DNA from: Demequina activiva
Lineage (GTDB): Bacteria > Actinomycetota > Actinomycetes > Actinomycetales > Demequinaceae
Reading direction: 5' to 3'
DNA: 64,000 nt
NCBI RefSeq assembly: GCF_016862815.1
Contig: NZ_BONR01000001.1
Location: 186,001 to 250,000, forward strand
Shown here: piece after piece, positions 1 to 64,000 of the stretch
How positions within the stretch are numbered: position 1 is the first letter of the stretch
How the letters are laid out: the number at the start of each line of letters is the position of its first letter
Program-made: the position numbers and the translations under genes
The notes under the pieces: model-generated
The model's database searches: none
The model's input: only the letters and a program-made list of their open reading frames with translations
What the model was told of the DNA's origin: nothing

Positions 1-471
1 CCCGAGTACGTCGACGAGATGGGCGCCCGCATCGTGGGCATCGAGCCCGGCGCCGGCCTGACGACCGCGACCCAGAACGCGATCGACACGTACGAGCTGT
101 CGGACTACGAGTTCCTGACCTCGTCGACCCCCGCGATGCTCTCGGAGCTCGACACCGCCACCTCGAACGGCGAGAACATCATCGTCACGCTGTGGGAGCC
201 CCACTGGGCCTACGGCGCCTACGACATCAAGAACCTCGAGGACCCCGAGGGTGTCATGGGTGAGGCCGAGGAGATCGTGACCTACGGTCGCACCGGCATC
301 TCCGAGGACTTCCCTGAGGTCGCCGAGTGGCTCGGCAACTTCACGATGGACGCCGAGGCGCTCTACGACCTCGAGAACCAGCTCAACGGCGCGGACTCCA
401 GCGACTACGAGCAGATCGTGGCCGACTGGGTCGCCGCCAACCAGGAGTGGGTCGACTCGCTCACCGCGTAA
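1..471 (+). CDS. Glycine betaine ABC transporter substrate-binding protein, C-terminal part
   Basis: This is the 3' part of a binding protein for glycine betaine or a related osmolyte. It is open at the left edge, so the signal peptide and first lobe lie outside the window. The 156 visible residues read as an OpuAC-type domain: a conserved IIVTLWEPHWAYGAYDIKNLED stretch (written here only as WEPHW at about residue 66 of the visible part) supplies aromatic residues of the kind that form the cage for the quaternary ammonium group. The end has the usual helical tail with VADWVAANQEWVD. It differs from the second osmolyte-binding protein in this window (27423-28424), which belongs to the OpuCC/OsmF branch. 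The transporter's permease and ATPase are presumably upstream. A strong hairpin follows the stop. Confidence 0.88.
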   Translation, partial: PEYVDEMGARIVGIEPGAGLTTATQNAIDTYELSDYEFLTSSTPAMLSELDTATSNGENIIVTLWEPHWAYGAYDIKNLEDPEGVMGEAEEIVTYGRTGISEDFPEVAEWLGNFTMDAEALYDLENQLNGADSSDYEQIVADWVAANQEWVDSLTA

Positions 472-486
472 GTCCCACGTCGCACC

Positions 487-526
487 AGAAGCGCCGGTCG
501 GTCCGTCAGGTCCGACCGGCGCTTCT
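487..526 (+). terminator. Intrinsic terminator after the osmolyte-binding protein
   Basis: A perfect 15-bp inverted repeat (agaagcgccggtcgg and its complement) encloses a loop of about 10 nt, starting 15 nt after the stop codon. The flank is short of T residues, as is common in high-GC actinobacteria. Confidence 0.8.
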
Positions 527-606
527 GCGTTCCCCCACGCCTGAGCGCCCCATCGGTCCCTGAGTGTCGCTCCCGCGGCTCGGCTGCGCCCTGGCGGTCA
601 GATCCG

Positions 607-1080
607 TCAACGCTGTCGGAACGTGACGGGCTCCTCGACGTGCGGAGCCCACGCGGCGCGCTCGTCATCGCTCAGGCGGCGCGGACGCTGCGTCTGCGCG
701 TCCACCAGCACCAGCGTGGTCGCCGCCCTGGTGTAGACCAGCTGCTCTTTCTCACCGGCGGGCGAGCACACCTCGTAGCAGATCTCGAGGCTCGCCCCGC
801 CCATGCGGCCGATCCACAGCTGCACGTCCAGCGGCTGGCGCACATAGGGCACGGGCAGCAGGTACTCGATCTGCTGGCTCGCGATCAGCGTGACGGTGTC
901 AGCGCCGGGCCCGCCATCGATCACTGCGGTCGGCGCACCGGCTTCCCCCGCCCCGGCGTCCGCCCAGAACACCCGGATGCGGGCCTCCTCCAGCAGGCGC
1001 AGCATCTCCGCGTTGTTGACGTGCCCGTAGGCGTCGAGGTCGGACCAGCGCAGGGAGACAGGGACGTGGATGCGGCTCAT
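607..1080 (-). CDS. Acyl-CoA thioesterase, hotdog fold (4HBT / FadM-YbgC type)
   Basis: The 157-residue protein is expected to hydrolyse acyl-CoA thioesters in the cytoplasm. The N-terminal WSDLDAYGHVNN motif (about residues 11-22) is the hotdog thioesterase signature with the catalytic aspartate and the GHVNN turn. Length and the single domain match the 4HBT family. I chose the ATG at 1080 rather than an upstream in-frame start because a TACGGT box ends 6 nt before it, which predicts a leaderless transcript starting at the A of the ATG. Substrate chain length cannot be read from the sequence. It runs in the same direction as EttA upstream but has its own promoter. Confidence 0.85.
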   Translation of the reverse strand: MSRIHVPVSLRWSDLDAYGHVNNAEMLRLLEEARIRVFWADAGAGEAGAPTAVIDGGPGADTVTLIASQQIEYLLPVPYVRQPLDVQLWIGRMGGASLEICYEVCSPAGEKEQLVYTRAATTLVLVDAQTQRPRRLSDDERAAWAPHVEEPVTFRQR

Positions 1081-1086
1081 GCCGTC

Positions 1087-1092
1087 ACCGTA
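1087..1092 (-). promoter_or_regulatory. -10 box of a leaderless promoter (thioesterase)
   Basis: TACGGT on the minus strand, followed by 6 nt and then the ATG at 1080. This is the TANNNT spacing expected when transcription begins at the start codon. Confidence 0.55.
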
Positions 1093-1133
1093 GCGGGCCG
1101 GAGTCACTCGCCGACCGCCAGGGCGCAGCGTGA

Positions 1134-1173
1134 GCCTGAGAACGGCACCCACGGACCGGTGGGGCGCTCAGGC
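1134..1173 (-). terminator. Possible weak terminator after the small membrane protein
   Basis: A 7-bp outer stem (gcctgag / ctcaggc) encloses a second short stem (caccc / ggtg), lying between the end of the 114-residue protein and the thioesterase promoter. The structure is imperfect, so this is only suggestive. Confidence 0.3.
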
Positions 1174-1192
1174 AGGCGCGGGAGTGCGGTGC

Positions 1193-1537
1193 CTAGGGGC
1201 GGTCCGGGTCGTCCTCGTCGCGCTTGGTGCGCCCGCGGTCCTCACGCGTGCGAGGGCCGATCGACTCCTCGTCCGCCCACCTGCCGCCCTTCTCGAGCTT
1301 GGACAGGTCCACCCACTCGCTGGGCCGTCGCGCCTCACGCGCCGCCTTGTCGTACTGGGCAGCCCGCCGCCACATGAACAGCAGCACCACCACGACCATG
1401 CCCACGATGCCCAGCAGGGTCATCACGGCGGGGAACAGCCAGCCCGGCGCCTCGGGCCAGATGGTCGGATCGAGGTAGAACGGGTCCGGCGAGTAGGACG
1501 GCGACGGCGACGGCACCGCCGCTGCTGGGGGCACCAC
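1193..1537 (-). CDS. Small single-pass membrane protein of unknown function
   Basis: I do not recognise a family for this 114-residue protein. A short proline/serine-rich N-terminus is followed by one hydrophobic segment at about residues 33-56 (WLFPAVMTLLGIVGMVVVVL). After it comes a positively charged RRAAQYDKAAREARR stretch and a strongly charged Arg/Asp/Glu tail that should be cytoplasmic. The start is a GTG five bases after the EttA stop. A second GTG follows at once, and the ribosome-binding site is weak, so the exact start is uncertain. The close spacing suggests co-transcription with EttA. Confidence 0.6.
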   Translation of the reverse strand: MVPPAAAVPSPSPSYSPDPFYLDPTIWPEAPGWLFPAVMTLLGIVGMVVVVLLFMWRRAAQYDKAAREARRPSEWVDLSKLEKGGRWADEESIGPRTREDRGRTKRDEDDPDRP

Positions 1538-1542
1538 GGCCG

Positions 1543-3225
<1,683 letters not shown>

Positions 3226-3282
3226 TGCTGCTCCGTGAGGTCGGGGGTGTACGGCGCCGTTGCGCCTGGACAGATGGCCTCA

Positions 3283-3288
3283 AGCCTA
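3283..3288 (-). promoter_or_regulatory. Putative -10 box for ettA
   Basis: TAGGCT on the minus strand, about 58 nt before the GTG of ettA. This would give a leader of about 50 nt with a ribosome-binding site. No clear -35 is visible. Confidence 0.4.
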
Positions 3289-3327
3289 CGCGGTCGCCGG
3301 CGCTCCCCGCCGCGCCGTCGCCGCGGA

Positions 3328-3366
3328 CGTCCCGCGCGCCGTTGAGGGGGTGCGACGCGCGGGACG
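3328..3366 (-). terminator. Terminator hairpin after ssb
   Basis: An 11-bp perfect stem (cgtcccgcgcg and its complement) with a 17-nt loop ends within 5 nt of the ssb stop codon. Confidence 0.5.
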
Positions 3367-3370
3367 GGTC

Positions 3371-3856
3371 TCACGCGAGGACGGCCGGACGCTCCTCCAC
3401 CGAGTCCTCCTCGAGCTCCTCCGGCACCGCACCGTCGTCGGGCTCGGGCGACCCCTCCTGGCCAGCGCCGGCCGGCGCCTCGTCCGCCATGACCGTCCGG
3501 GTGAAGTCCGCGACGCCGCGCATCAGGTCGTGACCCACGCACGAGGCATCCAGCTGGAGGTCGACGTGGTTCTCCTTGTTGCCGTCCGTCCACTCATGGG
3601 TGCGGAACCTGCCCTCGACGATGACCGGCTGGCCCTTGTGGATCGACTTGCGCACGGACCACGCGGCGTCGCGGAACACGCGCACCGTGAACCACTCGGT
3701 GCCGCTGTCGGCCCACTCCTGCTTGCTGCGGTCGAAGTACCTCGACGTCTGCGCGACGCGGAACGAGCACATGTCGGTCCCGTTCTCCTCCCGCGTCAGC
3801 ACCATCTTGGGATCGGTGGCGACCCATCCGGTCACCACCATGGTCAGATCATTCAT
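3371..3856 (-). CDS. ssb: Single-stranded DNA-binding protein (SSB paralogue)
   Basis: This OB-fold protein binds single-stranded DNA in the cytoplasm. The first ~110 residues follow the bacterial SSB pattern: an N-terminal strand MVVTGWVATDP, then FRVAQTSRY, EWFTVRVFRDAAW, a KGQPVIVEGRFRTHEW strand, and a C-terminal strand with LDASCVGHDL. The remaining ~50 residues are acidic and proline/glycine-rich. The tail ends in ERPAVLA and lacks the DDDIPF-type acidic tip used by replicative SSBs to recruit partners. It is therefore probably an accessory paralogue (SsbB-like) rather than the essential SSB. The start is supported by GAGGAG a few bases upstream. It sits alone between ettA and proC. Confidence 0.88.
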   Translation of the reverse strand: MNDLTMVVTGWVATDPKMVLTREENGTDMCSFRVAQTSRYFDRSKQEWADSGTEWFTVRVFRDAAWSVRKSIHKGQPVIVEGRFRTHEWTDGNKENHVDLQLDASCVGHDLMRGVADFTRTVMADEAPAGAGQEGSPEPDDGAVPEELEEDSVEERPAVLA

Positions 3857-3982
3857 GTCTCCTCCTCGACTCGTGCCGCGCTCTGCGGCTGAGCCCAGGG
3901 TGGGACAGGCGTGGACGGCATTGCGAGACGGGGACGCCCGCGCTGGGGACAGACCCCGCGCATCAGTGTCCTGGGGATGGGC

Positions 3983-4810
3983 TCAGGCCTGGCCGAGCTC
4001 CCGCGCCCTCGCGGTCGCGGCTGCCACGCCCGCGCGCAGCGCCTCGGCGAGCCCGCGCTCCTCGAAGACGCGCAGCGCCTGGGCGGTCGAGCCGCCAGGG
4101 CTCGTGACCTCCTCGCGCAGCTCGCCCGGCTCCCGGCCCGTCGCGGTCAGGTACGCGGTGGAGCCGGCGATCATCTCCGGCACCAGTCGAGCGGCGACGT
4201 CCTCGCTCAGTCCCTGGTCGACGGCGGCTGCGCGCAGCGCCTCGATCACGGCGTACACGTAGGCGGGGCCCGAGCCGACCACCGCGGAGAAACCATCGAT
4301 CAGCGACTCCGGCATCGGCTCCACCGTGCCCGTCGGCGCGAGCAGCGCCTGCACCCGGGCATCGGCCTCCGCCGGAGCACCGTGAGCGATCGCGTAGGCG
4401 GTGATGCCGCGCCCCACCGCGACCGGAGTGTTGGGCATGGTGCGCACCACGACCGCGTGCGCAGGAAGGGCAGCCGTGAGCGTCTCCAGGGTGACGCCGC
4501 CGGCGACGCTCAGCACCAGCACGCCCGGCTCGAGCGCAGGCGCGATCTCGCGCGCGAGCTCGACGATCGCGTGCGGCTTGACCCCCAGGATCACCACGTC
4601 AGCGCCTGCGACGGCCTCCCGGTTGGCGTCGGCGTCCTGTGCGAGCGCGCGATGCGTGACGTGCGCGAAGGCGTCCGCCCAACCGGGCTCGGAGCCGCCG
4701 GTCGTCAGGCGCACCTGTGCCGCGGTGCCACCCGCGGCGATCGCCTGGGCGACCGCACCGGCCATGTTCCCCGCCCCCAGCACGGCGACGATGGGTGGCT
4801 GCTGGCTCAT
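3983..4810 (-). CDS. proC: Pyrroline-5-carboxylate reductase
   Basis: ProC carries out the last step of proline synthesis, reducing 1-pyrroline-5-carboxylate with NAD(P)H. The 275 residues are the usual length. The N-terminal Rossmann loop GAGNMAG is at 12-18. A VRTMPNTP segment lies near residue 120. The C-terminal family signature TSPGGSTAQAL lies in the dimerisation domain near 235. The start at 4810 leaves 24 bp to the end of the upstream GTPase gene, so the two are probably co-transcribed. Proline is also an osmolyte, which suits a window with two osmoprotectant importers, although that functional link is only inference. Confidence 0.96.
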   Translation of the reverse strand: MSQQPPIVAVLGAGNMAGAVAQAIAAGGTAAQVRLTTGGSEPGWADAFAHVTHRALAQDADANREAVAGADVVILGVKPHAIVELAREIAPALEPGVLVLSVAGGVTLETLTAALPAHAVVVRTMPNTPVAVGRGITAYAIAHGAPAEADARVQALLAPTGTVEPMPESLIDGFSAVVGSGPAYVYAVIEALRAAAVDQGLSEDVAARLVPEMIAGSTAYLTATGREPGELREEVTSPGGSTAQALRVFEERGLAEALRAGVAAATARARELGQA

Positions 4811-4834
4811 GCTGGTCCCTCCGGCGTGGGCAGG

Positions 4835-6166
4835 TCAGTCGAGCTCGGTGAGCTCGTCGAGCGCACGATAGGCCTGGTGGATGGTCTCGGTGGGCTCGAG
4901 CACCGCCGGCTCGAGCTCGCGGCGCACGGCGTCGCGCCCCGCCTGCAGCGTGCGCTTGCGGACGCCCGATGCGAGCGCGGACTTGGCGAACAGGGCTCGC
5001 CAGCCCTGGGGCGGGTCGACGGGCGGCCACGCGGCGTCCTCGAGCGCCTCCTCGATGCGTCGCGCCAGGTCCGGCGCGGGCTCCACGGCCTCCGCGACCA
5101 CCTTTCTCCAGGTCCCCGGAAGGCCGTCGGTCGCCGCGTCGATCCAGTCGAGACGCTCGCGCTCGACCGTCGCGACGGACACGCGCCACGGCTCCAGCGC
5201 CTCCTGCCTGGCTCCGCGCGCCCACGCGGCCGCCGCATCGGCCCTCGCCTCGACTCCCGCCGCGCGGGCGAGAGCGGTCACGAGCTCGTCGATGTCCGGC
5301 AGCGTGGGATCCGCGTCCTTCGAGAGTGCGCCAGCGAGGGCCCGTCCAGCGCTGACGAGATCGGCGCGCACCGCCTCTGCCGCGACGGTGCGCGCCGTGA
5401 CGGCTCCGGCGAGCTCGGCGCGCAGGATGTCCAGGCCGTGCCCGGTGCGCGCGCTCACGGGCATCACGGGCACCTGGGTCATGCCGTCCACGGCGAGGAG
5501 CCGCTGCAGGTCGCGCGCGACCTCCCAGGCGTCCTCGGTGGACAGCCGGTCCACGTGGTTGAGCACCACCAGGGACGGGCGGTCTCGCTCGGAGGCGGTC
5601 CGCAGATAGAACTCGTGGAGAGCGTGATCGGCGTACTTCTGCGGGTCCACGACCCACAGCAGCAGGTCCGCCATCGGCACCACGCGGTCCACGATCGCGC
5701 GGTTGTCGGCGTTGACGGAGTCATGGTCCGGCAGGTCGAGCAGCACCATGCCGCGCAGGCTGGCCTCGTCCGCCTCGTCGAGCGGGTCGAGGTCGCGCTC
5801 GAGGCGCCGGTCCCGATCCACCTCGAGCCAGTCCAGCAGCGCGTCGGCTCCCCCGCCCCAGACGGCCGCGCTCACGTGCGAGGTGGTGGGCCTCGCCACG
5901 CCGGGGACGGCGAACTCGCTGCCCACGATGGCGTTGAAGAGCGTGGACTTGCCGGAGCCCGTGCCACCCGCGAGCGCCACGATCGTGTGGTCCACTCCCA
6001 TGCCGAGACGCTCGTCGCACCGCGCGATCGTCTCGTGCACCTGGGCACGCACCGCCGGCGGGATCGCGTCGGAGGCCCACTCCATGGAGGCGCGCAGGCG
6101 GTCGACGCGTGCGCGCAGCACCGTGGTCTCGTCCCTGGGGGCGAGGTGCTCGAACTGGACTGTCAC
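4835..6166 (-). CDS. Dynamin-like GTPase, second of a tandem pair
   Basis: This 443-residue protein has a complete GTPase core: G1 GGTGSGKST (67-75), a switch-I threonine in RPTTSH, G3 DLPDHDS near 144 and G4 NHVD near 204. A long helical C-terminal half follows, with no clear transmembrane segment. The arrangement fits the dynamin superfamily of bacterial GTPases, which act in pairs on membranes (for example IniA/IniC of mycobacteria or DynA/DynB of Streptomyces). The gene starts with GTG, preceded by gaggggg, 10 bp after a second and larger GTPase gene. The lipid target and cellular role cannot be read from the sequence. YfjP/Era-like GTPase is the alternative label. Confidence 0.75.
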   Translation of the reverse strand: MTVQFEHLAPRDETTVLRARVDRLRASMEWASDAIPPAVRAQVHETIARCDERLGMGVDHTIVALAGGTGSGKSTLFNAIVGSEFAVPGVARPTTSHVSAAVWGGGADALLDWLEVDRDRRLERDLDPLDEADEASLRGMVLLDLPDHDSVNADNRAIVDRVVPMADLLLWVVDPQKYADHALHEFYLRTASERDRPSLVVLNHVDRLSTEDAWEVARDLQRLLAVDGMTQVPVMPVSARTGHGLDILRAELAGAVTARTVAAEAVRADLVSAGRALAGALSKDADPTLPDIDELVTALARAAGVEARADAAAAWARGARQEALEPWRVSVATVERERLDWIDAATDGLPGTWRKVVAEAVEPAPDLARRIEEALEDAAWPPVDPPQGWRALFAKSALASGVRKRTLQAGRDAVRRELEPAVLEPTETIHQAYRALDELTELD

Positions 6167-6176
6167 GCGAGCCCCC

Positions 6177-7766
6177 TCACATCAGACCGCGCAGCTCAGC
6201 TCGCCGCAGGCGCACCGTGGACGAGGTCTCCGGCAGCAGCGACGGCACGTCGGTGGGCTTCATCATGTCGAGCGCCTCGCGATTGATGCAGTACCGGCGG
6301 GCTCCGGTCAGCTCCGCCTGCGCGAGGTGCACGGCGTCGCCCAGCGACGGCGTCACCAGCACGCCCAGCACGGCGCGTGCGTCGTCGACGCCCAGCGCGG
6401 CGCACGCGAGAGCGATCGCGACGCCCTCCTCGCCGATCATCTCGGTCCCGCGCTCCGCTCCGGGGATGCGCAGCGCCTGTTCGGAGACCTTCGTGAGCCA
6501 CGCGCGCGTCGCGTCGGAGGCCCTGCGCTCGCGGACCGTGCGCGCCTCGCGCGGGTCGCGCTGCTCGGCCAGCCACTTGCCAGGCGACTCGTCGCCGTGG
6601 GTGAGGGCCGCGACCATGGCGTCCTGCGCATCGGCCGCCGCGCTGGACAGGCTCGCCTCGACGGACTCCAGCAGGTCCGCTCGGATCTCCGCCAGCACGG
6701 CGTCGCGCTGCTCACGGGCGCTGCGGCGCCGGCCCCAGGCGCTGTGGCGCAGCTTGTGGAGCGGCCCGCCCTCGGCGCGGGCCGCGCGCCAGCGCGCCTG
6801 CAGCGAACCCGTCGCGATCTCCTCGAACCAGGTGTCGCCGCCCCGGTGCTCCGCCTGGGCGGCGCATCGGCGCACCTCGGCCCTGACCTCCTTGGCCGCG
6901 GAGGCCTGATCGTCCATGCGCTCCGCGAGCGTCTCGAGCCATTCCTTGAGCGACTCCGTGGCACCGTGCATGGTGCGCTCGACGATGGTCGCCGCCGATG
7001 CCGCGGCGACCGAGTCGAGCCAGCGCCCGAGCCCGCCCACGACGTCCTTGGGTAGCTGCTTGCCGCCCTCGGTGTCCTCGGGGATGACGAACAGCGGCAG
7101 CGTCTCGAGGTCCTCCTGGGTGAGGCGGTCCACGAGCTCGCGGCGCACCTGGGCCGCCACGTCGACCGTCACGCGGTTGAGCACCATCGCGATCGACGCG
7201 CCGCGCTCGGCGCCCCGTCGCAGCGCCTCCCACGGCACCGCGTCGCCGTAGCGAGCCGCCGTGGTGACGAAGATCCACAGGTCCGCCGCCTCCAGCAGGC
7301 GCTCGGCGATGTCGCGGTTCTCGCCGCGCACCGAGTCGAGGTCGGGGCTGTCGATGAGAGCCAGCCCTCGCGGGACCGCTTCGGTGGCGATGACCGTCGC
7401 CTCCTGCGCGATGGTGCTGAGGACGTCGGCATCGAGGGGGTGGTGGAACACGTGCGGGATCTTCGTGGTGGGCCGGAGCACTCCGGAGGCCGTGAGCTGC
7501 TCGCCCAGCAGCGCGTTCACGACGGTCGACTTGCCGGCGCCGGTGGAGCCCGCCACGACGACGATCGCCGGCGAGGCCTCCTCGCGCACGCGCGGGATCA
7601 GGTGGTGGTCGAGCTGCTCGACCATGTGGGCGCGCAGGCGCTCGGTGTCCTCGGCATCGCCCAGCGGGATGGGGAACTCGAGGTCGGCGACCACGGCGCG
7701 GGTGTCCACGAGCGCGTCGAGGAGCGCGCCCGGGTACGACCACGTCTTGATCGGCCGGATGGTCAT
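6177..7766 (-). CDS. Dynamin-like GTPase, first of a tandem pair
   Basis: The 529-residue partner of the downstream GTPase carries G1 AGSTGAGKST (72-81), RPTT, G3 DSPDLDS near 139 and an LNRVT element near 197 at the G4 position. G4 is thus NRVT rather than NKxD, a departure also found in dynamin-like proteins. The C-terminal ~280 residues are charged and predicted helical, with no strong hydrophobic span. Both genes form one leftward unit ending in proC. Two unequal but similarly built GTPases in tandem suggest a heteromeric membrane-remodelling pair. This is inference from architecture; sequence identity to IniA/IniC could not be measured here. Confidence 0.75.
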   Translation of the reverse strand: MTIRPIKTWSYPGALLDALVDTRAVVADLEFPIPLGDAEDTERLRAHMVEQLDHHLIPRVREEASPAIVVVAGSTGAGKSTVVNALLGEQLTASGVLRPTTKIPHVFHHPLDADVLSTIAQEATVIATEAVPRGLALIDSPDLDSVRGENRDIAERLLEAADLWIFVTTAARYGDAVPWEALRRGAERGASIAMVLNRVTVDVAAQVRRELVDRLTQEDLETLPLFVIPEDTEGGKQLPKDVVGGLGRWLDSVAAASAATIVERTMHGATESLKEWLETLAERMDDQASAAKEVRAEVRRCAAQAEHRGGDTWFEEIATGSLQARWRAARAEGGPLHKLRHSAWGRRRSAREQRDAVLAEIRADLLESVEASLSSAAADAQDAMVAALTHGDESPGKWLAEQRDPREARTVRERRASDATRAWLTKVSEQALRIPGAERGTEMIGEEGVAIALACAALGVDDARAVLGVLVTPSLGDAVHLAQAELTGARRYCINREALDMMKPTDVPSLLPETSSTVRLRRAELRGLM

Positions 7767-7959
7767 CCCGTGCGGTCCCTCCTGTTCGCGCCCATCCCGG
7801 CGGGAAGCGCACTGCTCAGGCTACCGTGACCAGGCACGTCGCTGCGGCAACGGCGGCCGGGCCACGAGGGTGCCGGGAGACAGGACGGCCGATGCGCGCG
7901 GGCTTGCCGTGAGCGGCCCCGGCCGCGCACTACCCTGGAGGCGGGCGCTGTGCGCCCGC

Positions 7960-8032
<73 letters not shown>

Positions 8033-8045
8033 CCTCGGCCAGGCG

Positions 8046-9065
8046 TCAGCTGGCGTCGAAGGCCCGCGTCGAGCGGCGCACGATCAGCTCGGTGGGCAGC
8101 GGGGTGTCGACGGCGAGGTCCTCGTGGTCCTCGAGCGACACCAGCACCTTCTGCAGCATCATGCGTCCCAGCGCCTCGAAGTCCTGGCGCACGGTGGTGA
8201 GCGGGGGGAACAGGAAGCCTGCCTCGGGGATGTCGTCGAAGCCGACGATGCTCACATCCTCGGGCACGCTGAGGTCGCGCTCGCGCAGCGCGGACAGGAC
8301 CCCGATCGCCATCTGATCGTTGCCCACGAAGATCGCGCTGTCGCCCGCGAGGTCGAGGTCCATGCCGATGCGGTAGCCGCTGGCGGCGCTCCAGTCGCCG
8401 TGCTGAGGCTCGACCGCCTCGAGACGGTGCTGCGCGAGCTCCTCGCGCCAGCCCCGCACGCGTTCGGATGCGTCGGGCGCGGATCGCGGCCCAGCGATGT
8501 GGAGCACGCGCTCGTGCCCCAGGTCGATCAGGTGGCGCACGGCGGCGCGCGCGCCGCGGTACTGGTCGATCGAGACCAGATGCGGGCTGCGCCGCGCGGT
8601 CGACGCGGAGGCGACCAGCGGCACGCCCAGGTCGAGCCCGCGCACCACCTCGAGCACCGCGGCGTCCGCGACCACCACGACGATCGCGTCGACGCGCTGA
8701 CGCAGCAGCGCCTCCACCGCGGCGCGCACGGCCGCCGCGTCGTCCGGCGCCGTGGAGACGGTGTCCACGGTGTAGCGGGCGGCGCGAGCCGCCATCGAGA
8801 AGTGCATCGCGATCGAGGTGGGCCCGTGGGCGGAGACCGCCGGCGTGATGAGCCCGAGCGTGCGGGTGCGACGCGTCACCAGCGCGCGCGCCGCCGGGGA
8901 CGGGCTGTATCGCAGCTGCGCGATGGCCTTCTCCACACGCTCCTTGGTCGCTGGACGCACGTTGGGCATGCCGTTGATGACGCGCGAGACCGTCTGGTGG
9001 GACACGCCGGCGAGGCGGGCCACATCGAAGATGTTGGCCGCGCGCGGCTGCTTGTCGTCTGCCAT
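8046..9065 (-). CDS. LacI-family transcriptional regulator of the sugar ABC operon
   Basis: The 339-residue repressor has the LacI helix-turn-helix at its N-terminus (NIFDVARLAGVSHQTVSRVI, about 11-30). It is followed by a hinge region ending YSPSPAARAL and a periplasmic-binding-protein-like effector domain with DAIVVV and VGFDDIPEAG. It begins 11 bp after the stop of the last transporter gene and has no promoter of its own in sight, so it is the distal gene of the operon it most likely controls. A matching LacI-type operator (15499-15516) covers the operon promoter. The inducer is presumably the transported sugar or a derivative. Confidence 0.9.
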   Translation of the reverse strand: MADDKQPRAANIFDVARLAGVSHQTVSRVINGMPNVRPATKERVEKAIAQLRYSPSPAARALVTRRTRTLGLITPAVSAHGPTSIAMHFSMAARAARYTVDTVSTAPDDAAAVRAAVEALLRQRVDAIVVVVADAAVLEVVRGLDLGVPLVASASTARRSPHLVSIDQYRGARAAVRHLIDLGHERVLHIAGPRSAPDASERVRGWREELAQHRLEAVEPQHGDWSAASGYRIGMDLDLAGDSAIFVGNDQMAIGVLSALRERDLSVPEDVSIVGFDDIPEAGFLFPPLTTVRQDFEALGRMMLQKVLVSLEDHEDLAVDTPLPTELIVRRSTRAFDAS

Positions 9066-9076
9066 GACCGGTGCCG

Positions 9077-10594
9077 TCAGGCTTCCGGGAGGTCAGGTCG
9101 GGACACGAGCGCCATCAGGGAGTCGACGTTAAGGTCGGAGGACGGGGCCGTCTCGACGATGCGGCCGTCGCGCAGGATCGCGACGCGGTCCCCCACCCGC
9201 AGCACCTCCTCGAGCTCGGCGGAGATGAACACCACCGAGAGTCCGTTGTCCGCCATCTCGCCCACGAGGTTCTGGATCTCCACCTTCGCGCCCACGTCGA
9301 TGCCGCGGGTGGGCTCGTCGAGCACCAGCAGCCGTGGCGACAGGGCGAGCAGCCGCGCGAGCATGACCTTCTGCTGGTTGCCGCCGGACAGCGCGCGCAC
9401 GGGCACGTCGATGTCCGCGGGACGGATGTCGAGCGCCTCGACCCAGCTGGCGGCCAGCTCCCGCATCCGTGCGGGGCTGATGCGGCGGAACGGGCCCTGC
9501 TGCGCCTGCAGCGCCAGGCCGATGTTCTCCGCGATGGTCATCTCGCCTACCAGGCCCTCGGTGCGACGGTTCTCCGAGGAGTACACGACGCCCAGGGAGA
9601 GCGCCTTGCGCGGGGAGTCGAGGTGCACGTCCTTCTGCTCGAGCCGGATGATGCCGCCGCTGAGATGGTCGACGCCTGTCAACGCGCGGGCGAGCTCGGT
9701 GCGACCCGAGCCCAGCAGCCCGGCCAGTCCCAGCACCTCTCCCTCGGCCAGGTCCACGTCCGCGTCCGTGATGCCCTTGCCCACGCTCACGTTGCGAGCG
9801 CTGAGGAACGCCTCCTGCGGCTCGACGGCGGCCTCGGCGCGCTCGCGAGCCTTGAAGAAGGAGGCCTCGCGCCCGAGCATCTTCTGCACCAGGTCGATGC
9901 GCAGCAGCTCCGTGGTCAGGTACTCCCCCACGAGGGCCCCGTCGCGCAGCACCGTGATGCGGTCGCAGATCTCGTACACCTGGTCCAGGAAGTGCGACAC
10001 GAACAGGATCGCGACGCCGCGCTGCTTGAGGTCCCGGATCACCCGGAACAGCTCCGCGACCTCGTCCGTGTCGAGGCTGGACGTGGGCTCGTCGAGCACC
10101 AGCACCTTCAGGTTCGTCGAGATCGCGCGCGCGATCGCCACCAGCTGCTGGACGGCGAGCGACTGCGAGCCCAGCAGAGCAGCGGGGTCGATCTCGAGGC
10201 CCAGGTCCTCGAGCACCGCGGCGGCCTGACGGCGCATCGCCTTCGCGTCGATCAGGCCCATCCGGCGCGGCTCGCGCCCCAGCCAGATGTTCTCGGCCAC
10301 CGACAGGTTGGGCAGCAGGTCGATCTCCTGGTAGACCGTGGAGATGCCGGCGGACTGGGCGTCATACGGACGCGAGAAGTGCTGCAGATCGCCGTCGAGC
10401 GTGAGGACGCCGGCGTCCGGCACCAGCGCGCCGGTGAGGACCTTGATGAGCGTGGACTTGCCCGCGCCGTTCTCGCCCATGAGCGAGTGCACCTCGCCCG
10501 GGAACATCCGGAAGTCGACGCGATCCAGGGCGACCGTGCTGGTGAATCGCACGGTCGCGCCGGTGAGCTCCACGAGCGGCTGCGCCTGGTCCAC
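9077..10594 (-). CDS. Sugar ABC transporter ATPase, second copy (tandem nucleotide-binding domains)
   Basis: This is a 505-residue cytoplasmic ATPase of the CUT2 (ribose/galactofuranose) type. Domain 1 has Walker A GENGAGKST (40-48), a QSLAVQQLVAIARA signature and LDEPTSSLD. Domain 2 has the degenerate loop GLLGSGRTEL and a good LSGGNQQKV signature with LDEPTRGID. The open frame extends far upstream through the neighbouring permease in a wrong frame. I place the start at the GTG of VDQAQPLVEL, just before the conserved domain, with a weak ribosome-binding site. It closely resembles the ATPase at 12755-14293, so the operon holds two full-length ATPases, where the E. coli ytfQRT-yjfF system has one. 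Confidence 0.9.
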   Translation of the reverse strand: MDQAQPLVELTGATVRFTSTVALDRVDFRMFPGEVHSLMGENGAGKSTLIKVLTGALVPDAGVLTLDGDLQHFSRPYDAQSAGISTVYQEIDLLPNLSVAENIWLGREPRRMGLIDAKAMRRQAAAVLEDLGLEIDPAALLGSQSLAVQQLVAIARAISTNLKVLVLDEPTSSLDTDEVAELFRVIRDLKQRGVAILFVSHFLDQVYEICDRITVLRDGALVGEYLTTELLRIDLVQKMLGREASFFKARERAEAAVEPQEAFLSARNVSVGKGITDADVDLAEGEVLGLAGLLGSGRTELARALTGVDHLSGGIIRLEQKDVHLDSPRKALSLGVVYSSENRRTEGLVGEMTIAENIGLALQAQQGPFRRISPARMRELAASWVEALDIRPADIDVPVRALSGGNQQKVMLARLLALSPRLLVLDEPTRGIDVGAKVEIQNLVGEMADNGLSVVFISAELEEVLRVGDRVAILRDGRIVETAPSSDLNVDSLMALVSRPDLPEA

Positions 10595-10653
10595 GCCGCC
10601 ATGATGGCACGGACCAGGCGCAGCACGTCCCGGCTCGCTGGCCGGGGCCAGTG

Positions 10654-11673
10654 TCAGCTCCCTCGTTCGGAGCGGGCGACGATGGCCCGCTGCACCACGA
10701 TGAACAGCAGCAGCAGGCCACCCACGATGATGTGGGTCCACGACTGCTCGGCTCCCATGAACGAGATGATCGTCTTGATGGTGCCGTACACGAACACGCC
10801 GATCATCGAACCCAGCACATAGCCCCGGCCGCCCGTCAGCAGCGTGCCGCCGATGACGACGACGGCGATGACGTCCAGCTCGGTGCCGATGCCGTTGCGG
10901 GGGTAGCCGGCGCCGGAGTATGCGGTGAGCACGAGTCCGGCGAGCCCGCCGCACAGGCCGCTGATCACGTAGACCATGACGGTGGTCCGGGCCACGTTGA
11001 GGCCCATGAGCCGGGCCGACTGCGCGGAGCCGCCCACGGCATAGACCGTGCGGCCGAACCGGGTGAAGTGCATCACGAGAGCACCGATCACGACGGCGAC
11101 GATCGCGATGATGCCGGTGGGCGTGATGTACCAGTCGCCCAGGCGAAAGCGCGTGGACTGCAGCCACAGCAGCGCCGGGTCCTCGACGCGGATCGACGAC
11201 AGGCTGACCACGAACGCGAGCCCGCGACCCAGGAACAGCCCGGCGAGCGAGGCGATGAACGGCTGGACGTTGAAGTACTGCACCAGCACGCCGATGAGCA
11301 GGCCGATCGCGGCGCCGGACACGAGCATCGCGGGCAGCGCGATCACCAGCGGCACGCCGCTGGCCAGCAGGCTGGCCCCGAAGATGCCGGTGAACGCCAT
11401 GACGGATCCCACGGACAGGTCGATGCCCGCCGTGACGATCACGAAGGTCATGCCCACGGCGAGGACCATGAGGTAGGCGTTGTCCAGCAGCAGCGCGGAC
11501 ATGTTGCGCGCGGTCAGGAAGTTGCCGAAGTACATCTGCGCGCCCACCAGGAGCACGATCAGGATCGCCACCGCGGCGATGGTGGGAAGCACCGCCGCGT
11601 GACGGCTGGTGAACGTGCCGAGTGCTCCCGTCAGGGTGCGACGCTCGGGCTGTGCGGTCTCCACGGCGGTCAT
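10654..11673 (-). CDS. Sugar ABC transporter permease, YjfF-like
   Basis: The 339-residue polytopic permease of the BPD_transp_2 (CUT2) family has about eight to ten hydrophobic segments. Family motifs include GMTFVIVTAGIDLSVGSV (near 75-92), SLAGLFLGRG and GGTLLTGGRGYVLGS. Its start overlaps the upstream permease stop by 4 bp, so translation is coupled. It pairs with the other permease to form the membrane channel. By order and motifs it corresponds to YjfF of the galactofuranose system, but the actual sugar (galactofuranose, arabinose, ribose or other) is not determined by the sequence alone. Confidence 0.9.
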   Translation of the reverse strand: MTAVETAQPERRTLTGALGTFTSRHAAVLPTIAAVAILIVLLVGAQMYFGNFLTARNMSALLLDNAYLMVLAVGMTFVIVTAGIDLSVGSVMAFTGIFGASLLASGVPLVIALPAMLVSGAAIGLLIGVLVQYFNVQPFIASLAGLFLGRGLAFVVSLSSIRVEDPALLWLQSTRFRLGDWYITPTGIIAIVAVVIGALVMHFTRFGRTVYAVGGSAQSARLMGLNVARTTVMVYVISGLCGGLAGLVLTAYSGAGYPRNGIGTELDVIAVVVIGGTLLTGGRGYVLGSMIGVFVYGTIKTIISFMGAEQSWTHIIVGGLLLLFIVVQRAIVARSERGS

Positions 11674-12758
11674 CGGACGGCCTCCTTCTGGACGTTCTCG
11701 GCTCGGTCCGCATCACGGTCGTCATCGACCTCGGGTGGCGCCTCCTGCGGGGTGCGGCGCACGCTCGAGCCGAGCGAGCGGCCCCAGCGGTGGACACGCG
11801 GCGACTGCAGCAGCACCACCAGGATCACGACGGCCGCGAAGAACACGGGGCTCTGCGCGGGCGGCACTCCGAGGAAGAGGATCGCCGAGTCGAGCGCCTG
11901 CACGGTGAGGACGCCGATCACGGTTCCGGCGATCGAGAACTTGCCGCCCATGAGGCTGGTGCCGCCGAGCACGACCGCGAGGATCGCGTACAGCTCGATC
12001 AGGTAGCCCGCCGCGTTGGCGTCCGCGGCCTTGATGTTCGAGGCGTAGATGACGCCGGCGATGCCGGCCAGGGTGCCGGACAGGACGTAGGCGGACCACA
12101 CGATGCCGCGCGAGCGCACACCCGCGAGGCGGCTGGCCTCCGGGTTGATGCCGACGGCCTCGGTGAGCATCCCCAGCGCGGTGCGCCGCTCCACGAGTCC
12201 CACGATCACCACGGCGGCGACCCACACGAAGAAGGCGAACGGCAGGATCAGCAGGTAGCCGCTCGCGATGTAGGACAGCGGGTCGGAGTTGACGGTGGTG
12301 ATGAAGCCGTCCGTGATGAGCAGCGCGGCGCCACGGCCCGCGAGCATCAGCACGAGGGTCGCGATGATGGGCTGGATTCCCAGCACGGAGACCAGGAAGC
12401 CGTTCCACACGCCGAGCACGAGCGCGACGAGGACGGCGACCACGATCGCGATGGCGACCACGGTGACGCGGTTCGAGTCGTCGGCGCGGTCGATGATGGT
12501 GAGCGCGACGGCGCCGGACACGGCCATGACGGCGCCCACGGACAGGTCGATGCCTCGCGTCGCGATCACGATCGTCATGCCCAGCGCGACCAGCATCAGC
12601 GGTGCGCTCTCGCGCAGGATGTTGATGGGGTTGCCGTAGAGCTGCCCGTCCTGAACCGTGACCTTCGCGAAGTTGGGGTTGGCCACGGTGTTGACGACTA
12701 GCAGCGTGATCAGGGCCGTCGCCGGCCAGAACAGCCGATGCTTGGTGAGCGCCTTCAT
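11670..12758 (-). CDS. Sugar ABC transporter permease, YtfT-like
   Basis: The 362-residue CUT2 permease has multiple membrane spans and the motif GMTIVIATRGIDLSVGAVMA near residues 60-79, ATLVLMLAGRG and VLGGTSLMGGKFS. The N-terminal ~25 residues are hydrophobic. The last ~40 residues form an acidic/arginine-rich cytoplasmic tail (RRTPQEAPPEVDDDRDADRA), longer than in the sister permease. It overlaps the ATPase upstream (4 bp) and the permease downstream (4 bp), showing a tightly coupled operon. Confidence 0.9.
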   Translation of the reverse strand: MKALTKHRLFWPATALITLLVVNTVANPNFAKVTVQDGQLYGNPINILRESAPLMLVALGMTIVIATRGIDLSVGAVMAVSGAVALTIIDRADDSNRVTVVAIAIVVAVLVALVLGVWNGFLVSVLGIQPIIATLVLMLAGRGAALLITDGFITTVNSDPLSYIASGYLLILPFAFFVWVAAVVIVGLVERRTALGMLTEAVGINPEASRLAGVRSRGIVWSAYVLSGTLAGIAGVIYASNIKAADANAAGYLIELYAILAVVLGGTSLMGGKFSIAGTVIGVLTVQALDSAILFLGVPPAQSPVFFAAVVILVVLLQSPRVHRWGRSLGSSVRRTPQEAPPEVDDDRDADRAENVQKEAVR

Positions 12759-14293
12759 CGGGTCACGCTCCCTTCCTCGGAGTTGGCGATGTAGTCGATG
12801 AGTGCGTCGATGTCGACGTCGCTCGAGTCGAGCGTGCCGATCTGTCCGCGGTCGCGCATCACGACCACGCGCTGCGCGATGCGCAGCACCTCCTCGAGCT
12901 CGGAGGAGATGAAGATGACGGACAGGCCCTGCTCGGACAGCTCGGCGACCTTGCGCTGGATGTCCGCCTTGGCACCGACGTCGATGCCGCGCGTGGGCTC
13001 GTCGAGGATCAGCAGCTCGGGGGCCGTGGCGAGCCAGCGCGCCAGGAGCACCTTCTGCTGGTTGCCGCCGGACAGGTTGCCCACCGGCAGCGTGGGGTCC
13101 GCGGGACGCACCCCGAGCGCGTCCATGTACTCGGCGACGATCGCGTCCCGCTCGGCCTTGGGTACGGGCTTGAGCCAGCCCCGCTGGGCCTGCAGGCCGA
13201 GGATCATGTTCTCCGCGACGGTCAGGTCTGCGACCACGCCCTCCTCGCGTCGGTTCTCCGAGGAGAAGGCGATCTTGTGGCCGATGGCGTGGCGTGGCGC
13301 GTGCATGCGAGCCTCGCGTCCGTCGACCTCGATGGTTCCAGCATCGGCCCTGTCCGCGCCGTACAGCATGCGGACCAGCTCGGTGCGCCCGGAGCCCAGG
13401 AGCCCGGCGATTCCGACCACCTCGCCGTCGTAGACGTCGATGTCGGAGGCCTGCAGCACGCCGCGCCGGCTCACGCCGCTCGCGCGCAGCACCGGCGTGC
13501 CGGTGCGGTCGATCTCGCGGTCGGCGTTCTTGGACAGCGCGGCGAGGTCGCCCAGCTCGCGGCCGATCATCTCGGTCACGAGCGCGTCGCGCGGAAGGTC
13601 GTCGATGAGGTGCTCGCCCACGAGCTGGCCGTTGCGCAGCACCGTGATGCGGTCGGAGATCTCGTAGACCTGCTCGAGGAAGTGACTGACGAACAGGATC
13701 GCCACGCCCTTGTCGCGCAGGTCTCGGATCACGCTGAACAGCTGCTCGACCTCGCCGCGGTCCAGACTGGACGTGGGCTCGTCGAGGATGAGCACGCTGC
13801 AGTCCAGCACCATCGCCCTCGCGATCGCCACCAGCTGCTGGATGGCGATGGAGTGGCTCGAGAGCATCGAGCGGGTGTCGAGCTCGAGACCCAGGCTGGT
13901 CAGGTGGCGCTCGGCCTCGCGGTGGACGCCGTTCCAGTCGATGCCGAAGCGTCCGCGCGGCTCGTGGCCGAGCATGACGTTCTCTCCGACCGACAGGTTC
14001 GAGCAGAGGTTGACCTCCTGGTAGACCGTCGAGATGCCGGCCCGCTGAGCGTCCGCGGTGGTCTCGAAGCGGCGCGCTTGTCCGTCGACCGCGATGGTGC
14101 CGGAGTCGATCTGGTACACGCCGGTCAGGGCCTTGATGAGGGTCGACTTGCCTGCGCCGTTCTCCCCCATGAGGGAGTGGACCTCGCCGGGCCGCAGGAA
14201 GAAGTCGACGTGGTCGAGGGCCAGCACTCCGGGGAACCGGATGGTGATCCCGCGCATCTCGACCACGGGGGGGACGTCAGTGTCCGCGAGCAT
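12755..14293 (-). CDS. Sugar ABC transporter ATPase, first copy (YtfR-like)
   Basis: The 512-residue ATPase with fused nucleotide-binding domains has Walker A GENGAGKST (43-51), an SHSIAIQQLVAIARA signature and LDEPTSSLD in domain 1. Domain 2 has GLLGSGRTEL, NLSGGNQQKV and LDEPTRGID. It is the operon-proximal ATPase, directly after the binding protein, in the position of YtfR in E. coli. It is separated from the binding-protein gene by a hairpin that probably lowers expression of the transporter relative to the binding protein. Similarity to the copy at 9077-10594 runs through the whole protein. Confidence 0.92.
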   Translation of the reverse strand: MLADTDVPPVVEMRGITIRFPGVLALDHVDFFLRPGEVHSLMGENGAGKSTLIKALTGVYQIDSGTIAVDGQARRFETTADAQRAGISTVYQEVNLCSNLSVGENVMLGHEPRGRFGIDWNGVHREAERHLTSLGLELDTRSMLSSHSIAIQQLVAIARAMVLDCSVLILDEPTSSLDRGEVEQLFSVIRDLRDKGVAILFVSHFLEQVYEISDRITVLRNGQLVGEHLIDDLPRDALVTEMIGRELGDLAALSKNADREIDRTGTPVLRASGVSRRGVLQASDIDVYDGEVVGIAGLLGSGRTELVRMLYGADRADAGTIEVDGREARMHAPRHAIGHKIAFSSENRREEGVVADLTVAENMILGLQAQRGWLKPVPKAERDAIVAEYMDALGVRPADPTLPVGNLSGGNQQKVLLARWLATAPELLILDEPTRGIDVGAKADIQRKVAELSEQGLSVIFISSELEEVLRIAQRVVVMRDRGQIGTLDSSDVDIDALIDYIANSEEGSVTR

Positions 14294-14330
14294 GTCCTGC
14301 CCTTTTCTTTCGCTTCGTGAGGTGGCGCGC

Positions 14331-14365
14331 CCGCCGAGGGGCCGGTTGGACCGACCCCTCGGCGG
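14331..14365 (-). terminator. Intra-operon attenuating hairpin
   Basis: A 16-bp stem with one mismatch (ccgccgaggggccggt against its complement) and a very short loop lies between the binding-protein and ATPase genes. It probably causes partial termination or 3' end stabilisation, so that the binding protein is made in excess. Confidence 0.6.
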
Positions 14366-14401
14366 AGCGCGTGGACCTGGGTCTCAGGCTAGTGCTGAGA
14401 C

Positions 14402-15412
14402 TCAGTAGAGGCGGGAGTCGATGACCTCCGCGGCCTCCTCCTGCGTGAAGGTCTGGTCCTCCACGTAGTACTCCTTCTCCACCTCGTTGCCGGCGAGCAC
14501 GTCCTTGACCACCTGCGACACGAGGTCGCCCAGCAGCGGGTTGCACTCGACGATGTAGTTGATCTTGCCGTCGACGAGCGCCTGCATGCCGTCCGCGACC
14601 GCGTCGATGGTGATGATCTTGATGTCCTCGCCGGGAACGCCGCCCGCGGCCTCGATCGCCTCGATGGCGCCCAGGCCCATGTCGTCGTTGTGCGCGTACA
14701 CGAGGTCGATGCCGTCGAGACCGTAGTTGGCGATGTAGCCCTCCATGACGGACTTGCCGCCGTCACGGGTGAAGTCGCCGGTCTGCGAGTCGAGCGTCTC
14801 GATCATGGTGCCCGCGATGGCCTCGTTGAAGCCCTCGGCACGGTCGTTGGCCGGAGCCGATCCGGTGGTGCCCTCGAGCACGACCATCTGGGTCTCGGTG
14901 TCGCCGTACTGCTCGGCCGCCCACTCGCCGGCCATCACGCCCTCCTGGTAGAAGTCCAGGCCGACCCAGCTCGCGTACAGGTCCTCGGAGGCACTGACGG
15001 TGCGGTCCTCGAGGATCACCGGGATGCCGGCGTCCGCCGCCTCCTGGAGAACGTCGTCCCAACCGTCCTCGACCACCGGGGCGATGATGATCGCGTCGAC
15101 GCCCTGGTTGATGAAGTTGCGGACCGCGGCGATCTGCGCGGCCGGGTCGTTGTCAGCCGCGTTGAACACGAGCTCGTAGCCGTTCTCCTCCGAGAACGCC
15201 GTCTGCATGGACTCCGTGTTGGCCGAGCGCCAGCCGGACTCAGCGCCGGTCTGTGCGAAGCCCACGGTGATCAGCTCGTCCGAGGCGGGCGCGTCGCCGC
15301 CGTCGGCCGGGTCGGCCGTGGCATCGCCGCCGTCCGAGTCCGTCGAGCATGCCGTCAGCGCGAGCGCTGCGGCTCCTGCCAGTGCGATGGTGGAAAGAAA
15401 GCTCTTTCTCAT
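14402..15412 (-). CDS. Sugar-binding lipoprotein of the ABC importer (YtfQ-like)
   Basis: The 336-residue lipoprotein has a signal peptide with lipobox LTAC, Cys22 being the lipidated residue. A short Asp/Gly-rich linker leads into a type I periplasmic-binding-protein fold beginning ITVGFAQTGAESGWRSANTE. This beginning, the GVDAIIIAPV loop and YAHNDDMGLGAIEAI near residue 230 match galactofuranose-binding YtfQ. The start is supported by AGGAGG upstream. As first gene of a leftward operon (binding protein, ATPase, two permeases, second ATPase, LacI) it should capture the sugar outside the membrane. Substrate assignment is by family resemblance only. Confidence 0.92.
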   Translation of the reverse strand: MRKSFLSTIALAGAAALALTACSTDSDGGDATADPADGGDAPASDELITVGFAQTGAESGWRSANTESMQTAFSEENGYELVFNAADNDPAAQIAAVRNFINQGVDAIIIAPVVEDGWDDVLQEAADAGIPVILEDRTVSASEDLYASWVGLDFYQEGVMAGEWAAEQYGDTETQMVVLEGTTGSAPANDRAEGFNEAIAGTMIETLDSQTGDFTRDGGKSVMEGYIANYGLDGIDLVYAHNDDMGLGAIEAIEAAGGVPGEDIKIITIDAVADGMQALVDGKINYIVECNPLLGDLVSQVVKDVLAGNEVEKEYYVEDQTFTQEEAAEVIDSRLY

Positions 15413-15498
15413 TCCCCAAAACCTCCTCGTTCTGGTCCCGGCGCCGATGCCGGGTTGGTGGTGGTTTCCCTCAGGGCCGGCGAGCGGCCCGTGCTCGC

Positions 15499-15516
15499 AA
15501 TATTAGCGCTCACATT
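15499..15516 (-). promoter_or_regulatory. Putative LacI-family operator
   Basis: An imperfect 18-bp palindrome centred on AGCGCT (aatattagcgctcacatt on the plus strand) matches the general LacI-family operator layout and resembles the symmetric lac operator. Seven of nine half-site positions agree. It overlaps the -10 box of the sugar operon, a position suited to repression by the LacI protein at 8046-9065. Confidence 0.6.
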
Positions 15517-15530
15517 TCGGGGTCACGCAA
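15500..15530 (-). promoter_or_regulatory. Putative promoter of the sugar ABC operon
   Basis: On the minus strand TTGCGT (15525-15530) and TAATAT (15500-15505) are separated by 19 bp, about 90 nt before the binding-protein start. The rest of the 364-bp divergent gap (15413-15776) holds only the leader with AGGAGG on the left and, on the right, an AT-richer patch (gataacgaatgttaacc near 15550) of unknown meaning. Confidence 0.5.
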
Positions 15531-15776
15531 GTGAGGGGCATCACGTTTCGATAACGAATGTTAACCTTCACCTGCGCCTGTTCGTCCGGTTTGTCCGGGT
15601 TCCGGGCGATCTCCGAGAGCACTCACATTCATCACATCCGCGGCCGCCATGGCTGGCCTGCCACACCTGACCCGCATCCCCGGTCGCCCGCCCGTCGCAC
15701 GCCACCAGGCGGCGCAGCCGGGCGCGGAGGGGGCGCGGTCCGGGAATCGAGACCGCCGTGCGCGCGTTCGCGAGGC

Positions 15777-16871
15777 ATGACCTCTCCCGCTCTCTTCACC
15801 CCGTTCACGCTGCGCTCCGTCACCTTCCGCAACCGGCTGTGGGTCGCGCCCATGTGCCAGTACTCCGTGGAGAAGCGCGATGGCGTCCCCACCGACTGGC
15901 ACCTGGTTCACCTGGGGGGCACCGCGCGCGGCGGAGCAGGGCTGGTGATGGCCGAGGCCACCGGCGTGACGCCCGAGGGCCGCATCAGCGCGTGGGACAC
16001 CGGGATCTGGAACGACGAGCAGCGCGATGCATGGTCGCGCATCGTCGCCTTCATCCATGGGCAGGGCGCCGCCGCGGGCATCCAGCTCGCGCACGCCGGC
16101 CGGAAGGGCTCCACGCACCGCGGCCTCGAGGGACACGGAGCGATCGCGACCCACGACGGCGGCTGGGAGCCGCTCGGCCCGTCCACTCTCCCGTTCCCAG
16201 GCCTCGCGACGCCCGCTCCCATGAGCCATGCCCAAATCGCCCAAGCGGTGGCGGCGTTCCGCTCCGCCGCTCGACGCGCACTGGATGCCGGGTTCGACGT
16301 GCTCGAGGTCCACGCCGCGCACGGCTACCTGCTGCACGAGTTCCTCTCCCCGCTCAGCAACGACCGCTCCGACGAGTACGGCGGCTCCCTCGAGAACCGC
16401 GCACGCTTCCTGCTGGAGGTGGTGCGCGAGGTGCGCGACGTCGCGGGAGCGGACGTGCCCGTGTTCGTGCGGCTGTCCGCGACCGACTGGAAGGAGCCCG
16501 AGGGGTGGACCCTCGAGGACACGGTCGCCGTCTCCGCCTGGGCTCGAGACGCAGGCGCGGACCTCGTCGACGTCTCCTCCGGCGGCAACGTCGCGGACGC
16601 GCCCATCCCCGTGGGCCCCGGCTACCAGGTGCCCTTCGCGGCAGAGGTGCGCGAGCGCGTCGGTGTCCCCACGAGCGCCGTGGGGCTGGTGACGGAGCCT
16701 CACCTCGCGGAGCACATCGTCGCGTCGGGTCAGGCCGATGCCGTGATGGCCGGGCGCGAGTTCCTGCGGGACCCGCACTTCGCTCTGCGCGCCGCCCACG
16801 AGCTGGGCGCCGGCGTCGACTACTGGCCGTTCCAGTACGAGCGCGGCACCTTCGCGCATCGGCCCGCCTGA
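15777..16871 (+). CDS. NADH:flavin oxidoreductase, Old Yellow Enzyme family (YqjM-like)
   Basis: This FMN-dependent ene-reductase acts on activated C=C bonds. The 364-residue TIM barrel shows APMCQYS (Cys27), the cysteine typical of the thermophilic-like/YqjM class. It also has HAGRKGS near 108, the substrate-binding EVHAAHGYLLHEFLSPL stretch near 180, and SGGN plus GREFLRDP near the FMN phosphate. I chose the ATG at 15777 (MTSPALFTPF) because the family starts here; longer in-frame readings upstream are low-complexity. It has no operon partner: the sugar operon diverges and a transporter gene converges. Confidence 0.93.
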   Translation: MTSPALFTPFTLRSVTFRNRLWVAPMCQYSVEKRDGVPTDWHLVHLGGTARGGAGLVMAEATGVTPEGRISAWDTGIWNDEQRDAWSRIVAFIHGQGAAAGIQLAHAGRKGSTHRGLEGHGAIATHDGGWEPLGPSTLPFPGLATPAPMSHAQIAQAVAAFRSAARRALDAGFDVLEVHAAHGYLLHEFLSPLSNDRSDEYGGSLENRARFLLEVVREVRDVAGADVPVFVRLSATDWKEPEGWTLEDTVAVSAWARDAGADLVDVSSGGNVADAPIPVGPGYQVPFAAEVRERVGVPTSAVGLVTEPHLAEHIVASGQADAVMAGREFLRDPHFALRAAHELGAGVDYWPFQYERGTFAHRPA

Positions 16872-16885
16872 CGGGCCGATGCGCG
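16853..16885 (+). terminator. Bidirectional terminator overlapping the oxidoreductase stop
   Basis: A perfect 14-bp stem (cgcgcatcggcccg and its complement) with a 5-nt loop contains the stop codon of the oxidoreductase. It also ends 8 nt from the stop of the convergent permease gene. Both arms contain the word GGCCGATGC, which recurs through the window. Confidence 0.75.
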
Positions 16886-16892
16886 GGTCGCC

Positions 16893-19088
16893 TCACTCGA
16901 AGCGGGTGGACTCCAGCTCGGTCGAGCGCCGCACTGCGGAGAACGTGCCGACGATGCCCAGCGCGGCCACGGCGAGGCTGGTCGCGAGCGCGAGCCAGTA
17001 GCGCGGGTCCGGCCACTGGAGCGAGAGGTCGTCGCTGAGCGACTCGAGCACCGCGCCCGCCACGGCGAAACCGAGCACCGCCGACAGGAGCAGCGTCACC
17101 GCGAGCGGGACCGCGGCCTCCGTCGCGATGGTCTGACGCAGCTGCCGCACCGGCATGCCTCCCAGGCGCAGCAGACCGAAGGTGCGGCGCCGTTCCAGCA
17201 TCGCGGCGACCGACGCCACTGACAGCGCGAGGGCGGAGATCGCGATCGCGATCCCCATGCCCAGGTACGCCATGACCGACAGCTCGTTGTTGACGTCCGC
17301 GGCGCCCCGCACCTCCATGTCCACACGAGTCGAGGGCGCCAGGGACGAGGAAGCCTCGGCCACGATCGCCGTGCGCGCCGTCTCGATCGCCTCGCGCGAC
17401 CCGTCGGTGAGCACGAGCAGGTGACTGGGCTCCAGGGCGGTGGGGTCGGCGTCCGAGGCCTCCGCCACGCCGGGGCGGTCGGTGCCGGACAGCTCCGGTC
17501 CGACCATCATGTCGAAGAGGTCCACCGCGACCAGGCCGGACGGGGGGACATCGATCGCGCCGATCGCTCGCGCGTCGTCGGCCGCGAACACCACGCCGGA
17601 GACGGTGGCGTCGGGCGAGAACCAGCCCACCGCGGCGCCCTCGACACCTTCGATGCCGTCGACGGCCTCCGCGAGGGCTTGTGCATCGTCGTCGTCGCCA
17701 AGATAGGTCACCAGGGTGTCGGTGGCGAGCATCCCCTCGGCGTCCACGACCCGCGACTCGCCAGCGATCGCGCTCGATCCACCAGCGAACACGCTGACGA
17801 TGAAGACCGCGGCGACCAGACCCGCGACCGCCCTGAAGGTGGCCCGCGGGTGGCGTCCCAGCCGGCCCGCCGCCACGACGCCTGCGGCGCTCGAGGTGCG
17901 GGCGCCCAGCGCGAGGCTGGTGCGGCGGGTGATCCACGGGCCCGCCGCGACGATGCCGAACGCGATCAGGGCGAATCCCAGGATCAGGGGGTACTGCCAG
18001 GTGGTCGCCGAGTTCGGGATCCAGCGGATGGCCGCCGTCGAGCCAGCGAAGATCACGATCCCGGCGACGAGCGTGCTGGTGCGCCATGCCGTGACCGGCT
18101 TCTCCGCACGCTCGCGCGTGGCGCCCAGAGCGCCCACGTCGTCGCGGTACGCACGCCAGGCGGCGGTTCCCGCCCCCAGCGCCGCGATGCCGAGCACGAC
18201 GACGGCAGTCCAGGCCGGCGACGTGGTCACGTCCGCGACCGTCATGGTCGAGCCGTTGATGCTCAGCTGCGCCGCGAGCGGCCGCACCGCGGCGGCGATC
18301 CCCACGCCCACGAGCGCACCCGCGAGCGAGGCGACGGCCATCTCGAGGCCCGACAGGATCGCCATGGCCCGGCGTCCGGCGCCGATGAGCCGCACGGTCG
18401 CGAGGCGCTCGCGACGCTCGGCGGCCCCGAGCGCGGACACGATGGAGATCAGCAGCACCATGGGCACCAGCAGCGCGATCGCGCCCATCGCGACCACGAT
18501 GCGGAAGGTGGCCGAGGCCGAGTTGGGACCGGTCGTGCGGAACTCCTCCTGCACCACCGCGGACGACCAGGTGTCGAGCTCCTCCCAGTCGACGCCCGCC
18601 AGGACCGCCCGGTGCGAGGGTCCGCGCAGCATCTCGTCCGGCAGCGGGCCCAGGAGCGTGCCCCATCGATCGCCCAGCTGGGAGGCGGGCACGCTGTCGA
18701 TCAGCTCGATCATCGCGGGCGAGGCGTAGTACTCGCCGGCGGCAGGCGGCGCGATGTCCGCGGGCATCGTCACCGTCGTGTCCGGGGTGACGGCGAGGGC
18801 CAGCCCATCGAAGGTGCGGCCGTCGAAGACGTCGACGAGCGTGGCGGACAGCAGCGCGTCGGACTGCGGCTCGCGAGGGATCATCTGGTCCGATGCGTCG
18901 AACTGCGCGTAGTCGCCGTCCGGCGTGAGCCAGGCGACGCGGTCCTCCCGCTCGGGAAGGTGGAGGAACGCGCCCAGCAGCACCAGCATCATCGCGGTTC
19001 CGGCGGCGACGCCCGCGACGATGCCGGCGAGCCTCCCGTACGCCGGTGCGCCGTTCAGCAGGAGCAGTCGTGCTGCCGCCGGCCTCAT
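16893..19088 (-). CDS. ABC transporter permease, FtsX-like (MacB type)
   Basis: The 731-residue integral membrane protein has the FtsX/MacB layout. It has a first transmembrane helix at about 21-42, an extracytoplasmic region, then a cluster of hydrophobic spans around 210-330 containing the ERRERLATVRLIGAGRRAM loop. A second extracytoplasmic domain and a final three-helix group near 610-720 with RRRTFGLLRLGGMP follow. Two copies of the FtsX domain are thus fused. It overlaps its ATPase gene by 4 bp. Such exporters move lipoproteins, peptides or drugs, or work as mechanotransmitters; the substrate is unknown. Confidence 0.85.
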   Translation of the reverse strand: MRPAAARLLLLNGAPAYGRLAGIVAGVAAGTAMMLVLLGAFLHLPEREDRVAWLTPDGDYAQFDASDQMIPREPQSDALLSATLVDVFDGRTFDGLALAVTPDTTVTMPADIAPPAAGEYYASPAMIELIDSVPASQLGDRWGTLLGPLPDEMLRGPSHRAVLAGVDWEELDTWSSAVVQEEFRTTGPNSASATFRIVVAMGAIALLVPMVLLISIVSALGAAERRERLATVRLIGAGRRAMAILSGLEMAVASLAGALVGVGIAAAVRPLAAQLSINGSTMTVADVTTSPAWTAVVVLGIAALGAGTAAWRAYRDDVGALGATRERAEKPVTAWRTSTLVAGIVIFAGSTAAIRWIPNSATTWQYPLILGFALIAFGIVAAGPWITRRTSLALGARTSSAAGVVAAGRLGRHPRATFRAVAGLVAAVFIVSVFAGGSSAIAGESRVVDAEGMLATDTLVTYLGDDDDAQALAEAVDGIEGVEGAAVGWFSPDATVSGVVFAADDARAIGAIDVPPSGLVAVDLFDMMVGPELSGTDRPGVAEASDADPTALEPSHLLVLTDGSREAIETARTAIVAEASSSLAPSTRVDMEVRGAADVNNELSVMAYLGMGIAIAISALALSVASVAAMLERRRTFGLLRLGGMPVRQLRQTIATEAAVPLAVTLLLSAVLGFAVAGAVLESLSDDLSLQWPDPRYWLALATSLAVAALGIVGTFSAVRRSTELESTRFE

Positions 19089-19771
19089 CGTGCCCCCACG
19101 GGCGCGGTGCCGCTCAGGAGGCCGTCGCGGACGATGACCTCGCGGTCGGCATGCGCGGCAGTACGGGCGTCATGGGTGATGAGCACCACCGTGGTGCCGG
19201 ACTCGCGCACCACGTCCAGCATCGCGGTCAGCACGTTCTCTGCCGCCACGGAGTCCAGGGATCCGGTGGGCTCGTCCGCGAACACGACGGAGGGCTGCGG
19301 CGCGAGCGCGCGAGCGATGGCCACGCGCTGCGCCTGGCCTCCCGACATGTCGCCAGGGCTCTTGCCCGCCTGATCGGCCAGGTCGAGCCGGTCGAGCCAC
19401 TGCAGCGAGCGCTCGTTCGCGTCGCGCCTGCGCGCTCCTGCCATGAGCAGGGGCAGCGCGACGTTCTCGACCGCCGTGAGGTCAGGCAGAAGCTGCCCGA
19501 ACTGGAACACGAACCCGATGCGCTCCAGGCGGAACCGCGCTCGCGCATCGGCACTCAGCGCGGTCAACTCGGTGCCGTCGACGGCGACCGAGCCGGTGTC
19601 GGGAGCGAGCACGCCTGCGAGACAGTGGATCAAGGTCGACTTGCCAGAGCCGGACGGGCCCATGACGGCGACCACCTCACCCCTGGCGACCTCGAGGTCG
19701 ATGCCTCGCAGCGCGGCGGTGGCGCCAAAGGACTTGGTGAGCCCGGAGGCGGTGATGATCGGGTCAGCCAT
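19085..19771 (-). CDS. ABC transporter ATPase, MacB/LolD type
   Basis: The 228-residue ATPase has Walker A GPSGSGKST near residue 39, [16 protein letters not shown] and FADEPTGSLD followed by ITHD. It has the conserved LolD/MacB spacing. It overlaps the FtsX-like permease by 4 bp and the upstream PadR gene by 8 bp. The three genes form a compact regulator-ATPase-permease cassette, a common actinobacterial arrangement for inducible export systems. Confidence 0.92.
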   Translation of the reverse strand: MADPIITASGLTKSFGATAALRGIDLEVARGEVVAVMGPSGSGKSTLIHCLAGVLAPDTGSVAVDGTELTALSADARARFRLERIGFVFQFGQLLPDLTAVENVALPLLMAGARRRDANERSLQWLDRLDLADQAGKSPGDMSGGQAQRVAIARALAPQPSVVFADEPTGSLDSVAAENVLTAMLDVVRESGTTVVLITHDARTAAHADREVIVRDGLLSGTAPVGAR

Positions 19772-20294
19772 GGTGGCGGACCTCCTCGTCGATGTCGGTG
19801 AGGCGGGCGCTGGTCAGGTCGATCCAGCGCAGGTCCGCCTCGATCTGGAAGAGGGCGTAGTCGATCGCGAGACGGTCGAGCAGCGCAGCGCCGGCCTTGG
19901 CATGCGTGAGCTCACGCATGCGGGCCAGGTGGGCGCGGCGCTGGAGGTCGAGCAGGGCGTCCGCGTCGTCGTCGAGCAGCAGCGCCAGCACGGTCTTGGC
20001 GAACAGGTTGGTCTGAAGGTCAGGCGATGGGGTGTCCGCCTCGCGCAGCCATGCGGCCAAGTGATCGCGACCGGCGCTGGTGACGGCGTAGCGCTTGCGA
20101 TCGGGGCCGGCGCCCGGCTCCTGCCCCACCTGCTCGATGAGCCCGTCGCGGATCATCCGCGCGAGGGTCGAGTAGATCTGGCCATAGGCGATGGCGCGTG
20201 CGGCGCCGAAGATCGCGTCGTAGCGATTCTTGAGGTCGTAGCCGTGGGTGGGCCCCGTGCTCATCAGCCCGAGCAGGGCGAGTGATCTGTCCAT
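19764..20294 (-). CDS. PadR-family transcriptional regulator
   Basis: The 176-residue protein has an N-terminal winged helix (ALLGLMSTGPTHGYDLK ... YSTLARMIRDGLIEQ ... RKRYAVTSAGRDHL, about residues 5-80). The C-terminal PadR dimerisation domain (residues 95-176) is mostly helical. PadR proteins usually repress an adjacent transporter and are released by the toxic substrate. A TATAGT box ends 6 nt before its ATG, so the mRNA is probably leaderless. A dyad just upstream may be its own operator, giving autoregulation of the whole PadR-ATPase-permease unit. Confidence 0.9.
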   Translation of the reverse strand: MDRSLALLGLMSTGPTHGYDLKNRYDAIFGAARAIAYGQIYSTLARMIRDGLIEQVGQEPGAGPDRKRYAVTSAGRDHLAAWLREADTPSPDLQTNLFAKTVLALLLDDDADALLDLQRRAHLARMRELTHAKAGAALLDRLAIDYALFQIEADLRWIDLTSARLTDIDEEVRHHG

Positions 20295-20300
20295 GCCGCA

Positions 20301-20319
20301 ACTATAAACACGGTGTATA
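20301..20319 (-). promoter_or_regulatory. Leaderless promoter and dyad of the PadR cassette
   Basis: TATAGT (20301-20306, minus strand) lies 6 nt from the ATG. It merges with an imperfect dyad, TATA-x-CACGGTG-TATA (20303-20319), of the kind bound by PadR repressors. Confidence 0.55.
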
Positions 20320-20374
20320 CCCTGAGTGTCTATCGGGGATCACCCGGAGATCTCCCCTGCACCGCACAGCGAAA

Positions 20375-20412
20375 GGGCCGATGCGCACCCCAGGCGGGGT
20401 GCACATCGGCCC
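20375..20412 (-). terminator. Terminator after the ABC-2-like membrane protein
   Basis: A 17-bp stem with one mismatch (gggccgatgcgcacccc against its complement) and a 4-nt loop, followed by TTTC on the minus strand. It insulates the PadR cassette from the upstream GntR cassette. Confidence 0.75.
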
Positions 20413-20426
20413 GGGTCCGCGCGCCG

Positions 20427-21194
20427 TCAGGCGCGTGGAGTCGCCTTGCGCAGGAACAGGAATCCCACGACGCCGCTGAGCACCGTCGCCGGCAGCGTCC
20501 ACAGGGCGAGGCCGGCCAGTGAGGTCGAGGCGAAGAACTCCCCCACCTGCGCCCAGCTCTCGGTCGCGGTGATGATCCAGCCCCCTCCGACCACCAGCAG
20601 AGCGAGGCCGATGAAGAACGCATACAGGCCGTATGCCTGCCAACGCACCCAGACGGTCGCGACGGCGGCGCCCAGGAAGAAGAACAGCAGCATCGCCATG
20701 AGATACAGCAGCCACACGGTCGCCAGCGGCTCGCTCTCGAGGCCCCAGGGAGCGAAGAACGCTCCGCTCACGCCCCAGCCGTCGGTCGCTCGCTCGATGC
20801 CAGCGAGCAGCGTGATACCGGTCGAGTAGAGCAGCGACAGCATCACGAAGTACAGCGCGCTGCCCAGATAGAAGTCGTGGCGGGTGACGGAGAACCCGAG
20901 CGCGAAGCGGAACGTGAGGTTCATGGCCTGCACGGCCACCACGGTCATGAAGAACACGATCCAGGAGACGCCGCCGTTGTACTGGAAGGCGCCCTCGTCG
21001 AGGTTCTCGACGCCGCCGGCGGCGTTGGCGACCATCAGCCAGATCGCGAGGTTGATCGCGAAGATCGCGAGGGTGACCACCCACGGCACCACCAGGGTCG
21101 CGATCGGGTTGGCGATGTGCATCCTCACCACGCTAAGGATGCGGGTGGGAGCCCCGGTCACGGGGCTGGACGGCGCGATGGCGGTGGCGGTCAT
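20427..21194 (-). CDS. ABC-2-like membrane protein of a GntR-regulated exporter
   Basis: This 255-residue protein has six or so hydrophobic segments. They include residues 33-56 (ATLVVPWVVTLAIFAINLAIWL), 78-96, a pair near 110-130, a long span near 170-190 and the final spans at about 200-245. No enzymatic motif is seen. It overlaps the ATPase upstream by 4 bp and thus supplies the membrane part of a two-gene ABC transporter. Its small size and lack of soluble domains resemble permeases of YtrA-controlled systems. The substrate is unknown. Confidence 0.75.
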   Translation of the reverse strand: MTATAIAPSSPVTGAPTRILSVVRMHIANPIATLVVPWVVTLAIFAINLAIWLMVANAAGGVENLDEGAFQYNGGVSWIVFFMTVVAVQAMNLTFRFALGFSVTRHDFYLGSALYFVMLSLLYSTGITLLAGIERATDGWGVSGAFFAPWGLESEPLATVWLLYLMAMLLFFFLGAAVATVWVRWQAYGLYAFFIGLALLVVGGGWIITATESWAQVGEFFASTSLAGLALWTLPATVLSGVVGFLFLRKATPRA

Positions 21195-22078
21195 GCGCTC
21201 TTCTCCTCTCGTTCGAAGCCGCCGGTGCGGCTCACGATCAGCTCCTGCAATGAGACCGGACTCGCCTCGAGACCGGCAGCCGCGGCGGCGCGCAGGTCGT
21301 CGTCGCTGAGCCCCGCGAGGGTCACCGACGCGAGGCCGCCCATGACGGTGCGGTCGATGACGTCGCGGCCGGCGGCGAAGGACTCGACGTCCCCCGCGCG
21401 TCCCGCGAAGGTGGTCGCGGTGGCGCGCAGCTCGTCCGCGTCCGCATCGATCACGATGCGGCCGGCGTCGATGACCAGCACGCGCTGGAGCAGCCCTGCG
21501 GCCTCGTCGATGAGGTGCGTGGACAGCACCACGGTGCGCGGGTGCGTGACGTAGTCCTCGAGCAGCAGGTCGTAGAACCGGTGGCGAGCGACCGCGTCGA
21601 GACCGGCGTAGGGCTCATCGAGGAACGTCAGCTCCGCCCGTGAGGCCAGGCCCACGATGACGCCGATGGCGCTGCGCTGGCCACGGGACATCTTCTTCAT
21701 GCGCCGGTCCAGCGGAACGTCGAACGCCTTCACGAGCCGCTGCGCGAACTCGTCATCCCAGTTGTCGAAGAACCACGGCGCGGACTTGAGCACGTGCTTG
21801 CCCTTGAAGTCGTCGGGATAGACCTGCGACTCCTTGATGAAGCACACGCGGCGCAGCGCCTGCGCGTTCTCGACCGGCGCCTCGCCAAAGATGCGAGCCT
21901 GGCCCGACGTGGCGAACTCCTGCCCCGTCATGAGCTGCATGAGCGTGGTCTTGCCGGCGCCGTTGCGTCCCAGCAGCCCGTGGATGCCCCCCTCGTCGAG
22001 GGAGAAGCTGACGTCGTCGACGGCCGCCACACGGCCGAAGCGCTTGGTGAGGCCCTGGGCCTCGACGATGGCTGTCAT
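21191..22078 (-). CDS. ABC transporter ATPase of the GntR (YtrA-like) cassette
   Basis: The 295-residue ATPase has Walker A GRNGAGKTT near 36-44 and an MSRGQRSAIGVI signature, in which LSGGQ is replaced by MSRGQ as in YtrB-type proteins. TFLDEPYAGLDAVAR and STHLIDE follow. The C-terminal ~80 residues are an accessory region without recognisable motifs. The ATG at 22078 overlaps the end of the regulator gene (ATGA). A longer upstream reading of the frame crosses the regulator and is spurious. It works with the membrane protein downstream. Confidence 0.9.
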   Translation of the reverse strand: MTAIVEAQGLTKRFGRVAAVDDVSFSLDEGGIHGLLGRNGAGKTTLMQLMTGQEFATSGQARIFGEAPVENAQALRRVCFIKESQVYPDDFKGKHVLKSAPWFFDNWDDEFAQRLVKAFDVPLDRRMKKMSRGQRSAIGVIVGLASRAELTFLDEPYAGLDAVARHRFYDLLLEDYVTHPRTVVLSTHLIDEAAGLLQRVLVIDAGRIVIDADADELRATATTFAGRAGDVESFAAGRDVIDRTVMGGLASVTLAGLSDDDLRAAAAAGLEASPVSLQELIVSRTGGFEREEKSA

Positions 22079-22452
22079 CGCTCCATCTCCTTTGTGATCA
22101 TGTCCTGCATTTCCGTGGCGCTGATTCCGAGCGACCGGGCGCGATCCGCGACCGGGCGCAGGTGCACCTGTGCGAACTCCGCCTTGCGCCGGTCGAGCAG
22201 CTGAGCGCGTGCACCGTCGGCGACGAACATGCCGATGCCGCGTCGCTTGTAGAGCGTCCCGGCGTCGACGAGGAGGCTCACGCCCTTGAGCGCCGTCGCC
22301 GGGTTGATGCGGTGGAACTGCGCGAGCTCGTTGATCGACGGCACCTGCTCGCCCTCCCGCATGGAGCCGTCGAGGATCTGCGCCTCGAGGCTCTCCGCGA
22401 TCTGGAGAAAGATCGGCCGGCCGTCGTCCACGTGCTCCTCCTCGGTTGGCAT
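22075..22452 (-). CDS. GntR-family regulator, YtrA subfamily
   Basis: The 125-residue regulator has the GntR winged helix (PIFLQIAESLEAQILDGSMREGEQVPSINELA, written here as PIFLQIAESLEAQI through VPSINELA, residues 13-44), then NPATALKGVSLLVDAGTLYKRRGIGMFV. A short helical tail of about 45 residues follows instead of a FadR- or HutC-type effector domain. That size defines the YtrA group, which typically represses the ABC transporter genes in its own operon. It is the first gene of a three-gene unit with 4-bp overlaps. A 20-bp near-perfect palindrome lies 6 bp upstream of the ATG. Confidence 0.9.
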   Translation of the reverse strand: MPTEEEHVDDGRPIFLQIAESLEAQILDGSMREGEQVPSINELAQFHRINPATALKGVSLLVDAGTLYKRRGIGMFVADGARAQLLDRRKAEFAQVHLRPVADRARSLGISATEMQDMITKEMER

Positions 22453-22457
22453 GTTGG

Positions 22458-22477
22458 TTAGTTACTTCAGTAACTAA
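22458..22477 (-). promoter_or_regulatory. Operator palindrome of the GntR/YtrA regulator
   Basis: TTAGTTACT-TC-AGTAACTAA: two perfect 9-bp arms around a 2-bp centre, 6 bp before the regulator start. An extra half-site (AGTAAC) follows at 22477-22482. It also occupies the place where the -10 box of the operon should lie. Confidence 0.75.
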
Positions 22478-22601
22478 GTAACCATGCGCCCGAGGCGCTG
22501 TCAAGTGCCTTCCTGTTGCACCGCCTCCCCCGCTGGCGTACACCTGGAGGCACGGAGCGGCGCCAGGGGGTTGGCGGGCCGCCATCACAGGGGGAGGACG
22601 C

Positions 22602-23069
22602 ATGACCAGCACACTGCGCATCGCAGCACTGGGAGCCGGGGCCGCACTCATGCTGGGAGGGTGCTCGGGAACCATCGAGGAGCTGACTCAGGAGGGGGTC
22701 GAGCGCATCGTCGAGGAGGGCATCGAGGGCACCACGGACGCCGAGGTCGACCTGGGTCTCGACGGCGACGGGGCGGACCTGCCGTCGTCATGGCCCGCCT
22801 CGGTGCCCGAGCCACCGGGGTCCATCATCGCGTCGTTCGGCCAGCAGGAGGGCGGCAGCGTCACCATCGAGGCCGCGAGCGTCCAGGAGATCGAGGACTA
22901 CCTGAGCGCCCTCGAGTCCGCGGGCTTCGAGCGCGAGAGCGAGGCGAGCGCGGGCATCTCGGTGGTCTCCATGACGGATGGCGCGACGATGGTCAACGTG
23001 GGCTGGGTCGAGGAGGGCGGTTCCGTCGTCGGAACCATCACCTACGTGGCGGACGCACCCTCGGGCTAG
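22602..23069 (+). CDS. Hypothetical lipoprotein
   Basis: This 155-residue protein has a bacterial lipoprotein signal with the lipobox LMLGGC (Cys21). Residues 22-65 are acidic and low in complexity. Residues ~70-150 look like a compact alpha/beta domain, with PEPPGSIIASFGQ and ESAGFERESEASAG. I cannot name a family. A strong gggggagg site supports the ATG. The gene stands alone between the divergent GntR cassette and orn and is expected to be anchored on the outer face of the membrane. Confidence 0.7.
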   Translation: MTSTLRIAALGAGAALMLGGCSGTIEELTQEGVERIVEEGIEGTTDAEVDLGLDGDGADLPSSWPASVPEPPGSIIASFGQQEGGSVTIEAASVQEIEDYLSALESAGFERESEASAGISVVSMTDGATMVNVGWVEEGGSVVGTITYVADAPSG

Positions 23070-23102
23070 CGCCTGCGCGCGAGGCGCGTCGCGGCCACGC
23101 CC

Positions 23103-23108
23103 TAGAGT
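23103..23108 (+). promoter_or_regulatory. -10 box of a leaderless promoter (orn)
   Basis: TAGAGT followed by 7 nt and the orn ATG at 23116. Confidence 0.55.
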
Positions 23109-23115
23109 TGGGCCC

Positions 23116-23718
23116 ATGGCTGACACTTCCCTGGTCTGGATCGACTGCGAGATGACGGGACTCGACACTGCGGCCGATGCGCTCATCGAGGTCGCATGCC
23201 TGGTCACCGACGCGGAGCTCAACGTGCTCGGCGACGGCGTGCAGGTGGTCATCAAGCCCTCCGACGAGGCGCTCGCACAGATGGGCGACTTCGTCCGCAC
23301 CATGCACGAGACGTCCGGGCTGCTGCCCGAGCTCGCGACCGGGACCACCATGGAGGACGCCCAGTCCCAGGTGCTCGAGTACGTGCGCGCTCACGTGCCC
23401 GTCGCGGGCAAGGCGCCGCTCGCGGGCAACACCGTGGGCATGGACAAGCAGTTCCTCGAGCGCGACATGCCGGAGCTCATGCAGCACCTGCACTACCGGG
23501 TGGTGGACGTGAGCTCGCTCAAGGAGCTGGTGCGCCGCTGGTACCCCCGCGTGTTCTTCAACGCCCCCGCGAAGACCGGCGGGCATCGCGCGCTCGGTGA
23601 CATCCAGGACTCGATCCGCGAGCTGCGGTACTACCGGGAGACCGTGCTGGCGCCACTGCCGGGTCCAGACTCCGAGCAGGCGAAGGCCGCCGCCGCCCGG
23701 GTGAGCCCCGCCGAGTAG
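23116..23718 (+). CDS. orn: Oligoribonuclease
   Basis: Orn is a 3'-5' exoribonuclease that degrades 2-5-nt RNA fragments, including pGpG. The 200 residues carry the DEDDh catalytic set: WIDCEMTGLD with Asp10 and Glu12, a central Asp in NTVGMDKQFL near 115, and HRALGDIQDS near 160 with the catalytic His and Asp. The ATG at 23116 fits the family N-terminus and the leaderless promoter. An earlier in-frame reading overlapping the lipoprotein gene is rejected. tRNA-His follows 65 bp downstream. Confidence 0.97.
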   Translation: MADTSLVWIDCEMTGLDTAADALIEVACLVTDAELNVLGDGVQVVIKPSDEALAQMGDFVRTMHETSGLLPELATGTTMEDAQSQVLEYVRAHVPVAGKAPLAGNTVGMDKQFLERDMPELMQHLHYRVVDVSSLKELVRRWYPRVFFNAPAKTGGHRALGDIQDSIRELRYYRETVLAPLPGPDSEQAKAAAARVSPAE

Positions 23719-23783
23719 CGGGGCGTCGACGACAGCGCTCCAGACGGGGTATGATCTTCGCTGGCTCGCCTCGCGGGCCGATG

Positions 23784-23859
23784 GTGGCTATAGCTCAGTT
23801 GGTAGAGCACCTCGTTGTGGTCGAGGGGGCCGCGGGTTCAAGTCCCGTTAGCCACCCCA
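23784..23859 (+). tRNA. tRNA-His (anticodon GTG)
   Basis: The acceptor gtggcta pairs with tagccac, and the loop ttgtggt gives anticodon GTG. The T arm has ggttcaagtcc, and a CCA end is encoded (23857-23859). The G at 23783 can serve as the extra G-1 opposite C73. Confidence 0.95.
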
Positions 23860-23916
23860 CCAGCCAAGGGCCGTCCCGTCAGGGGCGGCCCTTCGCGTAT
23901 CCGTGGGGCCCGCAGC

Positions 23917-24189
23917 TCAGCGACTGCGCGCTCTGCCTCGGATCGCCACATAGATCGAGATCAGCGCAGCAGCGACGGCGATCCCGATGAAGAACGCGAT
24001 CCAGTCGATGCCGAACGTGTCGTCGCCCCCGAGCCAGCGCCACAGCCACGCCCCCGCGAGCGAGCCCGCGATGCCCAGCAGGATCGTCACGATGATGCTG
24101 ATGTCCTGGCGCCCGCGCAGGAAGAGCCGGGCCAGCGCTCCCACCACGAGTCCGGCGAAGATCAGTCCGATGATGTCCCAGAACCCCAT
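23917..24189 (-). CDS. GlsB/YeaQ/YmgE-family stress-response membrane protein
   Basis: The 90-residue protein has three hydrophobic segments: DIIGLIFAGLVVGALARLFL, IIVTILLGIAGSLAGAWLW and WIAFFIGIAVAAALISIYV. The RGRQDISIIVTILLGIAGS loop is typical of the transglycosylase-associated (YeaQ) family, whose members are 80-90 residues. I chose the third of three close ATGs (24189) because GAGAGG lies 7 nt before it and the family begins there; 24195 or 24204 are possible. The function in actinobacteria is unknown; the family is often induced by stress. Confidence 0.85.
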   Translation of the reverse strand: MGFWDIIGLIFAGLVVGALARLFLRGRQDISIIVTILLGIAGSLAGAWLWRWLGGDDTFGIDWIAFFIGIAVAAALISIYVAIRGRARSR

Positions 24190-24282
24190 GGCCATGCCTC
24201 TCATCCCGACCACTGTCAGCGGTCGCTGACCTTCGCAGGCTATCGTTGACCGGTCACGCCGGCACGACGAATGGAGGTCTCG

Positions 24283-25050
24283 ATGCTCGCAGCGCTCACC
24301 GGAGCCGGTCTCTCGGCAGCGGCAGGCCTCAACGCCTTCATCCCGCTGGTCCTCGTGGGAGTGTTCGCGCGCTTCACCGAGTTCATCCAGCTGCCCGAGC
24401 ACCTCGAATGGCTCCAGTCCTGGCCCGCGATCATCATCTCGCTCGCGCTCCTGGTCGCGGAGCTGATCCTGGACAAGATCCCCGGCGTCGACCACGTCAA
24501 CGACCTGATCCAGACCATGGTCAGGCCGCTCGTCGGCGGCGTGATCTTCGCCGCCACCGCCGCGTCGACCGTGGTGGACGAGTCGAACTTCTGGCAGGAC
24601 AACCCGCTGATCGCGGGGCTCGTGGGCGCCGTCGTGGCGCTCACCACGCACATCTCCAAGGCCGCCTCGCGGCCCGCGATCAATGCGACGACGGGTGGCA
24701 CCGGTGCTCCCCTGGCGTCCTTCGCGGAGGACGCGATCGCCGTCGCCCTGTGCCTCATCGCGATCTTCGTGCCCATCCTCGTGATCGGCGTGTTCATCTT
24801 CATCGGGATCGCGGTCTACCGCATCGTCACCACCGGCCGCCGGCGGCGTCGCCATCGCGAGATGCGCCAAGCGGAGGAACGTCTCGAGCGCGAGGCCCAG
24901 GAAGCCGAGGGCGGCATGGTCGCGTGGTGGCGCTCGAAGTGGCGCGAGCCGCGCCGGCTCTCACGCGGCCGCGCCACCGATGCTCCCGGCGCGGACAGCG
25001 CAGACAGCGCGGAGGCCGCCGACGGGCGGGACGCTCCCCCTAGTCGTTGA
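24283..25050 (+). CDS. DUF4126-type integral membrane protein
   Basis: This 255-residue protein has about five membrane spans in its first 190 residues (LSAAAGLNAFIPLVLVGVFARF, AIIISLALLVAELILDKIPG, LVGGVIFAATAAS, LIAGLVGAVVALTTH, and a long pair at 150-185). The DKIPGVDHVND and THISKAASRPAIN elements are the family hallmarks. A highly charged arginine/glutamate tail follows. The start is the ATG preceded by GGAGG at 24273-24277. Its 3' end overlaps the stop region of the convergent osmoprotectant ATPase gene by 11 bp. Function unknown. Confidence 0.8.
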   Translation: MLAALTGAGLSAAAGLNAFIPLVLVGVFARFTEFIQLPEHLEWLQSWPAIIISLALLVAELILDKIPGVDHVNDLIQTMVRPLVGGVIFAATAASTVVDESNFWQDNPLIAGLVGAVVALTTHISKAASRPAINATTGGTGAPLASFAEDAIAVALCLIAIFVPILVIGVFIFIGIAVYRIVTTGRRRRRHREMRQAEERLEREAQEAEGGMVAWWRSKWREPRRLSRGRATDAPGADSADSAEAADGRDAPPSR

Positions 25051-25792
25051 GCGCGCCGAAGTCCGCGAGGAAGTCCTCGACGAACGCGTTCGCCGGAGAC
25101 TGAGCGACCTCCTCCGACGAGCCCAGCTGCTCGAGCGTGCCGCCCTCCGAGAACACCGCGATGCGATCCGCGAGGATGACCGCCTCGCGAATGTCGTGCG
25201 TCACCATCATCACCGTGAGCCCCAGCGACCGCTGAAGGTCACGGAACTCCTGCTGCAGGCTGCGACGGCGCTGCGGATCGACGGCGCCGAACGGCTCGTC
25301 CATGAGCAGCACCGGAGGCTCGACCGCGAGCGCGCGGGCCACGCCCACGCGCTGACGCTCTCCGCCGGACAGCTCATGCGGGTAGCGGTCGCCGTACGTC
25401 TCCTGCGGAAGCCCCACGAGCGCCAGCAGCTCCTCGACACGCGCGGCCGTGCGGTCCTTCTCCCACTTCAGCAGCCCGGGAACGGTCGCGACGTTCTGGG
25501 CGACGGTGCGGTGAGGGAACAGGCCTACGTGCTGGATGACGTAGCCGATCGAGCGCCGCAGCTCCACGACGTCCTGAGCCATCACATCGGCCCCATCCAC
25601 GGTGATGGTGCCGGACGTGGGCTCGACCAGTCGGTTCACCATGCGCAGGGTGGTGGACTTCCCGCAGCCCGAGGGGCCCACGAGGCACAGAATCTCCCCC
25701 GGCGTCACCTCGAGGGACAGGTCCTCGACGGCGACCGTGCCGTCCGGGTACTCCTTGCGCACGTGGTCGAACGTGATGCCGGCGTGGTCCAT
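25040..25792 (-). CDS. Osmoprotectant ABC transporter ATPase (OpuCA/OpuBA type)
   Basis: The 250-residue ATPase energises import of glycine betaine, choline or related osmolytes. Walker A is GPSGCGKST (39-47), the signature ELSGGERQRVGVARAL is near 140-155, and LMDEPFGAVDP and VTHDIREAV follow. The QHVGLFPHRTVAQNV Q-loop is characteristic of the ProV/OpuCA branch. Unlike longer ProV proteins, it ends without a CBS pair, so the c-di-AMP/ionic sensing module of OpuCA is absent. It is divergent from the two permease genes, each strand having its own leaderless promoter. Confidence 0.93.
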   Translation of the reverse strand: MDHAGITFDHVRKEYPDGTVAVEDLSLEVTPGEILCLVGPSGCGKSTTLRMVNRLVEPTSGTITVDGADVMAQDVVELRRSIGYVIQHVGLFPHRTVAQNVATVPGLLKWEKDRTAARVEELLALVGLPQETYGDRYPHELSGGERQRVGVARALAVEPPVLLMDEPFGAVDPQRRRSLQQEFRDLQRSLGLTVMMVTHDIREAVILADRIAVFSEGGTLEQLGSSEEVAQSPANAFVEDFLADFGALND

Positions 25793-25798
25793 GCGGCC

Positions 25799-25804
25799 AC
25801 CGTA
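25799..25804 (-). promoter_or_regulatory. -10 box of a leaderless promoter (osmoprotectant ATPase)
   Basis: TACGGT on the minus strand, 6 nt before the ATG at 25792. Confidence 0.55.
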
Positions 25805-25867
25805 CCCTGGACCCTCCGTCCGGCCCCAGTGCCGCTCGCGATGCTCGCGCAGGCGGCGCGATCCCTG

Positions 25868-25873
25868 TAGCGT
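25868..25873 (+). promoter_or_regulatory. -10 box of a leaderless promoter (osmoprotectant permease)
   Basis: TAGCGT followed by 7 nt and the ATG at 25881. Confidence 0.55.
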
Positions 25874-25880
25874 CGGGCAG

Positions 25881-26546
25881 ATGGACGCGCCGGAGAACCC
25901 GTGGTTCTCGCTCGACTACCTCGAGCGCAACTGGGAGGAGGTGTCGAGTCAGCTCGTCATCCACACCACGCTCACCCTTCAGGCCCTCCTGATCGCGTTC
26001 GCCATCGCCTTCCCGCTCGCGGTGATCGCGCGTCGCATCCCGCGACTGTCCGGACCCATCATGGGCGTGAGCGGCGTGCTGTACACGATCCCCTCCTTCG
26101 CGCTGTTCGGGCTGCTGGCACCCTTCACGGGCATCGGCCGCACCACCGTGCTGATCGGACTCGTCGCCTATGCGCTGCTGGTGCTGGTGCGCAACATCGT
26201 GGTGGGCCTCCAGGGAGTCGACCGCGATGTGACCGATGCCGCGCGCGGACTGGGATACACGCCCACCCGCCTGCTGCTGCAGGTCGAGCTGCCCAACGCG
26301 CTGCCCTCGATCATCGCCGGCCTGCGCATCGCGGCGGTCAGCACGGTCGCCCTGGTCACCGTGGGCGTGGTGGTGGGCTACGGCGGTCTGGGGCAGCTGA
26401 TGTTCCGCGGGCTGCAGTCGGACTACCGTGCCCAGATCATGACCGCCACCATCCTGTGCCTGGTGCTCGCGCTGGTGCTTGACCTGATGCTCGCCCTCAC
26501 CGGCCGGCTCGCGATGCCGTGGGCACGCAGGAGGGCGGTCGCATGA
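25881..26546 (+). CDS. Osmoprotectant ABC transporter permease (OpuCB-like), first
   Basis: The 221-residue permease of the BPD_transp_1 family has about six membrane spans. GVLYTIPSFALFGLLAPFTGIG near residue 60-80 and the EAA-loop-type segment DAARGLGYTPTRLLLQVELPNALPSIIAGLR (DAARGLGYTPTRLL through ALPSIIAGLR, near 118-148) match OpuCB/OpuCD. The ATG at 25881 is fixed by a leaderless -10 box. The stop overlaps the next permease start (ATGA). The two permeases form the heterodimeric channel for the ATPase encoded on the other strand. Confidence 0.93.
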   Translation: MDAPENPWFSLDYLERNWEEVSSQLVIHTTLTLQALLIAFAIAFPLAVIARRIPRLSGPIMGVSGVLYTIPSFALFGLLAPFTGIGRTTVLIGLVAYALLVLVRNIVVGLQGVDRDVTDAARGLGYTPTRLLLQVELPNALPSIIAGLRIAAVSTVALVTVGVVVGYGGLGQLMFRGLQSDYRAQIMTATILCLVLALVLDLMLALTGRLAMPWARRRAVA

Positions 26547-27274
26547 GCACCATCACGGATGCGTGGGACTACCTCACCACGTGGACCAACTGGACCGGCG
26601 CCAACGGGATCACCACGCCCACCTTCGACGGCGGCTGGCGCTTCGCGCAGGACTCGATCATCGCGCTCACGCTGGAGCACCTGTGGATGAGCTTCGCCGC
26701 CGTGGCGCTCGCGGTGATCGTCGCGCTCCCTCTGGGGGTCTACCTCGGCCACGTGCGCAAGGGCGGCAGCGCCACCGTCGTGGTCTCCAACGTCACGCGC
26801 GCCATGCCCACGCTCGCACTCCTGACCCTGTTCGCCGCTTCGGCCATCGGCTTCGGCAACCAGGCGGTCATCCTCGCGGCGGCGATCTTCGCCTTCCCGC
26901 CCATCCTCACCAACGCCTTCACCGGCATGGCGGACGTGGATCCCGACATTCGAGAGGCGGCGCTGGGCCAGGGCCTCACGCGCTTCCAGGTGGCGACCCG
27001 CGTCGAGCTTCCGCTCGCCATCCCCCTCATCGCTGCGGGCCTGCGCACGGCGACGGTGCAGACCGTCGCGACCGTGCCGCTGGCCGCCCTGGTGGCCGGG
27101 GGCGGGCTGGGAGTCATCATCAACCGGGGCCTCGCGACTCAGCGCTATGGCGAGGTGCTGGCGGGAGCGGTGCTCGTGGGCACCCTCGCGCTGCTCACGG
27201 ACGCAGTGATGTCACGACTCCAGCGAGCCGTCACTCCCGCCCCCTTGCGCGAGGCGGCCGCCAGCGCCGTCTGA
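26543..27274 (+). CDS. Osmoprotectant ABC transporter permease (OpuCD-like), second
   Basis: The 243-residue permease has VTRAMPTLALLTLFAASAIGFG near 85-107 and EAALGQGLTRFQVATRVELPLAIPLIAAG near 143-170 (EAA loop). About six membrane spans are present. Compared with its partner it has a longer N-terminus (WDYLTTWTNWTGANG...) before the first span. The start is preceded by AGGAGGG inside the previous gene and overlaps its stop by 4 bp. A 148-bp gap with a separate promoter-like element follows before the binding-protein gene. Confidence 0.93.
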   Translation: MSTITDAWDYLTTWTNWTGANGITTPTFDGGWRFAQDSIIALTLEHLWMSFAAVALAVIVALPLGVYLGHVRKGGSATVVVSNVTRAMPTLALLTLFAASAIGFGNQAVILAAAIFAFPPILTNAFTGMADVDPDIREAALGQGLTRFQVATRVELPLAIPLIAAGLRTATVQTVATVPLAALVAGGGLGVIINRGLATQRYGEVLAGAVLVGTLALLTDAVMSRLQRAVTPAPLREAAASAV

Positions 27275-27338
27275 GCCCCTGCATCGGCCGTCCCGCGGAG
27301 TGGCGCCGGCCACCCTCGCATTCTCGACCGCTGGCACC

Positions 27339-27422
27339 TAGCCTGGTAGTCGGCACACCTGGGAAGAAACCGGGACGCGGGGTGGTTGCTCACCCTGACA
27401 GTCCCCGACACGAGGAGTCCTC
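27339..27422 (+). promoter_or_regulatory. Promoter and leader of the osmoprotectant-binding protein
   Basis: TAGCCT (27339-27344) followed by a leader of about 70 nt. The leader contains one clear small hairpin (gggtg-gttgct-caccc near 27380-27396) and ends in GAGGAG just before the ATG. I could not match it to a known riboswitch by eye. Confidence 0.4.
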
Positions 27423-28424
27423 ATGCGCACCCGTACCGCACCCCTCGCAGCGCTCGCCATCGCTGCCCTGACCCTGGCCGGCTGTAGCTCCGGCGACACC
27501 GACGCCGAGCCCTCGGACGGCGGCTCGATGGAGCCCACAGGCGCCACCACGGAGTCCGCCATGGCGCAGGAGTGCCTGCCGGTGCCCGGCGAGCAGCTCG
27601 TGGTCCTCGAGGACGACATGCAGCTGCAGAACTCGGACAACATCATCCCCGCGCTCAACGCGGACGCCGCAAGCGAGGACGTCCTCGCGGCCCTCGACGC
27701 CGTCTCCTCTGCGCTGGACACGGAGATGCTGATCGAGCTCAACAACCAGGTCGACGTCCAGCGCCGCACCTCGCAGGAGGTCGCTCAGGAGTGGGTGGAG
27801 CAGGCGGGCATCTCCGTCGAGGCGACCGGCTCGGGCGACCTCACCATCGGCGCCGCGAACTTCACCGAGAACATCACGCTCGCGGAGATCTACGCGGATG
27901 TGCTCGAGCAGGCCGGCTACAGCACCGAGGTGCGCGAGATCGGCAACCGCGAGACCTACCTCCCGGCGCTCGAGTCCGGCGAGATCGACATCGTGCCGGA
28001 GTACGCGGCGACGTTCGCCGAGTTCCTCGACGGCGACGTGGACAATGTGGTCGCCTCGGGAGACATCGCGGAGACCGTCGCGGCCCTCGAGCCGCTGGCT
28101 GAGGAGCGTGGCCTGGCGGTGGGCGCGGCTGCCTCCGCTCAGGACCAGAACGCCTTCGCCACCACGCAGGGCTTCGTCGACCAGTACGGCGTGACCTCGC
28201 TGAGCGAGCTCGCCGAGTCCTGCGAGGGCATCGTGCTGGGCGGTCCCCCGGAGTGCCCCGAGCGTCCGTTCTGCCAGCCGGGACTCGAGAGCACCTACGG
28301 CATCGAGGTCGCGGAGTTCCGCTCGCTCGACGCCGGCGGCCCGCTGACCAAGACCGCCATCACCACCGGTGAGGTCGCGGTGGGCCTGGTGTTCTCGTCG
28401 GACGGCGCTCTCGCCACCAGCTGA
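27423..28424 (+). CDS. Osmoprotectant-binding lipoprotein, circularly permuted OpuCC/OsmF domain
   Basis: The 333-residue lipoprotein has lipobox LAGC (Cys21) and is the binding component for the preceding permeases. Its domain order is unusual. Residues 59-129 (LVVLEDD ... LIELNNQVDV ... AQEWVEQAG) correspond to the C-terminal end of normal OpuCC/OsmF proteins. Residues 139-333 (DLTIGAANFTENITLAEIYA ... EIDIVPEYAA ... GEVAVGLVFSSDGALATS) correspond to the normal N-terminal and middle parts. The protein stops where the standard protein would continue into LVVLEDD. It is thus a circular permutation joined by a short linker (130-138). GAGGAG supports the start; a strong terminator follows. Four cysteines (51, and three around CEGIVLGGPPECPERPFC) may form disulfides. 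Confidence 0.9.
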   Translation: MRTRTAPLAALAIAALTLAGCSSGDTDAEPSDGGSMEPTGATTESAMAQECLPVPGEQLVVLEDDMQLQNSDNIIPALNADAASEDVLAALDAVSSALDTEMLIELNNQVDVQRRTSQEVAQEWVEQAGISVEATGSGDLTIGAANFTENITLAEIYADVLEQAGYSTEVREIGNRETYLPALESGEIDIVPEYAATFAEFLDGDVDNVVASGDIAETVAALEPLAEERGLAVGAAASAQDQNAFATTQGFVDQYGVTSLSELAESCEGIVLGGPPECPERPFCQPGLESTYGIEVAEFRSLDAGGPLTKTAITTGEVAVGLVFSSDGALATS

Positions 28425-28439
28425 CGATCCTGCACGCAC

Positions 28440-28472
28440 AAGGCCCGGTCCCCTCGGCGGGGGCCGGGCCTT
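28440..28472 (+). terminator. Terminator after the osmoprotectant-binding protein
   Basis: A 14-bp stem with one T-G pair (aaggcccggtcccc / gggggccgggcctt). Almost the same hairpin occurs at 29620-29655 on the other side of the next gene. Confidence 0.8.
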
Positions 28473-28513
28473 CGTGCTGTCAGGGTCAGGGACGCGACGC
28501 GCGCGCGCCGCTC

Positions 28514-29560
28514 TCAGGGATGGTCGCTCGTCGACGCGGATTGATCCTGCAGGGCCTCGCGCAGGAGCGGCAGCAGCGCATCGCCGTCGTCGCCGCGCAC
28601 CACCGGTACCCTGCCAACGCTCTCGACGTCGTCGCCCACGTGCTTGAGCCCGGCGCGCCGCAGCACGATCGCCGCGACACGTCCTGGGTGCGCTCTCGCG
28701 GCGTCCTGGTAGATGTCAGGGTCGTGCTCGCCGTCGTCGCCCACGAGCACCCACGTCACATGCGGCAGCTCCTCCATGAGGCGGGCGATGGTGGTCGTCT
28801 TGTGCGCCTTGCCGTCGCGAAACCAGCGCGTGGGGGTGACGCCCCAGTCGGTCAGCAGCACGGGGCCTGGCGGGAATCCCTGCAGGTCGAGGAAGTGCGT
28901 GATGACTCCTACGAAGTTCCACGGGCCGTTGCTGACGTAGACGACTCCCGGTGAGCGCTCCCCGCGGACGGTCTCCGCGATGAGGTCCGACATGCCGGGA
29001 ACCGATCGCCGTGAGCTGCTCGTGCCCCGCAGCGTTCGCCACGCCGCACGGAAGGGATGCGCCAGTCCGGTGACCCACGCGGTGTCGTCGATGTCGCAGA
29101 CCACCCCGCGGACCGGCTCCTCGGCGAAGACGTGGATGTGCGCCTCCACCGCGTCCCGATGCGGCACCGTCAGGAATGCGCGAGCGATGCCGGGCGCGAG
29201 CGGGTGCTCCAGGTCCATCTGCACGTCCACGATGCCCGATGCGTCGGTGGTCGCCGTGAGGCGCGCGTCGCCCAGGGAGATCGAGACATCCGCATGCGGA
29301 TGCTCGAGCGTCAGGAGCTGGCGCCAGCCGCGCATGCCGCGGTGCCTCTCGAGATCGAACGAGGGCGGAGCCAGCACCACCCGGCACAGGACGCGCGCGG
29401 AGGTCCCGCTCGAGTACCCGGAGTACGGCAGCACCGCGGGCGTCCAGCCGCGCGCCCTGGCCAGCCGCGCGAGCCCATCACGCACGCTCGTCTCCGCGCG
29501 GTGCACGGTGGAGATGGCCACGGCGTTCACACGTTCACCGACGCTGCGCGCAGACCTCAT
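28514..29560 (-). CDS. App1-type phosphatase domain protein (DUF2183)
   Basis: The 348-residue protein has an N-terminal beta-rich domain of ~170 residues. A HAD-like App1/DUF2183 domain follows: VCDIDDTAW (catalytic DxD at about 172-174), VYVSNGPWNF, KAHKTTTIARLM with the conserved lysine, and LVGDDGEHDPDIY with acidic metal ligands. Fungal App1 is a phosphatidate phosphatase; bacterial relatives are uncharacterised. The ATG at 29560 is set by TACCGT 6 nt upstream. It has no operon partner and is flanked on both sides by nearly identical terminator hairpins. Confidence 0.85.
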   Translation of the reverse strand: MRSARSVGERVNAVAISTVHRAETSVRDGLARLARARGWTPAVLPYSGYSSGTSARVLCRVVLAPPSFDLERHRGMRGWRQLLTLEHPHADVSISLGDARLTATTDASGIVDVQMDLEHPLAPGIARAFLTVPHRDAVEAHIHVFAEEPVRGVVCDIDDTAWVTGLAHPFRAAWRTLRGTSSSRRSVPGMSDLIAETVRGERSPGVVYVSNGPWNFVGVITHFLDLQGFPPGPVLLTDWGVTPTRWFRDGKAHKTTTIARLMEELPHVTWVLVGDDGEHDPDIYQDAARAHPGRVAAIVLRRAGLKHVGDDVESVGRVPVVRGDDGDALLPLLREALQDQSASTSDHP

Positions 29561-29566
29561 GGGCCC

Positions 29567-29572
29567 ACGGTA
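29567..29572 (-). promoter_or_regulatory. -10 box of a leaderless promoter (App1-type phosphatase)
   Basis: TACCGT on the minus strand, 6 nt from the ATG at 29560. Confidence 0.55.
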
Positions 29573-29619
29573 GCCCGACGGCGCACGCGTGACGGACGCG
29601 GCCGAGCGTGGCGGCAAGC

Positions 29620-29655
29620 GAAAGGCCCGGTCCCCCACTGCGGGGGCCGGGCCTT
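29620..29655. terminator. Terminator hairpin next to tRNA-Lys
   Basis: An inverted repeat aaggcccggtccccc / gggggccgggcctt lying just beyond the 3' end of tRNA-Lys (minus strand), which it probably terminates. Its arms match the hairpin at 28440-28472. Confidence 0.75.
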
Positions 29656-29664
29656 CGTCTGCGG

Positions 29665-29737
<73 letters not shown>

Positions 29738-29825
29738 TCGCCTCGCGGGCGTCATGCCGCGCGGTGCGAAAGACAACTTTAGCAGGAGGGTGCCGGGGTT
29801 GGAAAATCGAGAGGGCTCCGCCCGG

Positions 29826-32800
29826 CTACCGCATGCCCCGGATCTTCTCGAAGGTCGCCGCGAGCGCGATCAGCACACCGCCCACCAGCGCGAACGCGAT
29901 CCACCGCGAGAGCACGGCATCGCTCGCGCTCGCCTGCGTGAGCGACACTGCGACGGCGGCGATGGCCGCCGCGCCGATGGGCGCGAGCCACTTCAGCGCA
30001 GCGCCGCAGATCGCGAGCGCGAGCACCCCAGCGGTGAGACCGAGAGTGCGCCCCAGCGAGGCGGGCTCGAGGGCGAGCGCGATCAGGCTCGGCACGAGCA
30101 CGATGGCCAGGCCCGGGGCCAGGGCCCGCACCGACGGCATCTGCGCGTCGCGCCGCAGGGCTCGTACGCCGACCACGAGCGCGATCGCCGCGGGCGCCGC
30201 GACGTAGAGCTCGACCACCGTGGCGTTCGCGCTCGACAGCAGCATCGCGATGCCGAGGCTCGCGGCGCCGGCGCTGACCCACCATGCGGGACGCCAGCCC
30301 TGCATCCGCAGCGCCCACCATGCCGCTGCGGCGATGAGCAGCACCAGGCCCGCTCCCCACTGCGTGGGAGACCACGCGGCGCACCCGACCGTGAGCGCGG
30401 CAAGAAGCGAGACGCGGGCCACAGCGGTCCGGTCACGGCGCGCCATCCAGGGAGCCAGTGCCGCCGCCGAGCCCACCACGAGCGCACCGATGAGCGCCGC
30501 CTCGACCGATGCCGCGGTCGCCAGCAGAAGGCCCGCGCCGAGCGCTCCGAGCACCGCAGCCCCGCTGAGCTCGGCCAGCGGCCAGCGGCGCGGCGTCGCC
30601 GCCGACACCCAGGTGAGCGCGAGGCCGGCCAGCACCGCGGTGAGCCCGGCGCTCCATTCATCGACCGCGGCCCACGGGATCGCGGCGAGCATCACCGCGA
30701 CACCGGCGCCGCGCAGTCGCCTCAACCGGAACCGCAGCATCCCCGCGACCACCAGCGCCGCACCCAGGGCCGCCGGGACGATCCACGTGGCGGGCAGCGC
30801 AAGTGCCTGCGACGCGACGAATGCGCCCACCCCCGTGATCTCCGCGAGAGCGTGCCGGCGTATCCACCTGAAGGCGGCTGCCGCCGCCACGACCGCGCCG
30901 GCGAGCACCGCGTACGACCACTCGGGCAGGGCGCGCGGGACGTCGGCGAAGGCCTGGTCGTAGGCCGCGGCGAACGATCCGAGCGCTGCGCCGACGAACC
31001 AGAAGCCTGCGACGACGGCGATCGGGGCTGCACCGAGCAGCACCCGCGTGCGAACGGGGGCCGGAAGCCGCGTCGCCACCCACGCTGCGACGGCCACGGC
31101 CGTGGCTCCGCACGCCACCGCCTCGATCGTGCTCCACCCGGCAGCCGCGGGCACCGCTGCGGCCGCAACCGTGACGGCGAGAGCGGCGCTGGCCGCTGCC
31201 AGCCGGGGCCACCGCACCGCCATCGCGATCTGCACGACCACCAGCGCGAGCAGCACGAGAGCTCCGGGCATCAGCGAGGACTCGAGGTCCGCGAGGCGTC
31301 CGGCGGCCACCACGGTGAGCACCGACAGCCACGCCATCGATCCCACCCGCACGGTCCTCGAGAGCAGGCCCCTGGGGAGCATGCTCGCGGCGACCGCGAG
31401 CGCGACGGCCGTCGTCGCGGACAGCGACTGCGCTGCGGCCTCGCGCCCCGTCGTGGCCGGCAACGTCGCGACCATCGCGCCGAGCACCACGGGCGGCACG
31501 GCGAGCGCCGCGCCCGCGGTGATGCCGTCCAGGGGCTCCCGATCGCCATCCTCGAGACCCGGCAGGTCGCGCGCCAGGGTCGCGCCCGCCCCCACCAGCC
31601 CGGCGGCCACGAAGGTCCACCACGACGCGCCGCCATCGGTGCCGCCGCTGAGGAGGGCGATCACCGAGCTCGCCACGCTGACCACGACCACGACGGCGGC
31701 GGTGGCCAGGGCGGGGATCGCTCCCGCCGCAGCCACGAGCGCCCACGCCGGCCGCGTCCACCGCAGCGCCGCGAGTGCCGCGACTGCGACACCGGCGGCC
31801 ACGCCGATCACGCCGGTCCGAGTCCCGGACAGCGCCCAGCCCGCCGCTCCGGCCACGACGCTCGCCAGCACGATCGCGGGAGCACTCGCGACGCGCGGCT
31901 GCCAGCGAATCCCTGCGGCGACCGCGGCCACCGCGACGGCGCCCACGGCAAGGGCCCAGGGGTCCACCACGGCGCCCTGCCATGCGGAAAGCATGCCCGC
32001 GACAAGGCCGAGCGAGAGGCCGCCCAGCCCGGCCGTCCAGCGGGCGGCGGGGGCGCTCCACACGCGGCACGCCGCGGCGAGCACCGCGCCACCACCCACG
32101 ACGGCGAGGGCGATCACGGTGGGGCTCGAGCCGGCGAGTGCCGGCGCGGACGCCGCGGCGGCGACGGCGAGCCACGCGCCTGTGACCTGCGCGGGGACGC
32201 TCCAAGCGGCCGCGACACGCCACCACCGCACCAACACAGTGGCGGATGCAGCAATCGCCAGGCCGAGCACTCCGAGCACGGCGGGCTGCGCGATCCAGTC
32301 CCCCATCTGCGCCTGCACTCCCGCGCTGGTGGCAGCAGACAGGGTCCAGGCGGCCGCGTCGCCAAGCACCACGAGCGCGGTCAGTGCGAACCACGCGCCC
32401 ACGGGAACCGATGCTGCGAGCGTCACCCGTTGACGCGTCGCGCCTGAGCGGGTCGCGACGAGCATCAGCACCGCCCACGCGCCCGCGCCTGCCAGCAACG
32501 CCGCTGCCGGATCCTCGTCGCTGCCCGCGAGCGCGACGGCGGCCCACCATGCAGGCACGAGCGCCGGCAGGGGCGCGAGCGCGAGGCGGGTCCAACGCAG
32601 GGCGAGCGCGGTCAGCACAGCGACGGGAGCCGCCCCCGCGAGTGCCACGGCGACGGGCTCTGCGCCGTCGAACGGGGCCGCGAGCGCAGCGAGCCCTGCC
32701 GCGGAGGCAAGTGCGACCGCGCTCCACCGCAGCACCGTGGCGCCGGCAGGCGGCGACCACACCCAGCTCAGGGCTGCGACGGCTCCGGACAGGACCGCCG

Positions 32801-33707
32801 CGGCCACCACGAAGGTCAGCAGCTCCGTCCCGCCCCACGGGCCGATCTCGGCTGCGCTGCCCACGGCGCCCCAGAACGCGGCCAGCGCCGCGGCGAGCGC
32901 CGCCGTCATGCCGGTCCAGTCCACGCGCAGCCGATGCAGGACGCGACCCACGGTGGAGGCGACCGCGAGCACCACCGCTCCACCCCACCCGCCCAGGACC
33001 GCGAAGTCGCGGTCGAGCGCCACCACTGCGACTGAGGCGAACGCCATCGACACCACGCCCACGGCGCCGGCGGACACGCTCAGGGATCGCCGGTCCAGCC
33101 AGACCGCGAGCACGCCCACGCCAGCGGCCAGTGCGCCCACCATGAGCGCCTGGAGCGCCGGCTCCAGCGTCGTCCACGTCACCGCGATGAAGACGATCGC
33201 GGACGCGATGAGCAGCGCCGCGCCGCCCACGCCAAGCATCACGGGCGCGGTCAGGCGGGACCGCCGAGCGGCGGCTGCGCCGGCCGTCGCGCCGGCGGGG
33301 ACGTGCACGGCGTCCACAGTCGTCGCGGGCGCCGGCGCAGCAGCGGCGTCCCCCGAAGCCGCCGCACGGGTGAAGCCCGGTGCTGCGCCAGCAGATGCCG
33401 TGTCCTCGCCCGCCGCGGGCCGGGGCGCGGACGCGCCTGAGCCAGCCGCCGCATGGACCGGCGGGGCGGGGCGCGCCTCGACGGCGGCGCGCGCGTGCTC
33501 GAGGGAGATGCGCCGGTGCTGGACCCACTGCTCGCGCACGGCCCACAGCTCGCGCCAGCGGTCGTCGCACTGGCGGATCGCCGCATCGGCCTGCTGCATC
33601 GCGACGTAGCTGGGGTGGGCGAAGGCGATGCCGCACTGCGCGCAGCGGTCGCCGCGCGTCGCAGGCGCCTCGCACACCAGGCACGCTCCGAGCAGGCTGT
33701 TCGTCAT
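29826..33707 (-). CDS. Giant polytopic membrane protein with N-terminal zinc ribbon
   Basis: The 1293-residue protein begins with a zinc ribbon (CLVCEAPATRGDRCAQC, about residues 9-25). A charged helical stretch with RWRELWAVREQWVQHRR follows, then an alanine/proline-rich linker to about 150. The rest is a nearly unbroken series of hydrophobic helices, probably more than thirty. I recognise the overall layout of a large actinobacterial membrane-protein group (SCO7322-like), but no function is known to me. There are no ATPase, transporter or enzyme motifs in the membrane part. The ATG at 33707 has gggggatc before it. A TACTGT box at 33734-33739 would give a short leader. The longer reading upstream crosses the divergent bcp gene and is rejected. 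Confidence 0.82.
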   Translation of the reverse strand: MTNSLLGACLVCEAPATRGDRCAQCGIAFAHPSYVAMQQADAAIRQCDDRWRELWAVREQWVQHRRISLEHARAAVEARPAPPVHAAAGSGASAPRPAAGEDTASAGAAPGFTRAAASGDAAAAPAPATTVDAVHVPAGATAGAAAARRSRLTAPVMLGVGGAALLIASAIVFIAVTWTTLEPALQALMVGALAAGVGVLAVWLDRRSLSVSAGAVGVVSMAFASVAVVALDRDFAVLGGWGGAVVLAVASTVGRVLHRLRVDWTGMTAALAAALAAFWGAVGSAAEIGPWGGTELLTFVVAAAVLSGAVAALSWVWSPPAGATVLRWSAVALASAAGLAALAAPFDGAEPVAVALAGAAPVAVLTALALRWTRLALAPLPALVPAWWAAVALAGSDEDPAAALLAGAGAWAVLMLVATRSGATRQRVTLAASVPVGAWFALTALVVLGDAAAWTLSAATSAGVQAQMGDWIAQPAVLGVLGLAIAASATVLVRWWRVAAAWSVPAQVTGAWLAVAAAASAPALAGSSPTVIALAVVGGGAVLAAACRVWSAPAARWTAGLGGLSLGLVAGMLSAWQGAVVDPWALAVGAVAVAAVAAGIRWQPRVASAPAIVLASVVAGAAGWALSGTRTGVIGVAAGVAVAALAALRWTRPAWALVAAAGAIPALATAAVVVVVSVASSVIALLSGGTDGGASWWTFVAAGLVGAGATLARDLPGLEDGDREPLDGITAGAALAVPPVVLGAMVATLPATTGREAAAQSLSATTAVALAVAASMLPRGLLSRTVRVGSMAWLSVLTVVAAGRLADLESSLMPGALVLLALVVVQIAMAVRWPRLAAASAALAVTVAAAAVPAAAGWSTIEAVACGATAVAVAAWVATRLPAPVRTRVLLGAAPIAVVAGFWFVGAALGSFAAAYDQAFADVPRALPEWSYAVLAGAVVAAAAAFRWIRRHALAEITGVGAFVASQALALPATWIVPAALGAALVVAGMLRFRLRRLRGAGVAVMLAAIPWAAVDEWSAGLTAVLAGLALTWVSAATPRRWPLAELSGAAVLGALGAGLLLATAASVEAALIGALVVGSAAALAPWMARRDRTAVARVSLLAALTVGCAAWSPTQWGAGLVLLIAAAAWWALRMQGWRPAWWVSAGAASLGIAMLLSSANATVVELYVAAPAAIALVVGVRALRRDAQMPSVRALAPGLAIVLVPSLIALALEPASLGRTLGLTAGVLALAICGAALKWLAPIGAAAIAAVAVSLTQASASDAVLSRWIAFALVGGVLIALAATFEKIRGMR

Positions 33708-33733
33708 CGATCCCCCAAGCATTGGCTGCTCGG

Positions 33734-33739
33734 ACAGTA
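33734..33739 (-). promoter_or_regulatory. Putative -10 box of the giant membrane protein
   Basis: TACTGT on the minus strand, 26 nt before the ATG at 33707. A leader of about 20 nt would carry the gggggatc site. Confidence 0.4.
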
Positions 33740-33788
33740 CCGACGCGGGCGAAGCCACCGCAATGGCACTGTGGAGAACTCGCCGCGC

Positions 33789-33794
33789 TACCGT
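33789..33794 (+). promoter_or_regulatory. -10 box of a leaderless promoter (bcp)
   Basis: TACCGT, then 6 nt, then the ATG at 33801. Confidence 0.55.
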
Positions 33795-33800
33795 GGTGTC

Positions 33801-34277
33801 ATGACCGAGAACCGACTCGCCCAGGGCGATACCGCACCCGACTTCACCGCCGCGACCGACACCGGCACCTTCACGCTGTCCGACCTGCGTGGCAAGCACG
33901 TGATCCTGTACTTCTACCCCGCCGCGATGACGCCCGGCTGCACCACGCAGGCGTGCGACTTCCGCGACTCTCTCGACGCGCTGAACGCCGCCGGCTACGA
34001 GGTCGTGGGCATCTCGAAGGACTCGCCGGAGAAGCTCGCGCAGTTCCGCGAGCAGGAGGGCCTGACCTTCACCCTCGTGTCGGACGAGGACCGCGCCATC
34101 CAGGAGACCTACGCGGCGTGGGGCACCAAGAAGCTCTACGGCAAGGAGGTCGAGGGCTCGATCCGCTCGACCGTGGTCGTGGACCCCGAGGGCACCGTCG
34201 AGCTCGCGCAGTACAACGTGAAGGCCACCGGGCACGTGGCGAAGCTGCGCCGTGACGTGGGGCTCGACGCCGCCTAG
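33801..34277 (+). CDS. bcp: Thioredoxin-dependent thiol peroxidase (Bcp/PrxQ)
   Basis: The 158-residue peroxiredoxin reduces hydroperoxides with electrons from thioredoxin. The YFYPAAMTPGCTTQACDFRD segment has the peroxidatic Cys47 and the resolving Cys52 five residues later, the pattern of the PrxQ subfamily. SIRSTVVVDPEGTV near 130 is also typical. In most Bcp proteins the position here filled by AMTPG is KAMTPG or KASTPG; the change is minor. The start is set by a leaderless promoter. Thioredoxin is encoded about 0.6 kb downstream on the other strand. Confidence 0.95.
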   Translation: MTENRLAQGDTAPDFTAATDTGTFTLSDLRGKHVILYFYPAAMTPGCTTQACDFRDSLDALNAAGYEVVGISKDSPEKLAQFREQEGLTFTLVSDEDRAIQETYAAWGTKKLYGKEVEGSIRSTVVVDPEGTVELAQYNVKATGHVAKLRRDVGLDAA

Positions 34278-34316
34278 CGCCTGCCGCACCAGGTCCGACC
34301 GTATCCTGGTGGCCAC

Positions 34317-34398
<82 letters not shown>

Positions 34399-34427
34399 CT
34401 CGACCTGACAACCCTGGAGAGCCGCCC

Positions 34428-34778
34428 ACGGACACCAGCCAGCTCGCCGCACTGCGACTGAGTCTCGACCAGCATCAGTCGCGCACCTCGTCGCGCATCG
34501 ACGAGCTCGAGGCGCAGGTGTCCGCGGTCACGCAGGCACGCCGCGGCGAGTTCGACGACGACGAGCACGACCCCGAGGGCGTCACTCTCTCCTCCCAGTG
34601 GTCGATGCTGGCCGGGCTCCTCGAGACTGCCCGCGCAGAGCGGCGACGCGTGGAGGCCGCTCAGGCTCGACTGGCTGATGGCACGTTCGGCACCTGTGCG
34701 ACCTGCGGCGCGCCCATCCCCCTCGCGCAGCTGGAGGCCCGGCCGTGGCGCGAGCGCTGCGTGGCGTGCGCGCGCTGA
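34428..34778 (+). CDS. TraR/DksA-type C4 zinc-finger protein
   Basis: The protein has an N-terminal helical half likely to form a coiled coil (QLAALRLSLDQHQSRTSSRI ... EAQVSAVTQ). DDDEHDPEG follows, then a C-terminal zinc finger with CATCGAP and RCVACA (four cysteines), the DksA/TraR family arrangement. Such proteins bind the RNA polymerase secondary channel or act as small regulators. The start is uncertain. Between the tRNA-Leu 3' end and the conserved region there is no in-frame ATG, GTG or TTG. I give the ACG at 34428, which follows ggagag, as the best guess. The next canonical start, GTG at 34518, would remove most of the helix. A strong bidirectional terminator follows. Confidence 0.7.
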   Translation, partial: TDTSQLAALRLSLDQHQSRTSSRIDELEAQVSAVTQARRGEFDDDEHDPEGVTLSSQWSMLAGLLETARAERRRVEAAQARLADGTFGTCATCGAPIPLAQLEARPWRERCVACAR

Positions 34779-34792
34779 GCAGGACGTACGTC

Positions 34793-34824
34793 GGCCCCGG
34801 CACCCCCGCAAGGGTGCCGGGGCC
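34793..34824. terminator. Bidirectional terminator between the zinc-finger gene and trx
   Basis: A perfect 13-bp stem (ggccccggcaccc and its complement) with a 6-nt loop between two convergent genes. Confidence 0.8.
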
Positions 34825-34847
34825 GTCGTCCCGTGAGCGCGGACCGC

Positions 34848-35216
34848 TTACTGAGCGGCCTGCTGCTCGGCGATCTGCGCGCGGACGTTGTCCATGTCCA
34901 GGCCCTCGATCTGCTCGACGAGGCTCTGGAGCTGGGGGCCGGCCATCGCACCGGCCTGGTTGTAGATCATGATGCCGTCGCGGAAGGCCATCAGTGTGGG
35001 GATCGCGGTGATCCCGAACTGAGCGCCCAGCTCCTGCTGGTCCTCCGTGTCGACCTTGGCGTGGACGATCTCGGGCTTGGTCTCCGAGGACTGCTCGAAG
35101 ATCGGCGCGAAGCGCTTGCACGGGCCGCACCACTCCGCCCAGAAGTCGACGAGGACGATGCCCTCCTGCGTCACGGTCTTCTCGAAGTTGTCAGTGGTCA
35201 GTTCAACAGTTGCCAT
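34848..35216 (-). CDS. trxA: Thioredoxin
   Basis: The 122-residue thioredoxin has the active site WCGPC (Cys30, Cys33) after VLVDFWAE, the cis-proline in AIPTLMAF near 73, and the C-terminal LVEQIEG helix. The last ~15 residues extend a little beyond the E. coli protein. It is a general dithiol reductant, and a likely partner for the Bcp peroxidase encoded upstream. GGAAGGAAC precedes the ATG; the open frame continues far upstream only in an unrelated overlapping reading. Confidence 0.96.
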   Translation of the reverse strand: MATVELTTDNFEKTVTQEGIVLVDFWAEWCGPCKRFAPIFEQSSETKPEIVHAKVDTEDQQELGAQFGITAIPTLMAFRDGIMIYNQAGAMAGPQLQSLVEQIEGLDMDNVRAQIAEQQAAQ

Positions 35217-35333
35217 GGGGGTTCCTTCCTCAATAGCTTCCCCGTGTCCCGCGTAACGTGCATGAGTGCGGGGGTATTCCACGCCAGCGTGCCACGCTCC
35301 GGCGCGCGTCCTGAACAGTGCGCGCTGCCGGGG

Positions 35334-35339
35334 TAGAAA
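35334..35339 (+). promoter_or_regulatory. Possible -10 box of a leaderless promoter (Nudix-like gene)
   Basis: TAGAAA, 6 nt before the ATG at 35346; the last base departs from TANNNT, so confidence is lower. Confidence 0.4.
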
Positions 35340-35345
35340 TGAGTC

Positions 35346-35888
35346 ATGACTGACATGGCGGAGATGCCCCCTGAACCGTCCGGCTGGCTCAGCGATCGCG
35401 AGCTGCAGCACGTGCGCGGAGAGCTGCCCATCCTGTACGTCAACGCCATCCCGGTGCGCACGGACGCGGCTGGAGAGGTGACGGAGGTGGGACTGCTGCT
35501 GCGGGCGGACGACGATGCGATCTCTCGTGCGCTGGTGGCCGGCAGGGTGCTGCGGCACGAGCGCATCCGTGATGCGCTGATCCGCAACCTCGAGAAGGAC
35601 CTGGGCGGCGTCGCACTGCCCAGGATCCCGTCGAGCCCCACGCCGTTCGCGGTCGCCGAGTACTTTCCCACCGAGGGCTTCGGCGCCTTCCACGACTCGC
35701 GCCAGCACGCTGTCGCCCTGGCCTTCGTGGTGCCGGTCGACGGCGACTGCGAGCCCAGCCAGAACGCGCTCGACATCGTGTGGCTCAGCCCGGAGGAGGC
35801 CGCGAGCGAGGACGTCGCGCGCGACATGACGGGCGGCCAGCATCACCTGCTGCGCCAGGCGCTCGCGCACTGCGGAGTGCTGCCGTAG
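35346..35888 (+). CDS. Nudix-like hydrolase, DUF4916 family
   Basis: The 180-residue actinobacterial protein resembles Nudix folds: VNAIPVRTDAAGEVTEVGLLLR forms the first strands, and AEYFPTEGFGAFHDSRQHAVALAFVVPV the later ones. However, the classic Nudix box GX5EX7REUXEEXGU is not intact; the corresponding region RVLRHERIRDALIRNLEKDLGG has E/R residues but a different pattern. It may be a divergent hydrolase or a non-catalytic member. It converges with the glycosylase gene, leaving 4 bp between stops. Confidence 0.7.
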   Translation: MTDMAEMPPEPSGWLSDRELQHVRGELPILYVNAIPVRTDAAGEVTEVGLLLRADDDAISRALVAGRVLRHERIRDALIRNLEKDLGGVALPRIPSSPTPFAVAEYFPTEGFGAFHDSRQHAVALAFVVPVDGDCEPSQNALDIVWLSPEEAASEDVARDMTGGQHHLLRQALAHCGVLP

Positions 35889-35892
35889 GGCG

Positions 35893-36417
35893 TCACTCCT
35901 CCCGCTGTCGCGCCAGTACGGCGAGCTCGCGCCACCATTCGAGGCGCGTGGGCCGCCCGTCGTAGCTCGCGCGGCCCTGGTTGCGGCCGCTCGGGCTCGG
36001 CAGCACGAACACCTGCGCTCCCCCGAAGGTCCAGTCCTGCTCGCCCAGGCCCGGCGGCCTCTCCCCCAGGTGCCGAGCTGCCGCCTTGCCCGCCTCCTTC
36101 GAGGTGAAGGCGAGCCAGCGCGGCCGGTGCTGCGTGATCGCGGCCTCGAGGCGAGGGACGTCGTACGGCAGTCCCTTGTCGTGGCTCTGCGCCATGGTCT
36201 TGACCAGGTCCGTCAGGCCTATCCCGTGCTCGGTGACGCGCGCATCGGCCGTGGGCTCCAGCCGCTCTGGGACGAATCCGGCCTCGTGCAGGAAAGGCCA
36301 GAAGCGGTTGCCAGGCCCGGCGTAGTAGTGACCGCGCGCTGCGGAGATCAGGCCCGGCGCCGTGCCGCAGAACACCACGCGCAGCCCTGGCGCGAGGTGG
36401 TCGGGCAGGACGGTCAT
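35893..36417 (-). CDS. Mismatch-specific uracil/thymine DNA glycosylase (Mug-like)
   Basis: The 174-residue protein belongs to the uracil-DNA-glycosylase superfamily. Motif 1 region VVFCGTAPGLISAARGHYYAGPGNRFWPFL (VVFCGTAPG, then GPGNRFWPFL) lies near residues 14-42, DLVKTMAQSHDKG near 70, and the C-terminal motif PSPSGRN near 138. E. coli Mug has GINPG with a catalytic Asn; here that position reads GTAPG, so the catalytic Asn is missing. The rest matches mismatch-specific glycosylases from other bacteria that share GTA(A/P)G. It may use a different residue or substrate. It stands 31 bp after the rdgB stop, so it could be the last gene of that operon. Confidence 0.78.
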   Translation of the reverse strand: MTVLPDHLAPGLRVVFCGTAPGLISAARGHYYAGPGNRFWPFLHEAGFVPERLEPTADARVTEHGIGLTDLVKTMAQSHDKGLPYDVPRLEAAITQHRPRWLAFTSKEAGKAAARHLGERPPGLGEQDWTFGGAQVFVLPSPSGRNQGRASYDGRPTRLEWWRELAVLARQREE

Positions 36418-36448
36418 GTCACCCAGGACGGCCGATGCGCTGGCCCGC

Positions 36449-37069
36449 TCAGCGCCCCGGCTCGGCGAGCACGGCGGCGACGTGGGGCGCCATGGCGCGG
36501 AAGGCGGCGCCCCGGTGCGAGATCTCGTTCTTGGCCTGCGCGCTCAGCTGAGCGTTGGAGACCTCCTGGCCCGTCGCCACGAAGATGGGGTCGTAGCCGA
36601 ACCCTCCGTCGCCGTGCGCCTCGCGCACGATGCGCCCCTCCATGCGACCCACCTCCACGTACTCCCGGCCGTCCGGAAGCACCAGCGCGGCGGCGCACAC
36701 GAACGCCGCGCCGCGGTGCTGGTCCGGAACGTCCGCGAGCTGGGCGAGCAGGAGACGCAGGTTGGCGTCGTCGTCGCCATGGGCGCCCGCCCAGAGCGCG
36801 GAGAACACCCCCGGCGATCCGCCCAGCACCTCCACGGCGATGCCGGAGTCGTCCGCGAGCGCTGGCAGCCCCGTCGAGGCAGCGAGCGCGCGCGCCTTGA
36901 TCAGCGCGTTGGCCTCGAAGGTCACGCCATCCTCGACGGGCGAGGGGGCGTCCAGGTCGAGCGCGGAGGCGACCTCCTCCCGGTGCACGTGCGGCAGCAG
37001 CGGCGACAGGATCGCCCAGATCTCGTCCACCTTGTGCGCGTTGCGGGTCGCGATCGCGAGGACGGCCAC
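36449..37069 (-). CDS. XTP/dITP diphosphatase (RdgB/HAM1)
   Basis: The 206-residue enzyme removes non-canonical purine nucleoside triphosphates (ITP, XTP and deoxy forms). Family motifs are ATRNAHKVDEI at 7-17, the catalytic ADDSGIAVEVLGGSPGVFSA region near 71-90, and GFGYDPIF with KNEISHRG AAF near 155-190. It begins 2 bp after the rph stop, the usual actinobacterial coupling of rph and rdgB. Confidence 0.95.
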   Translation of the reverse strand: MAVLAIATRNAHKVDEIWAILSPLLPHVHREEVASALDLDAPSPVEDGVTFEANALIKARALAASTGLPALADDSGIAVEVLGGSPGVFSALWAGAHGDDDANLRLLLAQLADVPDQHRGAAFVCAAALVLPDGREYVEVGRMEGRIVREAHGDGGFGYDPIFVATGQEVSNAQLSAQAKNEISHRGAAFRAMAPHVAAVLAEPGR

Positions 37070-37071
37070 GG

Positions 37072-37806
37072 TCAGGCTCCCAGCGCCTCGGCCTGCAGGC
37101 GGGCCAGCTCGGCGTTGCCTGCGGTGGCGAGCGCGAGGAGCTCGTCGAGCTCGGCCTTGCTGAACGGCGCACCCTCCGCGGTGCCCTGGACCTCCACGAA
37201 TCCGCCGGAGCCGGTCATCACCACGTTCATGTCCGTCTCAGCGCGCACGTCCTCGACGTACGGCAGGTCCAGCATGGGCGTGCCGTCGATGATGCCCACC
37301 GAGATCGCGGACACCGAATCCGTCAGCGGGGAGGCGTCGCGCTTGATGGCGCCGTTGGCGCGGCCCCAGGCGATCGCGTCGGCCAGCGCCACGTAGGCGC
37401 CGGTGATCGCTGCGGTCCGCGTGCCGCCGTCGGCCTGGAGCACGTCGCAGTCGAGCACGATGGTGTTCTCGCCCAGGGCCTTGACGTCGATCACGGCGCG
37501 CAGCGAGCGGCCGATCAGGCGGCTGATCTCGTGCGTGCGGCCGCCGATCTTGCCGCGCACGGACTCGCGGTCGTTGCGGGTGTTGGTGCTGCGCGGCAGC
37601 ATCGCGTACTCGGCGGTGACCCAGCCCTCGCCGGAGCCCTTCTTCCAGCGCGGGACGCCGGGCGTGAAGGACGCGGCGCACAGCACGCGGGTGCCGCCGA
37701 AGGTCACGAGGCACGAGCCTTCGGCGGAGTCGAGCCATGAGCGCTCGAAGGTCACGGGGCGGAGCTGGTCGAGGGCGCGGCCGTCCGCGCGGGTGGGGGA
37801 GGTCAT
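37072..37806 (-). CDS. rph: Ribonuclease PH
   Basis: The 244-residue phosphorolytic 3'-5' exonuclease trims tRNA 3' ends. It shows [17 protein letters not shown] at the N-terminus, [16 protein letters not shown] near 73-88, [11 protein letters not shown] near 100 and [20 protein letters not shown] near 125-144. Length equals the usual ~240 residues. A TAGGCT box ends 6 nt before the ATG, indicating a leaderless internal promoter in addition to possible readthrough from the MBL gene 49 bp upstream. Confidence 0.97.
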
Positions 37807-37812
37807 GGTCCG

Positions 37813-37818
37813 AGCCTA
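37813..37818 (-). promoter_or_regulatory. -10 box of a leaderless promoter (rph)
   Basis: TAGGCT on the minus strand, 6 nt before the ATG at 37806. Confidence 0.55.
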
Positions 37819-37855
37819 ACGGCGACGGCGCGGCGCGCCCGGCCGATGCTCGCCG

Positions 37856-38626
37856 TCAGAACGTGTGGACCTCGCCCGGTCGAGCGAGCACGGCACTCGG
37901 GACGTGCTCGCGCACGGCCGCCATCGTGGCCTCCGGCTCCACCCACGAGGCGATGTGGGTGACGATCAGTCGCTCCACGCCTGCCTCGGCCGCCATGCGG
38001 CCCACCTGATCGCCGTTCATGTGCACGCCGGGAGGATTGACCTCTCGGTGGGCCCAGCCGGCCTCGCCCAGGATCGCGCTCACGCCGGGCCGCGCGGCGA
38101 GCGCGTCCACCTCCGCGCACCGGTCGGTGTCGCCCGTGTAGAGCAGCGTCGACTCCCCCGCCGAGATCAGGGAGGCGAGCGCCGGCACCGGGTGAGACGC
38201 CCGCGCGGTCTCGATCGTGAACGGACCGATGCTCGCGATGTCGCCGGGCTCGAGCGGACGGTAGTCGAAGGGGTCCATGTCCGCGCCATCAGGATCGCCG
38301 GCGACCTCGCGCACCCGCCGGTCGATCCCCGGAGGGCCCAGGAGTGGGATCCGCGGCAGGCCCTCGTCCTTCGTGGGACCGTAGCGACGCAGCACGCTCA
38401 GCGCGCCCACATCCGCGCAGTGGTCCGGGTGGCCGTGGGAGATCAGGACGCCGTGCACGCGCGCCGGCTCGCAGTACCGCTGCAGAGGACCCACGGCACC
38501 TGAGCCCAGGTCGAGCACCAGCCGCCAGGTGCGTCCTGCATCGTCCGTGTGCCGTAGCAGGTAGCAGGAGGCGGCGCTGTCGGGTCCGGCGGTCGAGCCC
38601 GCGGATCCCACGATGGTGAGCTCCAT
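37856..38626 (-). CDS. MBL-fold metallohydrolase (RNase Z-like / cyclic phosphodiesterase type)
   Basis: The 256-residue zinc hydrolase has ISHGHPDHCAD (HxHxDH, about 60-70), LYTGDTDRC near 162 with a bridging aspartate, and VTHIASW near 222 with a later histidine ligand. This is the family commonly placed next to murI and rph in actinobacteria. It was annotated as a cyclic-nucleotide phosphodiesterase or RNase Z relative, but the substrate is not established. The ATG at 38626 follows the murI stop directly. A GTG six bases earlier is an alternative. Confidence 0.87.
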   Translation of the reverse strand: MELTIVGSAGSTAGPDSAASCYLLRHTDDAGRTWRLVLDLGSGAVGPLQRYCEPARVHGVLISHGHPDHCADVGALSVLRRYGPTKDEGLPRIPLLGPPGIDRRVREVAGDPDGADMDPFDYRPLEPGDIASIGPFTIETARASHPVPALASLISAGESTLLYTGDTDRCAEVDALAARPGVSAILGEAGWAHREVNPPGVHMNGDQVGRMAAEAGVERLIVTHIASWVEPEATMAAVREHVPSAVLARPGEVHTF

Positions 38627-38628
38627 GC

Positions 38629-39429
38629 TCACAGGGGCACCACCTCGGACACCACGGGGCCCAGGAAGCGCTGCGCCAGGGCCTCGAAGCGCCCGCGCTC
38701 GCCCGTGGCGCTGAAGCGATGCCGGGCCACGGAGTCCGGCGAGCGCTCCAGGCCGTTGGCGGTGAGCGCGCGGTAGACGTCGATCGCGGTCTCCGTCGCG
38801 GAGTCCACGAGAGTCACGTTCTCCCCCATGACGTAGCCGATCGCGCCCTGCAGCATCGGGTAGTGCGTGCAGCCCAGGATGAGGGTGTCCACGTCCGCCT
38901 CCTGCAGCGGAGCGAGGTACTCCCTGGCGATGTCGATCACTGCGGGGCCGGACGTGATGCCGTCCTCGACCAGCGACACGAATCGCGGGCACGCCTGCGA
39001 GTGCACCGTGATGTCCGGCGCGGCCGCGAGAGCGTCGTCGTAGGCGCCAGAGGTGATGGTCGCCGTGGTGCCGATCACGCCCACGCGGCCGGACTTGGTG
39101 AGCGCTGCGGCGCGACGCACCGCGGGGACGATCACCTCGACCACCGGCACGCCGCGCTCGCGCGAGAAGCGCTCGCGAGCGTCGCGCAGCACCGCCGCGG
39201 AGGCGGTGTTGCACGCGATCACCAGCATCTTCACGCCGTCCTCGACCAGCGCGTCCATGATCGCGAGCGCGTGGCGGCGCACGTCGCTGATGGGCAGCGG
39301 TCCGTAGGGCCCGTACTCGGTGTCACCTACATAGTGGATGGACTCGTGGGGCAGCTGGTCCATGATCGCGCGGGCGACCGTCAGGCCCCCCACGCCGGAG
39401 TCGAAGACCCCGATGGGGGCGTCACTCAT
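38629..39429 (-). CDS. murI: Glutamate racemase
   Basis: The 266-residue enzyme makes D-glutamate for peptidoglycan. It has the N-terminal [12 protein letters not shown] motif, the first catalytic cysteine in IACNTASA (Cys73) and the second in ILGCTHYP near 184. GGAGG precedes the ATG, which lies inside the 3' end of the DUF2017 gene (8-bp overlap). It is part of the clpS-DUF2017-murI-MBL-rph-rdgB operon. Confidence 0.97.
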
Positions 39430-40072
39430 CCGCGTCCTCCGCCGTCATCGCGTACTGCACCAGGGACTCCTGCAGCCAGGTGAGCGCCTGATAGAGCATG
39501 CCGAGCCACACGCGCTCGGGGTCGATCCCCAGGTCGTCGTCCGCATCCGTGTCGAGGGCGTGGGTCGCCAGCTCGATCTCGCCGTGGAGGCGGTCGGCGT
39601 CCTCATCCGTGTCGAGGCTGAGCCGGCTGGCCAGCACCAGGCGCACGTCGGTGAGCGCTGCAGCCGTGGGCATCGCCTCGGCGGCATCGATCTCCCACTC
39701 GGGGCCGTCCTCGCTCAGCTGCTCCCACATGGTCCGCAGGCGGGCGACCTTGAGGTCGCGCAGGTCGCCCTCCGTGAGGCGACGGAACTCGTCCGCGACG
39801 TCGCGATCGTCGCGACTGGCAGAGGGCAGCAGGCGCAGCACGGCGGGGTCGTCGGGCTCCGCCAGGGACTCCTCGAGGCCCTTCAGGTGCGCGAAGATGC
39901 CATCCATCTCGTCGTCGGCGTCGCGAGCGTGCTGCGCCCCCGGGTCCGCCATCCCGAACTGCTCGCCACCCAGCAGCAGCCCCACGTCTGCGACGATGCG
40001 CGCCACGACCATGCGCTCCTCGTCGTCGAGCTCGGCCACCGCCGCCGCGCCGCGCGCCTGGAAGCCCCTCAT
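39422..40072 (-). CDS. DUF2017 family protein
   Basis: The 216-residue, highly acidic, mostly helical protein has no known enzymatic motif. It occurs immediately after clpS in many actinobacteria, an association strong enough to suggest a role linked to ClpS/ClpAP proteolysis. Its ATG overlaps the clpS stop (ATGA), so the two are translationally coupled. Characteristic parts are the N-terminal RGFQARG and the C-terminal [20 protein letters not shown] helix. Confidence 0.88.
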
Positions 40073-40353
40073 TCGCCGCTCCGTTGGAGGGTGGCCCACA
40101 GGCCGTACCCGTGCATCGCCTGCACATCGACCTCCATCTTCTCGCGGCCGCCGGTGCTCAGGACGGAGCGGCCGTGCTCGTGCACCTCGCGCATGCGGGC
40201 CTCGGCGTCGTGGCGGCTGAGTCCGAAGTAGGTCTGGAACACGTGCGTCACGTAGCTCATGAGGTTGACGGGGTCGTTCCACACGATGGTGACCCACGCA
40301 TCGGCCGTGCGTGTCGCGACGGCGCCCTCGCGCTCGAGCTCCTCCTGGGTCAC
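40069..40353 (-). CDS. clpS: ATP-dependent Clp protease adaptor ClpS
   Basis: The 94-residue adaptor delivers N-degron substrates to ClpA/ClpC-ClpP. It shows VTIVWNDPVNLMSYVTHVFQ (the ligand-binding WNDPVN and following helix, about 21-40), MREVHEHGRSVL near 59-70 and EKMEVDVQAMHGYGLWATL. The start is GTG, supported by a TAGGCT box 6 nt upstream (leaderless). It is first in an operon with DUF2017 and murI. Confidence 0.95.
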   Translation of the reverse strand: MTQEELEREGAVATRTADAWVTIVWNDPVNLMSYVTHVFQTYFGLSRHDAEARMREVHEHGRSVLSTGGREKMEVDVQAMHGYGLWATLQRSGE

Positions 40354-40359
40354 GCGTCT

Positions 40360-40365
40360 AGCCTA
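40360..40365 (-). promoter_or_regulatory. -10 box of a leaderless promoter (clpS operon)
   Basis: TAGGCT on the minus strand, 6 nt before the GTG at 40353; a GGCCGATGC word abuts it. Confidence 0.55.
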
Positions 40366-40403
40366 CGGCCGATGCGCGCGACGGGTGGGGAGGCTGGGCT
40401 CGC

Positions 40404-40694
40404 CTAGTCGTCCCCGTTGCCGTCGTTGCCGAAGGCCGCGTCGAGGATCTCCTTGCACTGCGGGCACACCGGGAACTTGTTCGGGTCGCGGCCGGGGACC
40501 CACACCTTGCCGCACAGGGCGATCACGGGGTCGCCGGACAGCGCCGACTCCATGATCTTGTCCTTCTTCACGTAGTGCGCGAAGCGCTCGGCATCGCCGG
40601 GCTCCGCGAGCTCGCGCTGCTCGACGCGCTCGATGGTCGCGGTGCCGCCCTGGGGAGCTCCGGTCTGGGGCTGTGGCTCGAGGGTCTCGCTCAT
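40404..40694 (-). CDS. DUF3039 family protein
   Basis: This conserved actinobacterial protein of 96 residues has a C-terminal ALCGKVWVP ... FPVCPQCKEILD region whose three cysteines suggest a small metal site. The N-terminal third is low in complexity. Function unknown. The ATG at 40694, not the earlier in-frame start, is supported by TACACT 6 nt upstream. Confidence 0.85.
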   Translation of the reverse strand: MSETLEPQPQTGAPQGGTATIERVEQRELAEPGDAERFAHYVKKDKIMESALSGDPVIALCGKVWVPGRDPNKFPVCPQCKEILDAAFGNDGNGDD

Positions 40695-40700
40695 GCGGCC

Positions 40701-40706
40701 AGTGTA
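40701..40706 (-). promoter_or_regulatory. -10 box of a leaderless promoter (DUF3039 gene)
   Basis: TACACT on the minus strand, 6 nt from the ATG at 40694. Confidence 0.55.
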
Positions 40707-40799
40707 CGACGCACTCCCGCGTCCGGCATCAGGCATCGGCGACCCGGTCCTGGCCCTGGGGACGGGGACGGCAGGCCGCGCTCGGAGGCCGCGAGGGAC

Positions 40800-42401
40800 T
40801 CAGGACACGCCCGCCAGGAGGCGTCCCGAGCGACGGTCGTACCACGAGCCCGCCACCCGGACCCCCGCCACGCACGCCGCGACGCCCAGCACCACGCCGG
40901 TCACCAACGCCACCCAGCCCCAACGAGCATCGACCGCGAGCGCCAGCACGAACGGCGCCGTGACCAGCGGCAGGATCGCGAACATCGCCGCTCCGGAGAT
41001 CAGCTGCGCGACCAGGCTCGCTCCCACCGAGCCCACCTCCGCGCCGAACGGGTTCTCCCCGGGCCCCGGGGCTCGGTACGGCAGCACCACGGACGTCACC
41101 GCAGAGATGCCGAGCGTCGCCCCCAGCGCGCCCACGCATGCGCCGATCAGGCCGGGAGCCACCTCCCACAGCCGGGACCACGCGAGGATCGCCAGGGCCG
41201 CGAGCCCCACTGCCGGCAGCGCCCACACCAGCACCGCCTGGGTGCGCGCGGCCATCACCTGCCTGCCGATGCGCCCGGCCACCACGTCCATCCACAGCGC
41301 GCTCGAGTCGTACGCGACGTCGTTGTGACGGCCCCAGCCGATGGATGCGGCGAGGATCACGGGGGCACCGAACGCCCACCGCGGATCGAGGTCGAGCATG
41401 GGCACCACGAGACCGAAGAACACCAGCGGCAGCGCGACCACTCCCACCGAGCCCACCAGGTAGCGCGGATCGGTGGCCCAGTACAGCAGCGCCCTGGCGC
41501 GCACCGCGCGGGTGGCGGAGTCGGAGCCGAGCGGTCCCCACAGGGTCCTTCGCGCCGCTCCGGCGAGCACCGCATCGGACCGGCGCTGGGCGCCGCCGCC
41601 GCGATGCAGGGGGTGGACCAGCGTGTACGCGACGTTGTCCTGCCACGCCCGGTGCAGGATCCAGACGGCCGCGACCATCATCGCGACGCGCCACGCCGCG
41701 CCCCAGGCGTCGCCGCTGGCGAGCGCCTCCGGAGCGACCATCCCGGCGCCCACCGGAGTGCGGCCCAGCCACTCGAGCACCACCGGCAGCTCGTAGGAGG
41801 CCGCGGACTCGATGCCCGCGCGCAGCACGATGAACCCCGCGGGAGCCACGGCACCGAGCGATGCGACCACCGTGACGAGCGCGATCGCGCGTGTGCGTCG
41901 GGAGCGCAGGGCACGCGTGCTCCACGCGACCGCGACCCGGGCGCCGAGGGCCATCAGGGCGACCGTGAGCAGCGACCCCACCACGGCGAGCGCCACGACA
42001 CCGCTGCCGTCGTAGCGCCACGACCCGGCCAGGATCATGAACACCGCGATGAAGAAGAGCGCGGGGACGGTGAGCGCGGCGGCGATGGTGAGGCCGGGCA
42101 TGATGGAGCGCGCCGACACGCCGAAGATCGCGAAGCGTCCCGGGTCGAGCGTGTCCTCGAGCCCGGTCACCAGCAGCGGCACCACGATCCACCCCAGGAT
42201 GCAGACGGCGGCCGCGCCCACCAGGATCTGGGAGCGCACGTCCGCGACCTCGAGCGACAGCATCCGCTGCATCCAGAACGCGGCCGGGATGAGCGACAGC
42301 GACCACACCGCTCCGCCCACGAGCAGCAGCGCGCGCCACCACTCGCGCATCAGCTGATGGCGCACCACGCGGTACTTCAGCGTCAGGACTGTCGCAACCA
42401 C
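40800..42401 (-). CDS. ABC exporter membrane protein
   Basis: The 533-residue polytopic protein has about a dozen hydrophobic spans, the first at about 24-44 (ALLLVGGAVWSLSLIPAAFW). It has no soluble catalytic domain. It overlaps its ATPase gene by 19 bp, marking it as that transporter's membrane part. I place the start at the GTG of VVATVLTLKY just inside the ATPase gene. The longer open frame is the ATPase gene read out of frame. The substrate is unknown; similar ATPase/large-permease pairs are common in Micrococcales. Confidence 0.78.
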   Translation of the reverse strand: MVATVLTLKYRVVRHQLMREWWRALLLVGGAVWSLSLIPAAFWMQRMLSLEVADVRSQILVGAAAVCILGWIVVPLLVTGLEDTLDPGRFAIFGVSARSIMPGLTIAAALTVPALFFIAVFMILAGSWRYDGSGVVALAVVGSLLTVALMALGARVAVAWSTRALRSRRTRAIALVTVVASLGAVAPAGFIVLRAGIESAASYELPVVLEWLGRTPVGAGMVAPEALASGDAWGAAWRVAMMVAAVWILHRAWQDNVAYTLVHPLHRGGGAQRRSDAVLAGAARRTLWGPLGSDSATRAVRARALLYWATDPRYLVGSVGVVALPLVFFGLVVPMLDLDPRWAFGAPVILAASIGWGRHNDVAYDSSALWMDVVAGRIGRQVMAARTQAVLVWALPAVGLAALAILAWSRLWEVAPGLIGACVGALGATLGISAVTSVVLPYRAPGPGENPFGAEVGSVGASLVAQLISGAAMFAILPLVTAPFVLALAVDARWGWVALVTGVVLGVAACVAGVRVAGSWYDRRSGRLLAGVS

Positions 42402-43159
42402 GCGAGATCCCTGGAGTCCGCGACATCCCCGACGAGCCCCACGAAGCGGTCCTCGAGGTCCTGGCCGGCCCGCACCTCGTCGATGGCTCCCGCCGCGAGC
42501 ACCCGGCCGCCGCCCACCACCGCCACGTGATCGCACAGCCGCTCCACCAGCGCCATGACGTGCGAGGACAGCACCACCGTGCCGCCCGAGGCCACGAAGG
42601 ACTGCAGGATGCGGCGGATCGCCCCCGCGCTCACCGGGTCCACCGCCTCGAACGGCTCGTCGAGCACCAGCACTCGCGGCGCATGCACGAGCGCGCAGGC
42701 CAGAGCGATCTTCTTGGTCATCCCCGCAGAGAAGTCGGTGACCAGCGTCGAGCCGGCCTGGCGCAGGTCCAGCGCCGCCAGCAGATCGTCGCGGCGCTCG
42801 CGCACCACGTCGCGATCCATGCCGCGCAGCAGCCCGGCATAGCTGATGAGCTCCGCGCCGGTGAGGCGGTCGAAGGTATGGAGGCCGTCGGGCAGGACCC
42901 CGAGCATCGGCTTGGCGGCGGCAGGCTCGCGCCACAGGTCGACGCCGTGCACCAGCACTCCGCCCGCATCCGGCTCCAGCAGGCCGGTGGCCATCGACAG
43001 CGTGGTGGTCTTGCCGGCGCCGTTGGGGCCCACGACGCCATAGAAGCTGTGCGTGGGGATCTCGAGGTCGATTCCGGCCACCGCGACGGTCGCACCGAAC
43101 CTCTTGTGCAGGCCGCGCAGGGACAGGGCCGATGCAGGGGCCGGAGGAGGGGACGGCAT
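42383..43159 (-). CDS. ABC exporter ATPase
   Basis: The 258-residue ATPase has Walker A GPNGAGKTT near 44-52, DFSAGMTKKIALACAL as the signature (LSGGQ replaced by FSAGM), VLDEPFEAVDP and SSHVMALVERL. The FSAGMTKK form is typical of exporters of the NatA/CcmA type. The start at 43159 has TAGGCT 6 nt upstream. It is followed directly by its membrane partner. Confidence 0.9.
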   Translation of the reverse strand: MPSPPPAPASALSLRGLHKRFGATVAVAGIDLEIPTHSFYGVVGPNGAGKTTTLSMATGLLEPDAGGVLVHGVDLWREPAAAKPMLGVLPDGLHTFDRLTGAELISYAGLLRGMDRDVVRERRDDLLAALDLRQAGSTLVTDFSAGMTKKIALACALVHAPRVLVLDEPFEAVDPVSAGAIRRILQSFVASGGTVVLSSHVMALVERLCDHVAVVGGGRVLAAGAIDEVRAGQDLEDRFVGLVGDVADSRDLAWLRQS

Positions 43160-43165
43160 GCGGCC

Positions 43166-43171
43166 AGCCTA
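43166..43171 (-). promoter_or_regulatory. -10 box of a leaderless promoter (ABC exporter)
   Basis: TAGGCT on the minus strand, 6 nt before the ATG at 43159. Confidence 0.55.
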
Positions 43172-43240
43172 CGGCCGCGCCCGCCGGTGGTCGCCCTCCG
43201 TGCGGGCAACGTCACAGGGCGCGCGCAGGGCGCGGCCGCG

Positions 43241-44206
43241 TCAGGACGGGTTGAGCACCAAGTACGCGGTGTAGGCGATCCAGAGCACGAGCAGCGCCAC
43301 GCCCTCGACGCGGTTGATGCGTCCGTCACGCCTCCAGCGGAACCCGAAGATCACCACCAGCAGGGTCATGCCCATCACCATGGGCAGGTCCCGCGTCAGC
43401 AGCTCGTCGCTGACCACGGCGGGAGCGATGAGCCCGGCGATTCCCACCACGCCCAGCGTGTTGAACAGGTTGGAGCCGATGACGTTGCCCAGCGCGAGGT
43501 CGTTCTCACCCTTGCGCACGGCGGCGATCGCGGAGGCCAGCTCGGGAGCGGACGTGCCGATCGCCACCACGGTGAGGCCGATCACCAGGTCCGACCACCC
43601 CAGCGACTCCGCGATCTCGACCGCGCCCCACACCAGCAGCCGGGAGGACAGCACCAGCAGCACCACGCCCACCACCAGCCATGTCCAGGCGGCGCGCTTG
43701 GACATGGCGCGGTCGCCCGTGGAGCGCTCGACGTCCTTCTCGAGATCGTCCCCCTGGTGCTGGCGGGCGCTCATGATCTGCCAGGTGAGCAGGACCGCGA
43801 GCAGGAGCACTAGCACCCCTGCGTCCCCGGTCGAGAGCTCGCCGTCGCTCATCAGCATCCACGCGATGCCGGTGACCACGACCAGCAGCGGCAGCTCCTT
43901 GTGCAGGATGCCGCGCTTGACGATGATCGGCAGCAGGATCGCGGAGACTCCGAGGATGAGTCCGATGTTCGCGATGTTCGAGCCGAACGCGTTTCCCAGC
44001 GCGATCTCCGGAGCGCCGTCCGCCGCCGCGAAGGCGGACACGACCATCTCCGGCGCGGAGGTGCCGAAGCCGATGACGATCATGCCGATCAGCAGCGGCG
44101 CCATGCCGAGATAGCGGGCGACGGTCGCGGCGCCCATGACAAACTTGTCGGCGCTCCATGCGAGGGCGACGAGGCCGCCGAGCGTGGCGAGGATGGGGAC
44201 CAGCAT
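43241..44206 (-). CDS. Calcium/sodium antiporter, CaCA family (YrbG-like)
   Basis: The 321-residue inner-membrane exchanger is built of two inverted repeats, each with a pair of alpha motifs. Repeat one has GFGTSAPEMVVS and GNAFGSNIANIG, repeat two AIGTSAPELASA and GNVIGSNLFNTLG. A charged cytoplasmic loop at about 145-170 separates the halves. It should exchange Na+ (or H+) for Ca2+. The ATG at 44206 is fixed by TACGCT 7 nt upstream; longer upstream readings are low-complexity. Confidence 0.95.
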   Translation of the reverse strand: MLVPILATLGGLVALAWSADKFVMGAATVARYLGMAPLLIGMIVIGFGTSAPEMVVSAFAAADGAPEIALGNAFGSNIANIGLILGVSAILLPIIVKRGILHKELPLLVVVTGIAWMLMSDGELSTGDAGVLVLLLAVLLTWQIMSARQHQGDDLEKDVERSTGDRAMSKRAAWTWLVVGVVLLVLSSRLLVWGAVEIAESLGWSDLVIGLTVVAIGTSAPELASAIAAVRKGENDLALGNVIGSNLFNTLGVVGIAGLIAPAVVSDELLTRDLPMVMGMTLLVVIFGFRWRRDGRINRVEGVALLVLWIAYTAYLVLNPS

Positions 44207-44213
44207 GGGCACG

Positions 44214-44219
44214 AGCGTA
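44214..44219 (-). promoter_or_regulatory. -10 box of a leaderless promoter (antiporter)
   Basis: TACGCT on the minus strand, 7 nt from the ATG at 44206. Confidence 0.5.
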
Positions 44220-44354
44220 GCGGCGGAGGCGTCCCTTGCGCCCGTCCCTCGCGCCTCGGGAGCATGGCGCTCGTGCGCGCGCGGCACGCGCGAGAGGGCG
44301 CCGCCTGGACGCGGACCTTCGCACCGGCGCTGTGAGAAATCCCCCGCAAGGGGG

Positions 44355-44391
44355 TGTGACAACCAACCTACGCTCGCGTAGGGTTGTCACA
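44355..44391. repeat. Inverted repeat upstream of the desaturase
   Basis: TGTGACAACC and its exact complement GGTTGTCACA (10 bp) enclose a second pair (cctacg / cgtagg) with a 4-nt loop. It could be a regulator's binding site or an RNA hairpin. A cccccGCAAggggg hairpin (44341-44354) lies just before it. Nothing else is seen in the 253-bp gap 44207-44459 except the antiporter promoter and the GGAGA site of the desaturase. Confidence 0.6.
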
Positions 44392-44459
44392 TCCGCACCA
44401 TCGACGGTGCACGCTTGGCAACGGCTGGGAAGTCGGACGCCCCCGAATTCTGGAGACGC

Positions 44460-45533
44460 ATGACCAACACCCCGGCCACGGCCCCGCGCTACCCGTCCAA
44501 CCCCATCACGCACCGCTTCACCGAGCTGGCTGCGACCGTGCGGGACACCGGGCTGCTGCGGCGCTCGTACACCTTCTACGCGATCTTTGGCGCTGCGCTG
44601 GTGCTCGCGCTCGGCGGAGTCATCACCGGCATGATCCTCCTGGGCGACTCGTGGTTCCAGCTGCTCATGGCCGCTGCGCTCGGCATCGTGCTCACGCAGG
44701 TCGCGTTCCTGGGCCACGAGGCCTCTCACCGCACCATCTTCGTCTCCGGCCCCGCGAACGATCGCCTGGGCCGCATCCTGAGCGCGCTGGTGGTGGGCAT
44801 CAGCCACCAGTGGTGGATGAACAAGCACTCCCGCCACCACGCGAACCCCAACAAGCGCGGCGCCGACCCCGACATCGAGCAGGACACCATCACGTTCGTC
44901 GAGGAGGACGCCGCGAAGACCACCGGCGTGATCCGCTGGATCAACCAGCGCCAGGGATGGCTGTTCTTCCCGCTGCTGACGATGGAGGGCTTCAACCTCC
45001 ACTACCGCTCGGTCGCCTCGCTCGTGACCCAGGGCACCCGCAAGCAGCGCTGGACCGAGCTGCCCATGATCGCCCTCCACTTCGGCCTGTACCTGGTGCC
45101 GCTCTTCCTGTTCCTGCCGCTGGGCATGGCGTTCGCGTTCATCGGCGTGCAGATGGCCGTGTTCGGCGTCTACATGGGAGCGTCCTTCGCCCCCAACCAC
45201 AAGGGCATGATGATCGTCGACGCGGACACCAAGATGGACTTCCTGTCCAAGCAGGTCCTCACGAGCCGCAACGTCTCCGGCGGCTGGGCGATGAGCATCC
45301 TCATGGGCGGGCTCAACTACCAGATCGAGCACCACCTGTTCCCCAACATGGCGCGCCCGCACCTGGGCCGCACCCGCGAGATCGTCCGCGAGTACTGCGA
45401 GGCTCACGAGGTCCCGTACACCGAGACCACGCTCGTCGAGTCGTACGCGATCGTGATCGCCTACCTCAACCGCGTGGGCCTCGCCGCCCGCGATCCGTTC
45501 GACTGCCCCGAGCGCGTCGCGATGGGGCGCTAG
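44460..45533 (+). CDS. Membrane fatty-acid desaturase (acyl-CoA/acyl-lipid type)
   Basis: The 357-residue di-iron desaturase inserts a double bond in fatty acyl chains and so tunes membrane fluidity. The three histidine boxes are HEASH (86-90), HSRHH (123-127) and QIEHH (near 290). Hydrophobic hairpins lie between them (about 40-80 and 190-225). The QIEHH box, with Q in place of the first H, is the DesA3/front-end-like type. There is no cytochrome b5 or ferredoxin domain, so a separate electron donor is required. The ATG at 44460 has TGGAGA before it. Confidence 0.93.
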   Translation: MTNTPATAPRYPSNPITHRFTELAATVRDTGLLRRSYTFYAIFGAALVLALGGVITGMILLGDSWFQLLMAAALGIVLTQVAFLGHEASHRTIFVSGPANDRLGRILSALVVGISHQWWMNKHSRHHANPNKRGADPDIEQDTITFVEEDAAKTTGVIRWINQRQGWLFFPLLTMEGFNLHYRSVASLVTQGTRKQRWTELPMIALHFGLYLVPLFLFLPLGMAFAFIGVQMAVFGVYMGASFAPNHKGMMIVDADTKMDFLSKQVLTSRNVSGGWAMSILMGGLNYQIEHHLFPNMARPHLGRTREIVREYCEAHEVPYTETTLVESYAIVIAYLNRVGLAARDPFDCPERVAMGR

Positions 45534-45542
45534 CCGCAGGTC

Positions 45543-46499
45543 TCAGCCAGGGAACAGGGCGTCGATCTGCACGACCTGATCCGACGTGGGCCGCCACGTG
45601 GCTGAAGCGGCGTTCTGGGTCACCTGCTCGGGCCGGGTGGCGCCGGCGATCACTGACGACACCACCGCGCGCGACAGGAACCAGCCCAGCGTCGCCTCCA
45701 GCATCGTGACGCCCCACTGCTCGCACAGCGCCGCGTACGCCTCCATCGCGTCCCAGTCCGCGTCCTGCGCGATGTGCGGGCGCTGGCGCGCGATGCGGGA
45801 GTCCGCAGGCATGTCGTCACGCGAGAACTTGCCCGTGAAGAGGCCGTTCGCGAGCGGGAAGAACGGCAGGAAGCCCGCGCCGATGCGCTCGGCCGCGGCC
45901 AGGCGCCCGTCACGCTCCACCGCACGCGCGATCAGGCTCAGCTCGTCCTGGCTCGACGCGATGCCGGAGGCGCCTGCCGCCGTGGCCGCCGCAGCGGCCG
46001 CGTCCAGCTGAGTCGACCTGAACTGGGAGACGCCGAACGCACGGATCTTCCCCTCCTCCACGAGCTCCTGGAGCGCGGCCACGGTCTCCCCGATGGGCGT
46101 GGCGGGATCCGGCTGGTGCTGCTGGAAGAGGTCGATGCGGTCTGTCTGCAGGCGTTCGAGCGACGCCGCGCACGCGGCGCGCAGGTAGGCGCGCGAGCCC
46201 TTGGCGCCCAGCCGGTCGAGCGGGGTGTCGACCTCGGTGAACCCGAACTTGGTCGCGACGATCGCCTCGTCGCGCCTGCCCTTCCAGGCGTTGCCCATGA
46301 GCGTCTCCGACACTCCCCACTCGCCGCCGTAGAGGTCCGCGGTGTCGAAGAAGGTCACGCCAGCGTCGAGCGCTGCGGCGATCACCGCATCCGTTCCCTC
46401 CTGCGAGGCGGACGCGGCACCGGTGCGGCCAAAGTTGTTGCAGCCCAAGCCGACGGCGGAGACGGTGAACGGTGCTGATCCCAGGCGACGCTGTTCCAC
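45543..46499 (-). CDS. Aldo/keto reductase
   Basis: The 318-residue NADPH-dependent (beta/alpha)8 oxidoreductase of the YhdN/Gas family has the full catalytic tetrad: Asp52 and Tyr57 in FDTADLYGG, Lys84 in ATKFGF and His near 122 in FQQHQPD. The substrate is unknown. I start at the GTG of VEQRRLG (46499), because TAGCGT ends 7 nt before it and covers the position of an alternative GTG at 46508. It converges with the desaturase. Confidence 0.92.
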   Translation of the reverse strand: MEQRRLGSAPFTVSAVGLGCNNFGRTGAASASQEGTDAVIAAALDAGVTFFDTADLYGGEWGVSETLMGNAWKGRRDEAIVATKFGFTEVDTPLDRLGAKGSRAYLRAACAASLERLQTDRIDLFQQHQPDPATPIGETVAALQELVEEGKIRAFGVSQFRSTQLDAAAAAATAAGASGIASSQDELSLIARAVERDGRLAAAERIGAGFLPFFPLANGLFTGKFSRDDMPADSRIARQRPHIAQDADWDAMEAYAALCEQWGVTMLEATLGWFLSRAVVSSVIAGATRPEQVTQNAASATWRPTSDQVVQIDALFPG

Positions 46500-46506
46500 G
46501 CCCGCC

Positions 46507-46512
46507 ACGCTA
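46507..46512 (-). promoter_or_regulatory. -10 box of a leaderless promoter (aldo/keto reductase)
   Basis: TAGCGT on the minus strand, 7 nt before the GTG at 46499; it decides the start of this gene. Confidence 0.55.
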
Positions 46513-46566
46513 CCTGCCGCGCCGCCCGCCCCGCTCCGTGCCTCGCGAAGGGCCCGGACGCGCGAA

Positions 46567-46592
46567 CGGCGCCGAGCAGATGCCCGGCGCCG
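46567..46592 (-). terminator. Possible terminator after the 5'-nucleotidase
   Basis: An 8-bp palindromic stem (cggcgccg twice) around a 10-nt loop, 35 nt beyond the nucleotidase stop. Confidence 0.4.
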
Positions 46593-46610
46593 CTCGCCCT
46601 CAGGTCAGGA

Positions 46611-46636
46611 GATCACAGACCGCCGATCACAGACCG
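46611..46636. repeat. Short tandem duplication at the nucleotidase stop
   Basis: gatcacagaccg occurs twice, 14 bp apart, the second copy containing the stop codon. It looks like a small slippage duplication. Confidence 0.6.
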
Positions 46637-48456
46637 TCGACGCGGTCCGCGGGAGCCGTGAGCCCCGGGTTGGACTCGAGGTAGTCCACGAAGTTCGCGA
46701 GGTCCTCGGGACCGCCCAGGCGGTTCGTGCCCTGGGTGAAGGCGCCAAAGCTGTCGCCGCCGTCGGCCAGGAAGTTGTACAGCGCGACGCGGTAGGTCTG
46801 GGCGGGATCGATCGGCTCGCCGTTCAGCGCCATCGTTCCTGCGACCACCTTGCTGCCCTGGGGCTGCGAGTCGTCCCAGGTGTAGGAGAAGCCCTCCGAG
46901 ACGCCCAGGGCGAGGTACTGACGGCTGCGCGTGGGCACGTACTGCTGCTCGAGCGCCGCCTTGATGTCCGCGCCCGTCATGTCGACGGTCACGATGAGGT
47001 TGCCGAACGGGTTGACGTCGTACGCCTCCGCGTAGGTGACCTCGCCGGAGGCCTCATCGTACTTGGGTGCGAGCGTCAGGCTTGCACGCACACCGCCCAC
47101 GTTCATGAAGGCGATCTGGGCCCCTCCCTCGTCGGCACCGTCCGTGCCCCACAGGATGGCGTCCGCGACGAGGTCCGCCATGGGCGTCTCGATGCCGCGG
47201 TTGCCGCTGGAGTCGCCCGTGATGTCCTCCGTGACGGAGCCGACCACGCGCGCGGCGATGGGTCCGGACAGCGCGTCCCACTTCTCGACGATGGCGGTGA
47301 TCTCCGGGTGGGCCTCGACGCCCGCGACGATGTGGTTCTGAGCGCTGCTGCGGTCACGGACCACATCGCCGGTGCGGCGATCGATCGCGAGAGTCGTCTC
47401 GGTCACGACCATGCCGTACGACGCCGCGGAGGTGACCAGACGGGGGTTGCCGTCCGGATCGTCGAACTCGCACACGTAGGGCTGATGCGTGTGGCCCGTC
47501 ACGACCAGGTCGATCGCAGCGTCCATGTTCGTCGCGATGGTCTCGATGGGATCGGAGACCCCGTCGCACTGGCTGACGCCGCCGTCGACCGGGATGCCGC
47601 CCTCGTGCAGCAGCACCACGATCGCCTCGACTCCGCGGGCCTGCAGCTTGGCCGCCTCCGCGTTCGCCGTCTCGACCTCGTCGAGGAAGTCGACGGATGC
47701 CACGCCTGCGGGGCTCACCAGCGTCGGGGTGTCCTCCAGGGTCATGCCGATGAAGCCGATCCTCATGCCTGCGACCTTCTCGATGGTCGTCCCGGGCAGC
47801 AGCGTTCCGGAGCCGTCCTTGTTGACCACGTTCGCCGCGAGCCACGGGAAGTCCGCGCCGTCGTAGGGCGCGTCCGGGAAGTAGCAGCCGTCCACGGGGT
47901 GGCAGCCGCCGTACTGCATGCGCAGCAGCTCCTCGGTGCCCTCGTCGAACTCGTGGTTGCCCACGCCGGACACGTCCAGGCCCATCGCCTCGAGGGACTC
48001 GACCGAGGGCTCATCGTGGAAGAGTCCGGACAGGAAGGGCGAGCCGCCGATGAGGTCGCCGGCCGCGACCGTGAGGGACCGGCCCTTGGGCGCGTCCTCG
48101 CGCAGCTCGTCCAGCATCGAGGCGAGGTACTCGCCGCCGCCCACATCCTCGGTCCCGTAGAACTCGTCGCTCTCCGGCGACTCGATGTGGCCGTGGTAGT
48201 CGTTGAAGGACAGGATCTGGACGTCCTGGACCGGACCCGAGCCCTTGCCGGGGCCGTGACCCTTGCCGGGGCCGTGGCCCTTGCCGGGCCCGTGCCCATG
48301 GCCGTAGCCGTCGCTGCTGCCGTGCCACCCGGCCGGCCCCGAGGGGCGATGGTCGTCCTTGGCGGCGACTGCGGCGCCAGGTGCCGCCAGCGCGAGCGCT
48401 GCGACGGCTGCAGCCGCGGCCACGAGTCGCGTGGCCCTCCGAGACGTGCGGTTCAT
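46627..48456 (-). CDS. Secreted 5'-nucleotidase / calcineurin-like phosphoesterase
   Basis: The 609-residue exported enzyme probably hydrolyses extracellular nucleotides. A signal peptide of about 32 residues ends AAVAA. A glycine/histidine/lysine linker with three HGPGKG repeats (about 54-72) follows. The metallophosphatase domain then shows LSFNDYHGHIE, AAGDLIGGSPF, GVGNHEFDEG and VTGHTHQPY. The C-terminal 5'-nucleotidase domain has NPFGNLIVTVDMTG, and its substrate-binding part includes FSYTWDD. There is no LPxTG or membrane anchor, so it is likely released. GAGGAG supports the ATG. The pairing with a nucleoside phosphorylase 0.8 kb upstream suggests nucleotide salvage. Confidence 0.93.
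   Translation of the reverse strand: MNRTSRRATRLVAAAAAVAALALAAPGAAVAAKDDHRPSGPAGWHGSSDGYGHGHGPGKGHGPGKGHGPGKGSGPVQDVQILSFNDYHGHIESPESDEFYGTEDVGGGEYLASMLDELREDAPKGRSLTVAAGDLIGGSPFLSGLFHDEPSVESLEAMGLDVSGVGNHEFDEGTEELLRMQYGGCHPVDGCYFPDAPYDGADFPWLAANVVNKDGSGTLLPGTTIEKVAGMRIGFIGMTLEDTPTLVSPAGVASVDFLDEVETANAEAAKLQARGVEAIVVLLHEGGIPVDGGVSQCDGVSDPIETIATNMDAAIDLVVTGHTHQPYVCEFDDPDGNPRLVTSAASYGMVVTETTLAIDRRTGDVVRDRSSAQNHIVAGVEAHPEITAIVEKWDALSGPIAARVVGSVTEDITGDSSGNRGIETPMADLVADAILWGTDGADEGGAQIAFMNVGGVRASLTLAPKYDEASGEVTYAEAYDVNPFGNLIVTVDMTGADIKAALEQQYVPTRSRQYLALGVSEGFSYTWDDSQPQGSKVVAGTMALNGEPIDPAQTYRVALYNFLADGGDSFGAFTQGTNRLGGPEDLANFVDYLESNPGLTAPADRVDGL
48242..48295 (-). repeat. Three 18-bp tandem repeats inside the nucleotidase gene
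   Basis: Three copies of cccttgccggggccgtgg (plus-strand form), the last with two changes, encode the repeated HGPGKG linker. Confidence 0.85.
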
Positions 48457-48611
48457 GGGGTGATCTCCTCGTCGTCGTCGACGTGCCCGCGGGCGCGGGC
48501 ACCGCTGCCTGCGGCGAAATGCCGCATACATGACGAAACGTACATGCGGTCGGTCTCAGACGCCATCGCTGAGCGCGAAGGTTCAGGGCGCGTTCACGCC
48601 CTCGACATGCG

Positions 48612-48634
48612 CAGCGCTGAGCACGGAGCGCTCG
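48612..48634. repeat. Dispersed 23-bp repeat, copy near ssrA
   Basis: Agrees at 21 of 23 positions with 56877-56899, next to smpB. It holds two AGCGCT hexamers 14 bp apart. The rest of the 312-bp gap 48457-48768 shows the nucleotidase leader and the ssrA terminator and no gene. Confidence 0.55.
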
Positions 48635-48704
48635 GCCCACGCGGGGGCGTCGCGGTCTCAGAATCTCGCTCCGGGGATGGTCCCGGCGACGCGCCCCGGG
48701 CACA

Positions 48705-48746
48705 CGAGAGGCCGCCGCACCGATCGCTCGGTGCGGCGGCCTCTCG
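48705..48746 (-). terminator. Terminator of ssrA
   Basis: A perfect 19-bp stem (cgagaggccgccgcaccga and its complement) with a TCGC loop, starting 22 nt beyond the tmRNA 3' end. Confidence 0.85.
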
Positions 48747-48768
48747 GTCACCTACAGGGATGAAAGCG

Positions 48769-49133
48769 TGGAGATGGCGGGAATCGAACCCGCGTCCGCA
48801 TGTACGACGACAGGTATTCTCCGGGCGCAGTCTGAATGAGCAGTGTCTCGGACCCGCACGACCTCCAGACAAGCTGTGCGATAGCCCCAGTCACCGTGAA
48901 GTCCCCCACCCCCCGGTGACGAGAGGGTGGAGCAAGTTCCCTAGATGACGCCAGGGACCAGGTCGGGAACTAGCCTGGGCTGACGGACTTCGAGGCTCGC
49001 TTAGGCAGCGAGGGCGAAGTCGGTGCGCTTGGAATCGGCACCTATTGGTTTGCTGAGGACGTTAACGAGATAACTCAGCGTTCTCGGCCCGCTTCCCCTG
49101 AGGAAAGCACACACGTCGAAACCGATCATCCCC
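48769..49133 (-). ncRNA. ssrA: Transfer-messenger RNA (tmRNA)
   Basis: The 5' end ggggatgatcggtttcgac is the classic tmRNA start, and the 3' end carries the tRNA-like T arm gggttcgattcccgcc with acceptor catctcc pairing to ggggatg. No CCA is encoded. The reading frame at 49001-49039 encodes the proteolysis tag ADSKRTDFALAA and then TAA. Pseudoknot-forming repeats (for example the ggtgacgag...ccaccggggggtgg region) lie between. It rescues stalled ribosomes with SmpB, whose gene is 7.8 kb away on the same strand. Confidence 0.97.
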
Positions 49134-49150
49134 TGTGCAGTTGTGACTCC

Positions 49151-49180
49151 AGTGTACGTCGCAGGCACGACACGACTCAA
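49151..49180 (-). promoter_or_regulatory. Promoter of ssrA
   Basis: On the minus strand TTGAGT (49175-49180), 18 bp, TACACT (49151-49156). Transcription would begin about 11 nt before the mature 5' end, leaving a leader for RNase P. Confidence 0.6.
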
Positions 49181-49211
49181 CGGCGCCCCGTACGCCCTGC
49201 GCGAAGCCGCG

Positions 49212-49985
49212 CTAGAGCTCCAGGTTCACGGCGGCGTCGAGCGCCACCTCGATGCTCGCCATCCAGCCGTCCTTGAGCCGCGCGTTGCCCTCGTCGTACA
49301 GGCTCTCCCCCGCCACCAGGTTGGAGGAGCACGCGCAGATCATCCCCGCCCGCAGGCCCCGCAGGCGCGCCACCACGTACATGGCGGAGGCCTCCATCTC
49401 GACGTTGAGGATCCCCATCTCGCTCAGCTGGGAGATCCACTCCGGGCCCTCCGCATAGAACGCGTCATCCGACGCGCTCAGGCCGGCGTGGACGGAGCGC
49501 CCCGTTACCTCGCTCAGCTCTCGAGCCACGCGCTCGAGCTCGGAGGTGATCGCAAGGTCGGGCACTGCGGGATAGCCCGGATGCACGTACGCGGCCGTCG
49601 TGCCGTCGTTGCGCAGCGACCCCTCGCTCACCAGGAGGTCGCCGGGTGCGACGCCCGGCTGCAGGCCTGCGGAGGAGCCGACGCGGATGAATGACGTCAC
49701 CCCCACGCGGGCGAGCTCCTCGACGGCGATGGCGGTGGACGGGCATCCCATCCCGGTGCTCGTGGCGGTGATGAGACGCCCCTTGTACATCCCGGTCATG
49801 GTGCGATGCTCGCGGTTGTGGGCGACCTCCCGCACCTCGGTGAGGAACTCGGCCACGAACGGCACACGGAACGGATCGCCCGGCATGAGGGCGACGGTGC
49901 CGACCTCGCCGGGCGCGATGCCGATGTGGTACTGGCGGGCGTCGCGCCCTGCGGTGGACTTGTCGACGATGGTGGACTCGGACAT
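49212..49985 (-). CDS. Nucleoside phosphorylase (uridine phosphorylase-like)
   Basis: The 257-residue NP-I family enzyme splits nucleosides with phosphate. Its features are MPGDPFRVPFVAEFL near 34-48 (phosphate-binding GDP and R), STGMGCPSTAIAVEELAR near 77-94, and VEMEASAMYVVARLRG near 208-223 (ribose-binding E-ME). Length and motifs fit uridine phosphorylase better than the DeoD purine enzyme, but substrate choice is not certain. GGAAGG precedes the ATG. It follows ssrA upstream on the same strand order without shared promoter. Confidence 0.9.
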   Translation of the reverse strand: MSESTIVDKSTAGRDARQYHIGIAPGEVGTVALMPGDPFRVPFVAEFLTEVREVAHNREHRTMTGMYKGRLITATSTGMGCPSTAIAVEELARVGVTSFIRVGSSAGLQPGVAPGDLLVSEGSLRNDGTTAAYVHPGYPAVPDLAITSELERVARELSEVTGRSVHAGLSASDDAFYAEGPEWISQLSEMGILNVEMEASAMYVVARLRGLRAGMICACSSNLVAGESLYDEGNARLKDGWMASIEVALDAAVNLEL

Positions 49986-50113
49986 CGTGAGACCTTCCGG
50001 GGCAGGACCCGAGGGGAGCGGCGCTCCCCTAGCGAAGGGCCTGCGTGGGGCCGATGCTAGCGAGCCGAGGTTTCGTCCGTGTGACCTGCGTCCGTCGTCA
50101 TGGCGGCGCGCGA

Positions 50114-50692
50114 TCAGACCTCCCAGTCCGACGTGTAGGTCCTGGCACTCAGGAGCTGAGCGAGCTCGATGTGCACGCTGATGGTCTTCTCCAGTCGCGC
50201 GGCGCGATCGGCGCCCAGCATGTCCTCGTCCCAGTCGCGGCCGGAGACGTACGCGACGTACGGATTCACCACGCACTTGAAGTCCATCATCAGGGAGCTC
50301 GCCAGGGCGCCGGTGGCCATGTAGCTGTGCGGCAGGCCCGCCGCGCACACGAACGTCACGACCTTGTCGAACCACGCGGATCGCCGCCCGTCGCCCGTCG
50401 CCCCCGTGGACTCGACGAGGGACTTGGCGACGGCGGACGGGGCCCAGTTGTAGATGGGGAAGGCCAGCACGATCCCATCGGCATCATCGATGAGCCCGTA
50501 CAGCGCGGCGAAGGCATCGTCCTCGAACACCCCGTGATTGTCGAAGTGCGGCAGCGCGACGTCGGCCAGGTCCACCAAGGTGGAACGGTGCCCTGCACGA
50601 ACGATGGCCTCCGTCGCCCGCTGGGCCAGGTCTCGGCTGAGGCTGGCTGGGTCGAGGCTGCACGAGACCACAGGAAGGTTCAGGGAATCCAC
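50114..50692 (-). CDS. NADPH-dependent FMN reductase-like flavoprotein
   Basis: The 192-residue flavodoxin-like fold protein has VVSCSLDPASLSRDLAQRA at the N-terminus (FMN phosphate loop), VLAFPIYNWAPSAVAKSLVE near 74-93 (the P-IYN-S motif contacts the flavin), and FVCAAGLPHSYMATGAL near 112-128. It probably reduces FMN or a quinone, or serves a small redox role. The start is a GTG with TAGCGT 6 nt upstream. Confidence 0.85.
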   Translation of the reverse strand: MDSLNLPVVSCSLDPASLSRDLAQRATEAIVRAGHRSTLVDLADVALPHFDNHGVFEDDAFAALYGLIDDADGIVLAFPIYNWAPSAVAKSLVESTGATGDGRRSAWFDKVVTFVCAAGLPHSYMATGALASSLMMDFKCVVNPYVAYVSGRDWDEDMLGADRAARLEKTISVHIELAQLLSARTYTSDWEV

Positions 50693-50698
50693 GCCGCC

Positions 50699-50704
50699 AC
50701 GCTA
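50699..50704 (-). promoter_or_regulatory. -10 box of a leaderless promoter (flavoprotein)
   Basis: TAGCGT on the minus strand, 6 nt before the GTG at 50692. Confidence 0.55.
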
Positions 50705-50715
50705 CCCGGTGCGCC

Positions 50716-51267
50716 TCAGGTGGCGTCGGCCGGCCCCAGGAGGACGCGCCACACCCACAGCGCGGCCTCGTCGACGCTGGCGTGCGGCTCCCGCCCCAGC
50801 CATGCGCCGATCACGCCGATGATCGAGCCCGCCACGCCCGCGGCGAGCACGTCGAGCGGGACCTCGGGATCCTTGCGCGCGCTCTCCTGCGCGGCGCCGT
50901 GCACGGCGCGATGGATGTGCTCGCGCAGCCGAGCGAGCACCACGCCATAGCCGGGCTCGAGGAACACCCGCCGGTACAGGTCTGCGTGCGTGTCGATGTG
51001 GGCGAGGAAGTCCACCAGGGCGCGGGGCGGATCCGCGGACTGCTCGTCGATGCCCTCGAGCTGCGCACCGGCCTCCTCCGCCACCAGGTCGAACGCGTCG
51101 GCGAGCAGCGTCTCCTTGTCGGAGTAGTGCTGGTAGAAGGTGGACCGGTTGACCCCGGCGCGCTCCGCGATCTCGCCGACGGCCACGTGGTCGATCCCCT
51201 TCTCGCGAGCGAGGTCGAACAGCGCCTGCTGCAGGCTGCGTCGAGTGCGAACGATGCGGGCGTCCAT
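50716..51267 (-). CDS. TetR-family transcriptional regulator
   Basis: The 183-residue regulator has the TetR DNA-binding domain at residues 5-50 (RRSLQQALFDLAREKGIDHVAVGEIAERAGVNRSTFYQHYSDKE, abbreviated VAVGEIAERAGVNRSTFYQHY) and a helical ligand domain behind it. It is divergent from an MMPL transporter gene, the usual arrangement of a repressor and its target pump. I chose the ATG at 51267 because it sits directly before the conserved domain; the longer reading runs into the intergenic region. Confidence 0.9.
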   Translation of the reverse strand: MDARIVRTRRSLQQALFDLAREKGIDHVAVGEIAERAGVNRSTFYQHYSDKETLLADAFDLVAEEAGAQLEGIDEQSADPPRALVDFLAHIDTHADLYRRVFLEPGYGVVLARLREHIHRAVHGAAQESARKDPEVPLDVLAAGVAGSIIGVIGAWLGREPHASVDEAALWVWRVLLGPADAT

Positions 51268-51299
51268 GCGCTCAGTGTGCCCGCGCAACTGCCCGTGGG

Positions 51300-51320
51300 C
51301 AACTGTTAACCAACAACTGT
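51300..51320. promoter_or_regulatory. Possible TetR operator (direct repeats)
   Basis: CAACTGT occurs at 51300-51306 and again at 51314-51320, a 14-bp period, in the divergent TetR/MMPL promoter region. No good palindrome was found, so the assignment is tentative. Confidence 0.4.
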
Positions 51321-51342
51321 CGAATATCTCGCTCTCGCGGGA

Positions 51343-51348
51343 TACACT
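51343..51348 (+). promoter_or_regulatory. Putative -10 box for the MMPL gene
   Basis: TACACT about 54 nt before the GTG at 51403; a leader with agaaagg follows. No clear -35 box. Confidence 0.4.
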
Positions 51349-51402
51349 GACGCCAGGCATCGTCGCCGCTCACTCGTCCCCACCCCTGAGAAAGGCTCTG
51401 AC

Positions 51403-53985
51403 GTGGCCCACTTCCTGTTCCGGCTCGGTCGCTCGTCCGCGCTCCACCCCATCCGCGTGATCCTTGCGTGGGCGCTCGCGCTGGGCCTCGCTGCCGGATC
51501 GTTCCTCGCCTTCGGCGGAACCCTCACCGACAGCTTCTCGATTCCAGGCACCGAGACGGACCGCGTCGCCGCCGAGCTCTCTGACGAGGTCCCCGCCGCG
51601 TCCGGCGCCAACGCTCGCGTGGTGTTCGAGACTCAGGACGGCTCCGCCTTCACCGCGGAGCAGGAGGAGCAGGTCTCCTCGGCGCTCGCCGCCGCGCTCG
51701 ACGTCGAGCACGTCACCGCCGTGGTGGACCCCTTCGCCACCCAGGCCGACCGCGAGGCGCAGGAGCAGCAGCTCACCGACGGTCAGGCGCAGGTCGACGG
51801 CGCCGCCGCAGAGATCGAGGCGGGACGCGAACAGCTCGCCGCGGGCCAGGACCAGCTGGACCAGGCCGCCGCTGAGCTCGACGAGGGACAGGCACAGCTG
51901 GACGCCGCGATCGCGCAGGCCCAGGACGCCGGGACCTTCGACGCCGCCGCGAGCCAGTTCGAGGCCCAGCAGGAGCAGATCGACCAGGGCCGCGCCCAGC
52001 TCGCCGAGCAGCAGGCTGAGCTCGACGCTGGCGCAGCGGAGCTCGACGCGGGCGAGGCGGAGCTCGCCGCCCAGAGCGAGCAGCTCGCGCTGGGTCAGGA
52101 GCTCGCCACGAACGCCTCAGCCCTCAGAACGGTGTCCGAGGACGGCTCCGCCGCCCTGGGCATCGTGCAGTTCGACGTGGGCGCGCTCGACCTCCCTCAG
52201 TCCAGCAAGGACGGCGTCATCGACGAGGTCTCCGCGATGCCGCTGGACGGCGTCGAGGTCTACTTCTCCGCGGACCTCGCCACCTCGGTGGACGGGATCC
52301 TCGGCGTGGGCGAGATCGTGGGCGTGGCGATCGCGCTCATCGTGCTGATCGTCATGATGCGAGCCTTCATGCCGGCCATCCAGCCCATCATCACGTCGCT
52401 CGTGGGCGTGAGCGTGGGCGTGGCCGCCTCGCTGTCGCTGTCCGGAAGCTTCGAGATGTCCTCCGTCACGCCGGTGCTGGGCGTCATGCTCGCGCTCGCC
52501 GTCGGCATCGACTACTCGCTCTTCATCATCAACCGCCACCGCACGCAGGTGCGCGCAGGGATGGACGTGCACGAGTCCATCGGCCTCGCGAACGGCACCT
52601 CCGGCAACGCGGTGGTGTTCGCCGGCGCGACGGTGCTCATCGCGCTGCTGGCGCTCAACATCTCCGGCATCCCCTTCATCTCGGTCATGGGTTCCGTGGC
52701 CGCGTTCTGCGTGTTCGTCGCCGTGCTCGTGGCCATCACGCTCACTCCCGCCGTGCTGGGCCTCACCGGCACCAAGGTGCTCGGCAAGAAGGCTCGAGCG
52801 AGCATCGGCTCTCCCGACCACGCCGAGAAGCCCGCGCAGCCCATGAAGACGTGGCGTGCGGTGGTGCGCTTCGCGGTGGCCGCAGGCGCGCTCGCGATCG
52901 TCTCGATCCCCTTCTTCTCCATGCGCCTGGGGCTGCCCGACGGCACCCAGGAGGCCGAGGACTCGACGCAGTACCAGGCGTACACCACCGTCGACGACAA
53001 GTTCGGCGAGGGCGTCAACGGGACGCTGCTGGTCACCGCCCGCCTGCCTCAGGCAGTCGCCGAGGAGGAGCAGCTCGCGGCCCAGGCCGCCCTGACCTCG
53101 GCGTTCATGGAGCAGGAGGACGTGGTCGCCGCGGCCCCCGCCGGAGTCTCCGAGGACGGCGACTTCCTCGCGTTCCAGGTGATCCCCGCCGAGGGCCCCT
53201 CGAGCGAGTCCACCGAGGTGCTGGTCCACACGCTGCGCGATCAGTCGCCCCTCGAGTCCGACGACGCGCTGATCGACGGCGCCGAGCTCGGTGTCGCGGG
53301 CTCCGCCAGCGGCAACATCGACATCTCGGAGAAGCTGTCCGAGGCCCTCCCGGTGTACCTCGCGGTGGTCGTGGGCCTGTCCTTGATCATCCTCATCATC
53401 GTGTTCCGCTCACTGCTGGTGCCGCTGGTCGCCACCGGCGGCTTCGTGCTGTCGCTCTTCGCGGCCTTCGGTGCCACCACCGCGGTGTTCCAGTGGGGCT
53501 GGCTGGGAGACCTGTTCGGCGTGCATGACCCGGGCCCGATCCTGAGCTTCCTGCCCATCATGCTCACCGGAATCCTGTTCGGCCTCGCCATGGACTACCA
53601 GCTGTTCCTGACCTCCGGCATGCGCGAGGCCTTCGTGCACGGCAACGACGCGCGCACGTCCGTGGTGCTGGGGATGCGTCACGGCCGTGCGGTCGTGACC
53701 GCCGCCGCGATCATCATGGCCTCCGTGTTCGGCGGGTTCATCTTCTCCCACATCTCGACCATCCGACCCATGGGCTTCGGGCTCGCGGTGGGCGTCCTGC
53801 TCGACGCCTTCGTGGTGCGCATGCTGATCGTGCCTGCCCTGATGCACCTCATGGGCGAGAAGGCATGGTGGCTGCCGCGCTGGCTCGACCGCATCGTCCC
53901 CAATGTGGACGTCGAGGGCGCGGCGCTGGAGCGCGAGCACCCGGTCCCCGCGGAAACCGTCCGCGAGGAGGACGCCAAGGCCTGA
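51403..53985 (+). CDS. MMPL-family RND transporter
   Basis: The 860-residue membrane protein is of the mycobacterial MmpL / YdfJ type. It has a first helix at about 22-42, then a ~220-residue extracellular part, most of which (about 125-235) is a regular alanine/glutamine/aspartate coiled coil with repeated QxQLDxxxAELD units. Helices 2-6 follow at about 300-460 with ALAVGIDYSLFIINRHR (the D-Y proton-relay motif). A second extracellular loop and a second helix set with GLAMDYQLFLTSGMREAF lead to an acidic C-terminal tail. The start is GTG. TetR control is likely. Lipids, drugs or peptides could be the substrate. Confidence 0.92.
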   Translation: MAHFLFRLGRSSALHPIRVILAWALALGLAAGSFLAFGGTLTDSFSIPGTETDRVAAELSDEVPAASGANARVVFETQDGSAFTAEQEEQVSSALAAALDVEHVTAVVDPFATQADREAQEQQLTDGQAQVDGAAAEIEAGREQLAAGQDQLDQAAAELDEGQAQLDAAIAQAQDAGTFDAAASQFEAQQEQIDQGRAQLAEQQAELDAGAAELDAGEAELAAQSEQLALGQELATNASALRTVSEDGSAALGIVQFDVGALDLPQSSKDGVIDEVSAMPLDGVEVYFSADLATSVDGILGVGEIVGVAIALIVLIVMMRAFMPAIQPIITSLVGVSVGVAASLSLSGSFEMSSVTPVLGVMLALAVGIDYSLFIINRHRTQVRAGMDVHESIGLANGTSGNAVVFAGATVLIALLALNISGIPFISVMGSVAAFCVFVAVLVAITLTPAVLGLTGTKVLGKKARASIGSPDHAEKPAQPMKTWRAVVRFAVAAGALAIVSIPFFSMRLGLPDGTQEAEDSTQYQAYTTVDDKFGEGVNGTLLVTARLPQAVAEEEQLAAQAALTSAFMEQEDVVAAAPAGVSEDGDFLAFQVIPAEGPSSESTEVLVHTLRDQSPLESDDALIDGAELGVAGSASGNIDISEKLSEALPVYLAVVVGLSLIILIIVFRSLLVPLVATGGFVLSLFAAFGATTAVFQWGWLGDLFGVHDPGPILSFLPIMLTGILFGLAMDYQLFLTSGMREAFVHGNDARTSVVLGMRHGRAVVTAAAIIMASVFGGFIFSHISTIRPMGFGLAVGVLLDAFVVRMLIVPALMHLMGEKAWWLPRWLDRIVPNVDVEGAALEREHPVPAETVREEDAKA

Positions 53986-53995
53986 CGCGCGTGCC

Positions 53996-54001
53996 TAGCG
54001 T
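53996..54001 (+). promoter_or_regulatory. -10 box of a leaderless promoter (serine hydrolase)
   Basis: TAGCGT, 6 nt, then the ATG at 54008. Confidence 0.55.
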
Positions 54002-54007
54002 GGTCGC

Positions 54008-54970
54008 ATGAGCCCCGATCTCGATGCGATCCGCGCCCGCCTCCACCGGAGGCATGATCGAGTGCTGGTCGCGGCTCGCGCCGGTGGGTCGACGTCGTGG
54101 GCCGCGTATGGGGTACCGGACACGGCCGATGCGGAGATCGGCTCGGTCTCGAAGGGCCTCACCGGCCTGCTGCTGCACGAGGCGATCGACCGCGCCGAGG
54201 TGTCGCTCGGGACCACGCTGGGCGGGGCGCTGGGACGCCCCGAGGCGTCCTATGCGCCGCTGACCCTGGGCGCGGTCGCGTCGCATCGTTCGGGGCTGCC
54301 GTCCCAGCCACCGATGCCCGGCGAGCGCTCGCTCGCCCGGCGCACCTGGCGCATGTGGCGCCACGGCGAGAATCCCTACGGCGACAGCGTCGCGGACCTG
54401 TTGGACCAGGCGGCCGATGCCCGCATCGGGCGAGACCGGTTCGTCTACTCGAACCTCGGGTTCGAACTGCTGGGGGCAGCGCTCGCGCGAGCGGCGGGCG
54501 ACTGCTTCCCGGGCGTGCTGCGCGAGCGGGTGCTCGAGCCACTGGGGATGACCCGCGCGCACGTCCCGGTGCGCGAGGCGGACCTGAGGCCCGAGTCGCT
54601 CACCGGCCGCTCGCGGGGCGGGCGCCCTCACGCCGCGTGGGTGGGCGACGCCATCGGACCCGCGGGCGGCGTGCGCTGCACGGCAGCGGACCTCGCGGCG
54701 CTGCTCGACGGGCTCGTCGAGCGGAGCGCGCCGGGCATCGGCGCGCTCGAGGCGAGGGCCGATGCGACGGGCGGCTCACGCATCGGCGCGGCCTGGTTGA
54801 CCACCTCCGTGCGGGGACGCGAGGTGGTCTGGCACAACGGCCGCACCGGGGGCTTCGCGTCTTGGGTGGGCGTCGACCGTGCCCGTGAGACCGCCGTGGC
54901 GATCGTCTCCGCCACCGCGATGAGCGTCGATGACGCCGGGTTCCGGTCGCTGGAGGCGCTCTCGCCGTAG
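54008..54970 (+). CDS. Beta-lactamase-related serine hydrolase
   Basis: The 320-residue protein of the beta-lactamase/D-Ala-D-Ala carboxypeptidase (class C) family has the SxxK motif SVSK (46-49), the YxN motif YSN near 142-144 and HNGRTGG near 270-276 at the KTG position. There is no signal peptide, so it is probably a cytoplasmic esterase rather than a true beta-lactamase. The start is set by a leaderless promoter 22 bp after the MMPL stop. Confidence 0.88.
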   Translation: MSPDLDAIRARLHRRHDRVLVAARAGGSTSWAAYGVPDTADAEIGSVSKGLTGLLLHEAIDRAEVSLGTTLGGALGRPEASYAPLTLGAVASHRSGLPSQPPMPGERSLARRTWRMWRHGENPYGDSVADLLDQAADARIGRDRFVYSNLGFELLGAALARAAGDCFPGVLRERVLEPLGMTRAHVPVREADLRPESLTGRSRGGRPHAAWVGDAIGPAGGVRCTAADLAALLDGLVERSAPGIGALEARADATGGSRIGAAWLTTSVRGREVVWHNGRTGGFASWVGVDRARETAVAIVSATAMSVDDAGFRSLEALSP

Positions 54971-55000
54971 ACCACCGTGGGCGATGTCAGGCCCCTCTGG

Positions 55001-55006
55001 TGTGAT
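55001..55006 (+). promoter_or_regulatory. Possible -10 box of a leaderless promoter (DUF222-HNH gene)
   Basis: TGTGAT, 6 nt before the ATG at 55013; the second base is not the usual A. Confidence 0.35.
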
Positions 55007-55012
55007 GGGTTC

Positions 55013-56857
55013 ATGACCGAGGCAGCCGCTCCGCTTCCTGTGTCCCACGCCGTGGGTGGTGGGTCGTGGGAGGCGCGCGTGCGGGGTGCTCTGGTGACGG
55101 GTCGTGAGGTGACGCATGGGCGTGTGAGCTCGCTGTCGGATGATGACCTGGTCGCTGTGGGTGCCGCCATCGGGGCGGTGCGTCGGGACGTGGATCGGAT
55201 GATGGCGGTCGTGGCTGCCGAGCAGGCGGCACGGTCCCGTGCCACGGCCCGTGAGGTGGGGCTGGCGCGGCGCCGCGGAGGCGGGGATGAGCGGGCATTG
55301 GTGTCGGCGCAGACAGGTGGATCGACGGCGGAGGCCGGACGGCTGATCGAGCTCGGTGAGGCGCTGCGGGACGCCGAGCGTGCCGGTGGCGACAATGCGG
55401 CGGCGTCGCGTACGGCTGAGGATCCCAAGCCTGCGGTGGTGTTTCCGGTGGTAGCGGCTGCCGTGAATGCTGGACGGCTCAGCGCGGAGGCCGCGTCGAT
55501 GATCCTGCGGATGCTGCGCCGCATCAGCGACCGAGTCGAGCCTGAGGCGTTGTCGCGGGCCGAACGGGAGCTGGTGGAGGCGGCCCGGTTCATGCGGATC
55601 GAACGCCTGGCGGGTCTGATCACCCGCACCGAGGAACGTCTGGATGCCGCCCATCGTGAAGAGTTGGCGCGTAGCCGTCGTGAACGGCGTTTCCTGCGGA
55701 TCGGGGAGACCCCGGATGGGATGGTGTTCGTGCGTGGGCAACTCGATCCTGAGAACGGTGCGCCGCTGATCGCGGTGATGCAGGCGATGGTGACCCAGAG
55801 CTTCCGGACCCGCACGCAGATGCAGGACGCACGGAAGGCCGGTCACGCGGTCGTGGTCGACGAGCGCACCCCTGAGCAGGTGCGTGCCGATGCGATGGGC
55901 GACTTCGCCCGCCACCTCGCCGGTTGCGAGGTGGACGTGCTTCCGCGTTCTGGGGTCACGCTCGTCCTCCGCGCGGAGGTCGAGGACCTTCGCACCGGGC
56001 TCGCAGGAGCGTCCGTGGACGGGCTCGCTGCAGGAGTCGACGCCGGGACGTTGCGCAGGATGGCTGCCGCGGCCGGAATACTCCCACAGGTCATGGATGG
56101 TCCGTCGGTGGTGCTCGACCACGGTCGTCGCCATCGCCAGTTCACCCACGCCCAGAGGCTCGCGTTGGTCGAGCGCGACGGCGGCTGCGCGATGTGCGGT
56201 GCGCCGCCGAGCTGGTGCGATGCTCACCACATCGTTCCCTGGTCGCAAGGCGGCCGGTCGGACATGGACAACGGTGTGTTGCTGTGCGTGCGATGTCACC
56301 ACGACATCCATCGCGACCACTGGATCATCGATGCCACCACCACCGAGGTGTGGTTCACGCCGCCAGCCACGGTGGACCCTGAACGCCGACGGCGACCCGG
56401 CGGCCGCCAACTCTTCGACAGCCTCCCGCCACCCGACGACACCACCACCCCGCCGGCACCGCCGGCGCCGCCGGGACACGACACCGGAGCACGATGCGCC
56501 ATGACCGCACCCGAACCGGTCGCCGTCGGGCCGGCGCAGCTGCAGGATCTCGTCGATCCCCTCGACGCACCTGTGCCACCGGAGCCACCGGGCTCGCTGA
56601 CGGTGCGTGGACCGACGTCGGTCACGGAGCGTGAACGAGCATCGACGGCCACGGCTCATCGAGCGGAGCGATACCAGGCCGCGCGGCAGCCGGGCACAGC
56701 CCGTCGCGCCGGGGATCCGCGGGACGCGGCCGTCCCAGCGTCGTCGGGCACTCAGGTCCTTGCTGGCGCCACCGCCCGGGTCTGGGCCCGGGGGCGGTGC
56801 GCCTCGCCGGTGGAACGCGCGCTGAGCCGCGCCCGTACTCCCGCGCGAGCCGGCTAG
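55013..56857 (+). CDS. DUF222 / HNH endonuclease-domain protein (13E12-type)
   Basis: The 614-residue protein has a helical DUF222 region at about 50-340. An HNH nuclease domain follows near 380-445: CAMCGAPPSWCDAHHIVPWSQGG, then DNGVLLCVRCHHDIH. This gives the zinc cysteines, the AHH catalytic histidines and the N of HNH. The last ~160 residues are proline- and arginine-rich and look disordered. This family occurs in many copies in actinobacterial genomes, including the REP13E12 repeats of mycobacteria, and is thought to be mobile or selfish. Codon use leans more to GGT, CGT and GCT than its neighbours, consistent with separate history. The function is unknown. Confidence 0.87.
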   Translation: MTEAAAPLPVSHAVGGGSWEARVRGALVTGREVTHGRVSSLSDDDLVAVGAAIGAVRRDVDRMMAVVAAEQAARSRATAREVGLARRRGGGDERALVSAQTGGSTAEAGRLIELGEALRDAERAGGDNAAASRTAEDPKPAVVFPVVAAAVNAGRLSAEAASMILRMLRRISDRVEPEALSRAERELVEAARFMRIERLAGLITRTEERLDAAHREELARSRRERRFLRIGETPDGMVFVRGQLDPENGAPLIAVMQAMVTQSFRTRTQMQDARKAGHAVVVDERTPEQVRADAMGDFARHLAGCEVDVLPRSGVTLVLRAEVEDLRTGLAGASVDGLAAGVDAGTLRRMAAAAGILPQVMDGPSVVLDHGRRHRQFTHAQRLALVERDGGCAMCGAPPSWCDAHHIVPWSQGGRSDMDNGVLLCVRCHHDIHRDHWIIDATTTEVWFTPPATVDPERRRRPGGRQLFDSLPPPDDTTTPPAPPAPPGHDTGARCAMTAPEPVAVGPAQLQDLVDPLDAPVPPEPPGSLTVRGPTSVTERERASTATAHRAERYQAARQPGTARRAGDPRDAAVPASSGTQVLAGATARVWARGRCASPVERALSRARTPARAG

Positions 56858-56866
56858 CAGCTCGGT

Positions 56867-56899
56867 GCTCAGTACGCAGCGCTCAGCACGCAGCGCTCG
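56867..56899. repeat. 14-bp tandem repeat and dispersed 23-bp repeat, copy near smpB
   Basis: gctcagtacgcagc (56867-56880) is followed by gctcagcacgcagc (56881-56894). The stretch 56877-56899 agrees at 21 of 23 positions with 48612-48634 near ssrA. It lies between the DUF222-HNH stop and the smpB stop. Confidence 0.6.
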
Positions 56900-56916
56900 A
56901 GGGCAGGCCGCGCCTA

Positions 56917-57378
56917 CTACACCTTGCGCAGGCTCATGGCGCGTTGGGCCTCGCGATCGTCCTGTTTCTGGCGCAGCGTCTGGCGCTTGTCGTACAGCTT
57001 CTTGCCGCGGCCGATGCCGATCTCGATCTTGACGCGGCCCTTCACGAAGTACAGCTTGAGCGGGACGATCGTGAAGCCCTTCTCACGGGTCTTGATCATC
57101 AGCTCGTCGATCTGGGCGTGATGCAGCAGCAGCTTGCGCTTGCGGCGGGGCGTGTGGTTGGTCCACGTGCCCTGGACGTACTCCGGGATGTGGATGTTCT
57201 CGATCCACGCCTCGCCACGGTCGATGTGGATGTAGCCGTCGCCAATGGACGCCCGGCCCATGCGCAGCGCCTTCACCTCGGTGCCCTGCAGCACCATGCC
57301 GGCCTCATACGTCTGATCGATGAAGTAGTCGTGACGCGCAGACCTGTTGGTCGCGATCACCTTGATCTCGTCTGCCAT
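56917..57378 (-). CDS. smpB: SsrA-binding protein SmpB
   Basis: The 153-residue partner of tmRNA in trans-translation shows ATNRSARHDYFIDQTYEAGMVLQGTEVK (ATNRSARHDY, then GTEVKALR) in the first 40 residues. GEAWIENIHIPEY and KRKLLLHHAQI follow. The positively charged C-terminal tail KKLYDKRQTLRQKQDDREAQRA inserts in the mRNA channel. AGGAGG lies 6 nt before the ATG at 57378; the GTG one codon earlier is less likely. It follows the M23 gene and belongs to the ftsE-ftsX-M23-smpB unit. Confidence 0.97.
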   Translation of the reverse strand: MADEIKVIATNRSARHDYFIDQTYEAGMVLQGTEVKALRMGRASIGDGYIHIDRGEAWIENIHIPEYVQGTWTNHTPRRKRKLLLHHAQIDELMIKTREKGFTIVPLKLYFVKGRVKIEIGIGRGKKLYDKRQTLRQKQDDREAQRAMSLRKV

Positions 57379-57449
57379 CACTCACCTCCTCGACTCACGT
57401 GTGGCTGGACACGAGGTACGAGTCTAGGCGATGGCCCGCTGCGGCCGGG

Positions 57450-58832
57450 TCACGGGAAGGACGGAAGCAGGCTCTCCGGGTCGACCACGTTGCCGTTGAC
57501 GTACACCTCGAAGTGAAGGTGGCACGCCGTCGAGGACCCGGTGTTGCCCGAGTACCCCACGAGGTCCCCGCGCGCGACTGTCTGCCCGGAGCTCACCGCG
57601 AACCGCGACAGGTGGTTGTAGTTGGTGATGAGCGACTTGCCGCCCACATAGCCGTGGTCGATCAGCACCTGGTTGCCGTAGCCCGCCTGCCACGTCGCCC
57701 ACTGCACGGTGCCGCTGGCGGACGCATAGATGGGCGTGCCGCAATACGCACGCAGGTCCGTTCCGGCGTGCAGGCGCGCGTAGCCGTAGATCGGGTGCAC
57801 CCGCATCCCGAACGAGGACGTCTTGTACGGCACCTTCGTCGGGAAGGAGAGGTAGCCATCGTTGAGCTTGCCGCCCTGCTGGGCCGCAGCCTCGCGAGCC
57901 GCCTTCAGCGCCTCCTCCGAGTCCGCCTTCTTCTGGACGAGGTCGAGCACGCGGTTGCGCAGCTGCTGCTGGAGCCGCTCGTTCTCCTCCTGCTGCGCCA
58001 GGAAGGTGGCGCGCTGCGACTCGAGGTACTGGCGCAGCTCCTCCTGCCGGTCGAGCAGCGCCTGGACGTCGTCCTTCTTCTCCTGCGCGATGTCCCGCAG
58101 CCCCTCGAGCTCGACCACGAGCGCGTCTGCCTCGATCTTGAGCTCCGCGATGTACTCCCGCACCGCCTCCTGGCGGGTGCCGCGGTTGCGGTTGACCGCC
58201 GCGATCTCGTCCAGCTCCGCGAGGGTGTTGGACTGCACGCGCGAGGCGCTCTGCTGCGCGGTGTACTCGTCCACGAACGAGCGCGCATCGGTGGCTCCGA
58301 AGACGATGTCGAGACTCGCCGTGGCGTCGTCGCCCTTGTAGGTCTCCCGCGCGATCGCGGCGACCAGGGCCTCGAGATCGGCGGTGCGCTCCTCGTCGGC
58401 GGCGATCTGGTCGGAGATGGCCTGGTCCTGCGCCTCGGCCGCCGCCAGCTTGTCCGCGACGATGCCCTGCTGGACCACCGCCGCCTCGACCTTCTGGTTG
58501 GCGATCTCGAGCGCCTCCTGAAGCGCCGGCAGCTGCTCGTTGAGGTCTCTGAGCTTGGCATCAGCCTCGACGATCCTCGCGTCGGTGTTCTCGAGCGCAT
58601 GCGAGAGCTCGTCGGCCCGCCGCTGCGCGGCGTCACGCTCGGCCTGAGTCTGGTCGATCTGGTCCTGATAGCCGTCGATCTCGTCGCCGAGGTCGTCGAT
58701 GTCGTCGGCGCGCACCGATCCGGGCAGCGATGCGTCGCCGAGCGCGGCCGCGGTGCCCACGGCGTAGCCGCCCATGACAGCGACCACGAGGATCGCTGCC
58801 ACGATGGCGGCGAGGCGGCGGGTGTGGGTCAT
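57450..58832 (-). CDS. M23-family peptidoglycan hydrolase with coiled coil (EnvC-like, FtsEX-controlled)
   Basis: The 460-residue secreted protein has an N-terminal signal anchor at about 10-30 ([19 protein letters not shown]). A long coiled coil runs from about 42 to 330 ([19 protein letters not shown] and so on). A LytM/M23 domain follows, with HAGTDLRA and [10 protein letters not shown] carrying the zinc-binding His and Asp residues; [13 protein letters not shown] opens the domain. The layout matches EnvC or RipC-type proteins that FtsEX regulates at the septum. It overlaps the ftsX stop by 4 bp. All zinc ligands expected for an active enzyme appear present. Confidence 0.92.
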
Positions 58833-59740
58833 GCGCGCGTGTACCTTCCGAGGGTCACGAGCGAGGCGAGCGCCGCCAGCCCCACGGCGATCGCGACCAG
58901 CCACGGGGCCACGGTCCAGACGTCCTCACGGCCCACGTAGTCGACCCACGCGATGGAGCCGGTGAGCCAGTCCTCGACCAGGTAGCGCGTGCCGAGCCAC
59001 AGCCCGCCGATCGCGAGCACCGCGCCGGCCGTCGCCGCGACGGCGCCCTCGAGCATGAAGGGCATCTGGATCAGGCTCTTCGAGGAGCCCACCATCCGCA
59101 TGATCGTGGTCTCCCGGCGGCGGCTGAGCGCGCTCAGGCGGATCGTGGTGGTGATCAGCAGCACGGCGGCGAGCATCATCACGGCGGCGAGGCCTGCGGC
59201 CACGAAGGTCGCGGCGTTGAGGAAGGTGAACAGTTGGTCGAACACCTCGCGCTGGTCCTTGACCTCCTCGACGCCGGCCAGCCCGGAGGTCGCGTCCGCG
59301 ACCACCTGGAACTGCTCGGGGTCCGCGAGCTTCACGCGGAACACCGGACCCAGGTCCGCGGCGTCCAGCTGCGAGTACACGCCCGTGGAATCGGCGGCCA
59401 CGATGTTCTCGAACACCTCTTCGCGGGTCTCGTAGTAGACCTCGTCCACGAGGTCGGACACAGAGCCCTCCTCGAGGACGGCGCGGATCTCATCCTCCTG
59501 GACCGTCGTGACGGCGCCGCCCGCGCACTGCTCGAAGAGCGAGTTCTCGGGGCACAGGAAGATCGACACCTCGACCTTGCCGTACCAGGCGTCCTTGAGC
59601 TGCTGCACCTGCATCTGGGTGAGCGCGGCCGCGCCCACGAAGGTCAGCGACACGAACGTCACCAGCACCACCGACAGCGCCATGGTGGAGTTGCGGCGCA
59701 GTCCCGTCCAGACCTCGCCCATGATGAACCTCAGGCGCAT
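58829..59740 (-). CDS. ftsX: Cell division protein FtsX
   Basis: The 303-residue permease-like partner of FtsE has four membrane helices. The first is at about 20-42 ([21 protein letters not shown]), then a ~130-residue extracellular loop with a pair of cysteines in [12 protein letters not shown], and three helices near 175-200, 225-250 and 275-295. The cytoplasmic loop has [14 protein letters not shown]. The loop signals to the M23 hydrolase encoded next. The ATG overlaps the ftsE stop. Confidence 0.96.
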
Positions 59741-60432
59741 CAGACCGTCTCCAGCCCGTACACGCCGCGATCCTGGTCGCGCACCAGATGTCCGCCCTTG
59801 AGCTCGATCACGCGCTTGCGCATCTGGTCCACGATCTCGTCGTCGTGCGTGGCCATCAGCACCGTGGTTCCGGTGCGGTTGATGCGGTCCAGCAGGCGCA
59901 TGATGCCCACGGACGTGCCGGGGTCGAGGTTTCCGGTGGGCTCGTCGCACAGCAGGATGGGTGGGTGGTTGACGAAGGCGCGCGCGATCGCGACGCGCTG
60001 CTGCTCGCCACCGGAGAGCTCGTGCGGCAGCCGCCGCTCCTTGCCCGCCAGGCCCACGAGCTCGAGCATCTCGGGGACGTTCTGGTGGATCTCACGCTTG
60101 GACTTGCCGATCACCTGCAGCGCGAAGGCCACGTTCTGGTACACGGTCTTGTTGGGCAGCAGCCGGAAGTCCTGGAACACCGCGCCGATCTCGCGGCGCA
60201 GGTGGGGCACGCGCCAGCTGGAGAGCCGGTTGAGGTGGCGTCCGGCCACGTACACGTCGCCCGCGGTGGGGCGCTCCTCGCGCAGGATCAGCTTGAGGAA
60301 GGTGGACTTGCCGGAGCCGGAGGAGCCCACGAGGAACACGAAGTCGCCACGCTCGATCTCCACCGAGACGTTGTCGAGCGCAGGCCGTGCACCACGGGTG
60401 TAGACCTTGCTGACGGTATCGAGTCGAATCAT
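59740..60432 (-). CDS. ftsE: Cell division ATP-binding protein FtsE
   Basis: The 230-residue ATPase has Walker [10 protein letters not shown] (37-45), [22 protein letters not shown]-loop, [27 protein letters not shown] and ATHD. It drives FtsX to activate the septal hydrolase. A TAGTCT box at 60472-60477 and a GGAAGC site precede it. Confidence 0.97.
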
Positions 60433-60471
60433 GCTTCCAGGCGCGAGGGGACGGACTCGCGCTCCCTCAGC

Positions 60472-60477
60472 AGACTA
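60472..60477 (-). promoter_or_regulatory. Putative -10 box of the ftsEX operon
   Basis: TAGTCT on the minus strand, 39 nt before the ftsE ATG, giving a leader of about 33 nt. The rest of the 267-bp gap 60433-60699 shows no gene or clear hairpin. Confidence 0.4.
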
Positions 60478-60699
60478 AGAAGGCCCGCACGCCCCATCCC
60501 GGAGGCGCGCCGGGGCAACGGTGCGAGATGGGTCACATGCTCGACGCGGGCATCAGAGGAGGCATGCCTCGCCGGCAGAGCCGCGCGGCGAGCGCACCGC
60601 CGATGTGCCAGGCGAGTCAGGTGCGGCGGCCCCCCGCGCATCGGCGCTGGGTGCCGCTCCGGGGTGAGGAATCGCCAGGACAGCCGTCCCCGGGGCGAC

Positions 60700-61815
60700 C
60701 TACTGGGCGCTCTGAGCCTGCTGCTGACGGCGCCAGCGGATCCCGGCGTCGATGAATCCGTCGAGGTCGCCGTCGAAGACGATCTGCGGGTTGCCCACCT
60801 CATGGCCGGTGCGAAGGTCCTTGACGAGCTGCTGGCCGTAGAGGAAGTACGAGCGCATCTGGTCCCCCCAGCTCGCCTTGATGTCGCCCGCGAGCTCCTT
60901 CTTCTGCGCGGCCTCCTCCTCCTTCTTGAGCAGGAGCAGCCGTGACTGGAGCACGCGCATCGCCGCGGCGCGGTTCTGGATCTGCGACTTCTCGTCCTGC
61001 ATCGACACCACGATCCCGGAGGGGAGGTGGGTGATGCGCACCGCGGAGTCCGTGGTGTTGACGGACTGGCCACCGGGACCGGAGGAGCGGAACACGTCGA
61101 CCTTGATGTCCGTCTCCGGCACCTCGACGTGGTCCGTCGACTCGATGAGCGGGATGACCTCGACCGCCGCGAAGCTGGTCTGGCGCTTGTCCGCGGAGCC
61201 GAACGGGCTGATGCGGGCCAGGCGATGCGTCCCGGCCTCGACGGACAGGATGCCGAAGGCGTAGGGCGCGTTGATCTCGAAGGTGGCGGACTTGATGCCG
61301 GCGCCCTCGGCGTAGGACGTGTCCAGCACCTTGGTGGCGTAGCCATGACGCTCGGCCCACCTGAGGTACATGCGCAGCAGCATCTCCGCGAAGTCCGTGG
61401 CGTCGTCGCCGCCCGCTCCCGAACGGATCGTGACGACCGCGTTGCGTTCGTCCCACTCCCCCGTCATCAGGGTGCGGACCTCCATCGCGGACAGGTCCGT
61501 GCGCAGCTTCACGAGCTCCGCATCGGCCTCCGCGAGAGTGTCCGCGTCGTCGCCCTCGACGGCCATCTCGACCAGCACCTCGAGGTCGTCGATCCGGCTG
61601 CGGAAGGACGCGAGGCGCTCGAGCTCGCCGTTCGCGACGCTGAGCTGCTGGGTCACGGCCTGCGCGTTGTCCTGGTCATCCCAGAGGTCCGGCGCGGAGG
61701 CCTGCTGCTCGAGGTCCTCGACGCGCGCTCGCAGCCGCTCGGGGTCGGATACGGCCTCGATCTGCTCGAAGGTGGCGCGCAGCGCTGCGATCTCGGCCGG
61801 AAAGTCAGTATCCAC
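60700..61815 (-). CDS. prfB: Peptide chain release factor 2
   Basis: The 371-residue RF2 terminates at UGA and UAA. It has the tripeptide anticodon SPF in [13 protein letters not shown] near 205 and the GGQ loop in [17 protein letters not shown] near 243-259. No in-frame stop or shift site is seen near codon 25, so there is no programmed +1 frameshift as in E. coli. The GTG at 61815 follows a TAGACT box by 8 nt, close to leaderless spacing. It is upstream of ftsE, the common actinobacterial order. Confidence 0.97.
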
Positions 61816-61823
61816 GACAGTCG

Positions 61824-61829
61824 AGTCTA
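61824..61829 (-). promoter_or_regulatory. Possible -10 box of prfB
   Basis: TAGACT on the minus strand, 8 nt before the GTG at 61815. Confidence 0.4.
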
Positions 61830-61880
61830 GCCGTCGGAGCACCACGGGCTCGGCACCCGCCGAGCCTGGGGCGATGCTCG

Positions 61881-61886
61881 TATGCT
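61881..61886 (+). promoter_or_regulatory. -10 box of a leaderless promoter (ClC gene)
   Basis: TATGCT, 7 nt, then the ATG at 61894; it favours this start over the ATG at 61882. Confidence 0.55.
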
Positions 61887-61893
61887 CACTCCC

Positions 61894-63261
61894 ATGGCCT
61901 CAGCAGACGGTTCCGGCGCGGCGTCCAGCGCGGACGGCGACGGCGCAGCCTCGCAACCCGCAGGCACCCTCGCATCGGCCACGCAGGCCCCGAGCCGCTC
62001 CGTGCAGCGCGTGCTGATGGCGCTCACGCTGCCCGCGCTGCTGATCGGCGTGATGACAGGCGTGCTGCTGTGGGCCATCGACGAGCTCGCGGAGGTCCTC
62101 GACCATGCGCTCTGGGAGCGCCTCCCCGAATGGATCGGCGTCGCGCCGGATGCCGCATGGTGGATCATCGGCGTGCTCACGGCGACCGGCGCGGCCGTGG
62201 GGCTCGTGCTGCGCTACGCGCCCGGTCACGGTGGCCACGATCCCGCGAAGGTCGAGCTCATCGCTCCGCCGCTGCCGCTGTCCGCGCTGCCGGGCGTCGC
62301 CCTCGCGCTCATCCTGGGCCTCGCCGGCGGCGTCAGCCTGGGACCGGAGAGCCCCATCATCGCCATCGCGATCGCGATCTCCGTGTGGTTCACGCGACGC
62401 TTCGCCAAGCACGTCACCGTCGAGATGGCGCTGATGATGGCGGCTGCCGGAATGCTGGGCGCGATGTTCGGATCTCCCGTGGCGGCCGCCCTGCTGCTCA
62501 CCGAGGTGGTCGCAGGCGCCAAGCGCGGCGGGCTGCTGTGGGACCGACTGTTCGCGCCCGTCGCAGCGGCGGCTGCAGCCGCGCTGACGGCGGATCTGCT
62601 GGGCGTGGCGCTCGACGCCACCGAGGGGCAGGGCTTCGAGCAGGTCACCCTCGTGCAGCTGCTGTGGGGCGCTGTCGCGGCGCTCGCAGCCGCGGCGCTG
62701 GGCATCGCGGGAGCGTGGGCCATGCCCCGCCTGTGGCGACTGCTGCGCACCCTCCGCAGCCCCGTGCTCTACGCGACGCTGGGCGGCCTCGTCCTCGGGA
62801 TCCTGGGAGCGATCGGCGGCCCCATCACGCTCTTCAAGGGAGCGGCGCAGACCAGCCAGCTGGTGCAGACGGCGGACGAGATGTCCACGTGGCACCTCGT
62901 TCTGCTCGCCGTGATCAAGACCGTCGCGCTCGTGATCGCGGCGGCGGCGGGCTTCCGAGGCGGCCGGATCTTCCCGGCCGTGTTCATCGGCGCCGCCGCC
63001 GGGCTCGTGGTGCAGTCGCTCGTCCCCGACCTGCCGGTGCTGATCGCGGTCGCGTGCGGCGTGCTGGGAGCCGTCCTCGCGATCGGCCGCGACGGCTGGC
63101 TCGCGCTGTTCATCGCGGTGGCGGTGTCCGGGGAGATCGAGCTGCTGCCGGCGCTGTGCCTGATCATGCTGCCCGTCTGGCTCATCGTGACCGCGAGCCC
63201 CGAGATGCTCGTCCATGACCCCGAGGACGAGGTCGACCCTCACGACGTGAAGGCTGGCTGA
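61894..63261 (+). CDS. ClC-type ion channel/transporter (YfeO-like)
   Basis: The 455-residue polytopic protein has ten or more spans after a ~30-residue alanine/serine-rich N-terminus. LGPESP near 152-157 occupies the place of the GREGP motif and keeps the gating glutamate. [14 protein letters not shown] near 370-383 is the ClC GxFxP region, and [20 protein letters not shown] is also typical. The usual GSGIP motif is not intact. Chloride, fluoride or another anion could be the substrate. A highly acidic C-terminal tail is present. Confidence 0.88.
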
Positions 63262-63474
63262 CTACTCGCCGTCGTCGGCGTTCTCGTCGTGCTGCTCGTC
63301 GAGCTCGTCCACCGCGTCGTCGATGGCGTCCTCTGCCTCGTCTGCGGCCTCGCTGACCTCTGCCGTCGCCTCGTCGACCACGTCACCGGCGTCCGCGTCT
63401 CCACAGGCGGCGAGGCCCAGGGTCAGCACTCCGGCACCCAGCAGGGCGGCAGCCTTCTTGCGCATGGCGTTCAT
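63262..63474 (-). CDS. Small acidic lipoprotein
   Basis: The 70-residue protein has a lipobox LAAC (Cys about 25) after a hydrophobic signal. The mature part is almost all Asp, Glu, Ala and Val (heptad-like VDEATAEVSEAADEAEDAIDD, abbreviated AEVSEAADEAEDAIDD) and could form a helix. GAGGAG precedes the ATG. Its stop directly abuts the stop of the ClC gene. Function unknown. Confidence 0.75.
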   Translation of the reverse strand: MNAMRKKAAALLGAGVLTLGLAACGDADAGDVVDEATAEVSEAADEAEDAIDDAVDELDEQHDENADDGE

Positions 63475-63585
63475 CTCTGTCTCCTCTGGTCGGTTCACCC
63501 ATCCCAACCGACGTCCCGCGCCTGGCATTCCATCGCATCGTCCGGGCACCTGCCGCCCGGCCGCCTCGTGCGCACGGACGCGCGA

Positions 63586-63614
63586 AGGCCCCGGTGCGGT
63601 GAGCACCGGGGCCT
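63586..63614 (-). terminator. Terminator after adhE
   Basis: A perfect 12-bp stem (aggccccggtgc and its complement) with a 5-nt loop, 75 nt beyond the adhE stop. Confidence 0.75.
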
Positions 63615-63689
63615 CGGACGTGCCGGCTGTGTCCGGACCGGCGACGGCGGGCGAGGCGGGCGGCGTGGATCACACGCCCCGCGCGCGCC

Positions 63690-64000
63690 CTACTTCGCAG
63701 CCTTGGAGGCTCGCGACCTCTTGGTGGGAGCGGCGGCCTTCGCGGTGGCGGAGGTGGCCGTGACGGCGCGGTTCTTGATGTCCTGGTACCGCACGCCGTA
63801 GTAGGCGGCCTCCATCATCACCTTCATGTCCGCCAGCATGGGCAGGCGCGGGTTGGCGGGGGCGCACTGGTCCTCGTAGGCGTTCATCGCGAGGGTGTCG
63901 AGCGACGCGATGAAGTCGCCCTCGTCCACGCCCACCTGCTGGAAGGACCTCTCGATGCCCACCTTGTCCCGCAGCTCCTCGACGGCGGTGGCGTAGGCCT
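63690..64000 (-). CDS. adhE: Bifunctional acetaldehyde-CoA/alcohol dehydrogenase, C-terminal end
   Basis: The visible 102 residues are the end of AdhE, which makes ethanol from acetyl-CoA in fermentation. The 5' part lies beyond the right edge. The final iron-dependent alcohol dehydrogenase segment reads QQVGVDEGDFIASLDTLAMN, then AYEDQCAPANPRLPM and KVMMEAAYYG, which is typical. After YYG there is a ~30-residue tail rich in Lys, Arg and Ala (TAKAAAPTKRSRASKAAK). That is longer than in E. coli AdhE. Confidence 0.88.
   Translation of the reverse strand, partial: AYATAVEELRDKVGIERSFQQVGVDEGDFIASLDTLAMNAYEDQCAPANPRLPMLADMKVMMEAAYYGVRYQDIKNRAVTATSATAKAAAPTKRSRASKAAK

Follow-up and report, generated by a model that had tools for sequence, protein, structure and literature searches.

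The window analysed here is a stretch of 64,000 nucleotides of the Demequina activiva contig NZ_BONR01000001.1 (positions 186,001 to 250,000 of the forward strand), and positions are counted from its first letter. At 27423..28424, the span correctly given in a preliminary description of the sequence, lies a gene for a substrate-binding lipoprotein (SBP) of the OpuAC family with a permuted chain, which is preceded by genes for an ATPase and two permeases. Proteins with the same cut as this one are referred to as the 198/199 type. The features of the locus are as follows:

25040..25792, minus strand: ABC transporter ATPase, ProV/OpuCA-like, 250 residues (profile matches; divergent, with no CBS-domain match)
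25881..26546, plus strand: permease 1, BPD_transp_1 (the start codon was picked by eye; searched as 25860-26546)
26543..27274, plus strand: permease 2, BPD_transp_1 (profile matches)
27423..28424, plus strand: permuted OpuAC-family substrate-binding lipoprotein, 333 residues (ORF translation, Pfam, ProX, doubled profile)
27423..27485, plus strand: lipoprotein signal peptide with lipobox LAGC and Cys21 (read from the translation)
27573..27575, plus strand: Cys51, directly ahead of the moved segment (220 of 220 distinct 198/199-type proteins have a Cys no more than 14 residues ahead of it)
27597..27812, plus strand: moved segment A, residues 59-130, corresponding to the C-terminal quarter of ProX/OpuCC (Pfam, ProX, doubled profile)
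27813..27836, plus strand: short linker between the former C- and N-termini, residues 131-138
27837..28421, plus strand: segment B, residues 139-333, corresponding to the first three quarters of ProX/OpuCC and ending VFSSDGALATS (Pfam, ProX, doubled profile)
28221..28223, plus strand: Cys267 of lobe II, predicted to pair with Cys51 (invariant in 66 of 66 and 220 of 220; DSSP)
28254..28274, plus strand: Cys278 and Cys284, a second pair, common to many standard-order relatives (co-occurrence in 575 of 575 rows)

The motif GAGGAG is found 5 bases upstream of the ATG of the 333-residue gene, while promoter and terminator scans returned nothing. A lipobox-like motif stands ahead of the domain in 263 of 266 rows of the 198/199 type. 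The gene is under constraint in both segments, as indicated by pN/pS values of 0.27-0.51 against five relatives. An antisense ORF (27390-28439) overlaps it and is taken as a by-product of high G+C.

Standard-order members of the family carry segment B followed by segment A, whereas the Demequina protein carries A followed by B. In the Pfam OpuAC profile (PF04069), residues 139-331 match positions 2-184 and the upstream stretch matches positions 187-257, the latter reaching E 2.0e-10 when searched alone; the whole-protein score of 136 bits exceeds the gathering cut-off of 21.2 bits and places the protein in the family. The same inversion is observed against Archaeoglobus fulgidus ProX (1sw1), in which query residues 139-318 map to chain positions 7-184 and residues 59-130 to positions 201-273, the shorter piece scoring 19.1 bits (E 0.006) by itself. 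These independent Pfam and ProX matches speak against an N-terminal domain of foreign origin, a reading that we rejected. Additionally, a standard-order profile of 15 sequences and 272 positions was written twice end to end, and on this doubled profile the Demequina protein is matched in a single stretch (model 199-470 of 2 x 272, 317.6 bits), which amounts to one full circle, cut at 198/199, with nothing missing or doubled. A second copy of segment A was not found; each of the 162 ORFs in which copies were counted, the Demequina gene included, gave one A and one B match at cut-offs of 15 and 25 bits, with some genes occurring more than once among these ORFs. As a control, 41 of 42 matching ORFs from 40 further loci mapped in standard order, called when the start lay at most 13 positions from the standard start and the end at most 5 from the standard end, and the 42nd gave a weak gapped match of 55.8 bits. 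Beyond Actinomycetota the mapping was applied to Escherichia coli OsmF only, which is in standard order. The order counts given below rest on profile classing, as in many rows motif patterns failed to pick up one segment or both. The preliminary description had proposed that the C-terminal segment comes first and had tied residues 59-129 to the C-terminal part of OpuAC; both proposals hold, no second copy of the segment follows residue 333, and the breakpoint that it assigned is supported.

The 198/199 type is not an oddity of one genome. A homologue search returned 5014 proteins at E <= 0.001, and among the best 120 of these all 119 besides the query shared the segment order; the named species among these best 120 are Demequina almost throughout. 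A match through both segments was found in 39 of 297 sampled genomes of the order and in 23 of 23 genomes of the genus Demequina, the source genome counted. Within the family of the sampled genome G144, a hand count of the table gave a strong match in 155 of 221 genomes (best E <= 2e-67), weak matches alone in 40 (E about 7e-21 or worse) and none in 26. Of 80 named loci kept from 263 confirmed ones, 78 class as the 198/199 type and the gene is cut by a contig end in the other two; the genera include Cellulomonas, Promicromonospora, Actinotalea, Oerskovia, Luteimicrobium, Isoptericola, Georgenia and others. Three genes (L037, L090 and L092), inside which the contigs end, were mis-classed and are taken as truncated 198/199-type genes.

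Other members of the family in Actinomycetota are cut elsewhere. A profile built across the permuted junction served to search 396 genomes of the phylum, and the resulting counts are lower bounds: the 198/199 type occurs in at least two genomes (G000 and G694), a cut at 131/132 of 272 in at least 12 (one gene being truncated) and a cut at 163/164 of 272 in at least two, one of which gave a 100% match named Iamia majanohamensis. The 131/132 and 163/164 cuts are sharply defined on the doubled profile. Among the 120 matches listed for a 131/132-type query, 118 were of the same type and two were long forms, and the 132-row tally of this type contains one contig-end-truncated 198/199-type row; among the 120 listed for a 163/164-type query, 118 were of the same type, with one partial and, again, one long form. 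Nine of 361 database proteins fell outside the classes at first; six were re-classed, and P0139, P0140 and P0280 (partial) remain. One gene (L172) is truncated at its start, and the second ORF of L200 has an odd span. Two proteins with a span from 183/184 to 162, about 20 unmatched positions, scores of 122-123 bits and a very long branch (L179:2615-3595 and L180:4758-5777) possibly form a divergent permuted-looking group near 163 that reflects a further event, and they are not counted as a separate cut site. The 131/132 type is present in 6 of 24 genomes of the class of G525, with G525 and G551 also carrying a standard-order copy, and in the class of G858 a permuted form is present in 5 of 198 genomes and any match in 60 of 198; permutation is thus patchy among near relatives.

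Permutation by duplication predicts half-finished forms (PMC3320104), and two of the 361 database proteins extend over 1.5 circles. P0140 runs from 1 to 272 and on to 131, its two copies being 73% identical and all three parts nearest the 131/132 type, while P0139 runs from 132/133 to 272 and then from 1 to 272, with parts nearest two groups, the 131/132 type and the standard-order L181 (longest contig 1531 bases). Both fit the duplication model and may be duplication intermediates or assembly chimaeras. The simplest route to the 198/199 type would be a tandem duplication after which the outer parts were lost. The best-surviving alternative is cut and paste, in which an N-terminal segment from a second paralogue or gene fragment was fused before a truncated protein by fission and fusion. 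P0139, which joins a 131/132-like part to standard L181-like parts, suggests that paralogues may be joined in the family, unless it is an assembly chimaera, and no 1.5-length form at the 198/199 cut was seen among the 361 database proteins, nor any 1.5-length form in the 40 further control loci. However, the doubled-profile rows close the circle almost or quite exactly at the cut, neither leaving much of a gap nor overlapping much, although some carry a spurious N-terminal extension and a contig end truncates L037 and L090, and we consider cut and paste unlikely, though a serious contender. Since both routes yield the same permuted protein, this alternative bears on the route alone. Separately, one genome carries two adjoining standard-order binding-protein ORFs (L222:67-993 and 974-1966), a tandem pair of the kind able to yield a permutant.

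The SBP gene lies together with genes for an ATPase and two permeases, the gene set of an OpuC/OsmU-type importer. This set, with the SBP gene last, is found at 82 of 88 flanked 198/199-type loci (gene strings of 63 and 19); among the remaining six, one has an extra ATPase and five differ or are without some part within the fetched stretch. Standard-order relatives have the same gene set at 12 of 12 loci in the first set (L042-L053). The 333-residue protein most likely serves an OpuC-type importer as its receptor, and its family would suggest a quaternary amine or similar small solute as the substrate. The NCBIfam OsmF equivalog (NF049931) is matched at 63.1 bits in two stretches, far below its 400-bit cut-off, and the protein falls outside that group; some positions of the ProX aromatic box are not aromatic in it. 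OpuCA/ProV ATPases carry C-terminal CBS domains, and osmosensing through such domains seems to be absent for the 250-residue ATPase. A ProX/OpuA-type binding protein that PF04069 matches linearly is encoded by an ORF (L001:1354-2274) that begins ahead of the window and has its 3' end at window positions 1-471, with a permease upstream, and the Demequina genome thus has two osmolyte importers inside about 28 kb. Elsewhere, the standard-order protein L181:4871-6025 has no matching ATPase or permease gene in the fetched 11 kb and may be an orphan binding protein.

Two genomes of the class of G858 encode a fusion (L225:4427-6505 and L226:3870-6152) of a 131/132-type OpuAC domain with a peptidoglycan-binding domain and a polysaccharide deacetylase, a predicted architecture in which the binding protein is made part of a cell-wall enzyme. 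By the same token, the Demequina protein might be folded and no longer serve transport, acting, for instance, as a sensor or cell-wall protein; however, the conserved position of its gene at the end of the ATPase, permease, permease, SBP cluster in those 82 loci renders this improbable, and a receptor for import is the reading that we retain.

The AlphaFold2 model of the 333-residue protein has a pLDDT of 89.0 and a pTM of 0.81, with pLDDT >=90 at 271 of 333 residues, nearly all at residue 51 or later, which supports the folded two-lobe product regarded as plausible in the preliminary description. For five models of the 131/132 type, pLDDT ranged from 63.8 to 85.2. As expected from permutation, the structure aligner matches ProX-like chains from 6 to 198 with model residues 138-332 and no further. 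A cut at the inter-lobe hinge would fit both the order of the elements and the aligned ranges.

Cys51 and Cys267 are present together in all 220 distinct 198/199-type proteins when any Cys in a stretch of 14 and 15 residues, respectively, is scored, and the pair is invariant in 66 of 66 proteins, which leaves no co-loss to be observed. A Cys in the 267 loop is present in 1 of 56 standard-order proteins, and in the first set the pair was found in 38 of 38 proteins of the 198/199 type versus 0 of 12 of standard order. DSSP, which does not specify partners, assigns residues 49-50 and 267-268 of the model to strand or bridge. A Cys51–Cys267 disulfide probably links the N-terminal strap with lobe II, taking over from the lost second crossing of the hinge. 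In 575 of 575 rows of the four classes, Cys278 and Cys284 either occur together or are both missing, and they thus probably pair with each other; both are present in 34 of 56 standard-order proteins.

Standard order is the arrangement of A. fulgidus ProX, Bacillus subtilis OpuBC, E. coli OsmF/YehZ and EgtUC (PF04069), the last quarter of which comes first in the Demequina protein. B. subtilis OpuAC (2b4l, 2b4m, 3chg) is permuted relative to ProX, as is the Demequina protein, and has been described with CPSARST as a natural circular permutant (PMC2395249). However, an OpuAC-type permutant is cut at the strand opening lobe II (131/132), whereas the Demequina protein is cut at 198/199, and the OpuAC alignment covers only model residues 48/51-265, the lobe I part (51-265) aligning with 3chg chain D from 63 to 272. 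It is the actinobacterial 131/132 cut that agrees with OpuAC. The alignment of 5nxy, titled OpuAC, is in standard order, with model 138-333 on 4-198, unlike the other OpuAC rows, and we suspect that the title is wrong and that the protein may be OpuCC. As to whether the form is already described, a question posed by the preliminary description, the answer is partial: permuted glycine-betaine-binding proteins are known (PMC2395249), but with a different cut in OpuAC. In the literature searched, which covered few subscription papers, we found neither the 198/199 cut nor its spread over many genera, nor the recurrence of permutation with several cut sites in one phylum, nor the cysteine pair. NCBI names the relatives glycine betaine ABC transporter substrate-binding protein, and the names shown make no mention of order. 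Permuted relations are common in structure comparisons, amounting to 17.6% of one SCOP set (PMC2395249). The Treponema pallidum protein TpMglB-2, a proposed Type Ic permuted sugar-binding lipoprotein whose permutation, its authors suggest, may be an adaptation to anchoring (PMC4990184), resembles the Demequina protein in being a permuted substrate-binding lipoprotein. In TpMglB-2, of the Type I sugar-binding family, permutation adds a hinge crossing, whereas the Demequina type should remove one.

The origins of the permuted forms were examined in a tree of 57 chosen rows rotated to standard order (105 rows in a quick version). The 198/199 type forms one clade (100/98) joined to a standard-order clade (100/99), and the 163/164 type also forms one clade (100/99), while the 131/132 type needs four order changes (three in the 105-row tree). 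The whole 57-row tree needs six order changes, of which at least five are forced by well-supported branches. Constraining all permuted rows to one clade costs 148 log-likelihood units (p-AU 0.000185), and constraining the 131/132 type gives p-AU 2.7e-5; a single origin of all permutants is rejected, and likewise a single origin of the 131/132 type. Because the root was not inferred, gains and reversals are indistinguishable in the tree; from the order of archaeal ProX and E. coli OsmF, we infer that standard order is ancestral. A single ancient actinobacterial permutation, with the three cut sites arising by later slippage and the standard forms by reversal, would account for the fact that all permutants found are in one phylum, the sole phylum surveyed. 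However, the rejected constraints, the forced order changes and the standard order of ProX and OsmF outside the phylum all speak against it, and we find it marginally less credible even than a role outside transport. As for an artefact, such as a frameshift, misassembly or wrong start with the normal C-terminus lost downstream, the high G+C and many overlapping ORFs might invite it, but it is ruled out for practical purposes by relatives sharing the order in 220 distinct sequences of many sources, the lack of a second segment and the constraint on both segments.

Repeated origins by permutation from standard order thus remain the preferred account of the family, and we are highly confident that the Demequina protein is a working, naturally permuted SBP lipoprotein of an OpuC/OsmU-type ABC importer, with a single origin and a probably re-tied hinge. 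According to this explanation, the 198/199 permutation arose once, from a standard-order ancestor in the actinobacteria, and further permutations of the family, at different sites, would have occurred in other lineages of actinobacteria. The old ends would be joined by the short linker and the chain opened at the second inter-lobe crossing, such that each lobe would be continuous, lobe I covering roughly residues 59-242 and lobe II roughly residues 243-333, with one crossing between them instead of two. The lipid anchor would lead into the hinge, with the Cys51–Cys267 disulfide substituting for the lost crossing as the lobes close.

A family in one phylum with standard order and at least three cut sites among close relatives in the same kind of operon is unusual to our knowledge. 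On balance we are evenly divided on the wider proposal that the OpuC/ProX family in Actinomycetota is a hot spot of permutation, with at least three cut sites, at least five order changes, one cut convergent with B. subtilis OpuAC and surviving 1.5-length intermediates, and that in the 198/199 type a new disulfide has replaced the lost hinge, altering the mechanics of the importer receptor and the pull of its lipid tether. With permuted proteins filed under plain database names, any alignment, model or tree built on linear order will misread them. Furthermore, natural cut sites mark tolerant places for biosensor building, and the scaffold is already used in nicotine and acetylcholine sensors, according to PDB titles. 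The family is a natural experiment in the rewiring of protein chains: since its relatives differ mainly in the place of their ends, the origin and cost of permutation are directly testable, and a disulfide that takes the place of a missing hinge would, if true, be a clear case of compensation.
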